DNA from: Oribacterium sp. WCC10
GTDB taxonomy: Bacteria > Bacillota > Clostridia > Lachnospirales > Lachnospiraceae
Length of the DNA: 64,000 nucleotides
Assembly (NCBI RefSeq): GCF_900113415.1
Contig: NZ_FOPH01000002.1
Span: forward strand, 124,001 to 188,000
Direction: 5' to 3'
Shown: piece after piece, positions 1 through 64,000 of the stretch
Numbering within the stretch: position 1 is the first letter of the stretch
How the letters are laid out: every line of letters starts with the position of its first letter
Notes under the pieces: model-generated
Told to the model about the DNA's origin: nothing
Databases searched by the model: none
What the model saw: only the letters and a program-made list of their open reading frames with translations
Program-made: the position numbers and the translations under genes

Positions 1-1
1 T

Positions 2-595
2 TTGGGAATAGACCAGGTTAAGGTTTTCAGATTTGATAAGGCTGACGGAAAAATGCGTCAGATTGACACTATCAGATGTCAGCTTAAGTCAGGTCCAAGA
101 CATTTCCGATTCTCTCCTGACCGTAAATTCCTTTATCTCATGTACGAGGTGAAGAATGTTATTGATGTTTATCGCTTTTCAGAGGGAAAGGGACCTAATG
201 AGATAAGCATTGAGAAGATTCAAGAGATATCAACTTATATAGAAGAGGCAGATTCTTCACTTATTGCGGCAGTTCAGATGAGATTTTCTCCTGACAAGGA
301 TGCAAAGCATCTTTTCTGTTCAAACGCAGGAAATGATACGGTCACAATATTTGATCGTGACGTGGAGACTGGCCTTCTGACCATGAAGGGTAGTCTTCCT
401 ATCGGTGGCGTTTATCCTAAGGACTTCTGCATTTTCCCTGATGAAAAGCATATTGCAGTTGCAAACCATGAGTCAGGTTCAGTCACATTCTTTAATGTTC
501 ATTATGACACCGGTCTTTTGGTTATGAGCGCAAGAGATATACAGGTGGATGAACCAAACTGTATCTGTATGGTTAAACTTCCCGCAAACCGCTGA
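2..595 (+). CDS. Lactonase-family beta-propeller protein, 3' part only
   Basis: This is the C-terminal part (about 197 residues) of a lactonase-family (6-phosphogluconolactonase YbhE type) seven-bladed beta-propeller; the 5' end lies outside the window, and the apparent TTG at position 2 is probably an internal Leu. Blade-like repeats are visible: GPRHFRFSPD with KFLYLMYE, then AAVQMRFSPD, and finally YPKDFCIFPDEKHIAVANH near the C-terminus. Family members hydrolyse 6-phosphogluconolactone or related lactones in the cytosol. Substrate cannot be assigned from this fragment. The gene ends at TGA 593-595 and is followed by a large inverted repeat before aroC. Confidence 0.8.
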   Translation: MGIDQVKVFRFDKADGKMRQIDTIRCQLKSGPRHFRFSPDRKFLYLMYEVKNVIDVYRFSEGKGPNEISIEKIQEISTYIEEADSSLIAAVQMRFSPDKDAKHLFCSNAGNDTVTIFDRDVETGLLTMKGSLPIGGVYPKDFCIFPDEKHIAVANHESGSVTFFNVHYDTGLLVMSARDIQVDEPNCICMVKLPANR

Positions 596-632
596 TAAAT
601 AGACATACTATCAGGCTTCATATATGATTTTG

Positions 633-677
633 CAGTAACTCGTATATCATTTTTTAGAGATGATATATGAGTTACTG
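633..677 (+). terminator. 18-bp inverted repeat between lactonase and aroC
   Basis: Arms at 633-650 and 660-677 pair over 18 bp with a single G-U wobble around a 9-nt T-rich loop. No U-tract follows on the plus strand, so it is not a classic intrinsic terminator in that direction. It may be a transcription end or processing hairpin for the upstream gene. Confidence 0.5.
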
Positions 678-708
678 TACTATTGATTTAATATTTCAAG
701 AGGTTTAA

Positions 709-1923
709 ATGGCTGGTAATACATTCGGAAAATTATTTAGGATAACAACATTCGGAGAGTCTCACGGACCTGCATTGGGAGTTGTGATTGATGGCTGTCC
801 CGCAGGACTGGAACTCAGTGAGGCTGACATTCAGCCTTATATGGATCGTAGAAAACCGGGACAGAATGCTAAGACAACTGCAAGAAAAGAAGATGACAGA
901 ATAGAGATACTTTCCGGTGTATTTGAGGGGGTCACCACAGGTACACCCATAGCAATGATTGTCAGAAACAGTGACCAGCACAGCAAGGACTATTCCGATA
1001 TAGCCCATGTTTTCAGACCCGGACATGCGGACTACGGATTTTTCCAAAAGTATGGACTCAGAGACTATCGTGGCGGAGGACGTTCAAGCGGACGTGAGAC
1101 TCTGGCCAGAGTCGCAGGCGGAGCGGTTGCGGCCAAGATCCTTTCAGAACTTGGCATAACTGTAGACGCCGAAGTTACAGAGCTTGCCGGCATTGATGTA
1201 ACGACTGAAGCGGGACGTGAAGCTGCCGATGCCAGAATACTTGAACTTAAGGGCGAAGAGGATAGTGCCGGTGGTGTTGTTACTTGCTTTGTGAACAACA
1301 TGCCTACAGGAATCGGAGAGCCGGTTTTTGACAAGCTTGACGCGAATCTTGCGAAAGCGGTTATGTCTATAGGCGCGGTAAAGGCTGTAGAGATAGGTGA
1401 CGGTACAAAGGTTGCAAAGATGCGCGGTTCTGAAAATAATGACGGTTTTGAAGCGGTTGCTATTCCAATCGCACCTATGGAGGACGATGAGGATAACGAG
1501 GATGTGGAACACCATCCGACACTTTCGGAGATTAATAGCTTCAGAATTTCCGCAGGGCAGGAACCTCTCAGTGAAGAAGAGTATGAGGAGCAGCTGGCAA
1601 ACGGCGAGTTTGACGGAACCGAAGAGGTATTTCAGGTTACCAGTAACCACGCAGGAGGAATCCTGGGAGGTATGTCAGACGGAGCAGAGATAGTGCTCAG
1701 AGCTTACTTTAAACCTACGCCATCTATAGCCCGTCCTCAGGAAACTGCCAATGAAGAAGGTGATAATGTCACAATATCTATAAAAGGCAGACATGATCCG
1801 ACAGTGGTTGAGAGGGCCAATGTTGTTGTGGAATGCATGGTGGCTGTTACCATACTTGATGCACTTCTTGAGAATATGGGATGCAGGATGGATAACTTAA
1901 GAGATATTTATCCTGAAGATTGA
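709..1923 (+). CDS. aroC: Chorismate synthase with acidic insertion
   Basis: AroC converts 5-enolpyruvylshikimate-3-phosphate to chorismate, the last step of the shikimate pathway, using reduced FMN. The family signatures are clear: GKLFRITTFGESHGPALG at residues 7-24, RPGHADYGFFQKYG near 103-116, YRGGGRSSGRETLARVAGGA near 120-139, and FKPTPSIARPQ near the C-terminus. At 404 residues it is longer than the usual 360-390. The excess lies at about residues 250-308, a strongly acidic stretch (EDDEDNEDVEHHP, then EPLSEEEYEEQ) placed between the RGSENNDGFEA segment and the NHAGGILGGMSDG motif. The ATG at 709 follows an AAGAGG ribosome binding site. It stands alone, away from other aro genes. Confidence 0.96.
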   Translation: MAGNTFGKLFRITTFGESHGPALGVVIDGCPAGLELSEADIQPYMDRRKPGQNAKTTARKEDDRIEILSGVFEGVTTGTPIAMIVRNSDQHSKDYSDIAHVFRPGHADYGFFQKYGLRDYRGGGRSSGRETLARVAGGAVAAKILSELGITVDAEVTELAGIDVTTEAGREAADARILELKGEEDSAGGVVTCFVNNMPTGIGEPVFDKLDANLAKAVMSIGAVKAVEIGDGTKVAKMRGSENNDGFEAVAIPIAPMEDDEDNEDVEHHPTLSEINSFRISAGQEPLSEEEYEEQLANGEFDGTEEVFQVTSNHAGGILGGMSDGAEIVLRAYFKPTPSIARPQETANEEGDNVTISIKGRHDPTVVERANVVVECMVAVTILDALLENMGCRMDNLRDIYPED

Positions 1924-1969
1924 TGTTCAGCAGCATATTGCACACGAATGTTTGCATTGGCGATAATTT

Positions 1970-1997
1970 GTGAGTGGCAAATACTTTTGACACTCAC
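1970..1997 (+). terminator. Hairpin downstream of aroC
   Basis: A perfect 7-bp stem (GTGAGTG at 1970-1976, CACTCAC at 1991-1997) lies about 46 nt after the aroC stop. A short T-rich stretch follows at about 2008-2017. It is a possible weak terminator. Confidence 0.4.
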
Positions 1998-2125
1998 GTC
2001 ATAATATGGATTTTTATTTAATGAAAGCATACCGGATTATACAGGATATATGAGTCTGTATTTTCCTTATAAAGGCTTGTAAAAAAAGGATCACGTTGTT
2101 ACAATGAACGGGCAAAAGAAACTCG

Positions 2126-2154
2126 CAGCGGCAAGGCACAACGGAAGTGCGCTG
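2126..2154 (+). promoter_or_regulatory. Small hairpin in the proS leader
   Basis: CAGC (2126-2129) pairs with GCTG (2151-2154), and GCAC (2136-2139) pairs with GTGC (2147-2150), giving a hairpin with an asymmetric internal loop upstream of the proS ribosome binding site. The leader lacks the conserved T-box sequence (GGGTGGNACCGCG type), so it is not a T-box. Its function is unknown and the hairpin could be fortuitous. Confidence 0.25.
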
Positions 2155-2191
2155 ATGTCCTGCAAATTTATAAACAAGAAAGGCTATTATC

Positions 2192-3628
2192 ATGGCAGAC
2201 AAGAAACTTGTTGAGCAGATAACTCCTATGGAGGAGGATTTTGCCCAGTGGTACACTGATGTTGTTAAGAAGGCAGAGCTTTGTGATTACAGTTCCGTTA
2301 AGGGATTTATGGTCATTCGTCCAGCCGGTTATGCTCTTTGGGAGAACTACATGAATGTTCTCGACAAGATGTTCAAGGAGACGGGCGTTCAGAATGTAGC
2401 TATGCCAATGCTCATCCCTGAGTCTCTTCTTCAGAAGGAGAAGGATCATGTAGAGGGATTTGCTCCTGAGGTTGCGTGGGTAACTGAGGGTGGACAGAAG
2501 AAGCTTGAGGAGAGGATGTGCGTTCGTCCTACTTCTGAGACACTTTTCTGCGATTATTTCGCGAAAGTAGTTAAGTCTTACAGAGACCTTCCTCAGGTTC
2601 TTAACCAGTGGGTATCTGTTGTACGTTGGGAGAAGACAACAAGACCATTCCTTAGAACAAGAGAGTTCTTATGGCAGGAAGGTCATACTGTTCATGCAAC
2701 TGCTGAAGAGGCAGAGGCACGTACAGTACAGATGCTCAACATTTATGCGGATTTCACCGAGAAGTATCTTGCGATCCCTGTAGTAAGAGGACAGAAGACC
2801 GAGAAGGAGAAGTTTGCAGGTGCTGTAGCTACATATACAATTGAGGCATTGATGCATGACGGACAGGCTCTTCAGTGCGGAACTTCACACAATTTCGGTT
2901 CTGATTTTGCAAAGGCATTTAATGTTCAGTTCCTTGATAAGGATAATCAGCTTAAGCCTGTACATGAGACTTCATGGGGTTATACAACACGTATGATCGG
3001 TGCACTTATCATGGTACACGGAGATGATTCAGGACTTAAGATTCCTCCTCGTATCGCCCCTGTACAGATCTGTATTGTTCCTATTCAGCAGAAGAAGGAA
3101 GGCGTTCTTGATAAGGCGGCAGCATTAAAGGATCAGCTTATTAAGTCAGGATTCCGCGTAAAGGTGGATGACAGTGACAAGTCTCCGGGATTCAAGTTTG
3201 CTGATTGTGAAGTAAGAGGTATCCCTCTTCGTATCGAGATCGGACCTAAGGACATCGAGAACGGTCATGCGGTTCTTGTCCGTCGTGATACAAGAGAGAA
3301 GATTCAGGTTCCTTTTGAGAATCTTGATGAAGAGGTTGCAAAGGTTCTTGAGCAGATTCAGAACGATATGTTCGAGAAGGCCAAGCAGTTCCTTGAGGAG
3401 CATACTTCAGAGGCTTTGGATATGGATCAGCTGGTTGACATCGTTAACACCAAGCGTGGATTCGTTAAGGCTATGTGGTGCGGATGCCGTGAGTGTGAAG
3501 ATAAGCTTAAGGATATGTCAGGTATTACATCAAGATGTATTCCATTTGATCAGGAGCAGATCAGTGACAAGTGCGTAGTCTGCGGAAAACCTGCAACCAA
3601 GATGGTTTACTGGGGAAGAGCATATTAA
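2192..3628 (+). CDS. proS: Prolyl-tRNA synthetase, archaeal/eukaryotic-like type
   Basis: This class II synthetase charges tRNA-Pro. Its 478 residues match the short ProS type that lacks the bacterial editing insertion. Motif 2 ([20 protein letters not shown]) is followed by [10 protein letters not shown]; motif 3 lies in the Gly-rich [22 protein letters not shown] segment, cited here only by position (about residues 255-277). The C-terminal domain keeps four cysteines (CGCREC and CVVC) expected to bind zinc, and ends in the aromatic WGRAY typical of this type. The ATG at 2192 follows AAAGG. A strong terminator lies just downstream, so the gene appears monocistronic. Confidence 0.96.
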
Positions 3629-3660
3629 GATATGCCCGATGAAGGGTGTATTTTTTTGAA

Positions 3661-3689
3661 ACGGGTTCTCGCTTAGAGAACCCGTTTTT
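3661..3689 (+). terminator. Intrinsic terminator after proS
   Basis: A perfect 10-bp stem (ACGGGTTCTC at 3661-3670 with GAGAACCCGT at 3676-3685), 5-nt loop GCTTA and a T-run at the 3' side form a textbook rho-independent terminator 32 nt after the proS stop. Confidence 0.93.
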
Positions 3690-3734
3690 GGTATCATCAG
3701 TTTATGAGTTCATGAGTTATGAAAGGGTTTGACA

Positions 3735-5978
3735 ATGAGTCTTGATGAAGGAAAGATTTTACGTTTCCAAAGAGATAAGGTTTTATATAATGCCTTGAAA
3801 AAAGAGGATGAAAATCTTAAGGATGCGGGAATCCGTTTTCTGGATGAGCTTCACCGGAATCTGCTCGATGAGTACTTGAAGAAACTGAAAAAGGAAGCTG
3901 CCGCTATCAAAACTCAAAGACTTCGTATGCCGTATTGTATCTGCATAGCCACAAGATATGCAGATACAAAAAAAGAATATCTGGATACACTATTTCAGGG
4001 GGATATCACTATTCCGACAGTAGCTATGCGTTCTTATGTTATAGATCCGGATATGAAGGAAATGCATCTCTTGATCGGAAGGAGTGAAGGCGTACAGAAT
4101 GCTTCCTTTTCTGCGGATAAGGATATTGGAATCGACTTAAAGAAGAGAATATTTTCATCCGGAGAGGCAACGGTTTATTTTCATTATCTGGAGGCTTCAA
4201 GACTTATAGTTGAAGTTTTTGACGGAGAGAAATGCGTCATTTACGAAGATGTGGAGTTGAAGTCGCAAGAGTCCCGAAGTGGTGCGCATCTTTTGAATAC
4301 GGTTAAGCCTCAAAAGATCTATCCTGATATCATAGAGAAAGAATTCTACGAAGCTGGAATAGTCGGAATGGACATGGTCAAGGAGGAGTTGGCTAAGTTC
4401 TATAGACAGCTTGAGAATGATAAGGTTAGAGGAACCGATACCGCATCGAAAAAGGGATATAACTTTGTTCTTACCGGAAATCCGGGTACAGGTAAAACGA
4501 CGGTTGCAAGGGTTATAGGGAAAATACTTCATCAAATGGGGCTTCTTCGTTCGGAAGAGATGAAGGAAACAGACAGATCAGGTCTTGTTGCTGAATATAT
4601 CGGGGGATCGGCCAGGAATACCAGGATTCTTCTTGATGATGTTCGTTCGATGGGAGGAACACTGTTTATCGATGAAGCCTATGAACTATACAAAAACAGT
4701 GACAGGGACTATGGAGAAGAAGTCATCACAACTCTTCTTAAAGATATGGAGGATCACAGAGGAGACTATTCTGTAATTATTGCCGGCTATAAAAACAAGA
4801 TGGAATACATGATGGAAAATGCTAATCCCGGATTCCGTTCACGTTTTCAGTATCATATAAATATTCCTGATTATACCAATGAAGAACTTGTGGCCGCGGG
4901 TGAACTGATGATGGAAAGGGAGCAGTATTACATGTCGGAGGGAGCTAAGAAGGCTCTTCTCAGATCTATTGAAAAAGAGCGTCTCGGCGATTCTTTTGCC
5001 AATATTCGTACTGTTCGTAATATATTAAGTCGTGCCAGGGAGCGTATGGACGGACGTATAGCAGAGCTTCGTGACAGAGGTGCTGACGTAAAGATAGAGG
5101 ACTACTACATTCTCACTGATAAAGATTTTGGCAGTGAGGTGGCTAAGAAGAAAACGGATGATCTGCAGACATATCTTGCTGAGCTGGACAGCCTTACAGG
5201 TCTTGAATCCGCAAAGCAAAGTGTGCATGAAATGGTTAATTCTGTCCGCATCAATAAACTTCGGATGCAGAGAGGGATATCCGATACTGCGGATGTCGGA
5301 ACCATGCATCTTGTATTTAAGGGCAATGCAGGTACTGGTAAAACAACTGTGGCGCGTCTCATGGGTAAGATTTATCTTGCTTTGGGAGTATTAAAGCGAG
5401 ATAAGTTTGTAGAGGTAAGTGCCAGTGATCTGATACAGCCTTATGTGGGACAGTCAGCGACAAAAACCCGTGAATATATAAAGTCGGCTCTTGGCGGAGT
5501 ATTATTCATTGATGAAGCCTATATTCTCGGGCAGCGTGGAGACTTTAATAAAGAGGCACTTAATGCATTAATTACGGATGTAGAAAACTATCGCAAAGAT
5601 ATGATGGTTATAGTGGCAGGCTATGGAAGAGAAATGGACGAATTCCTTGATGCCAATCAGGGGCTCAGAAGTCGTTTTGCAAATGAAGTTCTGTTTGAGG
5701 ATTACAGTGATGAGGAACTTCTACTGATAGCAAAGTCATGTATAGCTTCTCAAAAGTTTATACTTGAGGAAGGAAATGATGCTCTGCTTATGCAGCTTAT
5801 CAGAAATAAGCGTGAAAACTCTAAAGATTTCGGTAACGCAAGGGGGGTAAGAAACATTACAGAGCTGCTTTTAAAATCAGTGAGCAACAGAATTGTACTC
5901 ATGATGGATGAGGGAAAATATATTTCCGATGATGAAATAGTAACTATAAGAAGGGAAGATATTGAATCATGTCTGTAG
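3735..5978 (+). CDS. Tandem AAA+ ATPase, CbxX/CfqX (SpoVK/EccA-like) type
   Basis: A 747-residue protein with about 200 N-terminal residues of unrecognised sequence followed by two AAA+ modules. Walker A motifs are GNPGTGKTTVA at about residue 248 and GNAGTGKTTVA at about residue 530; the matching Walker B motifs are GGTLFIDEAYEL and GGVLFIDEAYIL, and each module has an arginine-rich GFRSRF or GLRSRF sensor segment. This pattern is that of the CbxX/CfqX family, whose members remodel Rubisco, act in sporulation (SpoVK) or in type VII secretion (EccA). No ESX partner genes are nearby. ATG 3735 is preferred over the upstream TTG 3729 because GAAAGGG at 3721-3727 is well spaced from it. The stop overlaps the next gene by 10 nt, implying translational coupling with the Sel1/SH3 membrane protein. 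The substrate is unknown. Confidence 0.88.
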   Translation: MSLDEGKILRFQRDKVLYNALKKEDENLKDAGIRFLDELHRNLLDEYLKKLKKEAAAIKTQRLRMPYCICIATRYADTKKEYLDTLFQGDITIPTVAMRSYVIDPDMKEMHLLIGRSEGVQNASFSADKDIGIDLKKRIFSSGEATVYFHYLEASRLIVEVFDGEKCVIYEDVELKSQESRSGAHLLNTVKPQKIYPDIIEKEFYEAGIVGMDMVKEELAKFYRQLENDKVRGTDTASKKGYNFVLTGNPGTGKTTVARVIGKILHQMGLLRSEEMKETDRSGLVAEYIGGSARNTRILLDDVRSMGGTLFIDEAYELYKNSDRDYGEEVITTLLKDMEDHRGDYSVIIAGYKNKMEYMMENANPGFRSRFQYHINIPDYTNEELVAAGELMMEREQYYMSEGAKKALLRSIEKERLGDSFANIRTVRNILSRARERMDGRIAELRDRGADVKIEDYYILTDKDFGSEVAKKKTDDLQTYLAELDSLTGLESAKQSVHEMVNSVRINKLRMQRGISDTADVGTMHLVFKGNAGTGKTTVARLMGKIYLALGVLKRDKFVEVSASDLIQPYVGQSATKTREYIKSALGGVLFIDEAYILGQRGDFNKEALNALITDVENYRKDMMVIVAGYGREMDEFLDANQGLRSRFANEVLFEDYSDEELLLIAKSCIASQKFILEEGNDALLMQLIRNKRENSKDFGNARGVRNITELLLKSVSNRIVLMMDEGKYISDDEIVTIRREDIESCL

Positions 5979-7465
5979 ATATGAACAGGTGGGCAGAATT
6001 TGATCGTAGATATGGGATAACCGCCATGGATGACAAACTGTCCGCAACTATGAAGGTTACGAATTACTGCAACAGTCTTTTGAGTAAGGAAGAACCTTCA
6101 GAGGTGGATAAGGAAAATATACAGAGAGCAAAGGTAGCTCTTATGCTCATTAGGGAAAGATCCTTTGACAACACAAAAAGTGATTCAAAATTTCCTGTGG
6201 GGGACATGAAACAAGATGGAACTCTCAGTATAACCCGTATGACCAATGACAGGATGTATCTTCTTGCGGTGAATCTGATAAAAAACCGGGAGTATAAAAA
6301 AGCAGAGAAGTGCCTTCAGGACCTTGCATCAAAAGGGTTTCCGAAAGCCAACAATCTTCTTGGCTATTTATATGAGAATGCGTTGACAGAGATTAGTGAC
6401 AGAACTCTTGCAAAAAAATATTACGAGAAGGGAGGATCTGAGGGGCAGTTCCTCCTTGATAACTATGAAATACGTACCGGAGAGCAGAAAAAAGAAGCCG
6501 GAACCATGTATGGAGACCAGCTTGAGAAGGTGATGAAAGAAGGCAGCGATTTTTCGCTTCTTGAGAAATTACTGTCCATGATGGGACAGGATGAAGAGTT
6601 TAATCTCAGAGCAAAGGCAGAGTTTTTCAGAAATGCAGGTGACGAGAAACAATTCATATATTATCTCAGTGAATTATCTGCAAGAGGTGACGATAAGGCA
6701 TCTTTAAGACTTGCTGACTTTTACGTTGAAAAGAATGATGCACAGTCGCTTCTCAGGGCAGAGGAAGTGGTTAAAACTCTTCGTAAGAGGAGGCTTTCAG
6801 TTGCTGATTTCATTCAGGGAGAGTGCTATATAAGCAAAAAAAGCACAAACTATAATCCGGATAAAGCTCTAAAGTTCTTTAAAAAATATCTGTCTGACAA
6901 CAGTGACGATAAATCAGACGAGAGGTACATCATTGCGGCCCATTACAGTGCATTGATCATTTTCAACAATCCTAAAGCTGACTCTTCTGCTCTTAAAGGG
7001 GCATTGGAATTTGCACAGGATGTTAAGAGAAAAAAGCCTGCGGATGCTAATGTTGCAGGACTGATAAATGATATTAATGACCGCATTACACGTGTGGGTG
7101 ATGCCGAAAGAAAGAGACTGATAAAGAGAGCTGTGATTTTGGCAATTACAGTTATCGCCTCCCTTTTTATTTTTATCCATATTAAGAAAAGCATAGACAT
7201 ACATGGCGGTGCATCTTCGGTAGTCGGGATTTCCTCAAGTGCCGGTGGTTTGAATGAAAAGATTCTCACGATAAGTGTGGATGCGGCAAATGTCAGATCC
7301 GGACCGGGGAAAAATTATGATGTTGTAGACACTGTGAAACAGGGAAAAACATTTACGGCTACAGGAAATAAGGATGATTCGTCCGGTACTGTCTGGTATG
7401 AGATATACCTTGATGAAGCAAGGAAAAGGACAGGATGGGTCAGCTCAAAGGTTGTGTCTGAGTGA
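5969..7465 (+). CDS. Sel1/TPR-like repeat protein with one TM segment and C-terminal SH3 domain
   Basis: This 498-residue protein carries helical repeats resembling Sel1/TPR units (for example EYKKAEKCLQDLASKGFPKA with LLGYLYENA, and the later KALKFFKKYLSDNSDD). A single hydrophobic helix lies at about residues 387-407 (AVILAITVIASLFIF), followed by a short linker and a bacterial SH3 domain at about 430-496 (VDAANVRSGPGKNYDVVDTV, ending TGWVSSKVV). The likely topology has the repeats in the cytosol and the SH3 domain outside, where such domains usually bind peptidoglycan. It begins inside the end of the AAA+ gene, so the two probably work together. No signal peptide is visible. Exact role unknown. 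Confidence 0.8.
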   Translation: MSVDMNRWAEFDRRYGITAMDDKLSATMKVTNYCNSLLSKEEPSEVDKENIQRAKVALMLIRERSFDNTKSDSKFPVGDMKQDGTLSITRMTNDRMYLLAVNLIKNREYKKAEKCLQDLASKGFPKANNLLGYLYENALTEISDRTLAKKYYEKGGSEGQFLLDNYEIRTGEQKKEAGTMYGDQLEKVMKEGSDFSLLEKLLSMMGQDEEFNLRAKAEFFRNAGDEKQFIYYLSELSARGDDKASLRLADFYVEKNDAQSLLRAEEVVKTLRKRRLSVADFIQGECYISKKSTNYNPDKALKFFKKYLSDNSDDKSDERYIIAAHYSALIIFNNPKADSSALKGALEFAQDVKRKKPADANVAGLINDINDRITRVGDAERKRLIKRAVILAITVIASLFIFIHIKKSIDIHGGASSVVGISSSAGGLNEKILTISVDAANVRSGPGKNYDVVDTVKQGKTFTATGNKDDSSGTVWYEIYLDEARKRTGWVSSKVVSE

Positions 7466-7492
7466 TGTTTAGCAATTTGACAAGAGGATGAT

Positions 7493-8830
7493 ATGAACAG
7501 GATAACATTACCGGTAAATGTAAAATATATTATTGAATGTCTGGAAAAGGCTGGGTATGAAGCTTATGCTGTGGGAGGGTGTGTCAGAGACAGTCTTCTT
7601 GGAAGACTGCCTGAGGACTGGGACATAACTACCAGTGCAACACCTGAACAGGTTAAAAGTGTTTTCAGGAGAACTATAGATACAGGAATACAGCATGGCA
7701 CTGTGACAGTACTCATGCCGGTGCATAAGAGTAAGGTACCAGGAGACACACTCTCTGAGAATGAGAATATCTCGGATGAGTTGCAAAGCATGAATAAGAC
7801 CGGCGGAGGCTTTGTGGGATATGAGGTCACTACCTACCGTATAGATGGAGAGTATCTGGACGGACGTCATCCCAGCGAGGTGACATTTACACCATCTCTT
7901 CATGAGGATCTTGCAAGAAGAGATTTCACCATAAACGCTATGGCTGTGAATGACAAAACCGGAGTTGTAGATGATTTTGACGGTCTTAAGGATATGGAGG
8001 CCCATACTATAAGAGCTGTCGGAGATCCTCTGCAGCGGTTCACAGAGGATGCACTGAGAATGCTTAGAGCCCTCAGGTTTTCTGCTCAACTTGATTTTGA
8101 GATAGATCATGACACTTATGAAGCGGTTAAAGCATTGGCGCCAAATCTCATGCACGTGTCAAAGGAGCGGATCAATGTAGAATTGACAAAGCTTCTTATG
8201 TCAGACCATCCGGAATATATCGCACTGGTGTCTGACAGCGGACTTTCTGCCTATATATCCGATCACTTTGATGATGCATTTGATGTTTCCAATGAGCAGG
8301 GGGCACCATATCCTGATATCCGTCAGTGGATACCGAGAAACATACCGAAGGAAAAGTATGTCAGATGGGGCACTTTTCTCAGAGCGGTGCCGGAAGAGGC
8401 TAAGACTATACTTAAAGAACTTAAGATGGACAATGATACTATAAATAAAGCTAGAATCATTGCGGCACTTTTCAGTGAGGAACTTCCGGAAAGCATCTAT
8501 GAAGTGCGAAAGACTCTTTCTGTTATAGGCTTTGACACCTATTATGCATTCCTGGAAGCGGATGAATGTCTTTCTATACAGTTCAACGGAGAAGAAGCGG
8601 TTAGACGTCTCGACAGGATAAGAGCTACCAAAAAGCATGTGGATGCCATTCGTGATGCCGGGGACTGCATTAATCTGAGCGATCTTAAGGTTACAGGCAG
8701 TGATCTTATGGAAATCGGAATACCAAGGGGACCCGAGATAGGACTCACACTTCACAGACTTCTCGATGAGGTGCTCAAAGTTCCTTCAAGAAATGAAAAA
8801 GAAGTTCTCCTTTCGCTGGCCGGAAGATAA
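7493..8830 (+). CDS. cca: CCA tRNA nucleotidyltransferase
   Basis: This enzyme adds or repairs the 3' CCA end of tRNA. The class II nucleotidyltransferase head is clear: YAVGGCVRDSLLGRLPEDWD (residues about 24-43) with catalytic carboxylates in the DWD segment, then GYEVTTYRIDGEYLDGRHP, the DLARRDFTINAMA motif and DALRMLRALRFSAQ. The 445-residue length is normal. A loop of roughly 25 residues (SKVPGDTLSENENISDELQS) sits in the head before the GYEVTTYR strand. The ATG at 7493 follows AGAGGATG and the gene lies 27 nt downstream of the SH3-domain protein, so it may be cotranscribed. Confidence 0.95.
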   Translation: MNRITLPVNVKYIIECLEKAGYEAYAVGGCVRDSLLGRLPEDWDITTSATPEQVKSVFRRTIDTGIQHGTVTVLMPVHKSKVPGDTLSENENISDELQSMNKTGGGFVGYEVTTYRIDGEYLDGRHPSEVTFTPSLHEDLARRDFTINAMAVNDKTGVVDDFDGLKDMEAHTIRAVGDPLQRFTEDALRMLRALRFSAQLDFEIDHDTYEAVKALAPNLMHVSKERINVELTKLLMSDHPEYIALVSDSGLSAYISDHFDDAFDVSNEQGAPYPDIRQWIPRNIPKEKYVRWGTFLRAVPEEAKTILKELKMDNDTINKARIIAALFSEELPESIYEVRKTLSVIGFDTYYAFLEADECLSIQFNGEEAVRRLDRIRATKKHVDAIRDAGDCINLSDLKVTGSDLMEIGIPRGPEIGLTLHRLLDEVLKVPSRNEKEVLLSLAGR

Positions 8831-8869
8831 TGAGGCGAAAATGCTGAAATCTGATTTCGGTATTTTATG

Positions 8870-8898
8870 ATGGGTGGCAGAATTGCCACTCATTTTTG
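8870..8898 (+). terminator. Intrinsic terminator after cca
   Basis: Arms ATGGGTGGCA (8870-8879) and TGCCACTCAT (8884-8893), with one G-U pair and a 4-nt loop, are followed by TTTTTG. This is a good rho-independent terminator about 40 nt after cca. Confidence 0.88.
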
Positions 8899-9074
8899 TT
8901 TTTATCTCAGCTTCTTGGTCTTGATGGAGGTACTTAAAATTGATATATTTATAGACATGATTAATTTTATTTTATGCAAAGTGACAAAAGTATGAATCTT
9001 CACCTGCTATGTTCCATCGGTAAGTGGATGACCCTTTTGGCGCTTATATCATTTTAAGAAAAGAGGGGTATTAC

Positions 9075-10757
9075 ATGTATAAGGAAGATTATGAGCGTTG
9101 GCTTGCTGCTGACCTTAAAGATGTTGATCTTAAGACCGAACTTCAGAATATCAAGGGAGATGATGAGGCAATAAAGGAGCGTTTTGCCGTTGCCCTAAAG
9201 TTCGGTACAGCAGGACTCAGAGGAACTCTCGGTGCCGGAACAAACCGTATGAATATATGGGTAGTTCGTCAGGCAACTCAGGGTGTTGCTGACTGGGTGA
9301 AGACTCAGGGAGGAACACAGACAGTGGCCATCAGCTATGATTCTCGTCTTAAGGGATGGAATTTTGCGCGTGAAGCGGCAGGAGTTCTTGCTGCCAATGG
9401 AATCAATGTTCGTATCTATGATGAGCTTATGCCGGTTCCTGCACTTTCATTTGCAACACGTTACTATCACTGCAATGCAGGTATCATGGTTACAGCATCT
9501 CATAATCCTGCAAAGTACAATGGCTACAAGGCATACGGACCTGATGGGTGTCAGATGACTGACGATGCGGCATCAGTTGTTTATAATCAGATCCAAAAGA
9601 CAGATGTTCTTACCGGTGCAAAGTACATGAGCTTCGCAGAGGGCGTTGAAAAGGGACTTATCAAGTTTGTGGGAGAAGACTGCAAGAAAGGACTTTACGA
9701 TGCTATTGAATCTCGTCAGGTTCGTCCTGGTGTTGCAAAGACTTCCGGTCTTAAGCTTGTCTACACACCGCTTAACGGTACAGGACTTGTTCCGGTTACA
9801 AAGGTGCTTAATGATATAGGCATTACTGACATTACTATAGTTCCTGAGCAGGAATATCCGAACGGTTATTTTACAACATGCTCATATCCGAATCCTGAGA
9901 TCTTTGCAGCTATGGAGAAAGGACTTGAACTGGCAAAGAAAGAAGATGCAGATCTTCTTCTTGCAACAGATCCTGATGCAGACCGTGTTGGTATAGCCAT
10001 GAAGTGTCCTGACGGTTCATATGAACTTGTAACAGGTAATGAGATGGGTGTACTTCTCCTTGATTATATCTGTGCCGGACGCAAGGAGCAGGGAACTATG
10101 CCGGAGAAGCCGGTAGCCGTTAAGTCTATCGTTTCTACACCGCTTGCCAATGCTGTTGCCGAGCACTATGGTGTTGAACTTAGAGAGGTTCTCACCGGAT
10201 TCAAGTGGATCGGTGATCAGATAGCGCAGCTTGAAGCAGCAGGTGAGGAAGAGCGTTTTATCTTCGGATTTGAGGAGTCCTACGGATATCTTTCCGGTTC
10301 ATATGTAAGAGATAAGGATGCGGTCGTAGGTTCAATGCTTATCTGTGAGATGGCGGCTTACTATCGTTCTATCGGATCTTCAATCAAGCAGAGACTTGAG
10401 GAAATCTATAAGGAGTATGGACGCTACCTTAATAAGGTTGATTCTTTCGAGTTCCCGGGATTAAGCGGCATGGATAAGATGGCTTCAATCATGGAAGGCC
10501 TTCGTAAGGATGCTCCATCAGAATTTGCCGGCAAGAAGGTTGTGAAGGTGACGGATTATGAGAAACCTGAAGAGACAGGTCTTCCAAAGGCCAATGTTCT
10601 CATCTATGGTCTCGATGACGGTTCGACTATTGTTGTAAGACCTTCGGGAACAGAGCCTAAGATCAAGACATATTTCACTACTCTCGGTAAGGATCTTTCA
10701 GAAGCTGAATCAGAGAAGGAGAAGCTTGCAAAGGCAATCGCACCTATTCTTGAGTGA
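9075..10757 (+). CDS. Phosphohexomutase (phosphoglucomutase/phosphomannomutase)
   Basis: This 560-residue alpha-D-phosphohexomutase interconverts hexose-1- and hexose-6-phosphates. All hallmark motifs are present: GTAGLRGTLGAGTNRMN, the phosphoserine loop GIMVTASHNPAKYNGYK, the metal loop DPDADRVGIA, the sugar-binding FEESYGYLSG and the phosphate-binding RPSGTEPKIKTYF. The length and sequence fit the PgcA-like group of Firmicutes, which handles glucose-1-phosphate. ATG 9075 is chosen over the in-frame ATG at 9024 because GAGGGG at 9063-9068 lies 6 nt upstream and MYKEDYERWL is the usual N-terminus. It would link glucose-1-phosphate from the GH13 phosphorylase at 15.1 kb and the glgC/glgD pathway with glycolysis. 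Confidence 0.92.
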   Translation: MYKEDYERWLAADLKDVDLKTELQNIKGDDEAIKERFAVALKFGTAGLRGTLGAGTNRMNIWVVRQATQGVADWVKTQGGTQTVAISYDSRLKGWNFAREAAGVLAANGINVRIYDELMPVPALSFATRYYHCNAGIMVTASHNPAKYNGYKAYGPDGCQMTDDAASVVYNQIQKTDVLTGAKYMSFAEGVEKGLIKFVGEDCKKGLYDAIESRQVRPGVAKTSGLKLVYTPLNGTGLVPVTKVLNDIGITDITIVPEQEYPNGYFTTCSYPNPEIFAAMEKGLELAKKEDADLLLATDPDADRVGIAMKCPDGSYELVTGNEMGVLLLDYICAGRKEQGTMPEKPVAVKSIVSTPLANAVAEHYGVELREVLTGFKWIGDQIAQLEAAGEEERFIFGFEESYGYLSGSYVRDKDAVVGSMLICEMAAYYRSIGSSIKQRLEEIYKEYGRYLNKVDSFEFPGLSGMDKMASIMEGLRKDAPSEFAGKKVVKVTDYEKPEETGLPKANVLIYGLDDGSTIVVRPSGTEPKIKTYFTTLGKDLSEAESEKEKLAKAIAPILE

Positions 10758-10882
10758 TGCTCACAGATATTTTGAAAATTTGACGATTGTATAAAGATTC
10801 GTTCGGAAAATATTATATGGTTTTTCTTAGAGGTATTACTATAATACTTCAATTGAAGTGAAGAATTTAAGATGTTAAAATG

Positions 10883-10910
10883 AGGCTGTCGCTTAGCGGC
10901 AGCCTTTATT
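10883..10910 (+). terminator. Intrinsic terminator after the phosphohexomutase gene
   Basis: AGGCTGTCGC (10883-10892) pairs with GCGGCAGCCT (10896-10905) over 10 bp with one G-U and a 3-nt loop, followed by TTATTTTG. It ends the phosphohexomutase transcript about 125 nt after the stop. Confidence 0.82.
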
Positions 10911-11017
10911 TTGCACGGATTTACAGAAGGTGATGGTTCGTCTGGCGTTGAGGGAACAAGCGGTGAGCGATGGGGAGAAATCTGTTTCGCTTGATTATCG
11001 CATAGGGAGATTGTGTT

Positions 11018-12097
11018 ATGCCGAAAAAAAGATATCTAAGAATGGATAATGCAAAGGGCATATTGATAATACTTGTTGTATTGGGACATTTTCTTTTGTT
11101 TTTACAGGGGAAGACAAAACTGTGTACTAATTTTTTTTATGAGATCTACGCATTTCATATGCCTGCGTTTACTTTTTTGTCAGGTATTTTCTCTCAGGGT
11201 ATTTTTGCTAAAGAAAAGGGTGGATACAGCTTTTGGCATTTATCAAAGGTATTATGGCTTTACGTGATTTACGAGATTATAGTGTTTTTTTCGGAAATTC
11301 CGGCTTACGGTATGACTACAATGATTCCGGACTTCTTTTCGGAAAGTGGTGCGCCCTGGTATCTTTTGGCATTATTCTTCTGGTATATGGGTATACCTCT
11401 AGTAGATTGTTTCGGGAGAAAGGATATTGCGTGGCTTGCGGTGCTTGTATCAGCTCTTGCCGGAGGTTATATTTCCGGACTTGAAGACTTTCTTTCTTTG
11501 AACAGAGTTATTGCATTTGCACCGTTTTTTTATGCAGGACATATTGTGGGACCTGAAAGACTTGAAAACTTTCTTAAAGGACGGGATGTTTCAATCAAGG
11601 CTAATGTTGTCAGATACATTACTCTTGGTATAGCAGTCATAACAGTGGTTATCATCGGGGGGTTCATGTACGATTATTTTCTTCCGTATCATGATGCCAT
11701 GTTCGGTGTCTCCTATGAAAGGTTCAGAGTTCATGAGAATCAGTTGAGTTTTCCCGGTATACTGTCGGATAATGTCTGGATACTCAGGCTTATATGGTAT
11801 ATGACGTCAGGGGCTCTCACGTTAACATTTTTACGACTTTTACCTGATAAGGAACTTCCGTTGATTACAAAGATGGGACAGAGAACGCTTCAGATATATA
11901 TTCTTCACAGGCCTGTCAGAGATCTGATGCTTGCGTTCGGACTCATTACATGGGGTGATCCCGAAAATCCCTTTATTCTAATTGCAGTTATACTGTTTTG
12001 CGTTGCTTTGTCAGTGGTGCTTTCAATGCCGGTATTTACAAAACTGTTTAATCTGATATTATTCCCTTTTAGGAAAAAACAGAAATATACTATTTGA
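11018..12097 (+). CDS. Membrane acyltransferase, acyltransferase-3 family
   Basis: A 359-residue polytopic membrane protein of the acyltransferase-3/OafA-like superfamily, members of which O-acetylate cell-surface glycans. The N-terminus (RMDNAKGILIILVVLGHFLL) has the charged Asp/Lys start and the conserved His of the first helix, and IYAFHMPAFTFLSGIFSQG is the second family motif. About ten hydrophobic helices follow, and it ends in a basic tail (PFRKKQKYTI). ATG 11018 is preceded by AGGGAGA. The acceptor glycan is unknown. It is closely followed by, and probably cotranscribed with, the CmpB-like membrane protein gene. Confidence 0.82.
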   Translation: MPKKRYLRMDNAKGILIILVVLGHFLLFLQGKTKLCTNFFYEIYAFHMPAFTFLSGIFSQGIFAKEKGGYSFWHLSKVLWLYVIYEIIVFFSEIPAYGMTTMIPDFFSESGAPWYLLALFFWYMGIPLVDCFGRKDIAWLAVLVSALAGGYISGLEDFLSLNRVIAFAPFFYAGHIVGPERLENFLKGRDVSIKANVVRYITLGIAVITVVIIGGFMYDYFLPYHDAMFGVSYERFRVHENQLSFPGILSDNVWILRLIWYMTSGALTLTFLRLLPDKELPLITKMGQRTLQIYILHRPVRDLMLAFGLITWGDPENPFILIAVILFCVALSVVLSMPVFTKLFNLILFPFRKKQKYTI

Positions 12098-12132
12098 TGA
12101 TCCGGATATTTTCGGATAAAAAAGGAATTAAT

Positions 12133-13392
12133 ATGCTGGAAATCATAAGGAATCTGTGTATCTTTGATGATTACACAGTGCTTCAGTGGGCGTTGCTTTT
12201 TATGTTCTACTGTATTTTTGGATGGGCTTTTGAGTCTGTGTACTGTTCGCTAAAAGAACTAAGGTTTCTTAACAGAGGTTTTTGTCATGGACCGTGGCTT
12301 CCGATATATGGTGTGGGAGCTGTTATGTTCCTGATGTTTGCGTGGCCCTTTCGGGACAATCTTATAAAGGTGTATTTCATGGGAATGTTTGTGGGCACAG
12401 GACTTGAACTTGTTACAGGTTTTCTCATGTTTAAAATATTCCATATGAAGTGGTGGGATTACAGTCAGAATCCATTCAACTTCCATGGATACATATGTCT
12501 ATATGCGTCTCTCGCCTGGGGAGTGCTGGCTGTTGTCTTTACAAAGCTTATTCATCCTCATGTGGCTGCTATTTCTGAGGATTGGACATATACAGGCTTT
12601 GTTGTAGCTGTGACCATGCTGTACACATTATTTGTGGAAGATCTTGTGTTTTCTGTCATAGGTGCCCTCGATCTCAAGAAGAGAATCGAGCAGCTTGCTG
12701 CTAACAGTGAGGAGATTCAGAATCTTAAGCTGAATATCAGTGAGGTGAGGGAGCGTATTATTGAGATGCAGGAACAGGCACGGGCCAATGTTTCTGAAGT
12801 AAAATCAATCGCTGAAACGGAAGGGAATCTTGCTGCGGCAAAGGTTGTAACAGAGGAAACAAAGCGTGCACTTGCGACGGGAGGTACACTTGTAGCAAAG
12901 ACTATTGCAAACAGTAGTGTCAATGCGGCAAAGGCCGCTGTTAAAACAGTCACAGAAGCGGGAACTGCAACAGGAAAAACTGTTATAAATGTGGGGGCTA
13001 CCGCAGGAAAAACAGTTATTGATGCAGGTACCACTGCCGGCAAGACAGTTGTGAATGTAGGTAAATCTGCAGCGAGAAAAGTGGCTAATGCTGTTCCGGG
13101 TTCGCGACACAATGGACTCAGACATTCAGAAAACAAGGAGGGTCTTGAGATACGCCGCAGACGTATGGAAGAACGTCTCAGGATACTTGAGGATGGAGGA
13201 GACGCAAATTCAGGGCGTATGAACTGGTGGGTAGGAAGCATGCTCAGGAACAATCCTACACTTAAGGGTAAGTCTGAAAACTATGATAAGCTCAGGGAAG
13301 CAGCCAGAAGATATGCGGAGAGTTTTGAAAAGCTGGAGGCTCGTATTGAAGAAGAGTACAAAAAATTCGAAGATGATGGAATAGAAAAGTAA
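12133..13392 (+). CDS. CmpB-like (putative ABC transporter permease family) membrane protein with 11-residue repeat tail
   Basis: The N-terminal ~190 residues resemble the putative ABC-transporter type IV/CmpB membrane family: several TM helices and the conserved FGWAFESVYCSL and NRGFCHGPWLPIYGVGA segments. The C-terminal half is soluble: a coiled coil (about residues 185-240), five 11-residue repeats at residues 263-317 (for example INVGATAGKTV, IDAGTTAGKTV), then a basic helical region. ATG 12133 is preferred to starts at 12094/12097 since AAAGGA at 12121-12126 precedes it. Its biochemical function is unknown. The terminator overlaps the stop region. A role at the membrane surface is an inference from the amphipathic repeats. 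Confidence 0.75.
   Translation: MLEIIRNLCIFDDYTVLQWALLFMFYCIFGWAFESVYCSLKELRFLNRGFCHGPWLPIYGVGAVMFLMFAWPFRDNLIKVYFMGMFVGTGLELVTGFLMFKIFHMKWWDYSQNPFNFHGYICLYASLAWGVLAVVFTKLIHPHVAAISEDWTYTGFVVAVTMLYTLFVEDLVFSVIGALDLKKRIEQLAANSEEIQNLKLNISEVRERIIEMQEQARANVSEVKSIAETEGNLAAAKVVTEETKRALATGGTLVAKTIANSSVNAAKAAVKTVTEAGTATGKTVINVGATAGKTVIDAGTTAGKTVVNVGKSAARKVANAVPGSRHNGLRHSENKEGLEIRRRRMEERLRILEDGGDANSGRMNWWVGSMLRNNPTLKGKSENYDKLREAARRYAESFEKLEARIEEEYKKFEDDGIEK
12919..13083 (+). repeat. Five in-frame 33-bp (11-residue) repeats
   Basis: Encodes VNAAKAAVKTV, TEAGTATGKTV, INVGATAGKTV, IDAGTTAGKTV and VNVGKSAARKV. The 11-residue period with Lys-Thr-Val ends is of the type that forms 3-11 amphipathic helices. 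DNA conservation is partial, so the repeat is old or under protein-level selection. Confidence 0.8.
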
Positions 13393-13432
13393 AACAGCAG
13401 GAAGCGTCCATTGCGATGCTTCCTGCTGTTTT
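13391..13432 (+). terminator. Intrinsic terminator after CmpB-like gene
   Basis: A 15-bp perfect stem (13391-13405 with 13418-13432; AAAACAGCAGGAAGC and its complement) with a 12-nt loop and T-rich 3' arm. It starts at the last bases of the stop codon region. Confidence 0.92.
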
Positions 13433-13515
13433 GCTTTTGACAGGGTTTCAGATAATTATAGATTTTTTTACTAACTCTGTTTGCCCGGGCAATTCTTATG
13501 TCACAGAATGCGAAT

Positions 13516-13552
13516 GACCCCGCCGAAGTTGTTGCGCTCCGACGGGGTCTTC
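13516..13552 (+). terminator. Second GC-rich hairpin, terminator-like
   Basis: GACCCCG(C)CG at 13516-13525 pairs with CG(A)CGGGGTC at 13540-13549, nine pairs with one mismatch, followed by TCTTCTTG. It could be a back-up terminator or the end of a small RNA starting after the first terminator. Confidence 0.5.
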
Positions 13553-14000
13553 TTGTCTCTGCTTTATATCTATATATGTCAAGAGCTCTTACAAGGGGAG
13601 AAAAAAGAACTCTTACTAAGTATATGTTAAACGGTCATGCTGGATAGGAACAATAAGTATAAAACTGTTGATATCATACGCATATGCGACCGTTGTTTTT
13701 GAAGGGGGCTCCGAAGTGTATTACAACTCCGGAGTATGAGTATGAAAAGCTTTTTTTGTGTTACATCTCTGTAACTGTTTATATGATACCCAAGTTATGT
13801 GACTGAATTATGTCTCATAGCTTAAAGAAGTCTAAAATTTATAAAGAAATAATAAATACGACGTACTATTTATGAAGAACTGCATATGTAAAATCTTAAG
13901 AAGATGAAATGAAGCAGGGACGATAATGTTCCGGAATATACATGTTACAAAAATATCAATAGACTCTTTACAGACGTTGACAAATCTGTTAACGTATTTA
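13553..14000. other. 450-bp AT-rich gap upstream of the kinase gene
   Basis: No convincing ORF on either strand. It holds a short hairpin (CTCCG at 13709-13713 with CGGAG at 13730-13734), a TTGACA at 13978-13983 and a GTTAAC palindrome at 13988-13993. I cannot place a well-spaced -10 box for the TTGACA; the region is presumably the promoter region of the sugar cassette. Confidence 0.4.
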
Positions 14001-14016
14001 TGTCAACCGATTAACA
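14001..14016. promoter_or_regulatory. Predicted LacI-family operator upstream of kinase gene
   Basis: TGTCAACCGATTAACA is an imperfect palindrome with a central CG and matches 12 of 16 positions to its own reverse complement. It shares the pattern TGTYAANCGRTTRACA with the site at 16973-16988. It lies 34 nt upstream of the kinase start. The gene for a LacI-type regulator at 20.6 kb is the natural candidate to bind it (inference). Confidence 0.72.
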
Positions 14017-14050
14017 TATTACAACATATGTTAGGAGAAAGAAAAAAGAA

Positions 14051-15034
14051 ATGAATAAAAACTATAAGAAAATCAATAAGTCAACGACCAATTATGCTGA
14101 GGAACTCCTTAAGGTTCTTCCATGGGAAGCAAAGGAGGTTCCTGCAGAGATTCCTCACGGCGATATGCCGGGAGATAAGATTGAGATAGACGATTCTCAT
14201 GTTCAGAAGGCAAACACTATTTTTTCTGTTCTTGCAAAGGAAATAGCAGAAAAGATTAAAACAAATCCATATCAGCGTACAGTCATAAGTGTATGTGGTG
14301 GTTCAGGCGTAGGAAAATCAGAGATAGCTTCTGTTCTTGGCTGGTTCCTCAATCAGGCAGGGATAGGTACATATATTCTTTCAGGAGATAACTATCCTCA
14401 TCGTATTCCTATGTATAACGATGCTGAACGTCTTCATATCTTCCGAGAGAGTGCTGTTAGGGGCATGGTTGATGCAGGCGATTATACTGACGAAAGATTC
14501 GCTGAGATCAGAAAGTGGCAGCAGGAGGATACAGATGCTGACAAGGCTCATGCAGAGGGTAAAGAATGGTTTATGTCATATCTTGCGGGAGGTCGTGAGG
14601 GACTGTCGGGTTATCTTGGTACTCCAAACGAAACCGATTTTGATGAGGTAAGCACTATTATCAGCGCATTCAAGGATGGAGCGGCTGATCTTTGGCTGAG
14701 ACGTATGGGAAGAGATGCATCAAGTCTCTGGTATGACGAAGTTGATTTCTCTGATAAACAGGTACTTATCATAGAGTGGACACATGGAAACAGTGATTTC
14801 CTTAAGGGAGTGGATATCCCGGTTCTTCTTAACAGTACACCTGCCGAAACTCTTGCTCACAGAAGAGCGAGAAACCGTGACGGAAAGACAGATAGCGCAT
14901 TCACAACCATGGTTCTTGAAATTGAACAGGCAAAGCTTCACAGTCAGGCTCATAAGGCGAAAATTATCTGTGCCAAGAATGGTGAACTGATAAGCTTTGA
15001 TGAGTATACCGAGCGAATGAAGGATCAGTTCTGA
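14051..15034 (+). CDS. P-loop kinase of unknown substrate, sugar-cassette associated
   Basis: A 327-residue P-loop NTPase. The Walker A motif CGGSGVGKSEIA lies at residues 82-93 after an 80-residue N-terminal extension, followed by the GIGTYILSGDNYPHRIP segment, reminiscent of the acceptor-binding region of uridine-kinase/phosphoribulokinase-like or adenylylsulfate-kinase-like enzymes, and a second strand VLIIEWTHGNSDFLKGVDIPV that resembles their Walker B/lid region. No sulfate-assimilation genes are near. It sits directly upstream of a GH13 phosphorylase and downstream of a predicted LacI operator, so a sugar, polyol or sugar-acid released by the phosphorylase is a likelier substrate than adenylylsulfate (inference). 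ATG 14051 follows AGGAGA; a perfect 10-bp palindrome (AACATATGTT, 14023-14032) precedes that site. Confidence 0.72.
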   Translation: MNKNYKKINKSTTNYAEELLKVLPWEAKEVPAEIPHGDMPGDKIEIDDSHVQKANTIFSVLAKEIAEKIKTNPYQRTVISVCGGSGVGKSEIASVLGWFLNQAGIGTYILSGDNYPHRIPMYNDAERLHIFRESAVRGMVDAGDYTDERFAEIRKWQQEDTDADKAHAEGKEWFMSYLAGGREGLSGYLGTPNETDFDEVSTIISAFKDGAADLWLRRMGRDASSLWYDEVDFSDKQVLIIEWTHGNSDFLKGVDIPVLLNSTPAETLAHRRARNRDGKTDSAFTTMVLEIEQAKLHSQAHKAKIICAKNGELISFDEYTERMKDQF

Positions 15035-15067
15035 TCATTCTGAAGTTTTTAGAATGAGTAAACTTTG

Positions 15068-15102
15068 GCGTAGCACATTGCACTTGAGTGTTTGTGCTAC
15101 GC
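15068..15102 (+). terminator. Intercistronic hairpin between kinase and phosphorylase genes
   Basis: A perfect 10-bp stem (GCGTAGCACA at 15068-15077, TGTGCTACGC at 15093-15102) with a 15-nt loop and no U-tract. It is more likely an mRNA-stabilising or processing hairpin between cotranscribed genes than a terminator. Confidence 0.55.
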
Positions 15103-15132
15103 ATAACTATATCTAGATAACAGGAGTATTAA

Positions 15133-16797
15133 ATGGAGAAACATTATACAGATAACGGTCCTATGCTTAATGCTTATCCTGATAGTATGGGCGGACGTCT
15201 CAGTGATGTTGTAGGTTTTCTTGAGAAGCCTGAGATGAAGGATGCATTTCAGTCTTTCTACATTCTTCCGAGTATTTTCAATACAGACCTTGATAGAGGA
15301 TTTTCGGTTATTGATTACAATATTAATCGTGAACTTGGAAGCGAAGAAGATCTTGAAAGACTCAGAAATCTTGGGGTTAATCTGAAACTTGATTTCATAC
15401 TTAATCATGCTTCGGTTCTTTCACCACAGTTCCAGGATCTCATCAGAAATGGTGAGAATTCAAAGTATGCTGATTTCTTTATCAACTGGAATAAGTTCTG
15501 GGATGGAAAGGGTCAGATGACTGAGGAGGGCTATATTCAGCCGGATGAAGAGTATATCAAGGATATGTTCTTCCGCAAACCGGGTCTTCCTATCCTTATG
15601 GTTCGCACTCCGGGCGGTAAGGATGTACCATATTGGAACACCTTTTATCAGGAGGTAATCTATAAGCGTCCTGATGCTATGGATCTTATGAGCGCTATGG
15701 ATATTCAGTATCTTAGTGCAGAACGTATCTGTGAAATTGTGAATACTGCTCTTGATGAGGGCAAAAAACCTTCAGAGATCGATCTTTCGGGTTATGAGGA
15801 TTATCGTGATAAGGTTGTGGATTATCTTGAATCCAACCGCAAGTATCTTGGACAGATGGATCTCAATGTTAAGTCCCCTCTCGTTTGGGAGCATTATGAG
15901 AATACATTGAAGGCTCTTTCTGACTATGGTGCATCTATTGTACGTCTTGATGCGTTTGCCTATGCCCCTAAGGAGCCTGGTAAAAAGAATTTCATGAATG
16001 AGCCTGATACATGGGATTTGCTTTCTAAAGTGCGTGAGCTTGCGGATAGATATCACGTGACGCTTCTTCCTGAAATTCACGCAAGCTACGGTGAGAAGGT
16101 CTACAAGAAGGTTGCGGACATGGGATACATGACTTACGATTTCTTTCTTCCGGGTCTTCTTATCGATGCAATTGAGAAAAAGAGCGGTAAGGATCTTGCG
16201 CGTTGGGCTAAGGAGCTTGTGGATGACAAGATTCGTACAGTAAATATGCTTGGCTGCCATGATGGTATACCTCTTCTTGATCTTAAGGGGTTGCTTCCTG
16301 AGGAGGAGATTCAGAATCTTATCGATACCATAGTTGGAAGAGGTGGACTTGTAAAGGATCTTCATGGTAAGAAGAATATGTATTATCAGGTCAATGCTAC
16401 CTACTTTAGCGCTCTTGGCGAAGATGAACGCAAGATGCTTCTTGCGCGTGCGATTCAGATGTTCATGCCTGGTAAGCCACAGGTATGGTATCTTGATCTT
16501 TTTGCCGGTAAAAATGATCATGAGGCGGTCAAGTCTGCCGGACCTGCCGGACATAAGGAGATAAACCGTACCAATCTCAGCCTTAAGGATATGGAAGGTA
16601 GACTGACTTCAGACATAGTATCTAGGCAGGTAGAAATGCTTAGGTTCCGTAACACCTGCCCTGCATTCGGCTTTGATGCAGAGTTCGCTGTTGACAGTGA
16701 TGGTACAAAGATGTCTATGACATGGAAGAAGGACGGTCATACAGCTTGCCTTAAGGTGGATTTTTCGGATTACAGTTATGAGATTTCATCAGATTAA
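15133..16797 (+). CDS. Sucrose phosphorylase-type GH13 enzyme
   Basis: A 554-residue member of the sucrose-phosphorylase group of GH13, which cleaves glucosides with phosphate to give alpha-glucose-1-phosphate. Catalytic residues are visible: the nucleophile Asp in SIVRLDAFAYAPKEPG, the acid/base Glu in LLPEIHASYGEKVY and the transition-state Asp in LGCHDGIPLLDL. The QVNATYFSALG and PGKPQVWYLDLFAGKND motifs are typical of the group. It is longer than classic sucrose phosphorylases (about 480-505), with extra sequence at about residues 150-250 before the nucleophile domain. Related enzymes act on sucrose, sucrose-6F-phosphate, glucosylglycerol or glucosylglycerate, so specificity is open. No signal peptide, hence cytosolic, working behind the ABC importer downstream. 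ATG 15133 follows CAGGAG. Confidence 0.85.
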   Translation: MEKHYTDNGPMLNAYPDSMGGRLSDVVGFLEKPEMKDAFQSFYILPSIFNTDLDRGFSVIDYNINRELGSEEDLERLRNLGVNLKLDFILNHASVLSPQFQDLIRNGENSKYADFFINWNKFWDGKGQMTEEGYIQPDEEYIKDMFFRKPGLPILMVRTPGGKDVPYWNTFYQEVIYKRPDAMDLMSAMDIQYLSAERICEIVNTALDEGKKPSEIDLSGYEDYRDKVVDYLESNRKYLGQMDLNVKSPLVWEHYENTLKALSDYGASIVRLDAFAYAPKEPGKKNFMNEPDTWDLLSKVRELADRYHVTLLPEIHASYGEKVYKKVADMGYMTYDFFLPGLLIDAIEKKSGKDLARWAKELVDDKIRTVNMLGCHDGIPLLDLKGLLPEEEIQNLIDTIVGRGGLVKDLHGKKNMYYQVNATYFSALGEDERKMLLARAIQMFMPGKPQVWYLDLFAGKNDHEAVKSAGPAGHKEINRTNLSLKDMEGRLTSDIVSRQVEMLRFRNTCPAFGFDAEFAVDSDGTKMSMTWKKDGHTACLKVDFSDYSYEISSD

Positions 16798-16826
16798 ACT
16801 ATTTGCTTTTTAAGCATTCACTATGC

Positions 16827-16864
16827 ATACCGCCAAACCGAAAAAACGGTTGGCGGTATTTTTG
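16827..16864 (+). terminator. Intrinsic terminator after phosphorylase gene
   Basis: A 13-bp stem with one bulged A (ATACCGCCAAACCG against CGGTTGGCGGTAT), 6-A loop and a TTTTTG tail. It separates the kinase-phosphorylase unit from the transporter promoter. Confidence 0.9.
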
Positions 16865-16929
16865 TACAAAAAAACGCACAAAACGCCTATGCAAATATTG
16901 CACAATATACACAAAAATGTGTTATACGA

Positions 16930-16958
16930 TTGACAGAAATTGTGAAAAGCGTTATATT
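16930..16958 (+). promoter_or_regulatory. Sigma-A promoter of the ABC importer operon
   Basis: TTGACA (16930-16935), 17-bp spacer, TATATT (16953-16958). Transcription should start near 16965, eight or so bases before the predicted LacI operator. Confidence 0.82.
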
Positions 16959-16972
16959 CACATCAAGTTAAG

Positions 16973-16988
16973 TGTCAAACGGTTGACA
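16973..16988. promoter_or_regulatory. Predicted LacI-family operator just downstream of the importer promoter
   Basis: TGTCAAACGGTTGACA is palindromic at 14 of 16 positions with a central CG. Its position right after the predicted start of transcription fits repression by steric block. It shares its pattern with the 14001-14016 site. Confidence 0.82.
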
Positions 16989-17040
16989 GAATTAAAGCAA
17001 CGACACGAAGGTATATTTATTAGCCGAAGAGGAGAAAACC

Positions 17041-18420
17041 ATGAAAAAGAGCATTAACAGATTGGCTGCTTTACTTATGACAGCAGCTTGTGTAAGTTCA
17101 CTTGTAGCATGTGGCGGTAGCACAAAGACAGAGACCGCTACAACAGCAGCTGCGGCAGAAGGAACAACTGCAGCCGCAGAGAGCAAAGAGGCTGTAGCAC
17201 CTACAGAGAAGTCAGACCTTGCAGGGCAGTCTATCACAATCCTTAACTCAAAGGGTGAGATTCAGACAGCACTTGAAGAGCTTGCAGCAACTTTTACAGA
17301 AGAGACAGGAATCGAGCTTGAGGTTCTCAGCTGTGGTACCGGTGAAGTTCCTTACACAAAGGTTACTTCAATGTACAGCTCAGGAACGGCTCCAACCATG
17401 TCAATACTTGATACAACTGATGTTATCGCACTTGCAACAGAGTATGGTCTTGACCTCAGTGATCAGGATTGGATTCAGTATTGCGATAGTATGACAACCA
17501 AGGTTGACGGTAAGGTATACAGCTTCCCGTTCTGCGTTGAGGGAAGAGGTATCATTTATTCAAAGAAGGCTATCGAGGATGCTTTAGGAAAAGAGTTTGA
17601 TCCTGCAAGCATCAACTCACTTGATTCTTTCAAGGCTATATGTGAAGAACTTAGAGCAGCCGGTATGGAGAATCCTGTAGTTCTTTCAAAGGAAGACTGG
17701 TCACTCGGAGCTCATCAGCTTGGTTATATCTATGATACAAATGATGGAACAACAGCAGGCGCTGACAAGATCATGGCAGCTCTTAAGGATGGTTCACAGA
17801 AGGTTGAAGATTATGACCGTTTCAACCAGTTCATGGATACAATGGATGTTATCCTTGAGTATAACTATAATAAGGAAGATCCGCTTGGTGCTATCTATGA
17901 TGAGGATGCTATGCATCTTGTAGATGGTGATGCAGCATTCTGGCCTAACGGTAACTGGGCTTGGCCAAACATCGAGACAGCAGGTGCAACAACAGATGAT
18001 GAGTTTGGTTTCATCTCATTCGTACTTGGTAATGATACAGCTGATTTTGCAAACACATCAATGCAGGCTTCTCCTACAAAGCAGCTTATGGTAGACGCTA
18101 AGCAGTCAACACCTGAGCAGCAGGCAGCAGCACTTGAGTTTATCAACTGGCTCGTAAATTCAGAGTCAGGCCAGAAGGGTCTTGTTGAGAAGCTTCAGAT
18201 TATCCCTGCATGCTCAAATAACACTGTAGCTCCTCTTGATCCTCTTAGCCGTGATATCGTTGCAAAGATGGCTGACGGACATACATATTCATCAAGCTTT
18301 GTAGCTCCTTCAGACCATTGGTCAGTAGTGGGTGCTATCATGCAGAAGTATGTAGCAGGTGAGACAGACCGTGCAGGTGCAGCATCTGAGATCGATGCTT
18401 ACTGGCAGAAGCAGGCATAA
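17041..18420 (+). CDS. ABC sugar transporter, solute-binding lipoprotein
   Basis: A 459-residue family 1 extracellular solute-binding protein. The signal peptide ends in a lipobox (LVAC, lipid-modified Cys24), followed by a Thr/Ala/Glu linker and then the mature domain (SITILNSKGEIQTALEELAA, then the hinge segment WPNGNWAWPNIETAG and the MQASPTKQLMVDAK segment). It should be anchored to the outer face of the membrane and deliver a carbohydrate to the permeases at 18.6 and 19.5 kb. ATG 17041 follows GAAGAGGAG. Its promoter carries a predicted LacI operator. The context points to an oligosaccharide or glucoside cleaved by the cytosolic phosphorylase; the ligand cannot be read from sequence. Confidence 0.92.
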   Translation: MKKSINRLAALLMTAACVSSLVACGGSTKTETATTAAAAEGTTAAAESKEAVAPTEKSDLAGQSITILNSKGEIQTALEELAATFTEETGIELEVLSCGTGEVPYTKVTSMYSSGTAPTMSILDTTDVIALATEYGLDLSDQDWIQYCDSMTTKVDGKVYSFPFCVEGRGIIYSKKAIEDALGKEFDPASINSLDSFKAICEELRAAGMENPVVLSKEDWSLGAHQLGYIYDTNDGTTAGADKIMAALKDGSQKVEDYDRFNQFMDTMDVILEYNYNKEDPLGAIYDEDAMHLVDGDAAFWPNGNWAWPNIETAGATTDDEFGFISFVLGNDTADFANTSMQASPTKQLMVDAKQSTPEQQAAALEFINWLVNSESGQKGLVEKLQIIPACSNNTVAPLDPLSRDIVAKMADGHTYSSSFVAPSDHWSVVGAIMQKYVAGETDRAGAASEIDAYWQKQA

Positions 18421-18464
18421 TCAATGCTTTAACCTCCACGATAATTGTACTTAAAGTGATACTT

Positions 18465-18589
18465 AAATTCAGGACTGATTGATCTTATCCGAGTAGATCG
18501 GAGAGACGGAAATGAGACAACAGGTACGTTTCCGATTGCGAACCGAGAATTGATTTCAGACAGTTCGCAACTCAGCCCTGAATTTTTTT
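18465..18589 (+). ncRNA. Multibranched RNA element between binding protein and permease genes
   Basis: A closing stem (18465-18478 with 18572-18585, 13 of 14 pairs) encloses three hairpins: GATCT/AGATC (18481-18485/18495-18499), CGGAAA/TTTCCG (18507-18512/18529-18534) and TTGCGAAC/GTTCGCAA (18536-18543/18563-18570). The 3' arm runs into seven T residues, so the whole can act as a terminator. An alternative hairpin TCCGA/TCGGA (18488-18492/18498-18502) excludes the first. It probably sets a lower permease than binding-protein expression, and may be an attenuator. No known riboswitch class was recognised. Confidence 0.7.
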
Positions 18590-18611
18590 AGAATTAGAAA
18601 GGCAGATCATT

Positions 18612-19502
18612 ATGAATTCTCTGGGCCGGACTACCGGTGATAAAATTAAAAGTTTTCTTATGTTTGCACTTCCGGGGACATTTGTCTTCGTATGTGTTGT
18701 TATCATTCCGTTCCTTTACGGATTTTATCTGACATTTACGGATTGGAACGGTGTAGCTGCTGTAAAGAATCTTGTGGGATTTGATAACTATAGGGCGCTT
18801 GCCCAGGATAAAGAATTCTGGAAATCCATGGGACTTACATTGAAGTACGTTGTTCTTTCTGTTCTTCTTGTAAATGCATTTGGCTTCCTTTTTGCATATT
18901 TCCTATCCGGAAGAATTAAAAAAGGACAGAATCTTTTCCGTGCAGGTTTCTTTACACCTAACCTCATCGGAGGAGTAGTTCTCGGATTCATCTGGCAGTT
19001 TGTTTTTTCTCAACTTCTTGTAAAGTTTGGAAAAAGCCTGGGTATAGCTTTGTTTTCGAAGTCATGGCTGTCCGATCCAACAAAGGCCTTTTGGGCACTT
19101 GTTATAGTAACTGTTTGGCAGCTCAGCGGTTATATGATGCTTATCTACATCGCAGGTTTTACGGGACTTTCTGAGGATGTTCTTGAAGCTGCTTCCATAG
19201 ACGGAGCACATGGCTGGTCAAAAATGCGCCATATCGTACTTCCTCTTATGGTGCCTTCATTTGTTATCTGTATTTTCCTGACTCTCTCGAGAGCATTCAT
19301 GGTTTATGATATTAACCTTACATTGACAGGCGGAGAGCCTTACGGAAGTACAAGACTTGTTGCGATGCATGTTTATGAAAAGGCATTTACAGCAAGACAG
19401 TACGGCATAGGACAGGCAGAGGCGGTTTTCCTCTTCTTCGTTGTTGCCGTTATCTCAGGTCTGCAGGTATATATCGGTAAGAAACAGGAGGTAGAGGCAT
19501 GA
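18612..19502 (+). CDS. ABC sugar transporter permease (MalF/UgpA-like)
   Basis: A 296-residue inner-membrane permease with about six TM helices. The cytoplasmic EAA loop that docks the ATPase reads VLEAASIDGAHGWSKMRHIV followed by LPLMVPSF. The N-terminal segment GTFVFVCVVIIPFLYGFYLT is TM1. It pairs with the next permease to form the channel. ATG 18612 follows AGAAAGG. No ATPase gene is in the cassette, so a shared MsmK/MsiK-type ATPase encoded elsewhere must energise it (established for many Gram-positive importers; inference here). Expression is downstream of the structured RNA element. Confidence 0.93.
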   Translation: MNSLGRTTGDKIKSFLMFALPGTFVFVCVVIIPFLYGFYLTFTDWNGVAAVKNLVGFDNYRALAQDKEFWKSMGLTLKYVVLSVLLVNAFGFLFAYFLSGRIKKGQNLFRAGFFTPNLIGGVVLGFIWQFVFSQLLVKFGKSLGIALFSKSWLSDPTKAFWALVIVTVWQLSGYMMLIYIAGFTGLSEDVLEAASIDGAHGWSKMRHIVLPLMVPSFVICIFLTLSRAFMVYDINLTLTGGEPYGSTRLVAMHVYEKAFTARQYGIGQAEAVFLFFVVAVISGLQVYIGKKQEVEA

Positions 19503-20401
19503 TGAATGCTAAGGAAAATGTTTCCGCTGCAAATCTTGAACCAAAGGCTCAGGATCGTGTTGGTGGAACAAAAAAACTTGTCAAGGATATATGCATCTAC
19601 ATTCTTCTTATCATCGGTGCATTATTCTATCTTGTTCCATTCTTTATGGTTATAGTAAACTCCTTTAAGCAGAAAAAGGATATCATCAAGGCACCTATGG
19701 ATCTTATCGGAGCCGGTGGTATGAGTCTTGATAACTATGGAAAGGCATTTAAACAGATGGAGTTCATGAAAGCCTTCGGAAACTCTCTCTTTATCACAGG
19801 CCTTTCAACAATTGCAGTTATTGTATTATCTTCTATGGTGGCATATTATATCGTTCGCGCAAACACCAGTCTTGCCAAGGTGATATTTGCACTTATGATT
19901 TCATCGATGATTATACCGTTCCAGTCAATCATGATACCCTTGGTTTCTATTTACGGCGCAAATCTCGGACTGCTTAACCATCGTTTTTCATTAATATTCA
20001 TGCATACCGGTTTTGCCATGAGTATGTCGGTGTTTATGTATGCGGGATTTTTGAAGAGTGGTGTTCCGAGATCATTGGAGGAAGCTGCATATATTGACGG
20101 ATGTACGAAGATGGAAACTTTCAGAATGATTGTATTTCCTCTTTTGAAACCTACTACTGCAACACTTGTAATTCTTAATGCGATGCAGTTCTGGAATGAC
20201 TATCTGCTTCCGAGTCTTGTTCTTGGAAAGAAACCGTTATATACACTTCCGCTTTCAACTTACAGCTTTTATGGAACATACAGCTCGGATTACGGTCTCA
20301 TTATGGCTGCACTTGTACTTACACTTCTTCCTATCCTTATTCTGTACTTCTTCTTACAGAAGCAGATCATTGCAGGTATGGTAGCCGGAGCCGTTAAGTA
20401 A
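19499..20401 (+). CDS. ABC sugar transporter permease (MalG-like)
   Basis: A 300-residue second permease of the carbohydrate importer with six predicted TM helices. TM1 is YILLIIGALFYLVPFFMVIV and the EAA loop is EEAAYIDGCTKMETFRMIVF with PLLKP. It overlaps the upstream permease stop by 4 nt (ATGA); GGAGG at 19487-19491 serves ATG 19499. It is followed after about 85 nt by a terminator that closes the operon. Confidence 0.93.
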   Translation: MMNAKENVSAANLEPKAQDRVGGTKKLVKDICIYILLIIGALFYLVPFFMVIVNSFKQKKDIIKAPMDLIGAGGMSLDNYGKAFKQMEFMKAFGNSLFITGLSTIAVIVLSSMVAYYIVRANTSLAKVIFALMISSMIIPFQSIMIPLVSIYGANLGLLNHRFSLIFMHTGFAMSMSVFMYAGFLKSGVPRSLEEAAYIDGCTKMETFRMIVFPLLKPTTATLVILNAMQFWNDYLLPSLVLGKKPLYTLPLSTYSFYGTYSSDYGLIMAALVLTLLPILILYFFLQKQIIAGMVAGAVK

Positions 20402-20485
20402 TTGGTTAAAAACACTTAAAATTAATTATTTTCAATGTTATATTTCTGTATTTTGCGGAAAAACATAGGAACTATAGTATAATAA

Positions 20486-20513
20486 AGCCGGACATTTGAG
20501 ATGTCCGGCTTTT
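20486..20513 (+). terminator. Intrinsic terminator of the ABC importer operon
   Basis: A perfect 10-bp stem (AGCCGGACAT at 20486-20495, ATGTCCGGCT at 20501-20510) with a TTGAG loop, followed by T residues. Confidence 0.92.
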
Positions 20514-20568
20514 GTGTTATACTGCTAGTTCATGACTAGAAAAACGATAATAGTAAAGGGAATAGAAT

Positions 20569-21549
20569 ATGGCAACAACATTAAAAGATGTGGCAAAAGA
20601 GGCCGGACTGGCAGTGGAGACTGTTTCCAGAGTTCTGAATAACAGAGGATATATAAGCGAGAAGACCAGAAAGAAGGTTAATGACGCCATGCAGAAGATA
20701 GGCTACAGGCCTAACATTGTTGCGAGAACCCTCTCAAAAGGAAGATCTGATGCGATTGCTGTCATTGTTCCGCACATGGTCCATCCGTATTTTTCGCAGA
20801 TGTTAAGCGAGATAGAGCAGTATGCGGCAGAAAAGCAGTACCAGATATTTATCAGCAATTCTACAGGTGATCTTCAGAAGGAAACCAGTATTCTTGAATT
20901 ATGTGAGAACAGTCTTGTGGCAGGAGTACTGATATTCAGCAGACGGGTTAAGCCGGAGATACTTAAAAAGTTCAATCTTCCTATTATTACGATTGAGCGA
21001 TTCATTGAAGGCGGAACAGGCTGTGTCCTTTGCGATAACTATAAGGGCGGACAACTTGCTGCAGAGGAGCTCATTAAAAAGGGATGTAAAAATCTCCTGA
21101 TGCTTGGAAGCGTATGGCAGAGCAAGATGCCTGCGGATGTGCGTGAAGACGGATTCATGGATGTCTGCCGTAAAAACGGAGTAAATGCAAAAGTACTCAC
21201 CAGTAATGCTTTTGAATACGAGGAAATGGAGTATCATGAGAGTATAAGAAAAGCATTGAATGAGTTTCCTGATACAGACGGCATATTCTGCAGTTCGGAT
21301 CTGATTGCGGCCCAGGTTCTGCAAGTGGCTTCGATGATCGGAAAGAAAGTCCCGGAGGATCTCAAGATTATTGGCTTTGATGATACACAGTTATCAAGAC
21401 TGACCACACCTCAGCTCACAACCATACATCAACCCATCAGGGAAATGGCAAGGCTTTCTCTGGATATGATATTTGATACATTGGAGAATAAGGAAGTAAC
21501 AGAGCGAAATGTTCTTGATGTAAATCTCGTTGTGAGGGGAACTACTTGA
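20569..21549 (+). CDS. LacI-family transcriptional regulator
   Basis: A 326-residue repressor with the LacI helix-turn-helix at residues 2-48 (TLKDVAKEAGLAVETVSRVL, then the hinge GYRPNIVARTLSKGRSDAI) and a periplasmic-binding-protein-like ligand domain (VIVPHMVHPYFSQMLSEIEQ; then KIIGFDDTQLSRLTTPQLTT). It follows the importer operon in the same direction but behind a terminator, with its own AAAGGG site before ATG 20569. By position and because CG-centred palindromes are typical of this family, it most likely controls the sites at 14001-14016 and 16973-16988 (inference). The effector is probably the imported sugar or its breakdown product. Confidence 0.93.
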   Translation: MATTLKDVAKEAGLAVETVSRVLNNRGYISEKTRKKVNDAMQKIGYRPNIVARTLSKGRSDAIAVIVPHMVHPYFSQMLSEIEQYAAEKQYQIFISNSTGDLQKETSILELCENSLVAGVLIFSRRVKPEILKKFNLPIITIERFIEGGTGCVLCDNYKGGQLAAEELIKKGCKNLLMLGSVWQSKMPADVREDGFMDVCRKNGVNAKVLTSNAFEYEEMEYHESIRKALNEFPDTDGIFCSSDLIAAQVLQVASMIGKKVPEDLKIIGFDDTQLSRLTTPQLTTIHQPIREMARLSLDMIFDTLENKEVTERNVLDVNLVVRGTT

Positions 21550-21666
21550 TAAGCCTGATTATTAGGTGTGACAATTATTACTTTAAAAATCCTATCCTAT
21601 CTATTATACTATACAGGATTATGGGTTATTGCCTGTTTATAGTTTGGCGATTATTGGGAGAGTTTA

Positions 21667-22671
21667 ATGTTTTCGTTGATTTCAAATGATATTGGAATAG
21701 ATCTTGGAACTTCAAGCGTTCTCGTATATATAAAAGGAAGAGGCGTTGTTTTGAAGGAGCCTTCGGTTGTGGCTGTCAATAAAGAAACAAACAAGGTTCT
21801 GGCATATGGAGAGGATGCTCGCCTTATGCTTGGAAGAACACCTGAAAATATAGTGGCGGTACGTCCGTTGCGTCAGGGCGTTATATCTGACTATACTTTA
21901 ACTGAGCAGATGCTTAAGCATTTTATCAATAAGGCTGTCGGAAAGCGTACCTTACGTAAGCCGAGAATATCTGTATGTATTCCTTCCGGTGCAACGGAGG
22001 TTGAGAAGAAGGCTGTTGAAGATGCAACCTATCACGCAGGTGCAAGAGAGGTAACGATCATTGAGGAACCTGTTGCGGCTGCTATCGGCGCCGGAATAGA
22101 CATCAGTAAGCCTCAGGGTAATATGATCATTGACATTGGAGGTGGCACTTCCGATATCGCTGTCATCGCACTTGATGGACCTGTTGTTTCGGAGTCGATC
22201 AAGGTGGCAGGTGACGATTTTGATGAAGCCATCCTTCGGTATATGAGAAAGAAGCACAATCTTCTGATCGGTGAGAGAACTGCGGAAGATATCAAGGTGA
22301 ATATCGGTTGTGCCAGTAAGAGACCGGAGAATATCACTATGGAAGTCAGGGGACGTAACCTTGTTACGGCACTTCCGAAAACAGTGGTTGTCAGTGCGGA
22401 CGAGATCATGGACGCGCTTCTGGAGCCGGCCACTATGATAGTTAATGCTGTACATAATGTACTTGAACGTACTCCGCCGGAGCTTGCGGCAGATATCTAT
22501 GAAAGAGGTATCGTCATGACAGGTGGAGGCTCTCTTCTCTACGGACTTGATAAGCTGATGCATGAGAAGACAGGTATCACATGTATGCTTGCTGAAGATC
22601 CGCTTACTGCGGTTGCTATAGGAACAGGAAAGTTTATTGACATTGCAAACGGCGATGATGATGACCTGTAA
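21667..22671 (+). CDS. mreB: Rod shape-determining protein MreB/Mbl
   Basis: A 334-residue bacterial actin that guides peptidoglycan synthesis along the side wall. It starts with ISNDIGIDLGTSSVLVYIKG (phosphate 1 loop), contains the MIIDIGGGTSDIAVIAL phosphate 2 motif and the MTGGGSLLYGLDKL adenosine motif. The length is normal. It is not beside mreC or mreD, so it may be one of several MreB/Mbl paralogues, as is common in Firmicutes. ATG 21667 follows GGGAGAG. Confidence 0.93.
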   Translation: MFSLISNDIGIDLGTSSVLVYIKGRGVVLKEPSVVAVNKETNKVLAYGEDARLMLGRTPENIVAVRPLRQGVISDYTLTEQMLKHFINKAVGKRTLRKPRISVCIPSGATEVEKKAVEDATYHAGAREVTIIEEPVAAAIGAGIDISKPQGNMIIDIGGGTSDIAVIALDGPVVSESIKVAGDDFDEAILRYMRKKHNLLIGERTAEDIKVNIGCASKRPENITMEVRGRNLVTALPKTVVVSADEIMDALLEPATMIVNAVHNVLERTPPELAADIYERGIVMTGGGSLLYGLDKLMHEKTGITCMLAEDPLTAVAIGTGKFIDIANGDDDDL

Positions 22672-22688
22672 CAGATTATAAGGATAGG

Positions 22689-22714
22689 GGGTGGCCTTTT
22701 GGGCTGCCCTTTTG
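22689..22714 (+). terminator. Intrinsic terminator after mreB
   Basis: An 8-bp stem including two G-U pairs (GGGTGGCC at 22689-22696, GGCTGCCC at 22702-22709) followed by TTTTG. Confidence 0.75.
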
Positions 22715-22763
22715 TTGTATGACAGACGCTTTTTAATTGCGGGATACATCTGAGGAAACAAAT

Positions 22764-25157
22764 TTGAATTTTTTTGAAGGCTATATTGATCATATTATAT
22801 TCAGAAGTGATTCTACCGGCTATACAGTTATGGTTGGTGTGATGAATGGTAAGGATTATACTCTCGTCGGAACTGTTCCGGGTATCGAACCCGGTGAAAA
22901 TATAAAGGCAGACGGACATGAAACCACACATCAGATCTACGGTACGCAGTTCGTGATAGATAAATATCAGGTGGTTGCACCTGAGAGCAGCGAAGCGGTT
23001 GAAAGATATCTTGGTTCGGGTGCCATAAAGGGAATAGGCGCAGCCATGGCTTCTCGCATTGTAAAGAAGTTCGGAGATGATACAATGCGCATCATTGAGG
23101 AGGAGCCGGAACGTCTTGCTGAGATAAAAGGAATATCAGAGAGAAAGGCTATCGATATAGCTGCATCTGTCAATTCAAAAAGAGAAATGCAGGATGCGGT
23201 CATGTTCCTTCAACAATACGGCATTTCCATCAATATGGCCGGAAAAATCTTTTCTCAGTATGGGAATGAAATGTACGATATAGTACGGGACAATCCATAT
23301 AAGCTTGCTGAGGATATCGAAGGAATGGGTTTCAGAACCTGTGATGAGATAGCCAGAAATGCCGGAATAAAAGTGGATTCTGATTTTCGTATAGAAGCCG
23401 GAATCCAGTATGCGCTTACTATGGCTGAGGGAAACGGTCATTGTTATCTGCCTTTGCCGGAATTGCTCAGAACAACTGAAGTTCTACTTAATATTACTAT
23501 CCATGATATAAACCGTTATCTTCTTGATCTTCAGATGCAGGGAAGAGTGATGGTTAAAAGTAGTGGTAAAAAGAAAACCATAGATGATTTTCTGAATGAA
23601 ACGGCATTTTCGGAAGGGAACGGACAGGATGGAACATTTGCAGCTCCGGAATCTCAACCGGGAATTAATCCGGAAGCCGAATGTCATATAGTTTTCGATG
23701 CCGATAACAGAAACGTGGATCCCGGTACCAGAGTGTACAGGTCGCTTTTGTACTACACAGAGCTTCAGGTTGCGACAAAACTTCAGGAACTGAATATCTC
23801 TAAGGGAAAAGATGACGAAGCGTCTCTTGAAGATGAGATCGACAGGATAACGGATAAGGAAGGAATAGAGCTTGATGAACTTCAGCGTCAGGCTGTCTCT
23901 TATGCAATGAATTCAGGACTTTTGGTTATAACCGGTGGACCGGGAACCGGTAAAACGACTACCATAAACACCATCATCAGAGTTTTTGCTAATGAGGGGA
24001 AAACTATTCTTCTTGCTGCACCGACGGGAAGAGCGGCAAAAAGGATGTCAGAATCAACAGGATGGGCGGCATCGACTATTCACAGACTTCTCGAGTATCA
24101 GGGAAGACCGGAGGATGATGGAGATGAAGGCGGCGAACAGATAAGAGGTCATTTTGAGAGGGATGACAGTAATCCGCTTGAATGTGATGTGGTTATCATT
24201 GATGAAATGTCTATGGTTGACATCTTTCTAATGAATTCTCTGCTTAAAGCTATTCATAAGGGAACAAGATTGATTATGGTGGGAGATGCAAATCAGCTGC
24301 CATCGGTTGGCGCTGGAAATGTCCTGAGAGATATCATTGAATCAGGCAGTATACGTACTGTTAAACTCAATCATATTTTCAGACAGGCGGCCGAATCGGA
24401 TATTGTTGTTAATGCACATAAGATAAATGAGGGAAAATCTGTTGATCTCAGTAAAAAATCAAAGGATTTTCTATTTATCAGAAATCAGAACCCTGATCAG
24501 ATATTCAATTCAATAACTGCGCTGGTGCTGGATAAGCTTCCGGGATATCTTGATGTTGATCCGTTTGAAATGCAGATTATGACGCCTCAGCGTAAAGGGG
24601 CCTTGGGCGTTGAGAGATTGAATCAGCTTTTGCAGGACAGAATAAATCCCAAGGATAGTAAGAAGCCTGAAAAGGAAATCAACGGAACATTGTTCAGACT
24701 TGGTGATAAAGTTATGCAGATAAAGAATGACTACAATCTTATATGGGAAATAAGAGGCAGATACGGGGTTCCTGTCGAAAAGGGTGAGGGAGTGTTCAAT
24801 GGAGATATTGGCGTCATAACTGAAATCAACAACTTTGCTCAGAATCTTACAGTTCAGTTTGATGACAGATTTGTTGAGTATGAGTTTAAGCAGTGCGACA
24901 GCCTTGATCTTGCATATGCCATAACTATACATAAGTCTCAGGGATCAGAGTATCCAGCTGTCATTATTCCGATGTATCAGGGACCTCAGATGCTTATGAA
25001 TCGTAACCTTTTATACACTGCTGTTACAAGAGCTAAAAGGTGTGTGTGCCTGGTGGGAAATCCGCAGATCTTTGAACAGATGATAAGAAATGAATCTGAG
25101 GCTAAACGATATTCGTCTCTTGCAGAACGTATTAAGGAGATATCCTATGCGGGATGA
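22764..25157 (+). CDS. recD2: RecD2-type ATP-dependent 5'-3' DNA helicase
   Basis: About 797 residues. The N-terminal extension of RecD2 includes an OB-like region and helix-hairpin-helix motifs (GIGAAMASRIVKKFG; GISERKAIDIA), followed by superfamily 1B helicase motifs: Walker A GGPGTGKTTTINTI, motif II IIDEMSMVDIFLM, motif III MVGDANQLPSVGAGN, and the late motif AITIHKSQGSEYPAVIIPM with LLYTAVTRAK. RecD2 acts in DNA repair independently of RecBC. TTG 22764 is taken as start since GAGGAAA lies 8 nt upstream; the in-frame TTG at 22737 lacks a site. The 3' end overlaps comF by 11 nt. Confidence 0.93.
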   Translation: MNFFEGYIDHIIFRSDSTGYTVMVGVMNGKDYTLVGTVPGIEPGENIKADGHETTHQIYGTQFVIDKYQVVAPESSEAVERYLGSGAIKGIGAAMASRIVKKFGDDTMRIIEEEPERLAEIKGISERKAIDIAASVNSKREMQDAVMFLQQYGISINMAGKIFSQYGNEMYDIVRDNPYKLAEDIEGMGFRTCDEIARNAGIKVDSDFRIEAGIQYALTMAEGNGHCYLPLPELLRTTEVLLNITIHDINRYLLDLQMQGRVMVKSSGKKKTIDDFLNETAFSEGNGQDGTFAAPESQPGINPEAECHIVFDADNRNVDPGTRVYRSLLYYTELQVATKLQELNISKGKDDEASLEDEIDRITDKEGIELDELQRQAVSYAMNSGLLVITGGPGTGKTTTINTIIRVFANEGKTILLAAPTGRAAKRMSESTGWAASTIHRLLEYQGRPEDDGDEGGEQIRGHFERDDSNPLECDVVIIDEMSMVDIFLMNSLLKAIHKGTRLIMVGDANQLPSVGAGNVLRDIIESGSIRTVKLNHIFRQAAESDIVVNAHKINEGKSVDLSKKSKDFLFIRNQNPDQIFNSITALVLDKLPGYLDVDPFEMQIMTPQRKGALGVERLNQLLQDRINPKDSKKPEKEINGTLFRLGDKVMQIKNDYNLIWEIRGRYGVPVEKGEGVFNGDIGVITEINNFAQNLTVQFDDRFVEYEFKQCDSLDLAYAITIHKSQGSEYPAVIIPMYQGPQMLMNRNLLYTAVTRAKRCVCLVGNPQIFEQMIRNESEAKRYSSLAERIKEISYAG

Positions 25158-25977
25158 GAGAAGTTATGGAATCGCCAAAGATTTATGTATGACGAAAATC
25201 TGTGGTGAAAAGAGTGCAAAGCGAGGCTGCAGTTATAAAAGCGTGAATATTACTATGTTTTTGGATAAACTCTCGCAATGCGCCGGGGATCTCATATTTC
25301 CCAGGAGATGCCCTGTGTGCGAGGAACCGGTCTCTCCATCCGGAGCCCTGATATGTCCGGAGTGTGAGGGAAAGCTTCATTTTATCAAAGAACCGGCATG
25401 CAAGATATGCGGAAGAGAGATAGCTGAAGAAGAAGCGGAGCTGTGCTGTAACTGTAAGCGCCACAGATTCAGCTTTGAATATGGTTATTCACTTATGAAT
25501 TACGATGATGTGGCAGCCAGATCCATTAGCAGGATAAAATATACAGGAGCAAGGGAATATCTTGACTATTATGGAAAAAAAGCAGTTGAACTCTATGGCG
25601 AGAGGATAAAAAGTATTGGGATTGACGCATTGGTACCGGTGCCTGTCCATAGGTCAAGGTTTATAAAGCGAGGGTATAATCAGGCGGAAGTTCTTGCTTC
25701 TGTTATGGGAAAAGAACTGGATATACCCGTTTATGAGGATGCTATGGTAAGAAACAAAAAGACTACGGCGTTAAAGGAACTTAGCGCTTCGGAAAGACTG
25801 AAAAATCTTACCGGGGCTTTCTCTGCCGGAGAAATCCCGTATGATATGCATTCGGTGCTTCTTATAGATGATATATTTACGTCAGGTGCTACCCTTGAAG
25901 CTATAAGCAGATGTCTAAAATCAGCAGGTGTCGATAGGGTGTATTGTTTTACTTTAGCGATAAAACCTGAAGATTGA
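25147..25977 (+). CDS. comF: ComF family phosphoribosyltransferase-like protein
   Basis: A 276-residue ComF/GntX family protein, linked to DNA uptake in naturally transformable bacteria. An N-terminal zinc-finger region holds paired cysteines (CPVCEEP, CPECEGK, CKICGRE, CCNCKRH); the C-terminal phosphoribosyltransferase-like domain has VPVPVHRSRFIKRGYNQAEV and the PRPP loop VLLIDDIFTSGATLEA. ATG 25147 is preferred over 25090 because AAGGAGA sits 6 nt upstream; it then overlaps recD2 by 11 nt, giving a coupled DNA-handling pair. Whether the strain is competent cannot be told from this window. Confidence 0.88.
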   Translation: MRDERSYGIAKDLCMTKICGEKSAKRGCSYKSVNITMFLDKLSQCAGDLIFPRRCPVCEEPVSPSGALICPECEGKLHFIKEPACKICGREIAEEEAELCCNCKRHRFSFEYGYSLMNYDDVAARSISRIKYTGAREYLDYYGKKAVELYGERIKSIGIDALVPVPVHRSRFIKRGYNQAEVLASVMGKELDIPVYEDAMVRNKKTTALKELSASERLKNLTGAFSAGEIPYDMHSVLLIDDIFTSGATLEAISRCLKSAGVDRVYCFTLAIKPED

Positions 25978-26128
25978 GGGTTTGCCCGGTTAAAACGGGC
26001 TGATTTCTGCGCATAATTATATGACTTATCTGATATGTATGGATTTGTGAAGCGGATTCCGATAAAGAAGACGGGGGTGAATATAAGTGATTTATGACCT
26101 TTGATAAATATACTTTGAACAATGAAAA

Positions 26129-26166
26129 AAGTCTCAAATCATTCCATGAGGGATGATCTGAGACTT
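26129..26166 (-). terminator. Terminator between convergent comF and lysR genes
   Basis: A 17-position stem with one mismatch (26129-26145 with 26150-26166, AAGTCTCA core) and a 6-A/T stretch. On the minus strand it ends in TTTTTT and terminates the LysR gene; in the plus direction it could also stop comF transcripts. Confidence 0.88.
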
Positions 26167-26173
26167 TGTACTG

Positions 26174-27088
26174 TTAATCTATTTCATCTGTCCAGTAATC
26201 TCTTGCAAGATCTATGAGGTTGCGCATGGGCTCTGAAAGATATTTGTCCTTACGGTATACTGCATATGCATTCATCACAGGATGAGTTTTCAGTTTAATG
26301 AGTTCTACATCCCCGGGAATTTCTACGTGGTGAGAGGCACCTATCAAAGCTGCACATTCATCGGCAGCAACCAGGGCAAGTTCATAGTTTATTCCTTCTG
26401 CGTCCATATAGATATCCGGTTCAAAACCAGCCTGTTCAAATATCTGTTCTGAAACGTAGCGTTCGGTGGAATCCTTGGGGCCGAGGAAGAATGGAACATC
26501 CTTGAACTTGTGAATGTCTATGACTTTGGTTCCGTCTTCTTCGACCTCAACTTCATTAACAAGAGGGTTGGAAGAAGCAATGGCTACAACCATCTCTACA
26601 TGACTTAAGAATTCGTACTGAAGACGGTAGTTCTGCTTGTCGCCCATGAGGATGATTCCGAGATCGATGGTTCCGTTCTTTACCAGTTCCTGGGCTTTTA
26701 AACCCTTCATGATGTTAAGCTGAAGCTTAACTGTAGGGTTCTGTTTATGAAATTGACGGTATATGGAAGTCATCATATAATCAGCTTCGATACCGGCAGC
26801 ACCTACAGCGATTTCTTCATTATGTAATTTGGCGATATCGGAGATGCGGGAATAGCAGTCCTTTTTCATTGCAATCATTTTACGGGCGGTATCTACGTAT
26901 ATCCTGCCGGCATCTGTGATGGCCCATTCATTGCCTCGTCTGTAGAACAGCTTGGTGCCAAGCTCTTTTTCGAGATTCAGAAGCTGAAGATTGAGGGCGG
27001 GCTGAGAAATAAAGAGTTTATCGGCCGCACGTGTGATATTTCGTTCTTCCGCGATACGGATGATGTTTTCAATACGTCGTAGATCCAT
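26174..27088 (-). CDS. LysR-family transcriptional regulator
   Basis: A 304-residue LTTR. The winged helix lies at the N-terminus (RRIENIIRIAEERNITRAAD, then LFISQPALNLQLLNLEKELG) and the substrate-binding domain follows (AVGAAGIEADYMM near residue 95; GTIDLGIILMGDK). The start at 27088 is chosen over 27208: MDLRRIEN is the normal LTTR beginning and GGAAGAAGG precedes it. It is transcribed toward comF and divergently from rpmG, separated by about 240 bp. Its target is unknown; LTTRs often regulate a divergent gene, but here the divergent genes are housekeeping, so the target is probably elsewhere. Confidence 0.92.
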   Translation of the reverse strand: MDLRRIENIIRIAEERNITRAADKLFISQPALNLQLLNLEKELGTKLFYRRGNEWAITDAGRIYVDTARKMIAMKKDCYSRISDIAKLHNEEIAVGAAGIEADYMMTSIYRQFHKQNPTVKLQLNIMKGLKAQELVKNGTIDLGIILMGDKQNYRLQYEFLSHVEMVVAIASSNPLVNEVEVEEDGTKVIDIHKFKDVPFFLGPKDSTERYVSEQIFEQAGFEPDIYMDAEGINYELALVAADECAALIGASHHVEIPGDVELIKLKTHPVMNAYAVYRKDKYLSEPMRNLIDLARDYWTDEID

Positions 27089-27212
27089 GGATGACCTTCT
27101 TCCTGTAGATGTGTACAATTTATAAATAGTATATAAACTATTATAATTATTTACAATAGAAAGCCACAATGAGGCTAAAAAAATTAAATAACAAAGCAAT
27201 TGACTCAATATC

Positions 27213-27241
27213 TTGACGGGTAAATGAGGACATGTTATAGT
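27213..27241 (+). promoter_or_regulatory. Sigma-A promoter of the rpmG-secE-nusG-rplKA operon
   Basis: TTGACG (27213-27218), 17-bp spacer, TATAGT (27236-27241), about 80 nt ahead of the rpmG start. Confidence 0.72.
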
Positions 27242-27328
27242 TTGCAGGTAAACAAGGGGCTAAGCCCTATTTTTTATGCACTAATTTCGTAGTCATGCGG
27301 AGTTAAGAATCATTGGAGGTGAACAGCC

Positions 27329-27478
27329 GTGCGCACAAAGATTATTTTAGCATGTACAGAATGTAAGCAGAGAAATTACTTCACGACTAAGGAAAAGAAG
27401 AACCATCCTGAGAGAATGGAAGTTCGTAAGTATTGCAGATTCTGTAAACAGCACACGCTTCATAAGGAGACAAAGTAA
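27329..27478 (+). CDS. rpmG: 50S ribosomal protein L33
   Basis: A 49-residue L33 starting with GTG at 27329 after GGAGGT (27315-27320). Two CxxC pairs (CTEC and CRFC) mark the zinc-binding form of L33, which is replaced by a zinc-free paralogue in some Firmicutes under zinc limitation. Its TAA overlaps the secE start (TAATG). Placement before secE and nusG is the standard order in Firmicutes. Confidence 0.95.
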
Positions 27479-27675
27479 TGGACGAGAAGAAGAGTTCCAG
27501 TATTCAGGGCTTCTTCAATGGTCTCAGGACGGAATTTAATAAAATTATATTCCCGAATAGACAGGACGTTATAAAGGAAACAACAGCGACTATCGTTGTA
27601 AGTTTACTTATAGGAGTTGTTATCGCAGTTCTTGATCTCATCATGAAGACGGGACTTGGCTTTATACTTAAGTAA
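27478..27675 (+). CDS. secE: Preprotein translocase subunit SecE
   Basis: A 65-residue single-TM SecE. The amphipathic FFNGLRTEFNKIIFPNRQDV segment precedes the TM helix (TIVVSLLIGVVIAVLDLIM). It stabilises SecY in the Sec translocon. It overlaps the L33 stop by 1 nt and is followed 11 nt later by nusG. Confidence 0.95.
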   Translation: MDEKKSSSIQGFFNGLRTEFNKIIFPNRQDVIKETTATIVVSLLIGVVIAVLDLIMKTGLGFILK

Positions 27676-27686
27676 AGGGGATATCG

Positions 27687-28217
27687 ATGTCAGAGACAAA
27701 TTCTGCAGCTCGTTGGTATGTAGCTCATACCTATTCAGGCTACGAGAACAAGGTTAAGATGGATCTTGAAAAAACTATCGAAAACCGTGGTCTTCAGGAT
27801 CTTATTCTTGAAGTCAGCGTTCCAATGCAGCCGGTCATCGAAATGAAGAACGGCGTTGAAAAGAAGACTGATAAGAAAATGTTCCCGGGCTATGTTCTCG
27901 TAAACATGGTTATGAATCAGGAAACCTGGTACGTTGTGAGAAATACACGTGGCGTCACCGGTTTTGTTGGCCCAGGATCAGAGCCAACCCCTCTTTCAGA
28001 AGAGGAGATCTTAAACCTCGGATACAGAAAGTCAGAGGTTCTTATGGATTTCGCTATAGGAGATTCAGTATCTGTAACTTCCGGAGCATGGAAGGATACT
28101 GTTGGTGTTATCAGCGAGATCAACGATCAGAAGAAGACCGTTACTATCTCAGTAGAGATGTTCGGCAGAGAAACTCCGGTAGAGTTATCATACGGAGAAG
28201 TTCAAAAGCTTAGATAA
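27687..28217 (+). CDS. nusG: Transcription termination/antitermination factor NusG
   Basis: A 176-residue NusG with the NGN domain (WYVAHTYSGYENKVKMDLEK; MFPGYVLVNM) and a C-terminal KOW domain (IGDSVSVTSGAWKDTVGVIS). It links RNA polymerase with ribosomes or Rho. ATG 27687 follows AAAGGGG. Member of the ribosomal operon. Confidence 0.97.
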   Translation: MSETNSAARWYVAHTYSGYENKVKMDLEKTIENRGLQDLILEVSVPMQPVIEMKNGVEKKTDKKMFPGYVLVNMVMNQETWYVVRNTRGVTGFVGPGSEPTPLSEEEILNLGYRKSEVLMDFAIGDSVSVTSGAWKDTVGVISEINDQKKTVTISVEMFGRETPVELSYGEVQKLR

Positions 28218-28225
28218 CAAAGTTT

Positions 28226-28276
28226 GGGAGGGTTAGCGACATTTTGTGGCTACCCCGCAATTACCACAAGGAGGTG
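28226..28276 (+). promoter_or_regulatory. Leader of rplK
   Basis: The sequence between nusG and rplK has GGGAGG followed by a region ending in ACCACAAGGAGGTG; TGTGG (28244-28248) can pair with CCACA (28264-28268) just before the ribosome binding site. Similar segments precede rplK in many Clostridia, where L1 feedback on rplKA translation is expected. The structure shown is tentative. Confidence 0.4.
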
Positions 28277-28281
28277 CCTCA

Positions 28282-28707
28282 ATGGCAAAGAAGGTAGAAG
28301 GTTACATCAAGTTACAGATTCCAGCTGGTAAAGCAACACCAGCTCCACCAGTAGGTCCTGCTCTTGGACAGCATGGTGTAAATATCGTTGCATTCACAAA
28401 GGAATTTAACGCAAGAACAGCTAACGAGGGAGACGTTATCATCCCTGTAGTTATCACTGTTTATGCAGATAGAAGTTTTAGCTTCATCACAAAGACTCCT
28501 CCAGCTGCAGTTCTTATCAAGAAGGCTTGCAAGCTTCAGAAGGCTTCTGGTGAGCCAAACAAGAACAAGGTTGCTACAATCAGTAAGGCTGATCTTCAGA
28601 AGATTGCAGAGACAAAGATGAAAGATCTTAATGCTGCATCACTTGAAGCTGCTATGTCTATGATCGCTGGAACATGCAGATCTATGGGCGTTGAAGTAGA
28701 GAAGTAA
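28282..28707 (+). CDS. rplK: 50S ribosomal protein L11
   Basis: A 141-residue L11. The start ATG 28282 ([20 protein letters not shown]) is used rather than the upstream in-frame 28246, as AAGGAGG precedes it. The [18 protein letters not shown] segment is the signature. L11 forms the GTPase-associated centre and stimulates RelA. rplA follows 18 nt later. Confidence 0.97.
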
Positions 28708-28725
28708 TAGGGAGGTCAACTGATT

Positions 28726-29418
28726 ATGAAAACAGGTAAGAGATATAATGCAGCAGCTCAGGGCGTTGACAGATCTGTAAAGTACAGTGCAGTAGACGCT
28801 ATCGAGCTCGTAAAGAAGAATGCAACAGCAAAATTCGACGAGACCGTTGAACTTCACATCAGAACAGGTTGTGACTCACGTCACGCTGATCAGCAGGTTC
28901 GTGGTTCCGTTGTACTTCCTGCCGGCACAGGTAAGAAGGTTAGAATCCTCGTATTTGCAAAGGGCGCTAAGGCTGATGAAGCTCAGGCAGCTGGTGCAGA
29001 TTTTGTAGGAGCAGAGGAGCTTGTTCCTAAGATCCAGGGTGGCTGGTTCGATTACGATGTAGTAATCGCTACACCAGACATGATGGGTGTTGTTGGACGT
29101 ATCGGTCGTCTCCTCGGACCTAAGGGTCTCATGCCAAACCCTAAGACAGGTACTGTTACTATGGATGTTGCCAAGGCAATCGCTGATACTAAGGCCGGTA
29201 AGGTTGAGTATCGTCTTGACAAGGCTAACATTATTCACGTTCCTGTAGGTAAGGCTTCATTCGAGACAGAGAAGCTTCAGGAGAACCTTAACACACTCAT
29301 GGCAGCTATTGTTAAGGCTAGACCTGCAACACTTAAGGGTCAGTACATGAAGTCAGCTACTTTGACATCTACAATGGGTCCTGGTGTTAAGATCGATACT
29401 GTACAGTTCGGTGCTTAA
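28726..29418 (+). CDS. rplA: 50S ribosomal protein L1
   Basis: A 230-residue L1, stalk protein and usual autorepressor of its operon. Signatures: [20 protein letters not shown] and the C-terminal [15 protein letters not shown]. It ends before a strong internal promoter that drives rplJL. Confidence 0.97.
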
Positions 29419-29435
29419 AAAATACATTTTAGCTA

Positions 29436-29464
29436 TTGACAATCCGAATGACGGATGTTAATAT
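29436..29464 (+). promoter_or_regulatory. Sigma-A promoter of rplJ-rplL
   Basis: TTGACA (29436-29441), 17-bp spacer, TAATAT (29459-29464). It lies right before the L10 leader. Confidence 0.9.
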
Positions 29465-29469
29465 ACGCA

Positions 29470-29590
29470 ACGTATTAACCCGAAGACAGCAGGTGGTGCC
29501 GTAAGGTACCGTAAGACAGAACGCCTGCCGAGGAAAGATACAAACTATTATGTTTGTTCAACCCCGTGTCTTTTGGCATGGGGTTTTCCT
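29470..29590 (+). promoter_or_regulatory. Ribosomal protein L10 leader with terminator-like hairpin
   Basis: The leader carries the conserved L10 elements (GCAGGTGGTGCCGTAAGG, then GCCTGCCGAGGAAAGATAC split by a loop) and ends in a stem AACCCCGTG/CATGGGGTT (29560-29568/29577-29585) followed by TTCCTTTT. The L10(L12)4 complex is known to bind such leaders to repress rplJL; the 3' hairpin suggests transcription attenuation as well. Confidence 0.9.
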
Positions 29591-29636
29591 TTTAGAAAGG
29601 TTTATACGAAATCTTATAAGGAGGAAAAACCGTAAA

Positions 29637-30131
29637 ATGGCAAAGGTTGAAATTAAACAGCCAATCGTTGACGAAATCAAGGCACTTTTTGATGGTGCTG
29701 TAGCCGTTACTGCCGTTGATTACCTCGGACTTACTGTTGAGCAGGATACAGATCTTCGTAAGCAGTTAAGAGAGGCTGGTGTTCAGTACAAGGTTTACAA
29801 GAACACTCTTATCAAGAGAGCAGCAGAGGGCACAGATTTTGCACAGCTTGATGACGTACTTGAGGGACCTACAGCTATTGCAGTATCTAAGGATGATCCT
29901 GCTGCAGCTGCTAGAATTATCGCTAAGTTTGCTAAGACTGCTCCTAAGCTTGAGCTTAAGGCAGCTGTTGCTGAAGGCAAGCTTTATGATAAGAACGAGG
30001 TTCAGACTCTTGCAGCTATCCCTTCAAGAGAAGAGCTTCTCGGAAGACTTTGTGGTTCTCTTCAGAGCCCAATCACAAACTTCGCACGCGTTATCAATCA
30101 GATTGCAGAGAAGAGCGAGCCAGCAGCTTGA
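29637..30131 (+). CDS. rplJ: 50S ribosomal protein L10
   Basis: A 164-residue L10 (MAKVEIKQPIVDEIKALFDG; LREAGVQYKVYKNTLIKRAA), which anchors L7/L12 dimers on the stalk. ATG 29637 follows AAGGAGG; the longer reading from 29550 would run through the leader and is rejected. A 145-bp gap separates it from rplL. Confidence 0.96.
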   Translation: MAKVEIKQPIVDEIKALFDGAVAVTAVDYLGLTVEQDTDLRKQLREAGVQYKVYKNTLIKRAAEGTDFAQLDDVLEGPTAIAVSKDDPAAAARIIAKFAKTAPKLELKAAVAEGKLYDKNEVQTLAAIPSREELLGRLCGSLQSPITNFARVINQIAEKSEPAA

Positions 30132-30276
30132 TTTTGAGCGTATGGCATCATGAGGCCGCATAGTGGTTTCATATCGTAATCGAAAGATTACAAAGCGCAA
30201 TGTGAATTGCATGGTTTAAAACTAATAAATATTGATTAGTGCTTCGGGCACAAATTTCTAAATGGAGGAAATTAAA

Positions 30277-30651
30277 ATGGCTAAGTTAACTACAGAAGAG
30301 TTTATCGCAGCTATCAAGGAGCTTTCTGTTGTAGAGCTTAATGACCTTGTAAAGGCTGTTGAGGAAGAGTTTGGCGTTTCTGCTGCTGCAGGCGTTGTTG
30401 TTGCAGGTGCAGCTGCTGGTGCAGCTCCAGCTGAGGAGAAGACTGAGTTCGACGTTGAGCTTACAGAGGTAGGCGCAGAGAAGATCAAGGTTATCAAGGT
30501 TGTTCGTGAGGCTACTGGTCTTGGACTTAAGGAAGCTAAGGAAGCTGTTGAGGCTGCTCCTAAGGTTCTTAAGGAGGCTGTTGCTAAGGCTGAGGCTGAG
30601 GATCTCAAGAAGAAGCTTGAGGAAGTTGGCGCTAAGGTTACTCTTAAGTAA
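30277..30651 (+). CDS. rplL: 50S ribosomal protein L7/L12
   Basis: A 124-residue L7/L12: N-terminal dimerisation domain, Ala/Gly-rich hinge ([17 protein letters not shown]) and C-terminal factor-binding domain ([20 protein letters not shown]). ATG 30277 follows ATGGAGG. A strong terminator follows at once. Confidence 0.97.
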
Positions 30652-30673
30652 TTTAAAACCAATCTATATGAAG

Positions 30674-30705
30674 ACGGATGAGAATTTACTCATCCGTTTT
30701 TTTTT
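30674..30705 (+). terminator. Intrinsic terminator after rplL
   Basis: A perfect 9-bp stem (ACGGATGAG at 30674-30682, CTCATCCGT at 30689-30697) plus an uninterrupted run of T residues. Confidence 0.95.
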
Positions 30706-31014
30706 ACAAAAATTATCGATATATATTAGAATTGACTAATGTCTGTCAAGTAAAGATTAGTCGATTAGATGAATTAAACATTTGGAATTCAGATTTAAAA
30801 ATAATTTTCATTTTTTTTACTTACTTAAGTCCTTAAATGATAAGAAATAATTGTATTCTCAATCTTGCGATGATAATATGAACAACGCAAGATTGACTAA
30901 ATAATGACAAACAATAAATCAGTACAATTCTTAATATTTAATAAGCCTAAATAATTGGAAACTAAATATAGGACTGAGTACAGTGTCATTATCATTCAAC
31001 AGAGAGGTAAATTT
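30706..31014 (+). promoter_or_regulatory. AT-rich region upstream of the flavoprotein gene with two inverted repeats
   Basis: No ORF. Two inverted repeats stand out: GACTAAT/ATTAGTC (30734-30740/30756-30762) and AATCTTGCG/CGCAAGATT (30861-30869/30886-30894). The word TTGACTAA occurs beside both. They could be operator half-sites or RNA hairpins; a confident promoter could not be placed. Confidence 0.45.
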
Positions 31015-33012
31015 ATGAAAAAGAGAAATCTTGGAAAGTCAGCTACAGCTGTAGTACTTGCAGGTACAATGGTTGCTGCATCACTTGCCGGCTGCGGATC
31101 AAAGCCTGCTGAGACTACTGCAGCTGCTACAGAGGCTGCTCAAACATCAGCGGTTGCTCAGGAAGCAGGAACGGCTGTTTCCGGTACTTTTGAAGGTACA
31201 GCCGTAGGAATGGGCGGAGAGAGCAATCCGGTAAAGGTTAGTCTTACTCTTACGGATGGTAAGATCTCAGATGTAAAAATCGAAGGCGCAGGTGAGACGG
31301 CAGGAATCGGAAGCAAGGCTATTGAAGAGTTTCCGGCACTTATGATTGCAGGAAATACAGTTCAGGTAGATGCTATTTCCGGTGCCACTATTACATCAAA
31401 GGCTATAGTTGAGGCTGCTACTGCAGCTCTTCTTGAGGCCGGACTTAAACCTGAAGATCTTGAATCAGTAGAAGTTGAGGCTGCTGCAGGACAGGCTGAA
31501 GATATGTCTATAGACACAGATGTTGTAGTTGTCGGAATGGGCGGAGCAGGTATGGCTGCAGCCATTACAGCAGCTGATGCAGGAAAGTCTGTAGTTATCC
31601 TTGAATCTCAGGCTATGGGTGGTGGAAACACTGTTCGTTCAACTGGTGGCCTTAATGCTGCACACACACCTGCTCAGGATGAGAATGAGTTCAAGCAGGC
31701 AGATGGCGTAGAGAAGACGCTTAAGGCAGCCAAAGAAAACTGGGCAGATAATGAAGTTATTCAGGAGCTTGCCGCTACTGTTCAGAAGCAATGGGATGAG
31801 TATCAGGCTTCACCAAGCGGATATTTTGATACAGTTGAACTTTTTGAACTTGACACTATGATTGGTGGTAAGGGAATCAACAATATTGATCTCGTTAAGA
31901 CTCTTGCTGAGAATAGTGCAGATGCAGTGGTTTGGCTGAAGGAACATGATGCAGACCTCCCTTCAGTAGGAGCGTTTGGCGGTGCTTCCGTAAATCGTAT
32001 CCACAGACCTGTAAATGCCGATGGGAAGACAACAGCAGTCGGAGCTTATATTGTTCCTGTTCTTACAAAGAATGTTGAGGACAGAGATGGAATTGAAGTT
32101 TATTACAACACAACAGCTAACAAGATCCTTATGGAGGATGGAAAGGCTGTAGGCGTTGTTGCAGAAGGTGAGACAGGCAATACTATTACAGTTAATGCTA
32201 AGGCTGTAGTACTTGCAACCGGTGGTTTTGGCGCTGATATGAACAGAGTTGTCAAGTATAGATCAGATCTTGAGGGATTTGTATCAACAAACGCAGCCGG
32301 TTCACTCGGACAGGGTATTGACATGGCAACAGCTGAGGATGTCAATGCTGATACCGTTGATCTTGATCAGATTCAGATTCATCCTACAGTAACGGTTGAT
32401 GCCGATGGAAATGCTCATCTTATCACAGAGGGTGTTCGCGGTGATGGTGCTATCCTTGTTAGTATGGAAGGAAAGCGTTTCTTTGATGAAGTTTCAACAA
32501 GAGATAAGGTTTCTGCTGCTGAGATCGCTCAGACTGACGGATGTGCATGGCTGATCCTTGATCAGAAGATGCTTGATGCCTCAGCTGTTTGCACAGGATA
32601 CTACAATTCAGGTTATGCTGTAAAGGGCGAGACATATGAAGAGCTTGCCAAGGCAATGGGTGTTCCTGAAGATGCATTTACAGAAACAATGGAAGGCTGG
32701 GCAAAGATTTGGGCTGACAAGTCAGATCCGGAGTTCGGACGTACATCTTTTGCAGATGATATTGACCTTTCAACAGCACCTTTCTATGCTATCAAGGTTT
32801 CTCCTGGAATTCATCACACAATGGGTGGTCTTAAGATTGACACAGCCGCAGAGGTTATCAATACAAATGGTGAGGTTATCCCAGGTCTGTATGCAGCTGG
32901 TGAGGTTACCGGAGGTGTTCACGGCGCTAACCGTCTCGGAGGAAATGCTGTAGCAGATATTATCGTATTCGGCAGAATAGCAGGTGAAAGTGCATCAGCT
33001 TACGTTGGATAA
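31015..33012 (+). CDS. Lipoprotein flavoprotein reductase, FMN-binding domain plus fumarate-reductase-like FAD domain
   Basis: A 665-residue extracytoplasmic flavoprotein. A signal peptide ends in the lipobox LAGC (Cys27) with a Thr/Ala linker. The FMN-binding domain spans about residues 55-130 with the flavinylation motif DAISGAT (119-125, FMN attached to Thr125 by an ApbE-type transferase). The fumarate reductase/succinate dehydrogenase-type FAD domain starts at about 168 (VVVVGMGGAGMAAAITAADA) and ends with LYAAGEVTGGVHGANRLGGN. The layout is that of fumarate, urocanate or related single-polypeptide reductases. The acceptor is unknown. ATG 31015 follows AGAGAGG and replaces the in-frame 30955 start, which would mask the signal peptide. 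Two single-domain FMN lipoproteins follow. Confidence 0.9.
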   Translation: MKKRNLGKSATAVVLAGTMVAASLAGCGSKPAETTAAATEAAQTSAVAQEAGTAVSGTFEGTAVGMGGESNPVKVSLTLTDGKISDVKIEGAGETAGIGSKAIEEFPALMIAGNTVQVDAISGATITSKAIVEAATAALLEAGLKPEDLESVEVEAAAGQAEDMSIDTDVVVVGMGGAGMAAAITAADAGKSVVILESQAMGGGNTVRSTGGLNAAHTPAQDENEFKQADGVEKTLKAAKENWADNEVIQELAATVQKQWDEYQASPSGYFDTVELFELDTMIGGKGINNIDLVKTLAENSADAVVWLKEHDADLPSVGAFGGASVNRIHRPVNADGKTTAVGAYIVPVLTKNVEDRDGIEVYYNTTANKILMEDGKAVGVVAEGETGNTITVNAKAVVLATGGFGADMNRVVKYRSDLEGFVSTNAAGSLGQGIDMATAEDVNADTVDLDQIQIHPTVTVDADGNAHLITEGVRGDGAILVSMEGKRFFDEVSTRDKVSAAEIAQTDGCAWLILDQKMLDASAVCTGYYNSGYAVKGETYEELAKAMGVPEDAFTETMEGWAKIWADKSDPEFGRTSFADDIDLSTAPFYAIKVSPGIHHTMGGLKIDTAAEVINTNGEVIPGLYAAGEVTGGVHGANRLGGNAVADIIVFGRIAGESASAYVG

Positions 33013-33046
33013 ACGCAATCATAAGCTAAATACTTATTTTTTCTTG

Positions 33047-33080
33047 CTCCCGGTATGGTTTACCGGGAGTTAATTTTTTT
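33047..33080 (+). terminator. Intrinsic terminator after the flavoprotein gene
   Basis: A perfect 9-bp stem (CTCCCGGTA at 33047-33055, TACCGGGAG at 33061-33069) followed by TTAATTTTTTT. Confidence 0.93.
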
Positions 33081-33325
33081 CTTAAAATTGATGTTTTTGT
33101 TCAGAATTTATCTTCTTCCGAATTAATAAAAATGAAAGAAACTGTTCTTTGAAGCAAAAAATAAACAAAAAGAAAGCTTTTTGAAAGAAAAGAAAGCGAT
33201 TTGTTTGTGCAAACTGTATAAGAGAATGCATTTATGTGGTAATAATGTGGCAAAACATATAACATGTGTCAATGATTGACTCTTAAGAATTCTTTAGAAT
33301 AAAAATTTTTAATTCGGAAACATAT

Positions 33326-33354
33326 TTGACTTTGATGATGGTGGAGTGTAATAT
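33326..33354 (+). promoter_or_regulatory. Sigma-A promoter of the FMN lipoprotein gene
   Basis: TTGACT (33326-33331), 17-bp spacer, TAATAT (33349-33354), with a leader of about 120 nt to the start codon. The upstream 33081-33325 stretch is A-rich and holds no ORF. Confidence 0.82.
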
Positions 33355-33484
33355 ACGTTCTTGTCTTAAACAGATTTGTTCGTTTTTGAAGATACTTATC
33401 TGATGGAGCGGACGCAGATAATCAGCCTGATACATATATTCAGATTTATTGTGGCTGATGTTTGATTTTTAGGAGGATTAAATT

Positions 33485-33982
33485 ATGAAGAAGTTAGTTA
33501 TGATGACTGCATCAGCAGGTCTTATCCTTGCACTTGCAGCTTGCGGTTCAACATCAACACCAGAGGTTACAACAGCTGCTGAGACAACAGTTGCAGCAGA
33601 GGAGACAACAGTTGCTGCTGAAGAGACAACAGTTGCAGCAGAGGAGACAACAGCTGCTGCTGAAGAGACAACAGCTGCAGCAGAGGAGACAACAGCCGCT
33701 GCAGAGGAGACAACAGTTGCAGCAGAGGATGGCGAGACACTTACAGGTACAGCTAAGGGCTTCGGCGGAGACGTTACTGTAACTCTTACAATGGATGGCG
33801 ACAAGATCGTTGCAGCTACTATTGAGGGTAAGGATGAGACTCCTACAGTTGGTGGAGCAGCTTTCGAGGAGCTTGAGAAGCAGATTGTTGAGGCTGGTTC
33901 AGCTGATATCGATGGTGTTTCAGGTGCAACATTAACATCAACAGGTGTTAAGGATGCTGTAAAGGCAGCTCTTGCTAAGTAA
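33485..33982 (+). CDS. Stand-alone FMN-binding lipoprotein with ETTxAAE repeats
   Basis: A 165-residue lipoprotein. The lipobox is LAAC (Cys20); residues 33-81 are seven repeats of ETT(V/A)AAE, a flexible acidic spacer; the FMN-binding domain fills about 84-165 with the motif DGVSGAT at 143-149, Thr149 being the predicted flavinylation site. Small proteins of this kind serve as extracytoplasmic electron carriers (the PplA-like lipoproteins of flavin-based electron transfer are an established example). The domain is closely related to those at 31.0 and 34.4 kb. ATG 33485 follows AGGAGG. It has its own promoter, and no terminator of high quality directly follows. Confidence 0.87.
   Translation: MKKLVMMTASAGLILALAACGSTSTPEVTTAAETTVAAEETTVAAEETTVAAEETTAAAEETTAAAEETTAAAEETTVAAEDGETLTGTAKGFGGDVTVTLTMDGDKIVAATIEGKDETPTVGGAAFEELEKQIVEAGSADIDGVSGATLTSTGVKDAVKAALAK
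33581..33727 (+). repeat. Seven 21-bp in-frame repeats (ETTxAAE)
   Basis: Exactly 147 bp, seven units. Synonymous codons alternate (GCAGCAGAG versus GCTGCTGAA) in the first units, showing a 42-bp higher-order period and therefore growth by duplication of unit pairs. Copy number may vary between strains. Confidence 0.9.
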
Positions 33983-34398
33983 TTCATATATCAGATATTA
34001 ATAGCATTTCATACCGGATTTAATTATTCATCTTAATGAAAGTGTGACAGGATTTCCCTTTCGGAGTATTTGTACAGACAGATATTCCGGGAGGGATTTT
34101 TGCATATTAAATAGGTAGTGTATAATCTTAATGATAATTTAGCTTGTTATGATGTGTTGAATTTGGCATCATAGAAGTACGTGATATTATGCTGAATGAG
34201 AATAGATTCTCGGAAATGATTAGCTGTTAATTGCCCGTGTGATTGAAAATGATTTTATGATAAATCATATATTCGGTATTTGTTGATAGATCATTTCGTA
34301 AGGTGAAATGTTACAGGGATACATTATCAATAGGGTGTCCGAACTGCATATGAGAGATATAAAATGAAAAAGGTTATTTCAGAGGAGGAATTTGTAAT
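33983..34398. other. 416-bp gap between the two FMN lipoprotein genes
   Basis: No gene seen. An imperfect hairpin lies at about 34050-34105, ending in GGGAGGGATTTTTG and terminator-like. The rest is AT-rich and should contain the promoter of the next gene, which I could not place with confidence. Confidence 0.4.
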
Positions 34399-34857
34399 AT
34401 GAAGAGATTAATATTGACATCAGCGGTTGTACTTGTGGCAGCATTAACAGCTTGTGGAGGAAATCAGGTTCCATCACCGGAAACAACTGCAGTGACTGAA
34501 ACTGTGTCAGAGGCTGTGAATACTGAAACGGGCAATGCAGGTGAAAAGTCAGAAAAAAAGGAAGTAAGCGGCAGTGCAGAAGGATTCGGAGGCACAATCA
34601 CCGTCAGTCTCGTAATGGAGGGGGATGATATAGTTGAAGCCTCCATCGAAGGTTATGATGAGACACCGGAGATAGGCGGTGCGGCTCTTACTGAGCTGGA
34701 AAAGCAGCTTGTAGAGAAAGATGGTTTCGACATAGATGGTGTATCAGGAGCTACGTTTACATCAGAGGGTGTCAGAAATGCAACCAAGGATGCATTGGGA
34801 CTTTTCCTTACTGATATGAAAGAAAGCAACTCAGAAACAACAGAAGCAAAACAGTGA
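34399..34857 (+). CDS. Second stand-alone FMN-binding lipoprotein
   Basis: A 152-residue paralogue of the 33.5-kb protein. The lipobox is LTAC (Cys19), followed by a Ser/Thr/Glu-rich linker without regular repeats and an FMN-binding domain with DGVSGAT at about residues 113-119. Domain segments EGFGGTITVSLVMEGDDIVE and PEIGGAALTELEKQLV align with the first protein, showing duplication. ATG 34399 follows GAGGAGG. The rarA start lies 18 nt past its stop, so the two may be cotranscribed although unrelated. Confidence 0.86.
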   Translation: MKRLILTSAVVLVAALTACGGNQVPSPETTAVTETVSEAVNTETGNAGEKSEKKEVSGSAEGFGGTITVSLVMEGDDIVEASIEGYDETPEIGGAALTELEKQLVEKDGFDIDGVSGATFTSEGVRNATKDALGLFLTDMKESNSETTEAKQ

Positions 34858-34875
34858 TTGGATTTACGTGATATT

Positions 34876-36162
34876 ATGGATCTTTTTGAATATATGGCAG
34901 AAAAAAATAAGGAGGATGATGCTCCTCTTGCATCCCGTATGCGTCCTGAGACACTTGAAGAAGTAGTGGGACAGGAACACATCGTGAGTCCCGGAAAGCT
35001 GCTTTATCGTGCCATCAAGGCCGATAAGCTTGGCTCTATTATATTCTACGGGCCCCCGGGAACGGGAAAGACCACCCTTGCAAAGGTTATTGCACATACA
35101 ACCAGTGCGGATTTTGAGTCTGTCAATGCCACTGTTGCCGGAAAGAAAGATCTTGAGGATGTTGTTTCAAGAGCAAGACAGAATCAGGGCGGTTACGGTA
35201 GAAAAACAATACTGTTCGTAGATGAGATTCATCGATTTAACAAGGCTCAACAGGATTATCTTTTGCCTTATGTAGAAGACGGTACTGTAACTTTGATAGG
35301 AGCTACAACCGAAAATCCGTATTTTGAAGTCAACAGTGCTCTTATTTCACGTTCCAGAATCTTTGAATTGAGACCCCTGTCAGCGTCAAACATCGCATCT
35401 CTTATTGATAGGGCTCTTACTGATAGCAGAAAAGGAGTTGGTTCCTTTCGTGCATATATAGATGAGGATGCGAAAACATTTCTCTCAGAAACAGCCAATG
35501 GAGATGCCAGAGCGGCACTTAATGCGATAGAACTGGCGGTATTGACAACTGATAGAGATAATGATGGGCGTATACATATCACACTTCAGGTAGCGGCGGA
35601 ATGCATACAGAAAAGAGCTGTGAGATATGATAAGGATGGTGACAATCACTACGACACCATATCTGCATTTATTAAGTCTATGCGAGGATCTGATCCTGAT
35701 GCAGCAGTTTATTATCTTGCGAGAATGCTTAAGGCGGGTGAAGATATCAAATTCATAGCAAGACGTATTGTTATCTGTGCATCAGAGGATGTGGGTAATG
35801 CTGATCCTCAGGCACTTCTGGTAGCAACCAGTGCTTTTATTGCTATTGAGCGGGTCGGGATGCCGGAGGCACAGATTATTCTTTCTCAGGCATGTACCTA
35901 TGTTGCATCGGCACCTAAGTCCAATGCATGTTGCGTAGCTGTTTTTGAAGCCATGAATGAAGTGGAGCGAACGGGAAGCCTTCCCATACCTCCCTATCTT
36001 CAGGATGCCCACTATAAGGCAAGTGCAGAGCTTGGGAGAGGAGTCGGCTATAAGTATCCTCATGATTATCCCGGAAACTGGGTGGAGCAGCAATATCTGC
36101 CGGATGCGATAAAAGACAGAGAGTTCTATCATTTTCAACATGAGCATAAGAGAGGTAATTGA
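34876..36162 (+). CDS. rarA: Replication-associated recombination protein RarA (MgsA) AAA+ ATPase
   Basis: A 428-residue clamp-loader-like AAA+ ATPase acting at stalled replication forks. Markers: PLASRMRPETLEEVVGQEHI near the N-terminus, Walker A IIFYGPPGTGKTTLAKVI, Walker B TILFVDEIHRFNKAQQDYLL and sensor 1 VTLIGATTENPYFEVN; the C-terminal MgsA domain contains IVICASEDVGNADPQALL. ATG 34876 (MDLFEYM) is the natural family start; the nearby TTG 34858 would add six residues. No strong ribosome binding site is visible before it, so coupling to the upstream lipoprotein gene is possible. Confidence 0.95.
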   Translation: MDLFEYMAEKNKEDDAPLASRMRPETLEEVVGQEHIVSPGKLLYRAIKADKLGSIIFYGPPGTGKTTLAKVIAHTTSADFESVNATVAGKKDLEDVVSRARQNQGGYGRKTILFVDEIHRFNKAQQDYLLPYVEDGTVTLIGATTENPYFEVNSALISRSRIFELRPLSASNIASLIDRALTDSRKGVGSFRAYIDEDAKTFLSETANGDARAALNAIELAVLTTDRDNDGRIHITLQVAAECIQKRAVRYDKDGDNHYDTISAFIKSMRGSDPDAAVYYLARMLKAGEDIKFIARRIVICASEDVGNADPQALLVATSAFIAIERVGMPEAQIILSQACTYVASAPKSNACCVAVFEAMNEVERTGSLPIPPYLQDAHYKASAELGRGVGYKYPHDYPGNWVEQQYLPDAIKDREFYHFQHEHKRGN

Positions 36163-36433
36163 TTTGCCACATGATTGGCAACGTATGGCAGTTGTGATTG
36201 TCGAAGTGAATCTCTTTATAGGAAAATGTTTGTCTGGCGCAGAGTAATGTATGAAACTATAGCCATAATTTTTAAAGCTGACATTATATTTTTCGAAATA
36301 AATATTTGAAATTTTTAAATTATAGCAGTACGAAACTTAATAAAGAGTTAAGGTGAATGCAGTAGAAGTAAAAGTCCTTTAGTGCTATTTTAAATATCGC
36401 TTGATTTTAGATACATTTGAGGAGAGGAAAAAT

Positions 36434-37345
36434 ATGAAGAAACTTGCATATACAGCTATTGCATCCATGATGGTGCTTTCACTTGCTGCTTGTAGCGGAG
36501 CAAAGAAAGAGGAAACTACTGCGGCAGAAACCACTCGGGAGAATGCAACTCAGGAGGAAACTGCCCGGGATTCCGGATTGGGAGTTGGCGGTGACAGCAG
36601 TATTGCGGGTCCTGTTGATACTACCGATATGATGGATTTTCAGGCCACTGTTCAGAAGGTAGACGGAAATAATCTCACTGTGGAATATGAAGATGGAACC
36701 AGCGTTACTCTTGATACAAGTGAGGCTTTTATAAATCCTGCATGGGAACTTATGCCGGGTGATGAGATCGATATTTTCTATGAAGGCGAGGATACGGTTC
36801 CTGCAGCCGGAACCAAGGTTGCAGAGGTTGTTATGTCGGTCCCTTATGAGTATACCTCTGAAGAGTATTCATCAGAGCCTCAGGTTTATGGCGAGATTGT
36901 AAAGCTTGATGAAACCTCTATCACTATCCGTGAGGACGAGGGACTAAATACTGCAGACGGACCTAAGGATGGAGTTGAGTATACATTTAAGATTCCTTCT
37001 TATGCTACAACTATTGGGGAACCAAAGGTTGGAGATTACGCTCAGGCTCTTTATATCGGTAAGCTTGATTCTAAGGATGCTGTTTGTTATCGTATCTGCA
37101 CTGAGGATATGATGGAGGATCCTGCATCTGATGTTTATGAGATCAAGGGAACGATAGCTCAGTTCAAGACAGGAGTTATCTACCTTAAGACGGATGATGG
37201 TGATGTGTTTGGATTTACTGTTAACGGAGACGATGATCTTGCTAAGCTCGCCCAGGAATCTACCGGAAAGAAAGTAAAGATAAGCTACACAGATTCTATC
37301 CGTATGAGAGTTTCGACCTGTAACGGAATCACAGTTATAGAGTAA
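36434..37345 (+). CDS. Lipoprotein with three OB-like beta modules, function unknown
   Basis: A 303-residue lipoprotein of a family I do not recognise. The lipobox is LAAC (Cys20), then a Glu/Thr-rich linker to about residue 65. The remainder falls into three modules at about 68-135, 150-222 and 235-303, each starting with a strand pair of the form (F/V/I)xxxxxxVxxxxLTV or ITI followed by an acidic turn: ATVQKVDGNNLTVEYEDG, GEIVKLDETSITIREDEG, GTIAQFKTGVIYLKTDDG. This is the look of repeated small beta-barrels (OB or SH3-like). ATG 36434 follows GGAGAGG. It is monocistronic, closed by the terminator at 37361. Confidence 0.7.
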   Translation: MKKLAYTAIASMMVLSLAACSGAKKEETTAAETTRENATQEETARDSGLGVGGDSSIAGPVDTTDMMDFQATVQKVDGNNLTVEYEDGTSVTLDTSEAFINPAWELMPGDEIDIFYEGEDTVPAAGTKVAEVVMSVPYEYTSEEYSSEPQVYGEIVKLDETSITIREDEGLNTADGPKDGVEYTFKIPSYATTIGEPKVGDYAQALYIGKLDSKDAVCYRICTEDMMEDPASDVYEIKGTIAQFKTGVIYLKTDDGDVFGFTVNGDDDLAKLAQESTGKKVKISYTDSIRMRVSTCNGITVIE

Positions 37346-37360
37346 TATGTTGTAAATTAA

Positions 37361-37396
37361 AGAGCATGGATGTTCCGGTTGGAGTATCCATGCTCT
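37361..37396. terminator. Bidirectional terminator between lipoprotein and CDF genes
   Basis: A perfect 11-bp stem (AGAGCATGGAT at 37361-37371, ATCCATGCTCT at 37386-37396) with T-rich flanks on the plus strand and an AATTAAAGAG flank giving a weaker U-tract on the minus strand. It lies between convergent genes. Confidence 0.82.
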
Positions 37397-37421
37397 TGTT
37401 GTTTAAATGGTTATAGTAAAG

Positions 37422-38549
37422 TTAATCGCTGATATCTGAATCCATAGTGATCTCAAGGGTATACTCCGGAAACGCTTTATGGACTTCGTTTTCTATTTCT
37501 TCGAATATTTTTTCTCTGTTTTTTATGGCAAAGTCAATGATGACATCGAAGTTTATGTTTTTTCTTGCTTCATCTACATAAAATCCATGCATTTGGAGAA
37601 CATGATCCCGAGACATAACTATCTCTCTGGTTTTATGAAGCATAGCCTGAGTTTTGTCATCTTTGGTATTGGTTGAATATATACTGATGCCTTCAAGAAT
37701 CACTTTATGCTCGTTGTAAACCTTATGCTGTATATCTCGCATAAGTCTGTCTATCTCCACCGCATTCATGGTGTCAGGAACTTCTATATGAACAGAACCC
37801 ATATATGTGTCAGGACCGTATGCGTGAAGTATCAGATCATAAGCGCCCTGAATTTCGGGAAAACTGGCAACAGTCATCTTGATAGCCTTGCTGAAGGATG
37901 CTTCCACCCTTTCTCCGAGGATTTGGGAAATGGTATCCTTTAGGATATCAAAACCGGCTTTTATGATGATAACGGATATTACAGCACCTAACCATGCTTC
38001 GAGAGATAATCCTGTAAACATATAAATAACTGCAGCTACCAGAGTTGACGCAGAAATGATGGAATCCATAGTCGCATCGGATCCTGAAGCTATAAGTGAG
38101 TCGGATTTCACTTTTTCGCCTATTGATTTGACGTAGCGTCCCAGAATTATTTTGACCACTACACCTGCCGCCACGATAATGAGTGCTGTGGTGCTGTAAT
38201 CAGCCGCTTCCGGGTGAATAATCTTTTTCATGGACTCTGTAAAAGATGTAACACCTGCATAGAGAACAATGACTGCTATGATTGTTGCACTGATATACTC
38301 TACCCGGCCATATCCCATAGGGTGTTTTTTGTCCGGCTGTTTTCCTGCTAGTTTCGTACCGACTATAGTGATGACAGAAGACATGGCATCTGACAGATTG
38401 TTTACTGCGTCAAGTACAATGGCAATAGAGTTGGACATTATCCCAACCATGGCTTTGAATGCAGCCAGAAAAATATTTGCAAATATTCCTATGATGCTGG
38501 TTCTGATGATCACAGCATCCCTGTTATAGTCTTTATTTAATTGTGCCAT
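37422..38549 (-). CDS. Cation diffusion facilitator family metal efflux transporter
   Basis: A 375-residue CDF transporter with six TM helices (TSIIGIFANIFLAAFKAMVG as TM1) and a long C-terminal cytoplasmic domain. The TM2 metal site reads LDAVNNLSDAMSS, with Asn in place of the His of the zinc-type HxxxD motif, and the following GYGRVEYISA segment is also of the kind found in manganese/iron exporters; non-zinc specificity is an inference. The C-terminal domain carries a further region (residues about 290-375) beyond the usual fold. RBS on the minus strand: CAGGAGG. It is transcribed alone. Confidence 0.9.
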   Translation of the reverse strand: MAQLNKDYNRDAVIIRTSIIGIFANIFLAAFKAMVGIMSNSIAIVLDAVNNLSDAMSSVITIVGTKLAGKQPDKKHPMGYGRVEYISATIIAVIVLYAGVTSFTESMKKIIHPEAADYSTTALIIVAAGVVVKIILGRYVKSIGEKVKSDSLIASGSDATMDSIISASTLVAAVIYMFTGLSLEAWLGAVISVIIIKAGFDILKDTISQILGERVEASFSKAIKMTVASFPEIQGAYDLILHAYGPDTYMGSVHIEVPDTMNAVEIDRLMRDIQHKVYNEHKVILEGISIYSTNTKDDKTQAMLHKTREIVMSRDHVLQMHGFYVDEARKNINFDVIIDFAIKNREKIFEEIENEVHKAFPEYTLEITMDSDISD

Positions 38550-39014
38550 AAAACCTCCTGATGTTTTGAAATGTGAATAAAATGAACGCTAAAAACAGAT
38601 ACATGACTGCCTCTGTTTTTATGATGCAGGGTAGGATCTTGCATATAAAACAACGTTGTGCGGATGATGCTAAAGTATGAACCCATTGTACCTGCGTATG
38701 ACGATTATATCATGTAAATTTAATTGCATACAATCATAATTCTTTTTGCATTAAATATAATAATAAAATGTTTCATGATGGCGAACTGGTATCAGATGCA
38801 AATAAAATAAACAGATTCTGTCAAGGACCAACGTGTATGTATTTTGACCCTTACTTTGCTATGTGATAAACTTGAAAGGTTCTTTAGAAGCCGACAGGGA
38901 AATTGTCAGGATGGCGGAAATTACTGCCATAAAAAGGAATTCGTTTGAACATGTAATCAGTTTTTTATATCATATGGGCTGAAATAGAACGTTATATATA
39001 GGAAGAGGATTTTT
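38550..39014. other. 465-bp intergenic region between divergent CDF and dtd genes
   Basis: No gene is seen. It must hold the promoters of both genes. An AT-rich block (38715-38775) and small repeats around GGAAATT (38898-38930, including GACA/TGTC and ATGGC/GCCAT stems) are visible. No riboswitch class was recognised. Confidence 0.35.
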
Positions 39015-39470
39015 ATGAGATGTGTAGTTCAGGTTGTACAGCACGCTTCGGTGACTGTAGATAATAATGTAATAGGAAAGATAGGAAAGGGATTCCTGAT
39101 ACTTCTTGGAGTTTCTGATACAGATACTGAAGAAACAGCAGATAGAATGGTTAAGAAGATATGCAGCCTTCGTATCTTTCCGGATGAAAACGGAAAGACC
39201 AACTGCTCACTTTCGGATGTAGGCGGATCTGTGCTTGTTGTAAGCCAGTTTACATTATATGCAAATTGCAAAAAGGGCAATCGCCCCAGCTTTACAGATG
39301 CAGGTGCACCGGATAAGGCAGATGCCCTTTACAGGTATTTTACAGAAAAGTGCAGAGAATTTGTTCCTATAGTTGAGCATGGTGAGTTTGGTGCAGATAT
39401 GAAAGTGGAGCTACTCAATGATGGCCCGTTTACACTTATGCTTGACTCAAAGCAGCTCTTCAATGAGTAG
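39015..39470 (+). CDS. dtd: D-aminoacyl-tRNA deacylase
   Basis: A 151-residue DTD, a homodimer that removes D-amino acids (and glycine from tRNA-Ala) in translation quality control. Signature motifs are present: [19 protein letters not shown] and the C-terminal NDGPFTL that forms the cross-subunit Gly-cisPro site (usually NGPVT-like). [15 protein letters not shown] is the standard N-terminus. ATG 39015 follows AGGAAGAGG. Confidence 0.94.
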
Positions 39471-39530
39471 TTAATGGGATTCAACAGGTGAGACTAAATA
39501 ATACAAGGAAAAGCTGTATTGTATCGTCGT

Positions 39531-39707
39531 TTACTTAAACTGGTTGAGCTCCGGATTGTAATGAAAATCAATGGCTTCAAGTGACTTTAGGATGGATATC
39601 TTGTCGACATCAAGAGAGTCGCAAAGTCTGTCGAAAGAGTCATAGTTATCGCGAAGCTGTGTGTTTATATAGCTCATAAGCATGAAAGGATCTTTTGGAA
39701 GTGACAT
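39531..39707 (-). CDS. DUF4250 family small protein
   Basis: A 58-residue ORF starting MSLPKDPFMLMSYINTQLRD and containing LCDSLDVDKISILKSL, which matches my recollection of the DUF4250 family (short proteins of about 55 residues in Clostridia, function unknown). CAGGAGGCA precedes the ATG at 39707 at ideal spacing. It lies on the opposite strand between dtd and the HIT gene. It is all helical in appearance with no Cys motif or membrane segment. Confidence 0.8.
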   Translation of the reverse strand: MSLPKDPFMLMSYINTQLRDNYDSFDRLCDSLDVDKISILKSLEAIDFHYNPELNQFK

Positions 39708-39973
39708 GATTGCCTCCTGTTTTACCGGGTGATGAGACTATAGTCGCCGAAGTATCAGACTATGATAGTCTTCACTCATTGTAAGCCTTGCGGAAATTTT
39801 GTCAAATAAAATAGTTATAAAGCTTTATCGGGAAACTAACCTGTTTTTTGACTTGTTTGTCTACGGTAACCGGATCTGATTTCTTGTCTAAACAACAGCA
39901 AGATACTATAATGAATCTAGCTTTTTGCATTTTTGAATATTGAAAAGATTTTACTTCCGAAGGGAGACAAACT

Positions 39974-40387
39974 ATGAGAGACGATAATTGCATTTTCTGC
40001 AAGCTTGCTAATGGAGATATTCCTACAACGACACTTTATGAGGATGAAAAATACAGAGTGATATTTGATGCAAGTCCGGCATCAAAGGGCCATGTGCTTA
40101 TCATTCCAAAGGAGCACTATGAGGATCTTACGGAGCTTCCTGATGAGATTGCTGCCGGAGTTATGCCTCTTGCCAGGAAGATCGGAACAGCCATGAAGCA
40201 GGCTATAGGTGCAAAGGGATTCAATGTGGTTCAGAACAACGGTGAGGCTGCAGGACAGACAGTTCATCATTTTCATACTCATATTATTCCAAGATACGGT
40301 AATGATGAGATGATTTTATGGAAACCCGGAACAACAGATGCAGAAGAGCTTAAGAAGACTTGTGAGAGTCTGAAGCAGGCTCTTTAA
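39974..40387 (+). CDS. HIT family nucleotide hydrolase (HinT-like)
   Basis: A 137-residue histidine triad protein of the HinT group, which hydrolyses purine nucleoside phosphoramidates. N-terminal DNCIFCKLANGDIPTTTLYE has the CxxC often seen in bacterial HinT, and the catalytic triad motif is HHFHTHIIPRY. The stop lies 13 nt before murG, so the two may be cotranscribed. Confidence 0.93.
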   Translation: MRDDNCIFCKLANGDIPTTTLYEDEKYRVIFDASPASKGHVLIIPKEHYEDLTELPDEIAAGVMPLARKIGTAMKQAIGAKGFNVVQNNGEAAGQTVHHFHTHIIPRYGNDEMILWKPGTTDAEELKKTCESLKQAL

Positions 40388-40400
40388 GAAGGAGAAAGTA

Positions 40401-41489
40401 ATGATAGGAAAAGTGGTGCTGACGGGCGGTGGAACAGCCGGACATGTTACTGCCAATATAGCGCTTTTGCCGCAGATGAGACGTGATGGATATGAAGTAT
40501 ATTATATCGGCTCTTATGAAGGCATAGAAAAGAAGATGATGGAGAGCGAGGGCGTGCCATATACAGGTATAGCTACCGGTAAACTCAGACGCTATTTTGA
40601 CATTAAGAATTTCTCGGATCCTCTGAGGGTTATAAAGGGGTACAGAGAGGCACGTAAAGCGCTTAAGGAGATAAATCCTGATATAGTATTCAGTAAGGGA
40701 GGATTTGTGGCGGTTCCTGTTGTATGGGCGGCCCATAGTCTTCATATACCTGTAGTAACCCATGAATCCGATATGACGCCTGGACTTGCCAACAGACTTT
40801 GCCTCGGTGCGGCAGATAAGATATGTTGTAATTTCCCGGAGACACTTAAGGCTTTGCCTGAGGGAAAGGCTGTTCTTACGGGTTCTCCTATAAGAGAAAG
40901 ACTTCTCATGGGAACACGTGAAGAAGGCCTGGAGATGACCGGCTTTGATGGAAAGAAACCGGTACTCATGATCATCGGTGGTTCTCTTGGCTCTGTGGCC
41001 ATCAACACTGCGGTCAGGAAACTTCTTCCCAGACTTCTTGAAGAGTTTGACGTTGTTCATGTCTGCGGTAAGGGTAATCTGGATGATTCGCTTCAGGATA
41101 CAAAGGGCTATAGGCAGTATGAATTTATCACCAACGGTTTACGCAATCTGTATGCTATTGCGGATCTTGTTATTTCAAGAGCGGGTGCTAATGTTATTTG
41201 CGAGCTTGTGGCGCTGAAAAAGCCTAATATCCTTATTCCGCTGCCGCGTGATGCAAGCAGGGGAGATCAGATACTTAATGCCGAGTCCTTTAAAAAGCAG
41301 GGCTTCAGTTATGTTCTGGATCAGCATGAGATGGAGAAAGATATAGAACTGCTTTATGATGCTGTTCATGAGGTGCATCTCAGGAAATCAGGATACATTA
41401 TCGCTATGCAGAATTCTGATCAGGGTAATGGTGTTGATCACGTAATTCAGGTGCTTAGAGATGTGGCGAAAGCGCATCAGGAAGAATAA
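40401..41489 (+). CDS. murG: UDP-GlcNAc:lipid I GlcNAc transferase MurG
   Basis: A 362-residue GT28 transferase that makes lipid II at the cytosolic face of the membrane. Motifs: VVLTGGGTAGHVTANIALLP (G-loop 1), IGGSLGSVAINTAV (G-loop 2) and the donor-binding VISRAGANVICELVALKKP. It is separated from the dcw division cluster. ATG 40401 follows GAAGGAG. It ends without a clear terminator before a 226-bp gap. Confidence 0.95.
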   Translation: MIGKVVLTGGGTAGHVTANIALLPQMRRDGYEVYYIGSYEGIEKKMMESEGVPYTGIATGKLRRYFDIKNFSDPLRVIKGYREARKALKEINPDIVFSKGGFVAVPVVWAAHSLHIPVVTHESDMTPGLANRLCLGAADKICCNFPETLKALPEGKAVLTGSPIRERLLMGTREEGLEMTGFDGKKPVLMIIGGSLGSVAINTAVRKLLPRLLEEFDVVHVCGKGNLDDSLQDTKGYRQYEFITNGLRNLYAIADLVISRAGANVICELVALKKPNILIPLPRDASRGDQILNAESFKKQGFSYVLDQHEMEKDIELLYDAVHEVHLRKSGYIIAMQNSDQGNGVDHVIQVLRDVAKAHQEE

Positions 41490-41715
41490 GATTTCTGCAG
41501 TGTCTATTTAATTGGCATAACGTTTTTTGATTTGCCGGACTTTATTCTGGTTTAGAAGCCTTGAAAGGTTAGTGATTTATCGGTTTGGGTGAATTGAAGA
41601 TATTATACTGGGAGCTGCAGGATTGTAGTAGGCAGTTTGACTTAATATTTATGGAAGGTATCTCCGTACTGAGAAAGTATTCATGCGGAGCCGATAGTAA
41701 AACAGGGAGGTTAAC

Positions 41716-42408
41716 ATGATTGGAATTATAGGAGCAATGGATGAAGAGGTTGAGAAGCTCAAGGCTTCTATCTCTGATGCCAGCACAGAGGAACATAACG
41801 GACTTACATTTGTTACAGGAAAGCTTGACGGAAAAGACGTAACAGTGGTTCGTTCCGGTATAGGCAAGGTTAATGCAGGAGCATGTACGGCGATCCTTAT
41901 TGATCGTTACAATGTGGACTATGTGATAAACACAGGTATAGCCGGTTCACTGGATGCGCATATCGATATCGGCGACATAGTCCTTTCTGAGGATGCTGTT
42001 CAGTATGATATGGATGCTACGAATTTCGGTTACCAGCTTGGAGAGATTCCGAGAGTGGGAACTATGGCGTTTAAGGCGGATGACAAGCTCATAGCGTACG
42101 CCGAGGAAGAGAATAGAAAGGTTAATTCGGACATACATACATTTATTGGACGTGTGTGCAGCGGTGATAAGTTTGTTTCCGACAACGAAAGTAAGGAATG
42201 GATAATTAAGCATTTTCAGGGAAGATGCTGCGAGATGGAGGGAGCTGCCATAGCTCAGGTAGCATGGCAGAATAAGGTGCCGTTCATCATCATTCGTGCT
42301 ATTTCAGATAAGGCCGATGATTCTGCGCATATGGATTATCCGACATTTGAGAAAAAGGCGATTGAACATTGCGCAAAACTTACACGGGCTCTTGTGGGAA
42401 GGCTGTAA
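41716..42408 (+). CDS. mtnN: 5'-methylthioadenosine/S-adenosylhomocysteine nucleosidase
   Basis: A 230-residue nucleosidase (Pfs/MtnN) that cleaves MTA and SAH to adenine and the thioribose product, recycling methyl-cycle by-products and feeding LuxS chemistry where present. Signatures: IGIIGAMDEEVEKL, VVRSGIGKVNAGACT, VINTGIAGSLDAHIDIGDIV and CCEMEGAAIAQVAW with FIIIRAISDKADDSA containing the catalytic Asp. ATG 41716 follows AGGGAGG. A long hairpin terminates it. Confidence 0.95.
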   Translation: MIGIIGAMDEEVEKLKASISDASTEEHNGLTFVTGKLDGKDVTVVRSGIGKVNAGACTAILIDRYNVDYVINTGIAGSLDAHIDIGDIVLSEDAVQYDMDATNFGYQLGEIPRVGTMAFKADDKLIAYAEEENRKVNSDIHTFIGRVCSGDKFVSDNESKEWIIKHFQGRCCEMEGAAIAQVAWQNKVPFIIIRAISDKADDSAHMDYPTFEKKAIEHCAKLTRALVGRL

Positions 42409-42480
42409 GCTGTATATAGTTTTATTTTATATGTGTATATGCAGATTTTTTTGATAAAGAATTTCTGCGACGAAGCTAAA

Positions 42481-42543
42481 GTACAAAACATCCCGGTATA
42501 AGGGTGGCTCATTGACCATCCTTTATACCGGGATGTTTTGTAC
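42481..42543. terminator. 20-bp perfect inverted repeat, bidirectional terminator
   Basis: 42481-42500 and 42524-42543 are exact reverse complements (GTACAAAACATCCCGGTATA). With A4 and T4 edges on both sides it can stop transcripts of mtnN and of the convergent gene at 42544-42810, whose stop abuts it. Confidence 0.88.
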
Positions 42544-42810
42544 TTACTCTTCAATGACTTCTATACGAAGATAATCAAAATTGATTGGTTCCATAAAGGA
42601 GTCTGATCTGAAGCATGTTACAGACTTTCGTTGAAATTCCCGTATATTTGGCTGAAGCCATATGGGAACGGCAAGATCCATATACTCGCAGATTTCCTTA
42701 AGAGCCGTAAGAACTCTGTCTGTGCGGGACTTGGAGTAGTCTTCCTGCCTTGAAACACAATCTTTGACCATCCGGCCATCCCTGTATAGAGTTCCGTTCA
42801 TTCTAAACAT
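42544..42810 (-). CDS. Conserved hypothetical protein, 88 residues
   Basis: A small soluble protein without a domain I can name. It begins MFRMNGTLYRDGRMVKDCV and contains ALKEICEYMDLAVPIWLQPN and the C-terminal EPINFDYLRIEVIEE. I recall similar short hypothetical proteins in Lachnospiraceae but no function. GGATGAAGGTTT precedes the start on the minus strand, a modest ribosome binding site. It is convergent to mtnN. Confidence 0.65.
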   Translation of the reverse strand: MFRMNGTLYRDGRMVKDCVSRQEDYSKSRTDRVLTALKEICEYMDLAVPIWLQPNIREFQRKSVTCFRSDSFMEPINFDYLRIEVIEE

Positions 42811-43099
42811 AAACCTTCATCCTCCGCAATTCTGCTTAAAAGTAGATAGTGACGAAAGAATGACTTTTCATTTCACTAACCTAAAAAGTGATGATAATTA
42901 TACTACATAAAATATTGAACGAATGCAACAGGCCTGTGTTCGGATAAATGTCAGGAAGGAAGAAAATGATGTTCCACTTGAACGGGATTTCTTGTAAAAT
43001 AGTATTAAAAAAAGAAGAAAAATTCTGTTTGTTAATAGATAATTCACAAAATGTATCTATCATTATATTTGCCGAAAACAATAATCAGGAGGCGTAAGG

Positions 43100-44206
43100 A
43101 TGGGAATGGAGATAGAGAATCCCCAGTCATTTTTGGACGAGGCTAAGAAGGCCGTTGCTGAGTATCAGGATGTGGTTGCACAGCTTTCAAAGATGAAAGA
43201 TATGGAGAAGACTACAGCATCAGCATTGGACAAAGCCCGTAAGGAAATTCAGGATAAGATTGAGAAAACCCTGAAGCAGCGAAGTGATGATCTGACAGCC
43301 ACATATGACAAGCAGATCAGTCAGGTGGAAGTGAGGCTGAAAAAGAAACAGGCTGAAAGGGATAAAGCAAAGAAAGAGGGGGTAAAGGGCCGCATAAAGA
43401 ATGAAACAGAACCGAGACGTATAGAAAACAAGGAACTCAGAAGACAGATAGCGGCAGTTATGAAAAAGGACAATGCTCCTGCGTTTTACAGCACGGATGT
43501 GTTCTATACGCTGTTTCATCCGTCGGGGCTTGGTGAGCTTATGACATTTCTTATGGTCTTTATCATTATTTTTGCATTACTTCCTTTTGGGGTGTATTTC
43601 CTGATACCTGACCATAAATTCTGGTATTTGTTTGTAATCTATCTGGTGGATATACTCATCTTTGGCGGAATCTATGTTTGCATCATGAATATCTCCGGAA
43701 GACATGCTGATGCGATACGTCAGGGGCGCGATATTAAAAACCGGATAAAGACCAACAGGAAGATCATCAGTAAAATGGAAAAAACCATCAGAAAAGATTC
43801 TTCTGAGGCTGGTTACAATCTCGAGGCTTTTGATGATGAAATTGCCAAGATGCAGCAGGAGAGAAGTGACATAATAAGCCAGAAGCAGAGCGCACAGAAT
43901 ACATTTGATACAGTTACAAGGAATATCATCATTGATGAGATTGAGACTGCTTCAAAGCCGAGGATTGATGAACTGTCACAGGCCTTCACGAGTGCGATGA
44001 ATCAGAGATCCGGACTTGAGACCAGGGAAAGAGAACTGGCATTGAATCTTACAAAGACTTATGAACAGTATCTTGGTAAGGCGCATATGAATGCTGAAGA
44101 TATAGACAGGATAAAGGCTCTTATGGCAAATCAGGAGGCATCTTCGGTTATTGATGCGGTTACCAGGCTCGATCATCCTTCACAGGATACCACGGCAGCC
44201 GGATAA
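43100..44206 (+). CDS. Coiled-coil membrane protein, function unknown
   Basis: A 368-residue protein with a long charged N-terminal coiled coil (about residues 10-125), two hydrophobic helices at about 149-172 (LMTFLMVFIIIFALLPFGVY) and 177-199 (YLFVIYLVDILIFGGIYVC), and a second coiled-coil half (about 210-345). Both coiled coils should be in the cytosol with a hairpin in the membrane. Not recognised as a known family. ATG 43100 follows AGGAGGCG; the in-frame second ATG at 43106 is also possible. Closed by a strong terminator. Confidence 0.68.
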   Translation: MGMEIENPQSFLDEAKKAVAEYQDVVAQLSKMKDMEKTTASALDKARKEIQDKIEKTLKQRSDDLTATYDKQISQVEVRLKKKQAERDKAKKEGVKGRIKNETEPRRIENKELRRQIAAVMKKDNAPAFYSTDVFYTLFHPSGLGELMTFLMVFIIIFALLPFGVYFLIPDHKFWYLFVIYLVDILIFGGIYVCIMNISGRHADAIRQGRDIKNRIKTNRKIISKMEKTIRKDSSEAGYNLEAFDDEIAKMQQERSDIISQKQSAQNTFDTVTRNIIIDEIETASKPRIDELSQAFTSAMNQRSGLETRERELALNLTKTYEQYLGKAHMNAEDIDRIKALMANQEASSVIDAVTRLDHPSQDTTAAG

Positions 44207-44223
44207 AAAATATATATAAAGTA

Positions 44224-44291
44224 AGAAGGGACTATTGTGCCTGAATAAGATTTCGGTCTTATTCAGATACGATGGTCCCTTCTTTTTGAGG
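44224..44291 (+). terminator. Long intrinsic terminator after the coiled-coil gene
   Basis: A stem of about 27 positions (44224-44254 with 44256-44283, core AGAAGGGAC/GTCCCTTCT and CTGAATAAGA/TCTTATTCAG) around a TTTCGG loop, then TTTTTG. Confidence 0.92.
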
Positions 44292-44373
44292 AGGTGAGTT
44301 CTGCGGAAAAAGCCTCTGTATGATGTAAGAGCTGAGAAAAGTCTTGTGGTGTAGAAAAAACTGATCAGAATGT

Positions 44374-44400
44374 AATAAAAAAGCGGCCACGAAGGGCCGC
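44374..44400 (-). terminator. Intrinsic terminator of the yhaN-like gene (minus strand)
   Basis: GCGGCC (44383-44388) pairs with GGCCGC (44395-44400); read on the minus strand the stem is followed by TTTTTTATT, 10 nt after the stop of the SMC-like gene. Confidence 0.9.
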
Positions 44401-44408
44401 AAATAGTA

Positions 44409-46331
44409 TTACTTAAGCTCTATAAAGTTGAATTTGTCATTGGCTTCTTTGAGAATACGTTTCTCACGTGTATGACAAGTGAAAAGGAGTACCTGACCCT
44501 TATGGATGTTCATGATGAAGTGAAGCGCGGAACTCAATCGCTGCTCGTCGTACATGGCAAATGAATCATCAAAGATGAGTGGCAAACGGTCTTTTTCAAC
44601 AGTACCGTCAAAATTGGCTTTGTTATTTTGCATGAGGCGGGAAGCGGCAAGGCGAAGTGCCAGATAAATCTGATCCATGGTACCACTTGAAACATCCTCT
44701 ATAGGAACCAGTTTAGTCGGTGTATTCATAAAGATATCAAGATTCTGATCTATCCACATAGAGTCATATACGCCGCCTGTTATGCCGGAAATGAGATCTC
44801 CAGCTTCCTTGTTCAGATAATGCCCGAAACTCATCTTAATGCTGTTTTCGAGCTCAGTCATCGTTTCATATGCAAGATTGATGGCGTCGATTTCTTCTGT
44901 GATGGAGTCATTCTCACTTATAGTGCGCTTCAGCATTTCTGCACGGTTTTTGACATTGATCAGATGCTGGAGTTTGCCTTCGAGCTCCGTCTGCTTTTCG
45001 TTCTGCTTTTGGAGCTCAACGTCATATTTTCTTTCGTTGTCGTTGAGCCCCTGTATCTTGCGGGTCAATGCATCTAGCTGCTCTCTGTTGCCGTCAAGCT
45101 CTCTGTTGACCTTTTGAAGTTCGTCCATATGAGTTCTGAAGCTGTTCACGGCCGTTTCACTTATGTCTGAAGAACCGATATGCCTTGTGAGAAGATCTGT
45201 AAGGTCTTTAGTGGATTCTGCAAGTTTCTTTCTACAGGAAATGTTATTGTGAATAAACAGGCATCCAAGCATAAAACACAACACTGTCAGGAAAGTGAAT
45301 GCGGCAACCGGCATGGTTGCTCCCAGAACAGAATTTTTTACAAACCCGGTGATTACGGGGAACTTTTCCGGGACGAGATTGAGTTTTGCGGCAAATGCAG
45401 GAGATCCTGCTGCGGCAAACAGTATATCAAGGATCAGAGACAGCAAAGCACCGGTGAAAAGAACTGCCGGGAGAAGGAGCTTCTTTGGGTTTTTCTGCTG
45501 TGTGGATTCTTCCAGATAAACATCATAAAGATGATTTACGGAATCCAGAGTGTTCAGAATCTCTTCTTCGTCATTAAGGCCGGACTGCTGTAATGTGGTT
45601 TCCTGAGCCGCTACTTTCTGGAGAAGTTCCTCTTTTTGGGTCTGAAGGTCTACCTGTTCGGTTCTGGCCTCTGTCCGGAGGTTCTGGTACTTCCTGAGAT
45701 GATTCTCGTACTCCGGTTGCTGGATCTCTCTTTCTATGTTTCTGACCTCACCCACAAGCTGAGCATAAGTCTTTGCTGCATCCGGAACTATCTTTGCTGC
45801 AAGACGATTCTTCTGCTTGTCAAGGAGCATAAGCGCGCTGGAACTGTCCAAAGACATATCGCCCGTTGAATTTAAGTTTCTGATGCAGGATTTCAGCTCG
45901 TTTATCATACCTCTGCTGGTCGCACTTCTGAGCTGTCCTATGGATACGGTGTTTTCAAAGGCTGTTTCGGAAATGCCGTCCAGCATTTCATTGAGCCAGA
46001 GCTCCGGCTCCTTTATATCTTTTCTGTCTGTTTCATTACGTACAGATATTGTATTTTGGTTGAAATCTCTTTGAATGAGATATATCTTTCCTTCATGTTC
46101 TAAGCGGAGATAACCGCTATAGTCATCAGGATATTCCCAGGACTGGTACTTCTTTGAAAGCATTCTCCCGGATCGTCTTCCCAGACCATACAGCATGGCC
46201 TGCAGGAATGAATGGAGAGTGGACTTTCCGGCTTCGTTGTGACCGTATATGATATTCATACCATCACTGAGATGTAAGTCAAAATTGTGAAATTTACCGA
46301 ATCCATCTATATGGATATCAATAAAACGCAT
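44409..46331 (-). CDS. YhaN/SbcC-like AAA ATPase with TM hairpin in its coiled coil
   Basis: A 640-residue ATPase of the SbcC/Rad50 superfamily, YhaN-like. Walker A IIYGHNEAGKSTLHSFL is at residues about 28-44; the coiled-coil middle contains two hydrophobic stretches (LLLPAVLFTGALLSLILDIL at about 283-302 and VAAFTFLTVLCFMLGCLFIH at about 336-355); the C-terminal signature motif SSGTMDQIYLALRLA and Walker B LPLIFDDSFAMYDEQRL complete the head. It is much shorter than Bacillus YhaN (about 960), with reduced coiled coils. It lies 2 nt after the nuclease-like gene, a coupled pair. All ATPase motifs look intact, unlike those of its partner. Confidence 0.83.
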   Translation of the reverse strand: MRFIDIHIDGFGKFHNFDLHLSDGMNIIYGHNEAGKSTLHSFLQAMLYGLGRRSGRMLSKKYQSWEYPDDYSGYLRLEHEGKIYLIQRDFNQNTISVRNETDRKDIKEPELWLNEMLDGISETAFENTVSIGQLRSATSRGMINELKSCIRNLNSTGDMSLDSSSALMLLDKQKNRLAAKIVPDAAKTYAQLVGEVRNIEREIQQPEYENHLRKYQNLRTEARTEQVDLQTQKEELLQKVAAQETTLQQSGLNDEEEILNTLDSVNHLYDVYLEESTQQKNPKKLLLPAVLFTGALLSLILDILFAAAGSPAFAAKLNLVPEKFPVITGFVKNSVLGATMPVAAFTFLTVLCFMLGCLFIHNNISCRKKLAESTKDLTDLLTRHIGSSDISETAVNSFRTHMDELQKVNRELDGNREQLDALTRKIQGLNDNERKYDVELQKQNEKQTELEGKLQHLINVKNRAEMLKRTISENDSITEEIDAINLAYETMTELENSIKMSFGHYLNKEAGDLISGITGGVYDSMWIDQNLDIFMNTPTKLVPIEDVSSGTMDQIYLALRLAASRLMQNNKANFDGTVEKDRLPLIFDDSFAMYDEQRLSSALHFIMNIHKGQVLLFTCHTREKRILKEANDKFNFIELK

Positions 46332-46333
46332 GA

Positions 46334-47413
46334 TTAGTTACCACCCTTCTGTGATTTAAGCAAGGCATTGATTCCGTAGTACAATGCCTTCTTTTCTACA
46401 TAACTCATATCATCCGGATCATCGCGTAAAAGCTTGCGGATATAGAAGCCTATGATGTCGGATGGATGTTCTTTGTAGATTGCTGCAAAATCATATTGTG
46501 GCTCTGAATCATCATGAATGGAAACGATCCTGTATTTGTTCATGAGAGGGGAAAGGCTGAAGTGAACATCGGGATTATGCTTTCCTGTAATCCGTATCAT
46601 ATAAATGTTGTGCTCGCCTTTTGCTTTGATTTCCTTCTCGACATGTGTCACAAGTACTTCGTTTGATGTTTTGTCTGTTACACTGAATTCCAATGGAATG
46701 TAGGAGACTCTTGCCGCATCCATGAATGTCAGACGCTGAACTTTGTGAGTTATTGGGTTGATGTCACCGAAGTAGAATCCGTGAGGACCGGTTTCTGTCA
46801 TGTCCAGCGGTTCAGGTGAACCTGAGTAAATAACTCTTCGTTCAACTATCTCAACCGGTTTATGGAGATATCCCAAAGCTACGTAGTCGAAAGGAAGCTT
46901 TGACAGTGTTTCTACATCAACCGGCATGTGATCATTATCTCCGCCGTGAGCCAAAAGTATATGGATATGGCCGTCGTTTTCCGGTTGGATGGTGTCGATG
47001 ACGGTTTCTCTCAGTTCACGGGAGTGATATGAGAAACCGTATATTTTTGTATTGATATCATCGAAATAAATCTCCTCGGGCTTATCGCTCAGAATCCATG
47101 TAACATTGGCACTCCAATTGAAACTCAACAATGCCGAGTTTGGACTTATGCGGTCATTTGCACCGGAAATAATCACGATATGTGTGGATGGTATGGAGCT
47201 GAAAAGATAGTTAAGTTCCTGAAGATCTTTGTTCATCGGCTGGCGGTGAAAAAGATTTCCGGAAATGAATAAACAGTCCACGCTGAAATCACGACACTTT
47301 TCGATGATTTTTCTAAAAGTTGTCTTGATATCATTCGCACGATCCTTGCCCCATGGCTGATTGGAATCAGGTACCATACCCCAGTTTATATCTGCTGTGT
47401 GTATAAAACGCAT
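46334..47413 (-). CDS. YhaO/SbcD-like metallophosphoesterase with degenerate active site
   Basis: A 359-residue SbcD/Mre11-like protein, coupled to the YhaN-like ATPase. The fold is recognisable (MRFIHTADINWG; VDCLFISGNLFHRQPMNK; HIVIISGANDRIS; FDYVALGYLHKPV), but nearly every metal-ligand motif deviates: DxH is D8-I-N10, GDxxD is G52-N53-L-F-H56, GNHD is GAND (84-87), and GHxH is GYLH. One Asp and the His of AHGGD and of GYLH remain. It may be catalytically inactive or use an altered metal site, acting as a structural subunit. The C-terminal 100 residues form the usual capping/DNA-binding region. Transcribed after asnS from the same strand, behind a strong terminator. Confidence 0.82.
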   Translation of the reverse strand: MRFIHTADINWGMVPDSNQPWGKDRANDIKTTFRKIIEKCRDFSVDCLFISGNLFHRQPMNKDLQELNYLFSSIPSTHIVIISGANDRISPNSALLSFNWSANVTWILSDKPEEIYFDDINTKIYGFSYHSRELRETVIDTIQPENDGHIHILLAHGGDNDHMPVDVETLSKLPFDYVALGYLHKPVEIVERRVIYSGSPEPLDMTETGPHGFYFGDINPITHKVQRLTFMDAARVSYIPLEFSVTDKTSNEVLVTHVEKEIKAKGEHNIYMIRITGKHNPDVHFSLSPLMNKYRIVSIHDDSEPQYDFAAIYKEHPSDIIGFYIRKLLRDDPDDMSYVEKKALYYGINALLKSQKGGN

Positions 47414-47520
47414 TTAATGCTCCTGACAGTGATACATCCGTTTGTACCACGAAAATAAAAAAATATTCTGAGAATATTTTAGCTTAAAAATAATAAATAA
47501 AAAAGTCTTTGTTAAGTAAA

Positions 47521-47582
47521 CATAAAAACAGGGGATGGTTCTCATCGTCACTCTGGAAGAGTGACGATGGGGAACCATCCCC
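47521..47582 (-). terminator. 22-bp hairpin terminator of asnS (minus strand)
   Basis: GGGGATGGTTC (47531-47541) pairs with GAACCATCCCC (47572-47582), and CATCGTCACTC (47543-47553) with GAGTGACGATG (47559-47569), 22 perfect pairs split by a T/GG internal loop. On the minus strand it ends in TGTTTTTATG, 12 nt after the asnS stop. Confidence 0.92.
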
Positions 47583-47594
47583 ATGAAGTATACA

Positions 47595-48983
47595 TCAGAT
47601 ATCGCAGTTTCCGACTGTTCTTGGGAAAGGAAGGACATCACGGATGTTTTGAATACCTGTGATGTACATAACTGCTCTTTCAAAGCCAAGTCCGAATCCG
47701 CCGTGACGGGTTGTTCCGTACTTACGGAGATCAAGATAGAACTTATACTGATCCATCTCCATGCCCATCTCATTCATTCGTGTAACAAGCTTGTCATAAT
47801 CTTCTTCACGCTGTGAACCGCCCATGATTTCTCCGATACCCGGAACGAGACAGTCAACTGCGGCAACAGTCTTTCCGTCAGGATTCTGCTTCATGTAAAA
47901 TGCTTTGATATCCTTTGGATAGTCGGTTACGAATACCGGCTTCTGGAAGTGCTTCTCTGTAAGATAACGCTCATGCTCTGTCTGAAGATCAACGCCCCAT
48001 GATACCTTGTACTCAAATTCGTCGTTGTGCTCCTCAAGAAGCTTGACGGCATCTGTGTAAGTGATACGGGCGAAATCGGAATTCATAACGTGAGTAAGAC
48101 GCTCGATAAGTCCCTTGTCAACAAACTGATTGAAGAATGCCATCTCTTCAGGAGCATTCTCAAGAACATATTTGATGATGAACTTGATCATATCCTCTTC
48201 GCAGGCGATAACATCATCAAGATCTGCAAATGCCATCTCGGGCTCGATCATCCAGAACTCTGCAGCGTGGCGCTGAGTGTTGGAGTTCTCTGCACGGAAA
48301 GTAGGTCCGAAGGTGTAGATGTTTCTGAACGCCTGAGCATATGTCTCACCGTTAAGCTGCCCTGAAACGGTAAGTGAAGTTTTCTTTCCGAAGAAATCCT
48401 GTGAATAATCGATCTGACCATCCACCATCGGAGCTCCATTGATGGGAAGAGTGGTTACCTGGAACATCTCGCCTGCGCCCTCTGCGTCAGAAGATGTGAT
48501 AAGCGGTGTATGAACGTATACAAATCCTCTCTCCTGGAAGAATACGTGAATCGCATAAGCGATGAGAGAACGTACGCGGAATACAGCCTGGAAGGTATTG
48601 GTTCTAGGACGAAGATGTGTCATCGTGCGGAGATACTCAAGTGTATGTCTCTTTTTCTGAAGAGGATAGTCTGGAGTTGTAGCGCCTTCAACAGTAACCT
48701 CTGTAGCCTGAAGCTCGAACGGCTGCTTAGCCTCCGGTGTGGCAACAATTCTGCCCTTCACTATGGCTGCGGCGCCAACGCCAAGCTTGGCAATCTCAGT
48801 GAAATTGTCCATGTCATCGTGGTAAACGACCTGAAGCGGTGTGAAAAAAGTACCATCTGAGATGACAAGGAAACCAAACTGCTTGGAATCACGATTGGAT
48901 CTTACCCAACCGCCTACGGTCACTTCCTTATCATAGAAGGCCTCTTTATTTTTGAATATTTCTCTTAAAGCAGTAACTTCCAT
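47595..48983 (-). CDS. asnS: Asparaginyl-tRNA synthetase
   Basis: A 462-residue class IIb synthetase. The N-terminal OB-fold anticodon domain begins [20 protein letters not shown]; the catalytic core shows [17 protein letters not shown] (motif 1 region), [20 protein letters not shown] (motif 2) and the C-terminal [15 protein letters not shown] (motif 3). The [17 protein letters not shown] segment is characteristic of AsnRS rather than AspRS. It is transcribed leftward from a region containing a 27-bp palindrome and ends at a very stable terminator. Confidence 0.96.
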
Positions 48984-49008
48984 AATATTCCCCTGTTCTT
49001 ATTTAAAT

Positions 49009-49035
49009 ATCAATCGAGACCAGGTCTCGATTGAT
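49009..49035. promoter_or_regulatory. 27-bp palindrome in the asnS-glgC intergenic region
   Basis: Two perfect 13-bp arms, ATCAATCGAGACC (49009-49021) and GGTCTCGATTGAT (49023-49035), around a single central base. The short centre makes it a better protein-binding operator than an RNA hairpin. It is 25 bp upstream of asnS. Confidence 0.65.
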
Positions 49036-49214
49036 TAATGATTATACTTTAAACGTTGTGTGTTTTCAATGTTTCTTAACATTGGTTTCGTTGATTTCAG
49101 ATGCATTTTCTTAAAAATCACGAAAAAAAATTAAAACCGACAAATAATTTATCATTTATGGATAAATTAAATTGTGAAAAAGCTTTATTTATGGTTAAAA
49201 TTACCATTTTTGAG

Positions 49215-49243
49215 TTAACAGAGAGGGAATCCGGTGCTATAAT
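49215..49243 (+). promoter_or_regulatory. Sigma-A promoter of glgC-glgD
   Basis: TTAACA (49215-49220), 17-bp spacer ending TGC, TATAAT (49238-49243); the TGn gives an extended -10. An 8-bp inverted repeat AATTTATC/GATAAATT lies about 60 bp upstream (49146-49168). Confidence 0.85.
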
Positions 49244-49293
49244 TAAGAAAGCTTGAAATTTTTTACACTTTTATAACTCTAAGAGGTGATGAC

Positions 49294-50568
49294 GTGATTA
49301 AAAAAGAAATGATCGCCATGCTGCTTGCTGGCGGCCAGGGTTCGCGCCTTGGTGTACTTACAAAGAATGTCGCAAAGCCTGCAGTTTCCTTTGGTGGAAA
49401 GTATTCTATCATTGACTTCCCACTCTCAAACTGCATCAACTCCAGCGTTGACACTGTCGGTGTACTGACACAGTATAAGCCATTACGTCTGAATGCCCAT
49501 ATCGGAATCGGTATTCCATGGGATTTGGACCGTAACAGAGGCGGTGTAACGATTCTTCAGCCGTACGAGTCTCAGACCGGTGCTGACTGGTTTTCGGGTA
49601 CGGCTAATGCTATCTACCAGAACATCGAGTATATCGATAACTACTCTCCGGAATATGTTCTGATTCTTTCAGGCGATCATATTTACAAGATGGATTATGA
49701 GGTTATGCTCGAGTATCACAAGGCTATGAATGCTGATTGTACGATAGCATCCATGCCTGTTCCTATGGAGGAGGCAAGCCGTTTTGGTATCACCGTTACA
49801 GATGAGAATAACCGTATCATAGATTTCCAGGAGAAGCCGAAGGAGCCAAAGTCAAATCTTGCTTCCATGGGTATATATATTTTTTCATGGCCTATCCTGA
49901 GAGAAGCTCTCATCACAAACAAGGATGTTCCGGGAGAGGATTTCGGTAAGCATATCATTCCTTACCTGTTCCAGGGCGGAAAGCGCATCTTCGCTTATGA
50001 GTTTAACGGTTATTGGAAGGATGTAGGAACACTTCAGTCCTACTGGCAGGCAAACATGGAACTTGTAGCCATCATTCCTGAGTTCAATTTGTATGAGGAA
50101 TACTGGAAGATCTACACAGATACAAAGAATCCTGCACCACAGTTTATTTCTGAGAATTCACATGCAGAGAGATGTCTCATAGCGGAGGGCTGTGAGATTC
50201 ACGGTGAAGTTCATAATTCTGTTATCGGCGAAGGTGTTAGAATTGAGTCCGGTGCAGTTATCACAGATTCTGTTATCATGTCAAACGCGGTTATCGAAGC
50301 CGGTACTGTGGTTGATAAGGCAGTTATCGCACAGAACGTTAAGATAGGAAAGAATTGTGAGATTGGTACAGGTGAGTTTGCCGAAAGTGTTTATGATAAG
50401 AGAGTTTACAATGCTGACCTTGTAACAGTTGGAGAGAATTCAGTTATTCCTGACAACGTGAAGGTGGGCAGAAACACCGCTATCTATGGCGTAACAACAG
50501 CAGAGGATTATCCTGACGGATTACTCGCAAGCGGCGGAGCAATCATTAAGGAGGACAGCGAGATATGA
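49294..50568 (+). CDS. glgC: Glucose-1-phosphate adenylyltransferase GlgC
   Basis: A 424-residue ADP-glucose pyrophosphorylase, the committed step of glycogen synthesis. Nucleotidyltransferase signature [20 protein letters not shown] and [29 protein letters not shown] and the IYKMDY catalytic Asp region follow; the C-terminal left-handed beta-helix has hexapeptide repeats ([20 protein letters not shown]). It starts with GTG 49294, which AGAGGTGAT precedes at good spacing. glgD overlaps its stop (ATGA), giving a coupled heteromer as in other Firmicutes. Confidence 0.96.
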
Positions 50569-51686
50569 GAGCGATAGGTATTATTTTAGCAGGTGGTAAC
50601 AACAAGCGTATGAGAGAACTTTCAAATAAGAGAGCCATCTCGGCTATGCCTGTTGCAGGTTCATTCAGAGCTATTGACTTTTCACTTTCCAATATGTCTA
50701 ACTCACATATTCAGAAAGTAGCCGTATTAACACAGTACAATTCAAGATCACTCAATCAGCATCTGTCATCCTCCAAGTGGTGGGATTTCGGACGTAAGCA
50801 GGGCGGTCTTTATGTATATACACCGACTATTACAGCAGAACACAGTGACTGGTTCAGAGGTACTGCAGATGCACTTTATCAGAACCTTGAGTTTCTGAAG
50901 TCATCACATGAGCCGTATGTTATCGTTGCTGCCGGTGATGGAATCTACAAGCTGGATTACAACAAGGTTCTCGAGCATCATATCGAGAAGAAGGCAGATA
51001 TCACAGTGGTTGTTAAGACCATGGAGCCAAACACAGATGTATCAAGATTTGGTTGCGTTAAGCTCAATGATGACGGACGTATCGTTGACTTCGAGGAGAA
51101 GCCTATCGCTACAGATGCCACAACTATTTCCTGCGGAATCTACGTAGTACGCAGACGTCAGCTTATAGAACTTCTTGAGAAGGCACACGAGGAAGATCGT
51201 ACGGATTTTGTTAACGATATTCTTGTTCGTTATAAGAATGTTAAGAGAATCTACGGATACAAGCTTGAGACATACTGGTCTAATATCGCATCTGTGGAGT
51301 CTTACTATAAGACAAATATGGATTTCCTTAAGAGGGATGTGCGTGACTATTTCTTCCGTACATTACCGGGAGTATATACAAAGCTTGAGGACAATCCTCC
51401 TGCAAAGTACAATCCGGATTGTAATGTCCGTCATTCAATACTTGCAAGTGGATGTATCGTAAACGGAACTGTAGAGAATTCGGTTCTGTTCCGTAAAGTA
51501 TATGTAGGAAACAACTGTGTTATCAAGAATTCCATTATCCTCAATGATGTTTACATCGGCGATAACACTGTTATCGAGAACTGTATCGTAGAAAGCCGCG
51601 ATACTATCCGCGCAAACACTACATATATCGGAAGCCCGGATGATATAAAGATTGTAGTTGAAAAGAATGTTAGATATCAGATGTGA
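50565..51686 (+). CDS. glgD: Glucose-1-phosphate adenylyltransferase regulatory subunit GlgD
   Basis: A 373-residue GlgC paralogue. It keeps the fold ([26 protein letters not shown]-like [19 protein letters not shown]) but the G-loop reads GGNNKRM rather than GGQGSRL, typical of the non-catalytic GlgD that modulates GlgC. A beta-helix C-terminus is present ([20 protein letters not shown]). It overlaps glgC by 4 nt. Transcription would run into the structured region before spoVG. Confidence 0.95.
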
Positions 51687-51688
51687 CT

Positions 51689-51880
51689 TATCCGCGTTTC
51701 GTAGAAATGCGGATACCGCCCGGCCGGAGGGAACACCAGCCCATTAAGATTTGCTCTGCGATGGATGGTGCTACATGACAGGTCTCTTAAGAGGCCTGCC
51801 GCAAGTGTCGAGGCTGGTTTCGGTTGCAGACCGAAATCAAACGAAAATGCCCGCGCGAAGCGCTGTGATATGGCATTTTC
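51689..51880 (+). ncRNA. Highly structured leader between glgD and spoVG
   Basis: Four helices fit this 190-nt G+C-rich stretch: 12 bp with a GTA loop (51689-51700/51704-51715), a long-range pair ACCAGCC/GGCTGGT (51735-51741/51812-51818) enclosing CAGGTCTC/GAGGCCTG (51779-51786/51791-51798), TTTCGGT/ACCGAAA (51818-51824/51830-51836), and a terminator-like GAAAATGCC/GGCATTTTC (51843-51851/51872-51880) followed by TCTTTAT. It resembles an RNA with a ligand-type core plus terminator, but I match no known class. The first helix may simply end the glgD transcript. Confidence 0.55.
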
Positions 51881-51942
51881 TCTTTATAAATCTAAAGACA
51901 TGACCGAAGATGTGACAACCAGTGGTCAGAGAAGGGAGCAGT

Positions 51943-52218
51943 ATGCAGGTAACAGACGTGCGGATTCGTAAGGTGGATAAAGAAGGCAAGATGAAGGCCA
52001 TTGTTTCCATCACTTTCGATAACGAGTTCGTGATTCATGACATTAAGGTAATTGAGGGAGAGAAGGGGCTCTTCATCGCTATGCCGTCAAGAAAGACTGC
52101 TGATGGGGAGTATAGAGACATCGCTCACCCGATCAAGTCATCTACAAGAGATTCTATACAGAGCATCATACTTGATAAATATCAGGCTGAGATGATTTCA
52201 GAGGCTGAAGGATTCTAA
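51943..52218 (+). CDS. spoVG: SpoVG family RNA/DNA-binding regulator
   Basis: A 91-residue SpoVG ([52 protein letters not shown]). In Bacillus it affects septation and sporulation, in other Firmicutes it is an RNA-binding regulator, and it is kept in non-sporulating species. ATG 51943 follows GAAGGGAG; the 51922 start would add seven residues and lacks a site. It opens the conserved spoVG-pth-mfd string and lies behind a structured leader. Confidence 0.95.
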
Positions 52219-52277
52219 GCATTGATGCGTGTATAGATAGGGAACAAAGAATTGTATCCCGGCTAAAGATTATTACT

Positions 52278-52309
52278 GGAGTCGCTGTATTTTTGCAGCG
52301 GCTCCTTTT
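52278..52309 (+). terminator. Intrinsic terminator after spoVG
   Basis: GGAGTCGCTG (52278-52287) with CAGCGGCTCC (52296-52305), one G-U, loop TATTTTTG, then TTTTC. Confidence 0.88.
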
Positions 52310-52446
52310 CTGTGGTGAAAGTATCCTCTATGCGATATTGAAAGCCCTTTTTACTTGATTTTATAGGAAGTAAAATATAAAATTCACAAAAGTTGCATGG
52401 AGATTATTGCACTGCAAAGTGTTTACGATATATAGGAGGAGTTATA

Positions 52447-53031
52447 ATGTATCTGATTGCCGGTCTCGGAAATCCGGAAAGAAAATACGAAGGCACACGT
52501 CATAATGCAGGCTTTGCTGCGATTGATGCGCTGCTTGATAAGCTTGGAGGACAGAAGCTTAATGAAACAAAATTTAACGGAGCGTATACAAAGGTCCGTT
52601 ATGAAAGTTCAAAAGGAATGGAGCAGATTGTCATAGTAAAGCCACTTACATATATGAACCTTTCGGGAAACTGTATTGCTCCTTTGGCTAATTTTTATAA
52701 GATAGAACCTGAGCATATTATTGTTTTTTCTGACGATATAAATCTTGATGTGGGACGCATGCGAATAAGAGCTGCGGGCTCTGCGGGTGGACATAACGGT
52801 CTTAAATCCATCATATCATGCCTTGGCTCTGACAAATTCGGAAGAATCCGGGTCGGCGTAGGGATGAAACCTGATAATATGGATCTAGCGGTGCATGTTC
52901 TTGCCAGATTCAACCAGACTGATGAAAAAGTTATGGAGGAGATGTATGAAGAGGCGGCATCTGCGGCACTTGACATTATCGACAATGGTTTAGAACATGC
53001 CATGAACAGGTATAATTCGATGAAACTGTAA
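52447..53031 (+). CDS. pth: Peptidyl-tRNA hydrolase
   Basis: A 194-residue Pth that frees tRNA from prematurely dropped peptides. MYLIAGLGNPERKYEGTRHN holds the catalytic His; KPLTYMNLSGNCIAPLANFY, then DINLDVGRMRIRAAGSAGGH with NGLKSI complete the signatures. ATG 52447 follows AGGAGG; the earlier in-frame 52393 start is rejected. mfd follows after 21 nt. Confidence 0.96.
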   Translation: MYLIAGLGNPERKYEGTRHNAGFAAIDALLDKLGGQKLNETKFNGAYTKVRYESSKGMEQIVIVKPLTYMNLSGNCIAPLANFYKIEPEHIIVFSDDINLDVGRMRIRAAGSAGGHNGLKSIISCLGSDKFGRIRVGVGMKPDNMDLAVHVLARFNQTDEKVMEEMYEEAASAALDIIDNGLEHAMNRYNSMKL

Positions 53032-53052
53032 AACATACGAAAAGGAAGGCAC

Positions 53053-56000
53053 ATGGTTAATCCGTTTTTACGAACAAATTCTTATAAGGAACTGCAACAG
53101 GCGCTTCAGGAAAGGAGAGGGCCACTGGCTGTGACTGGCACTGTTGATCCTGTAAAGGCACAGATTCTGGTGGCACTTAACAGTGCAGCTCAGGTATCGG
53201 CTAAGAATGCAGGGGTGAAATTCGGCGGAAGCTGGAAACTCATGGTGGTTAAAGATGAGATGACCGGCAAGCAGTTCGTAAAGGATATCCATGCATTTTC
53301 TGAAAATGCATGGTACTATCCGGCAAAGGATTTTCTGTTTTATCAGGCGGATACTCAGGGTACACTCATAACAAGACAACGTGTGGAAGTTCTGAGGCAT
53401 CTTATGGAGGATGATGGGGGAGTTATAGTTGCAAGTATTGACGCTCTTATGGACAAGGTTCTTGAAAAAGAGAAGTTTACTGAGTCGGTACTTCGTATAA
53501 GCCCCGGTATGGTCATGGAGATGGAGGCACTTACACAGAAGCTCACCAATCTTGGCTATGAAAGAATGACTGAGGTGGAGGCTATGGGAGAATATTCTGT
53601 TCGCGGAGGAATAGCGGACATTTACCCGTTCACGGCAGAGAATCCTATCCGTATTGAATTCTGGGACACAGAGGTTGATAATATTCGTTCCTTTGATGTT
53701 GACAGCCAAAGATCCATTGAGTCTTTGGAAGAAGCTGAGATATATCCGGCATCTGACAGGGCCAGGGCTAAGAATGGCGAAGAAAAAGAAGTGAGCCTTC
53801 TTGATTATTTTGGAGAGGACTCAATCTTTTTTCTTGATGAACCTGACAGATTGAGAGAGCGTGGAGAGACTGTTGAGACTGAGTTCAGAGAAAGTTTTGA
53901 AGCACGCCTCACTGAGATGCAGAAACATGCCAGGCTTACAGAAATGCTTGAAGCAAACGGAATGGGTGTACAAGATGAGAAGGATCCTGACAAACTTATC
54001 TACAGCATAGACAACATTATGGACAGGCTTTGCGATGGCAGGACAGTGGCATTCAGTACGCTCGGTACTAATTTAAGCAGGATGCAGACTGCCTTATCAT
54101 TCCGTTTTGATACCGGTGAGGTGGTGCCATATAAGTCCGGTTTCGAACTTCTGATAAAGGATCTTAAACATTGGCAAAAAGAGAACTATGAGATAGTACT
54201 TTTGAGCCCTTCAAGAACCAGGGCGTCAAGACTTGCCCAGGATTTGAGGGATTATGAACTCCGTGCGTATTGTCCGGATACCGGGGATTATGGTGGAGAA
54301 GCGAAGAATGCAAAATCGGGGGAAACCGGTTATCGTGCAGCAGGAAACGCAAGTGACGGTTCTTTGCGTGTGGCCAGGGAACAGGCAGAACGAGGAGCTA
54401 TTCAGGTTAGATTCGGAGTTCTGAACAGTGGATATCAGTTTCCGGCTGAAAAGTTCGTTCTCCTTACCGAAGGAGATATGTTCGGTAATGCCAATGTTGT
54501 TCGTAAGAAGCGTAAGCAAAAGAAATTCGACGGACAAAAGATATCAAAGCTCAGTGAGCTTTCTGTGGGAGATTATGTGGTACATGAAGATCACGGTATA
54601 GGTATCTATAAGGGTATTGAGCGTATTAAGTCTGAAGGAGTGACCAAGGATTACATTAAGGTTGAATACGGTGATGGAGGTAATCTGTACCTTCCTGCAA
54701 CGAAGCTTGAAGGAATACAGAAGTATGCAAGCCAGGATATAGGTAAGGCTCCGAAACTAAATAAGCTAAACGGAAATGAGTGGCAGAAGACCAGAAGCAG
54801 GGTGCAGCATGCGGTCAAGGAGATTGCGAAGGACCTTGTGAAACTATATGCTGCACGTCAGAGTGATTCCGGATATAAATATGGGAAAGATACCATATGG
54901 CAGAAGGAATTTGAAGAAATGTTCCCTTATGAAGAGACCGCGGATCAGGAAATAGCAATAGATGCCACAAAGGCAGATATGGAAAGCCATAAGATCATGG
55001 ACAGACTTATTTGCGGAGATGTAGGTTACGGCAAGACTGAAATTGCTCTTAGAGCGGCGTTCAAAGCGGTTCAGGATTCGAAGCAGGTTGCATATCTGGT
55101 TCCTACCACTATACTTGCCCAGCAGGTATATAATACATTTGTGGAAAGGATGAAGGGCTTCCCGGTAAACATTGCCCTCCTTTGCAGGTTCAGGACTCCT
55201 CAGCAGATCAAAAAATCCATTGAGGATGTAAAGGCAGGAAGAGTCGATATAGTTATAGGTACACACAGGCTTCTCAGTAAGGATGTTGAGTTCAAGGATC
55301 TTGGGCTGCTTATCATTGATGAGGAACAAAGGTTTGGAGTCACACATAAGGAGAGGATAAAGAATCTTAAAAAGAACGTTGATGTCCTTACACTTTCGGC
55401 AACGCCTATTCCAAGAACTCTTCATATGTCTCTTGCCGGAATCAGAGATATGTCTGTTCTTGAAGAGCCTCCGATTGATCGTCAGCCTATCCAGACTTAT
55501 GTTATGGAGTACAATGATGAGCTTATACGTGAAGCTATATCCAGAGAACTGGCCAGAGTTGGACAGGTGTATTACGTTTATAACAGAGTTAACAACATCG
55601 CTGATATAGCGGGACATATTCAGAAGCTGTGTCCGGAAGCGAGAATTTCCTACGCGCATGGACAGATGTCCGAGAATCAGTTGGAAGACATCATGCTTCA
55701 GTTTATAAACGGGGAGATTGATGTTCTGGTTTCTACCACGATTATCGAAACGGGACTTGATATTCCGAATGCCAACACGCTCATCATTCAGGATGCGGAG
55801 CGTATGGGACTATCACAGTTGTATCAGCTTAGAGGTAGAGTTGGAAGATCAAGCCGCACGGCATATGCATTTCTGATGTACAGACGCGGGAAGATGCTGA
55901 GCGAAGAGTCTGAAAAGAGGCTGAAGGCTATAAGAGAATTTACCCAGCTTGGGTCAGGAATCCGTATAGCCATGAGAGATCTGGAGATAAGAGGTGCCGG

Positions 56001-56601
56001 TAATGTTCTGGGGGCTGAACAACATGGACATATGGAAGCAGTGGGATACGATCTGTACTGTAAACTGTTAAATACCGCAGTTATGGAGGAGAAGGGCGAA
56101 GCTAAGGAAGAAGCTGAGTTTGATACACAGATAAATTGCGATATAGATGCATTTATTCCGGATTCGTACATATCCAACGAGGCCCAGAAGCTGGATACGT
56201 ATAAGCGTATATCTTCCATCACCGGAGATGAAGATTTCAGTGATATTCAGGACGAACTTATCGATCGTTTCGGAGAACTGCCGGTTGAGTGTGAAAATCT
56301 TCTGTACATCGCAAAGCTTAGGGTTCTTGCTCATCAGTGCTACGCAACTGAGGTTGACATTCAGAAAGGTATGTTCAAGATAGTTCTGGATTCAAAGGCT
56401 GACATAAAAGTTGATGCTATCCCCGAGGTGGTGAAGGAGAATCACGGGCATCTGCGATTCTCCGGAGGCGCTGTTCCTATGATGGTGTTCAGACAGAGTA
56501 CAAGAGAGAAAACGTGGACGATAACTGCAACCATGGAGCACCTGGAGAATACCCTTAGAAAAATCAAAAAAGCTGATACTGATGAAGCTATGATTAAGTG
56601 A
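53053..56601 (+). CDS. mfd: Transcription-repair coupling factor Mfd
   Basis: A 1182-residue translocase that removes stalled RNA polymerase and recruits UvrA. Domains in order: UvrB-homology region (about 1-350; IRISPGM, GEYSVRGGIADIYPFTAENP), RNA-polymerase interaction domain (GDYVVHEDHGIGIYKGIERI), then SF2 helicase motifs: Walker A CGDVGYGKTEIALRAAFKAV, motif II LLIIDEEQRFG, motif III LTLSATPIPRTLHMS, and motif VI QLRGRVGRSSR. A Gly/Lys-rich low-complexity loop lies at about residues 410-445. Length is normal. Tight spacing to pth; the HU gene downstream has its own promoter. Confidence 0.96.
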   Translation: MVNPFLRTNSYKELQQALQERRGPLAVTGTVDPVKAQILVALNSAAQVSAKNAGVKFGGSWKLMVVKDEMTGKQFVKDIHAFSENAWYYPAKDFLFYQADTQGTLITRQRVEVLRHLMEDDGGVIVASIDALMDKVLEKEKFTESVLRISPGMVMEMEALTQKLTNLGYERMTEVEAMGEYSVRGGIADIYPFTAENPIRIEFWDTEVDNIRSFDVDSQRSIESLEEAEIYPASDRARAKNGEEKEVSLLDYFGEDSIFFLDEPDRLRERGETVETEFRESFEARLTEMQKHARLTEMLEANGMGVQDEKDPDKLIYSIDNIMDRLCDGRTVAFSTLGTNLSRMQTALSFRFDTGEVVPYKSGFELLIKDLKHWQKENYEIVLLSPSRTRASRLAQDLRDYELRAYCPDTGDYGGEAKNAKSGETGYRAAGNASDGSLRVAREQAERGAIQVRFGVLNSGYQFPAEKFVLLTEGDMFGNANVVRKKRKQKKFDGQKISKLSELSVGDYVVHEDHGIGIYKGIERIKSEGVTKDYIKVEYGDGGNLYLPATKLEGIQKYASQDIGKAPKLNKLNGNEWQKTRSRVQHAVKEIAKDLVKLYAARQSDSGYKYGKDTIWQKEFEEMFPYEETADQEIAIDATKADMESHKIMDRLICGDVGYGKTEIALRAAFKAVQDSKQVAYLVPTTILAQQVYNTFVERMKGFPVNIALLCRFRTPQQIKKSIEDVKAGRVDIVIGTHRLLSKDVEFKDLGLLIIDEEQRFGVTHKERIKNLKKNVDVLTLSATPIPRTLHMSLAGIRDMSVLEEPPIDRQPIQTYVMEYNDELIREAISRELARVGQVYYVYNRVNNIADIAGHIQKLCPEARISYAHGQMSENQLEDIMLQFINGEIDVLVSTTIIETGLDIPNANTLIIQDAERMGLSQLYQLRGRVGRSSRTAYAFLMYRRGKMLSEESEKRLKAIREFTQLGSGIRIAMRDLEIRGAGNVLGAEQHGHMEAVGYDLYCKLLNTAVMEEKGEAKEEAEFDTQINCDIDAFIPDSYISNEAQKLDTYKRISSITGDEDFSDIQDELIDRFGELPVECENLLYIAKLRVLAHQCYATEVDIQKGMFKIVLDSKADIKVDAIPEVVKENHGHLRFSGGAVPMMVFRQSTREKTWTITATMEHLENTLRKIKKADTDEAMIK

Positions 56602-56677
56602 AGATTACGTTTATCTGAACATTGATGTAAAAAGGGGTCAAAAAGGGCTGAAAACCACGCAATTATGCGGTTCTTAG

Positions 56678-56706
56678 TTGACATGATGGATTTATAAATA
56701 TATAAT
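56678..56706 (+). promoter_or_regulatory. Consensus sigma-A promoter of hup
   Basis: TTGACA (56678-56683), 17-bp spacer, TATAAT (56701-56706): a perfect match at both hexamers, fitting an abundant protein. Confidence 0.95.
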
Positions 56707-56792
56707 TTCAAGCGTGAAACAAAGTAAAAGATACATCGGTAACCTGTCGTTTCAGGAAATTTAAATCTGATGGTATTACGGAGGAAATTAAC

Positions 56793-57065
56793 ATGAATAG
56801 AGTGGAGTTAGTAGCAGAGGTTGCTAAGAAGGCTGATCTTTCTAAGAAGGATGCAGAGGCTGCAGTTAAGGGCGTATTTGACGCTATTGCAGATGCACTT
56901 GCAAATGGAGATAAGGTTCAGCTTATCGGATTTGGTACATTCGATGTTGCTGAGAGAGCTGCTCGTGAGGGTAGAAACCCAAGAACTGGTGCAACAATGA
57001 AGATTGAGGCTTCAAAGGCTCCAAGATTTAAGGCTGGTAAGGCTCTTAAGGATAAGGTTAACTAA
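56793..57065 (+). CDS. hup: HU family DNA-binding protein
   Basis: A 90-residue HU ([40 protein letters not shown], then [10 protein letters not shown]), the nucleoid protein. ATG 56793 follows ACGGAGG. The gene has a consensus promoter and a terminator just after, so it is highly expressed and monocistronic. Confidence 0.97.
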
Positions 57066-57114
57066 TTCGGGTTTTGAACTCAAAACATGTTTTATAAATT
57101 AAGTTAACATTGAA

Positions 57115-57145
57115 GGATGGTTGCTTTGCAGCCATCCTTTTTTGG
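57115..57145 (+). terminator. Intrinsic terminator after hup
   Basis: GGATGGTTGC (57115-57124) with GCAGCCATCC (57128-57137), 3-nt loop, then TTTTTTT. Confidence 0.95.
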
Positions 57146-57226
57146 ACAGGAGGGTATTGCCGGAGTGTGGCGTGATGAGGCCGTTATCCCTGCGAAACCT
57201 GACTTGATATAAAGGATTGGAGATTT

Positions 57227-57466
57227 ATGCGTTTAGACAAATACCTCAAAGTATCAAGACTGATAAAGAGACGTACCGTTGCCAATGAGGCATGTGATAC
57301 AGGGCGTGTAACCATTAATGATAAGGTGGCAAAAGCGGGGACGGAAGTTAAGCTTGGTGATATTATCGAGATTTCTTTCGGAACCAGGTCGGTTAAGGTA
57401 AAAGTTACTGCTATTCAGGAAACAGTTCATAAGGAAGACTCAAAGGATATGTATGAATATATCTGA
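57227..57466 (+). CDS. rqcP: S4-domain RNA-binding protein RqcP (YabO)
   Basis: A 79-residue protein that is almost wholly an S4 domain (MRLDKYLKVSRLIKRRTVAN; DTGRVTINDKVAKAGTEVKL; VKLGDIIEISFG). This is RqcP/YabO, which works with RqcH in ribosome-associated quality control. ATG 57227 follows TTGGAGA. In Bacillus yabP and yabQ come next; here the DivIC gene follows directly after 66 nt. Confidence 0.93.
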   Translation: MRLDKYLKVSRLIKRRTVANEACDTGRVTINDKVAKAGTEVKLGDIIEISFGTRSVKVKVTAIQETVHKEDSKDMYEYI

Positions 57467-57532
57467 GTTATGTCGGCTCGTTCCTTGATATTTGGATAGC
57501 ATGAGATTATAATCCAAGTTAAGGAGTGAAAT

Positions 57533-57844
57533 ATGAGAAACAGACGTAGAAATAAGAATACTGTATCAAACCGTCTGGCAATCATCGGAATAACGATAGT
57601 TGTACTGTTCATTGCGCTTGCCATACATGCGCGAAGCGTGACATTGAGGGAACAGGATCATAATTATCAGCTTCAGGAGGAAAGTCTTCAGGCTGATATA
57701 GAAGAGCAGCAGCGACTTTCGGAAGAGCTTGAACAGAAAAAGGTCTATGTTAAGACCAAAGAGTTCACTATGGAGAAGGCCAGAGAGATATTTGGCCTTA
57801 AGATGCCGGATGAAATCATCATAAAACCGGACGCGCAGAAGTAA
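57533..57844 (+). CDS. DivIC/FtsB-like septum formation initiator
   Basis: A 103-residue single-pass membrane protein. Short basic N-terminus, TM helix at about residues 12-30 (RLAIIGITIVVLFIALAIHA), then a heptad coiled coil (YQLQEESLQADIEEQQRLSE) and the C-terminal segment EKAREIFGLKMPDEIIIKP typical of DivIC/FtsB. It is part of the divisome FtsQLB-type complex. Its position after rqcP supports DivIC. RBS: AAGGAGTG. Confidence 0.88.
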   Translation: MRNRRRNKNTVSNRLAIIGITIVVLFIALAIHARSVTLREQDHNYQLQEESLQADIEEQQRLSEELEQKKVYVKTKEFTMEKAREIFGLKMPDEIIIKPDAQK

Positions 57845-57856
57845 ATTGAGACATAA

Positions 57857-57880
57857 AGAGAGGGCTTTTGCCCTCTTTTT
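57857..57880 (+). terminator. Intrinsic terminator after divIC-like gene
   Basis: AGAGGG (57859-57864) with CCCTCT (57871-57876), extended by weaker pairs, loop CTTTTG, then TTTT. Confidence 0.88.
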
Positions 57881-57964
57881 CTATATTACGGGTTAATGAA
57901 ATCGGAGTTTATTGGTATAATGGTAGTTATGGAGACAAAACATACGCATGTAAACAGGACTAAA

Positions 57965-59134
57965 ATGGATAAGCAGATGCTGGTGATAAGGGATTATATC
58001 TTTAAACACCGACTGATAGATAAAGGCGACTGTGTACTGGTAGGGCTTTCCGGAGGACCGGATTCGGTATTTCTTCTGTATGCATTAAAGATGTTAAGAG
58101 CATCGCTTTGTTACAGACTGTTTGCAGTGCATGTACATCATGGAATACGTGGTGAAGAAGCTGACAGAGACATGAGGTTTTCTGAAGAACTCTGTAGGGA
58201 GTGGGATATTCCATTCCGGACATGCTATGTTGATGCCCCGAAAGCGGCAAAAGAAAATGGTATGAGCCTTGAAGAGGCTGCACGAATACTAAGGTATGAT
58301 GTATTTGAAAACGTCAGGAGAGAACTGGAAAGATACGGGGATTTTATAAGAGAAGGCAATTTCAGATACGAAGAAGGCAAAAGCGATATAAAAGCTGATG
58401 ACGCTGGTTTAAGTTATCTTCCGCTTGAAGATAATACAGAGAAGTTTCATTGCAGGATCGCTGTGGCGCATCATATGGATGATCAGGCTGAAACGGTGCT
58501 TCATAATCTGGTGAGAGGATCAGGAATAAGAGGGCTTGCCGGTATGGGACCTGAAAGAGGATTTATCATCCGGCCATTGCTTTCGATAAAGAGAGAATAT
58601 ATACTGAGAAAGCTTAAAGATGAAGGCATTTCATATGTTATAGATTCTACAAATCTCGATGTACAGTACACCAGGAACCATATCAGGAATGATATCCTTC
58701 CGGAGCTCAAAGAAATCAACCCCGAAGCCGGTGCACATATAGCGCACACAGCCGAGATGCTGAGAGAAGCGGATGATTTCTTCGCAAAACTTGCCGAAGA
58801 GTATATTGAAAAAAATGCTGTGGCAGAGGAGGCAGAAGGAATGACACTTTCGCTGCCTGTTGCCGGACTTAAGAGCTATCCGGAGATAGTGAGACGGTAT
58901 GTTATGATCGGGCTGGTACGACGTATGGGTACACCGCTTAAGGACTGGAGTTCGGTGCATTTTGGAGATATGGATCGTCTGATACACGGACCCGGTAATG
59001 CACATTTGGATCTACCGTACAGGATGAGTGCCGATTATCGAAAAAAGCATCTGATTTTGAAGATAAATCAGGATATTTTGAGTGTTAAAAGGAGAAAGAA
59101 TAATGGCGGAACATGTAAGAGTTCTGATTCCTGA
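57965..59134 (+). CDS. tilS: tRNA(Ile)-lysidine synthase
   Basis: A 389-residue TilS that turns the wobble C of tRNA-Ile(CAU) into lysidine using ATP. The PP-loop signature is VLVGLSGGPDSVFLLYALKM; VHVHHGIRGEEADRDMRFSE, AVAHHMDDQAETVLHNLVRG and the following RGSGIRGLAGM segments are diagnostic. ATG 57965 with AGGA 6 nt upstream is chosen; ATGs at 57896 and 57929 would add 23 or 12 residues, but a TATAAT at 57916-57921 suggests a promoter there. The 3' end overlaps hpt by 32 nt. Confidence 0.92.
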   Translation: MDKQMLVIRDYIFKHRLIDKGDCVLVGLSGGPDSVFLLYALKMLRASLCYRLFAVHVHHGIRGEEADRDMRFSEELCREWDIPFRTCYVDAPKAAKENGMSLEEAARILRYDVFENVRRELERYGDFIREGNFRYEEGKSDIKADDAGLSYLPLEDNTEKFHCRIAVAHHMDDQAETVLHNLVRGSGIRGLAGMGPERGFIIRPLLSIKREYILRKLKDEGISYVIDSTNLDVQYTRNHIRNDILPELKEINPEAGAHIAHTAEMLREADDFFAKLAEEYIEKNAVAEEAEGMTLSLPVAGLKSYPEIVRRYVMIGLVRRMGTPLKDWSSVHFGDMDRLIHGPGNAHLDLPYRMSADYRKKHLILKINQDILSVKRRKNNGGTCKSSDS

Positions 59135-59633
59135 GGAACAGATCAATGAGAAAATCATAGAGATTGCGGATAAGATTTCAGAGGAGTATAAGGGAAAATC
59201 ATTACATCTGATCTGCATACTTAAGGGTGGGGCCATGTTCATGTGTGAGCTTGCCAAGAGACTTCATGATGTTGATGTATCCTTTGATTTCATGTCTGTT
59301 TCAAGCTATGGTGCAGGAACAACCTCAAGCGGTATAGTAAAGATCGTTAAGGATCTTGATGAGCCATTGGAGGGAAAGAATGTCATGATCGTTGAGGATA
59401 TCATCGATACAGGACATACACTTAACCATCTCAGCAGACTTCTTTTGGAGCGTAAACCGAATTCTATTGAGATTTGTACATTGCTGAATAAGCCTTCACG
59501 TCGTGAAAAGGAAGTTCCTGTAAAGTATTCATGCTTTGAGATACCTGATAAGTTTGTGGTTGGCTATGGCCTTGATTATGATCAGAGATATCGTAATCTT
59601 CCGTTCATCGGAGTGGTAGAGTTCGATAAGTGA
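59103..59633 (+). CDS. hpt: Hypoxanthine phosphoribosyltransferase
   Basis: A 176-residue purine salvage enzyme. Motifs: LICILKGGAMFMCELAKRL, the PRPP loop VMIVEDIIDTGHTLNHLSRL and DKFVVGYGLDYDQRYRNLPF. ATG 59103 (MAEHVRVLIPEEQI) follows AAGGAGA and lies within the end of tilS, the usual coupled tilS-hpt pair. The ftsH gene that often follows is absent here; a terminator and an amylase gene take its place. Confidence 0.95.
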   Translation: MAEHVRVLIPEEQINEKIIEIADKISEEYKGKSLHLICILKGGAMFMCELAKRLHDVDVSFDFMSVSSYGAGTTSSGIVKIVKDLDEPLEGKNVMIVEDIIDTGHTLNHLSRLLLERKPNSIEICTLLNKPSRREKEVPVKYSCFEIPDKFVVGYGLDYDQRYRNLPFIGVVEFDK

Positions 59634-59670
59634 TGCTACAGGCATCTTGTTGAAGTAAAGATGTAACATG

Positions 59671-59700
59671 GCGGATCGCCCCGGTGATCCGCTTGGTTTT
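59671..59700 (+). terminator. Intrinsic terminator after hpt
   Basis: GCGGATC (59671-59677) with GATCCGC (59686-59692), 8-nt loop, then TTGGTTTT. Confidence 0.78.
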
Positions 59701-59735
59701 GCCAGTTGTTGTGTTAGGGAAGAGTGTAGAGCTTC

Positions 59736-61820
59736 ATGGGAATGAGTGAAATCAACTGGGATTCACTGTATACTGCGGGTACGGATGACTATCGTTCGCC
59801 GTCAGAGCAGAATCCCGGTGATACTGTGAAAATCCGATTCAGAACTAAATATCAAGATGTGGATGCTGTCTACATTTATTTCCACGAGACTGATACCAGA
59901 GAGCGTATGAGACTCATATTCAGTGACGATTGTTTTGACTTCTATGAGTATCAGGTTGTTGTCGGAAATGCTATGCTGAGTTACAGCTTTTTTATCGAAA
60001 AGCAGGGTGAGGCATTACACTACAACCAGCTTGGAGTGTCTGACGATATGAATCCGCAGATGTCGTTTCACCTGATGCCGGGATTTCATGTTCCCGACTG
60101 GGTGAAGGGCGCGATTATGTACCAGATATTTATAGACAGGTTTTATGACGGTGACAAGAGCAACAATGTTATAGATAACGAGTACATTTATCTTGGAAGA
60201 GCGGTCAAGGGCATCAAAAACTGGGAAACTCCTGTTGAGCCTTTTGATGTACACAGGTTCTATGGCGGTGATCTGAAGGGAGTTATGGCAAAGTTGGATT
60301 ATATCCAGTATCTGGGAGTTCAGGTCATATATTTTAACCCGCTTTTTGTATCACCGTCCAACCATAAGTATGATATACAGGACTACGATCATATAGATCC
60401 GCATATCGGCAGAATCGTCAGGGATGGAGGCTCCGTTATCGAGGACTGGGAGACAGATAATGCCCGTGCAACAAAGTATTCCATCAGGACGACCAACATT
60501 GAAAATCTGGAAGCGAGTGATAAACTGTTCCTGCAGTTTGTGGAGGAATGCCACAAGAGGGGGATGCGTGTAATCATAGACGGAGTATTCAACCATTGCG
60601 GTTCCTATAACAAGTGGATGAATAAGTCCAATTTTTATAATTACAGGGATAAGAGCAACGATTATTTTGCGGGAGCATATCAGCTTAAGGACAGTCCTTA
60701 TCATAACTACTTTGCATTCGGGGATAACAGTGATGAGGCATGGCCCAAGAATAACACATACGAGAAGTGGTGGGGTAATGATACTCTGCCAAAACTGAAT
60801 TACGAAGGTTCGAGAGAGCTGGAGGAAAAGATCCTTTCTGTCGGTAAAAAGTGGGTAAGTCCACCATACAGTGTTGATGGCTGGAGACTTGATGTTGCAG
60901 CGGATTTGGGGCATACCGGTGATTATAACCATCTTTTCTGGAAGAAATTCAGAAAAGTGGTGAAGGAGGCGAATCCGGATGCAGTCATACTTGCTGAGCA
61001 CTATGGAGACCCTTTCTGGTGGCTTCAGGGAGACGAGTGGGATACCATCATGAATTATGATGCTTTCATGGAGCCTATAACCTGGTTTCTGACCGGAATG
61101 GAGAAGCATTCCGATTCAAGAAACGAAGGACTTAAGGGGGATGGAAAACAGTTCTTTGCCGCTATGACATATCATATGTCTCGTATGCCGGAGGTATCAG
61201 TACTGTGCTCTATGAATCAGCTGTCTAATCATGATCACAGTCGTTTTATGACCAGAACCAATATGAGGGTCGGACGCATAGCGACTGAGGGCTCAAATGC
61301 GGCTGATGAGGGCGTTAATGTGGCTTTATACAGGCTTGGAGCCATGATGCAGATGACATGGCCGGGAGCTCCAACGATATATTACGGAGACGAGGCGGGG
61401 ATGAGCGGCTGGACGGAGCCGGATTCCAGACGACCGTATCCATGGGGGCATGAAGATCTTGATCTCATAGAGTATCATCATTATCTTTCCAGTGTTCATA
61501 AGAGGTACAATGTATTCAGATACGGTTCTGTTATGAAGATCATGGCAGGATATAATTATGTAGTATATGCGAGACTGTATAAGAGCGAAGTGGTGATTGT
61601 AGTTATTAACTGTGGTGAGGAGGAATTCTCTCTGCAGATTCCTGTGTGGCGTACAGGGATAAAAGAGGACAATCAGATTGTCAGACTGCTTCTTACGGAA
61701 AAAGAACGTTATAATGCCGGTCAGACAAAACGATATCCTGAGAAGGGCATGTATAAGTGTACATGTCGCGCTTATACGGGCAAGATATACTACTGCAATC
61801 TGGCAGTGCATAACAAGTGA
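59736..61820 (+). CDS. GH13 alpha-glucan hydrolase, neopullulanase/cyclomaltodextrinase-like
   Basis: A 694-residue glycoside hydrolase without signal peptide, hence cytosolic. An N-terminal domain of about 120 residues (a CBM34-like beta domain is likely) precedes the barrel, which starts at GAIMYQIFIDRFYDGDKSNN. Catalytic residues: nucleophile in VDGWRLDVAADLGH, acid in VILAEHYGDPFWW, transition-state Asp in NQLSNHDHSRF. The insertion between GGDLKGVMAKLDYI and the RVIIDGVFNHCG strand is typical of this group. It would trim malto-oligosaccharides or glycogen and so complement glgC/glgD. Exact specificity cannot be told. Possible starts are 59736 or 59742; an AGGGA lies somewhat far upstream. 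Confidence 0.85.
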   Translation: MGMSEINWDSLYTAGTDDYRSPSEQNPGDTVKIRFRTKYQDVDAVYIYFHETDTRERMRLIFSDDCFDFYEYQVVVGNAMLSYSFFIEKQGEALHYNQLGVSDDMNPQMSFHLMPGFHVPDWVKGAIMYQIFIDRFYDGDKSNNVIDNEYIYLGRAVKGIKNWETPVEPFDVHRFYGGDLKGVMAKLDYIQYLGVQVIYFNPLFVSPSNHKYDIQDYDHIDPHIGRIVRDGGSVIEDWETDNARATKYSIRTTNIENLEASDKLFLQFVEECHKRGMRVIIDGVFNHCGSYNKWMNKSNFYNYRDKSNDYFAGAYQLKDSPYHNYFAFGDNSDEAWPKNNTYEKWWGNDTLPKLNYEGSRELEEKILSVGKKWVSPPYSVDGWRLDVAADLGHTGDYNHLFWKKFRKVVKEANPDAVILAEHYGDPFWWLQGDEWDTIMNYDAFMEPITWFLTGMEKHSDSRNEGLKGDGKQFFAAMTYHMSRMPEVSVLCSMNQLSNHDHSRFMTRTNMRVGRIATEGSNAADEGVNVALYRLGAMMQMTWPGAPTIYYGDEAGMSGWTEPDSRRPYPWGHEDLDLIEYHHYLSSVHKRYNVFRYGSVMKIMAGYNYVVYARLYKSEVVIVVINCGEEEFSLQIPVWRTGIKEDNQIVRLLLTEKERYNAGQTKRYPEKGMYKCTCRAYTGKIYYCNLAVHNK

Positions 61821-61895
61821 TTGTGGGATACAACAGAAGAAATCAGGCTGAAAAAATAAAAATCAAAATAAAAATCAAAAAAATTATATCTTTTG

Positions 61896-61924
61896 TTGAC
61901 AAAGGGGGTTTGGTGGTGTAATAT
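61896..61924 (+). promoter_or_regulatory. Strong promoter of the tRNA operon with A-tract upstream
   Basis: TTGACA (61896-61901), 17-bp spacer, TAATAT (61919-61924). The 45 bp upstream are a succession of A-tracts (61852-61890) suited to an UP element. A short stem CGCGAA/TTCGCG lies in the leader before the first tRNA. Confidence 0.93.
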
Positions 61925-61964
61925 AACACTCGCGTCACCGATAAGCGGTTCGCGAAAAACCTTC

Positions 61965-62035
61965 GCGGGTGTAGTTCAATGGTAGAATGTCAGCCTTCCA
62001 AGCTGAACATGTGGGTTCGATTCCCATCACCCGCT
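61965..62035 (+). tRNA. tRNA-Gly (TCC)
   Basis: A complete cloverleaf: acceptor stem GCGGGTG/CACCCGC, anticodon loop CTTCCAA giving TCC, T-arm GTGGGTTCGATTCCCAT, discriminator T. The CCA end is not encoded and would be added by the enzyme at 7.5 kb. Confidence 0.96.
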
Positions 62036-62040
62036 GAGTT

Positions 62041-62113
<73 letters not shown>

Positions 62114-62215
62114 CTCAGAGAGATAATTGAATCAGCGATAACATTCACACTGGTCGGTTGCCTCTTTCAAATAGTTTTGCTCTTCGCAGAAATGAACGTT
62201 GAGCAAGCATTATAT
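62114..62215 (+). other. 102-nt spacer between tRNA-Phe and tRNA-Gly with a hairpin
   Basis: Unusually long for this tight operon. It can form TTGCTC/GAGCAA (62178-62183/62201-62206) around a 17-nt loop. No tRNA cloverleaf was found in it; it may be a remnant of a decayed tRNA or a processing signal. Confidence 0.5.
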
Positions 62216-62287
62216 GCGCGAGTAGTAGAGTGGTACTACGTCGCCTTGCCAAGGCGAAGATCGCGGGTTCGATCCCCGTCTCGCGCT
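62216..62287 (+). tRNA. tRNA-Gly (GCC)
   Basis: Acceptor stem GCGCGAG/CTCGCGC, anticodon loop TTGCCAA giving GCC, T-arm GCGGGTTCGATCCCCGT, discriminator T, no encoded CCA. Confidence 0.96.
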
Positions 62288-62290
62288 CTT

Positions 62291-62323
62291 AACACCCTAG
62301 AGAGATTCTCTAGGGTGTTTTTT
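62291..62323 (+). terminator. Intrinsic terminator of the tRNA operon
   Basis: A perfect 13-bp stem (62291-62303 with 62307-62319, AACACCCTAGAGA) with a GAT loop and a T-run. Confidence 0.96.
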
Positions 62324-62621
62324 GTTAACTCGCGAATGAATATTCGATTTGCCGTTACGCATGATTCCGGATAGTGGGACGTGACATTGAACTTTGCAAA
62401 GGAATCCGGTTGGGATCATAAGTCTCGTCCGCCGGGCCGGTCGGTGCAAAGCGTCTGCCAGAGGGTGTATAGCGCCTTCCGTCTTGTGCTTCTATAGGCC
62501 ACTGATGTCTTGGAAGGCTCGTATAGAAGCTCTTAAAAATGTTTTAAAACCAGTACAATCATGATAAAATGAAGCTATATAAGTTGCAGTTTGACCCAGT
62601 ACACCAGTGTGAGGTGAAATC
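62324..62621. other. 298-bp G+C-rich gap with hairpins, possible small RNA
   Basis: No ORF. The 62390-62530 stretch is G+C-rich for an intergenic region and contains GGACG/CGTCC pairing and a 9-bp stem GCTTCTATA/TATAGAAGC (62488-62496/62522-62530) followed by TCTTAAAAATGTTTT. A small RNA is possible but no family was recognised. Confidence 0.35.
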
Positions 62622-64000
62622 ATGAGTAAGTTTTGTGAAAATTGTGGTGCAAAACTTCCTGACGATGCAATGTTTTGCGAGAATTGCGGGGCTAAGGTAG
62701 ATTTTGCGGCAGATAATAGCGTTAATGATTCTATGGGCGGACATGATGCGGGCGTGAATAATAATGGATCATCATGGCAGTCATCGAGCAGTAACGTGAA
62801 TTTCCAGGGATCGTACAGACCTGAGGGAGGACCGGCTCCGTCGTCAACACCTCCCGGGGGATCGGGAGGCTTTACGCAAGGACCGGGAGTACCTAACGGT
62901 AACTACTATCAGCCTCCGGCCAAGAAGGGCGGATTCCCGGTTGTTATATTTGCCGGTATAGGTGCTGCGGTTGTGTTGCTTGCAGGTGGATTTGCTGCAT
63001 TTAATCTGCTTAAGGGCGGAGGCGATAAGGGAGTAGTGACGCAGGAGACAATCGCAAAAGAGAGCTCTGCGGACAAAACCGGTTCTTCCGGCGGTAAGGG
63101 CAACAACTCTGAAACAGGAGGTGCCAAATCTGATGTAAAGGATTCTTCGGCTAAGGATACGGGAGACGCTTCGAAACTGAAGGTGCCTTCGGGCGTAACC
63201 ATAAAAGAAGACGCAAAACTTGCAGATTTGATAGGTGAGTATGAAGGCGAGATGCAGGTTACTGTCTGTGACGGATATGAATCTGTGGAGGGGGTTCCTG
63301 ACGATTTTGAAGAAGAAAAAAAGAAAGCGATGGCTGCGCCTGTTGAGTGTACGCTTGAAATAGATAAGGACGGTAACTGGAACCTTGAATGGGACTTCAT
63401 GGGCGGCATGAGCTTCGATAGTGATGAATATGATGATCCAAATGAGCTTACTGATGAGCAGATAAAGAATCTGAGGATAAGTGAGGTGGCTGATGGTATT
63501 TATCATGCCAGACTATCTCTTACCGGAGACGTGGACGGAGAGCTGAGTGAGATGCATATCGATCATATCGGTGCTTACTGTATATCAGGAAGTGATAAGC
63601 AGATAGTTGGCAATATGCTTATGATCGGAAAGATGTCAGGCGCAGAGGTTACTGTTGGCGGAGACTTTACGGTTAAAAAGACAACGGAAGACGTTAAACC
63701 GGATGAAAACGGCAATAAGGGTAAGGGTTCCGGTAAGGATAAAATAAAAAAGAATGAAGAACTGCTAAAAGGTGCGAAAAATTCTAACAGCGGAAAAAAC
63801 AGTAAAGAAAAAGAAACTGAACCTGAGACTGAAGCAAAGCGGGAGATCGGCACGATTACAGGCGGACAGTGGACCAAGATGAAGAGCGGTGCCTGGATAT
63901 ATGAGAAGAACGGACGTCTTGTCAAGGATACCTGGGTGCAGGATAAAGGGAAATACTATTATATTGATGAAGACGGCTACATGATGACCAACGGTTACAC
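62622..64000 (+). CDS. Zinc-ribbon membrane protein with C-terminal cell-wall-binding repeats, 3' end missing
   Basis: An open frame of 459 residues to the window edge. It begins with a double-CxxC zinc ribbon (MSKFCENCGAKLPDDAMFCE, then NCGAKV), a Gly/Ser/Asn/Pro-rich linker, one TM helix at about residues 105-122 (PVVIFAGIGAAVVLLAGGFA), and an extracytoplasmic part with an acidic domain of about 80-190 further residues that I do not recognise, a Lys/Asn/Glu spacer and choline-binding-like repeats at the end (GQWTKMKSGAWIYEKNGRLV; YYYIDEDGYMMTNG). ATG 62622 follows GAGGTGA. The zinc ribbon should be cytosolic and the wall-binding repeat outside. Function unknown; the C-terminus is cut off. 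Confidence 0.82.
   Translation, partial: MSKFCENCGAKLPDDAMFCENCGAKVDFAADNSVNDSMGGHDAGVNNNGSSWQSSSSNVNFQGSYRPEGGPAPSSTPPGGSGGFTQGPGVPNGNYYQPPAKKGGFPVVIFAGIGAAVVLLAGGFAAFNLLKGGGDKGVVTQETIAKESSADKTGSSGGKGNNSETGGAKSDVKDSSAKDTGDASKLKVPSGVTIKEDAKLADLIGEYEGEMQVTVCDGYESVEGVPDDFEEEKKKAMAAPVECTLEIDKDGNWNLEWDFMGGMSFDSDEYDDPNELTDEQIKNLRISEVADGIYHARLSLTGDVDGELSEMHIDHIGAYCISGSDKQIVGNMLMIGKMSGAEVTVGGDFTVKKTTEDVKPDENGNKGKGSGKDKIKKNEELLKGAKNSNSGKNSKEKETEPETEAKREIGTITGGQWTKMKSGAWIYEKNGRLVKDTWVQDKGKYYYIDEDGYMMTNGY

Follow-up and report, generated by a model that had tools for sequence, protein, structure and literature searches.

A predicted LacI-family sucrose regulon with shared CG-centred operators at a putative sucrose kinase and sucrose-6F-phosphate phosphorylase locus of Oribacterium

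In the LacI-family sucrose regulons of ScrR, CscR and SuxR, as described in the available parts of PMC4052901, the regulator gene adjoins its targets, the operators are even palindromes with a central CG situated 30-140 bp ahead of start codons, and transport and phosphorylase genes are controlled. The targets given in these parts are phosphorylases, hydrolases, fructokinases, permeases and PTS, with no pairing of a sucrose kinase and a sucrose-6F-phosphate phosphorylase, and the string 'Lachnospir' is absent from the text of that paper. Such enzymes are described for the R. gnavus Rgaga1 locus (AgaSK, RgSPP; available parts of PMC6521584 and PMC7688924), where a sucrose kinase, in this case fused to an alpha-galactosidase, adjoins an ABC importer and a phosphorylase strict for sucrose-6F-phosphate, and araC is named as the regulator gene upstream. 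The AgaSK product was published as the 6-glucose form of sucrose phosphate. According to the accessible portion of a review (PMC7178133), sucrose-6F-phosphate may originate from PTS phosphorylation or from a source currently unknown. A published LacI regulon for the sucrose-kinase/sucrose-6F-phosphate-phosphorylase route was not found in the open-licence literature, and the word 'LacI' is absent from PMC6521584.

Here, we analysed a 64,000-nucleotide stretch of the Oribacterium sp. WCC10 genome (called the window; all features described within it lie on the + strand). Sites, their conservation, their co-occurrence with the regulator, gene families and enzyme residues were established by computation. 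The locus resembles the ScrR/CscR/SuxR group in the adjoining regulator, the form and distance of the operators and the type of genes downstream, but differs from it in that no operator was seen before lacI. It resembles Rgaga1 in the adjoining kinase, phosphorylase and importer genes, but its kinase stands alone, its regulator is of the LacI family and its two units share operators. The kind of regulon is already known, while the enzyme pair under its control is less ordinary.

Two 16-mers, TGTCAACCGATTAACA at 14001-14016 and TGTCAAACGGTTGACA at 16973-16988, had been proposed in a first-pass annotation to fit one consensus; both are present at these positions and match TGTYAANCGRTTRACA with 0 mismatches each. 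The predicted operator is a 16-bp CG-centred palindrome, TGTYAANCGNTTRACA, i.e. an even palindrome upstream of its targets, with 6/8 complementary pairs at 14001 and 7/8 at 16973. The first-pass annotation had named many random genomic matches as an outcome that would speak against it, and the opposite was obtained: the whole 3.64-Mb genome contains exact matches at 2 places only, both at these promoters, against a chance expectation of 0.065 per 3.64 Mb (first-order Markov model of the window), a uniqueness that is by itself weak proof because the consensus was derived from the same two 16-mers, so that the independent test is given by other genomes. At ≤3 mismatches there was no excess in the window (7 matches versus 10.3 expected), and at ≤2 mismatches the genome gave 36 counts on both strands versus 15 for a reversed-pattern control. 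Across 17 genomes of the genus, 37 places were found at ≤1 mismatch (19 exact, 18 with one mismatch) versus 15 for the reversed control; as the 18 one-mismatch places compare with 15 in the control, single one-mismatch sites were judged by location only. One of these, at C36:90370, precedes a gene that obtained no identity in the family search, had no counterpart traced in relatives and was taken as a chance match.

The operator at 14001 belongs to the kinase-phosphorylase unit and lies 5 bp past the putative -10 element, with 42.5 bp from its centre to the start codon (ATG) of the kinase gene downstream. The putative promoter consists of TTTACA (13967-13972), a 17-nt spacer and an extended TG in front of TAACGT (13990-13995); it was deduced from conservation, with TTTACA, TG, TA and GT invariant in 8/8 sequences, and is absent from the consensus-scan listing. 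The first gene (14051-15034) encodes a P-loop protein of 327 residues with the Walker A motif GGSGVGKS, assigned to the sucrose-kinase (AgaSK C-terminal) type. No Pfam family was matched, and an APS-kinase model gave a weak match. Relatives elsewhere are either joined to a phosphorylase or fused behind a GH36 alpha-galactosidase (L166 and L167, both with Melibiase domains), and the assignment rests on the C-terminal parts of the latter two ORFs (37% and 35% identity), not on the R. gnavus sequence. The 'kinase' of the pair is thereby classed, by sequence, as a sucrose-kinase-type enzyme.

The second gene (15133-16797) encodes a GH13_18 phosphorylase of 554 residues, which we classify by its residues as a sucrose-6F-phosphate phosphorylase of the strict type. 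It shares 57% identity over 433 aligned residues with the I. coccineus enzyme (6S9U; available parts of PMC6720575), from which it differs by about 50 query residues (176-228) unmatched in the alignment. All nine residues checked against the solved enzyme are conserved (3 catalytic, 6 of the acceptor site or loop A), including the KXXYYQ loop A and the IcSPP acceptor-site residues R152, K364, Y377, Q378 and K434, as defined in the accessible parts of PMC7178133 and PMC6720575. With the NCBIfam model sucrose_gtfA (sucrose phosphorylase, EC 2.4.1.7) it scores 314.4, under the 334.4-bit cut-off.

The second 16-mer had been described as lying right after a good promoter, and indeed TTGACA-17-TATATT (16930-16958; 11/12 consensus bases) stands just upstream of it. 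This main importer operator is centred at about +15 from the inferred transcription start and 60.5 bp before the ATG. Both main operators are islands of conservation in their promoters: each has 15/16 columns invariant across 8 genomes, the 16973 site being the top-conserved 16-mer of the importer promoter (median 16-mer identity 0.80) and the 14001 site that of the kinase promoter, tied with overlapping windows (median 0.63). A probable auxiliary operator that had escaped the first-pass annotation, TGTTATACGATTGACA at 16920-16935 (1 mismatch), includes the -35 box in its right half and lies 53 bp upstream of the main site (centre to centre); a site with ≤2 mismatches at the same spacing is found in 8/8 genomes, with a variable, degenerate left half and 9/16 columns invariant. 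In other genera the spacing of paired sites varies between 35 and 279 bp and, by a hand calculation, follows no shared helical phase; a DNA loop is therefore not claimed. Downstream are the genes for a solute-binding lipoprotein (17041-18420; PF13416, 72.2 bits) and two permeases of a sugar ABC importer (18612-19502, GlcT/UgpA/MalF-like, and 19499-20401, GlcU/UgpE/MalG-like; both PF00528 and below those more specific cut-offs).

A terminator-like hairpin (20484-20512) separates the importer from the LacI-family gene at 20569-21549 (PF00356, 71.6 bits; PF13377, 106.5 bits), the predicted binder of the operators. Its recognition helix reads LAVETVSRVLN, with residues that we take to be V17, E18 and R22 in LacI numbering. 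By hand count, sites with ≤1 mismatch were present in 15 of the 16 family loci with Val17 and in none of the four with Thr or Ala at this position. The genome encodes 8 LacI-family genes, i.e. the window LacI and seven paralogs, one of which (C6) also has Val17 and adjoins a GH32 gene and an importer. The C6 importer bears a twin palindrome of its own, which removed this paralog as a candidate binder; as it seems to use another operator, Val17 alone is insufficient for specificity. No operator was found upstream of lacI, either at ≤3 mismatches or in the cross-genome alignment. According to the available parts of PMC4052901, autoregulation occurs in over three quarters of the local LacI regulators; the missing site counts against a local regulator, the trait being common, not universal.

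Within the genus, exact sites were found in 8/8 genomes with a LacI ortholog and in 0/9 without it (Fisher p 4e-5, uncorrected for relatedness), and the reversed-pattern control gave 0 exact matches in all 17 genomes. Regulator, sites and kinase travel together here, so their separation comes from the family test only. A further site with 1 mismatch, outside the window (C33:83520-83535), lies upstream of a HAD phosphatase gene followed by a sucrose-type PTS that scores under the sucrose cut-off. A site with ≤1 mismatch is upstream of the HAD gene in 7/8 LacI-bearing genus genomes, the exception being G015 (best match 12/16), and also in G008, a 73%-complete assembly with no LacI at E≤1e-60. 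This unlinked unit, represented in its own genome by a 1-mismatch site, very probably belongs to the predicted regulon. The earlier placement of the regulon 'in the cassette' is therefore too narrow.

In a draw of 299 Lachnospiraceae genomes, the exact palindrome was present in 10/21 with the LacI (E≤1e-75) and in 6/278 without (reversed control, 6/299). Many of the 11 LacI-bearing genomes lacking an exact site have sites with 1-2 mismatches, and in one of the six without LacI (G265, L119) the site lies between a LacI gene, whose 42% identity left it outside the count at this threshold, and a sucrose phosphorylase gene. Outside the genus, importer genes at the loci of LacI relatives with 42-52% identity are preceded by this motif as well: a gene for the solute-binding protein could be identified at 13 of the 20 non-own LacI loci, and at these 13 loci 22 sites with ≤2 mismatches fall in 7,280 bp around the estimated starts of this gene (-500 to +60) versus 6 in the remaining 200,614 bp. 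Eight of the 20 family loci contain a second type of phosphorylase; three of these were scored, all of them as ordinary sucrose phosphorylase. Kinase-phosphorylase loci of other genera (L148-L167, from 20 of 22 non-own kinase-matching genomes, with G078 and G104 left out) have the operator at ≤1 mismatch in 0/20 cases; one of these 20 genomes, G169, has the window-type LacI plus a kinase-phosphorylase pair elsewhere in its genome without a site.

The locus shows the traits of a LacI-family local regulon, namely a LacI HTH with a sugar-binding domain, CG-centred palindromes and co-occurrence of sites and regulator, and the enzyme pair makes it a candidate sucrose regulon. The co-control of kinase-phosphorylase and importer by this LacI, as first proposed, gains support from the genus co-occurrence, the conserved operators and the motif at distant LacI orthologs, and we consider it highly probable that the LacI is the local sucrose repressor of both cassette units and the C33 unit. 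Binding, repression as opposed to activation, the effector and the pathway are what we infer from these data. A LacI dimer would bind the palindrome at 14001, overlapping the inferred transcription start, at 16973 just downstream of the start together with the weaker 16920 site on the -35 box, and upstream of the HAD-phosphatase/PTS unit. It would block these promoters without sucrose and be released by sucrose or phosphorylated sucrose. Sucrose would then enter by the ABC transporter and be phosphorylated with ATP, and sucrose-6F-phosphate and phosphate would yield glucose-1-phosphate and fructose-6-phosphate.

That two AT-rich promoter stretches are alike by chance has hardly any probability left: the two 16-mers themselves served to define the consensus and the window shows no excess at ≤3 mismatches, but the sites are kept at orthologous places in 8 genomes, exact matches are missing from genus genomes without LacI and the motif precedes importer genes in other genera too. 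It is very improbable that the sites serve another LacI-family paralog or a global CcpA-like regulator and are near lacI by chance. The genome offers eight LacI-family genes, among them the C6 paralog with its Val17, GH32 gene and importer, but the sites follow the window LacI across the genus and the family draw, and C6 has its own palindrome. A global regulator should have numerous sites, whereas this genome has two exact matches, and cre sites have a half-site shifted by one base.

An unlikely, though less remote, alternative keeps the regulator as described and replaces sucrose, both as effector and as transported sugar, by a different alpha-glucoside or by an oligosaccharide that contains sucrose, for example raffinose. 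The two kinase relatives fused to GH36 alpha-galactosidases, a maltose-binding protein as the importer's best solved relative and the sub-cut-off PTS of the third unit point this way; against it, no alpha-galactosidase was found in the interval between kinase and lacI, the residues of the phosphorylase are those of the strict sucrose-6F-phosphate type, and the motif is paired with ordinary sucrose phosphorylase in some relatives.

Returning to the sucrose repressor, gene order and the kinase-phosphorylase fusions in one ORF that occur in other genera (L159, L160, L164) point to the neighbouring kinase as the probable source of sucrose-6F-phosphate. We lean towards a regulon for the phosphorolysis of sucrose primed by ATP, whose kinase would phosphorylate the fructose side, as opposed to the published 6-glucose AgaSK, and pass its product to the phosphorylase, and towards a Lachnospiraceae-wide regulator-operator-importer module that in Oribacterium exchanged the ordinary sucrose phosphorylase for the kinase-phosphorylase pair, the direction of this exchange being assumed. 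The sucrose-kinase/sucrose-6F-phosphate-phosphorylase route would thereby gain a predicted regulator and operator, and the origin of sucrose-6F-phosphate becomes a testable point. For the family, one regulator-operator pair would be common to several genera while the enzymes under its control differ.

The two 16-mers that the first-pass annotation proposed as shared operators, at 14001-14016 before the kinase-phosphorylase unit and at 16973-16988 before the importer unit, are present as written with 0 mismatches to the consensus, and the good TTGACA-17-TATATT promoter described just before the second was found at 16930-16958 (11/12 consensus bases). Many random genomic matches had been a concern; exact matches to the consensus in the 3.64-Mb genome were confined to these two sites, with a chance expectation of 0.065 per genome (first-order Markov estimate). 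Since the consensus was derived from these same two sites, the decisive tests were placed in other genomes. Promoter alignments of the 8 LacI-bearing genomes of the genus showed operators at matching places in all 8, with 15/16 columns invariant in both main operators. The operator was the best-conserved 16-mer of each promoter, tied with overlapping windows in the kinase promoter; median 16-mer identities were 0.63 (kinase promoter) and 0.80 (importer promoter). An additional candidate operator, TGTTATACGATTGACA (16920-16935, 1 mismatch), contains the -35 hexamer in its right half; in 8/8 genomes a counterpart with ≤2 mismatches stands at a constant 53 bp from the main operator. Its left half is variable and 9/16 columns are invariant, so that its conservation may be owed in part to the -35 box. 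Before the kinase unit, conserved TTTACA...TG-TAACGT elements in the 8-genome alignment suggest a promoter start near 14002, inside the operator. Neither the window scan nor the genus alignment revealed an operator-like site before lacI itself. A GTATAAT invariant in 8/8 genomes (within 20470-20515), immediately 5' of the hairpin between importer and lacI genes, resembles a -10 element yet stands just before a terminator. A further hairpin, ATACCGCCAA/TTGGCGGTAT with a T-run (16827-16865), lies 3' of the phosphorylase gene and is perhaps its terminator, though absent from the terminator scan listing.

Among the 17 genomes of the genus searched, a LacI ortholog (E≤1e-60) was detected in 8 (G000, the genome under study, and G004, G005, G006, G007, G011, G013 and G015). 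Exact sites occurred in the same 8/8 and in 0/9 of the rest, and the reversed operator pattern gave 0 exact matches in all 17. The kinase was present in 8/8 LacI-bearing genomes (in G015 split between two contig ends), and none was found at E≤1e-40 among the other 9. Regulator, sites and enzymes thus travel together, and the genus test alone cannot split regulator from cassette. With ≤1 mismatch, 37 places (19 exact, 18 one-mismatch) were obtained in the 17 genomes versus 15 for the reversed control; an isolated one-mismatch site without a telling location is therefore no evidence. Three related genomes share an identical one-mismatch match, TGTTAAACTATTAACA, with centre TA (G005:C19:51129, G006:C4:33390, G007:C11:92347).

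In four genomes a Cof-type HAD phosphatase gene is closely preceded by a site beyond the cassette: the site is exact in G004, G011 and G013 and has one mismatch in the own genome (C33:83520-83535). A PTS EII gene follows next in this third unit; its own-genome protein, with 499.5 bits, falls short of the 559.3-bit cut-off of the sucrose IIBC model. Also encoded in the same stretch are an amylase-family protein, PTS enzyme I and a fructokinase resembling ScrK (the last likewise under its model's cut-off). A 15- or 16-of-16 match was found upstream of 8/13 HAD orthologs in the genus, the best upstream matches of the other five being 10-12. Because these sites lie outside the cassette and occur in 7/8 LacI-bearing genomes (G015 is the exception) versus 1/5 without LacI (Fisher p 0.03), the regulon is probably larger than the two-site finding states. 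The one LacI-less genome with such a match, G008 (73% complete), has its HAD-unit site at position 16762 of contig C82 (locus L196) and no LacI ortholog at E≤1e-60, which would reflect either missing sequence or a site remaining after loss.

In a draw of 299 Lachnospiraceae genomes, LacI (counted at E≤1e-75) was present in 21, the 20 non-own copies having 42-52% identity. The exact palindrome TGTYAANCGNTTRACA occurred in 10/21 LacI-bearing versus 6/278 other genomes, and its reversed control in 6/299. One of the six, G265, has the site between a sucrose phosphorylase gene and a LacI gene of 42% identity that falls outside the count; in G220 the site is near LacI-relative pieces but inside a reading frame resembling GH32 (judged by eye); in the remaining four, cassette-protein matches were absent within 1.5 kb of the site. 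A solute-binding gene could be identified at 13 of the 20 non-own LacI loci. Sites with ≤2 mismatches there numbered 22 in the 7,280 bp that span -500 to +60 relative to the estimated start of that gene, versus 6 across the other 200,614 bp, whereas 0/20 kinase-phosphorylase loci of other genera had an operator with ≤1 mismatch. The motif thus tracks the cassette LacI together with the importer rather than kinase and phosphorylase. A different LacI-family gene (24-33% identity) lies near 6 of these 20 kinase-phosphorylase loci, and in G169 a cassette-type LacI is on a different contig from the site-free kinase-phosphorylase locus.

Sites with ≤1 mismatch were counted by hand at 15/16 family loci whose regulator has Val17, at the position we take to be equivalent to LacI Tyr17, versus 0/4 where Thr or Ala takes its place (Fisher p 0.001, uncorrected for relatedness). 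The paralog on contig C6 of the own genome also has Val17, but the palindrome that stands twice at its importer is another one, ATGGAACCCGTTCCAT (locus L090, 9177-9190 and 9251-9266), so Val17 is insufficient. This twin lies upstream of a second sugar importer having its own LacI and GH32, and ATGGAACCCGTTCCAT is probably the C6 paralog's operator.

The nearest structure to the phosphorylase is PDB 6S9U (570.1 bits; next best 261.1), the I. coccineus sucrose-6F-phosphate phosphorylase (PMC6720575, excerpt). All 9/9 residues checked are conserved: the catalytic D223, E264 and D327, general to GH13_18, and the acceptor-site/loop A residues R152, K364, K373, Y377, Q378 and K434. Loop A has the KXXYYQ motif, the mark of the strict sucrose-6F-phosphate phosphorylase type (PMC7178133, excerpt). 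The kinase has weak APS-kinase similarity and received no family assignment in a Pfam search. Its relatives stand directly before, or fused to, such a phosphorylase in 20/20 fetched loci of other genera, 18 of them with KXXYYQ (exceptions L164 and L151, the latter cut by a contig end). In 4/20 loci, from four genera, both enzymes form a single ORF (L159 5219-7594, minus strand; L160 574-3027, plus; L164 4392-6893, minus; L151 1-1977, minus). In one further locus (L155 5699-7864, minus) the kinase domain follows a beta-lactamase-family (PF00144) domain within a fused gene that lies directly 5' of the phosphorylase gene; individual fusions, here or at the other loci, may be assembly errors. In 2/20 loci it is fused behind a GH36 alpha-galactosidase, the arrangement of AgaSK, whose product was published as sucrose-6-glucose-phosphate (PMC7688924, excerpt), whereas the adjacent phosphorylase requires sucrose-6F-phosphate. 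The one-ORF fusions make it likely that the kinase family feeds the phosphorylase directly, and suggest that kinase product and phosphorylase substrate are the same, contrary to the published AgaSK regiochemistry.

Sites, conservation, co-occurrence and gene families were computed directly; LacI binding, repression, effector and flux we infer. Most likely, a dimeric LacI repressor would sit on operators that coincide with or closely follow the transcription starts of the two cassette units, and would also occupy the site upstream of the third unit, until sucrose or one of its derivatives releases it. As the sugar of the regulon, sucrose is the leading candidate because 8/20 family loci carry a phosphorylase of 34-38% identity; 3/3 of those tested pass the NCBIfam sucrose phosphorylase cut-off, and 4/8 have the exact ordinary loop motif. 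The regulon would belong to the ordinary local LacI-family type (PMC4052901, excerpt), and a search of open-licence papers found no LacI regulon for a pair of sucrose kinase and sucrose-6F-phosphate phosphorylase. What is new is the regulon content and the regiochemistry question. Enzymes have apparently been swapped, in either direction, under a common regulator-operator-importer module, and this exchange, if true, would count among the new parts.
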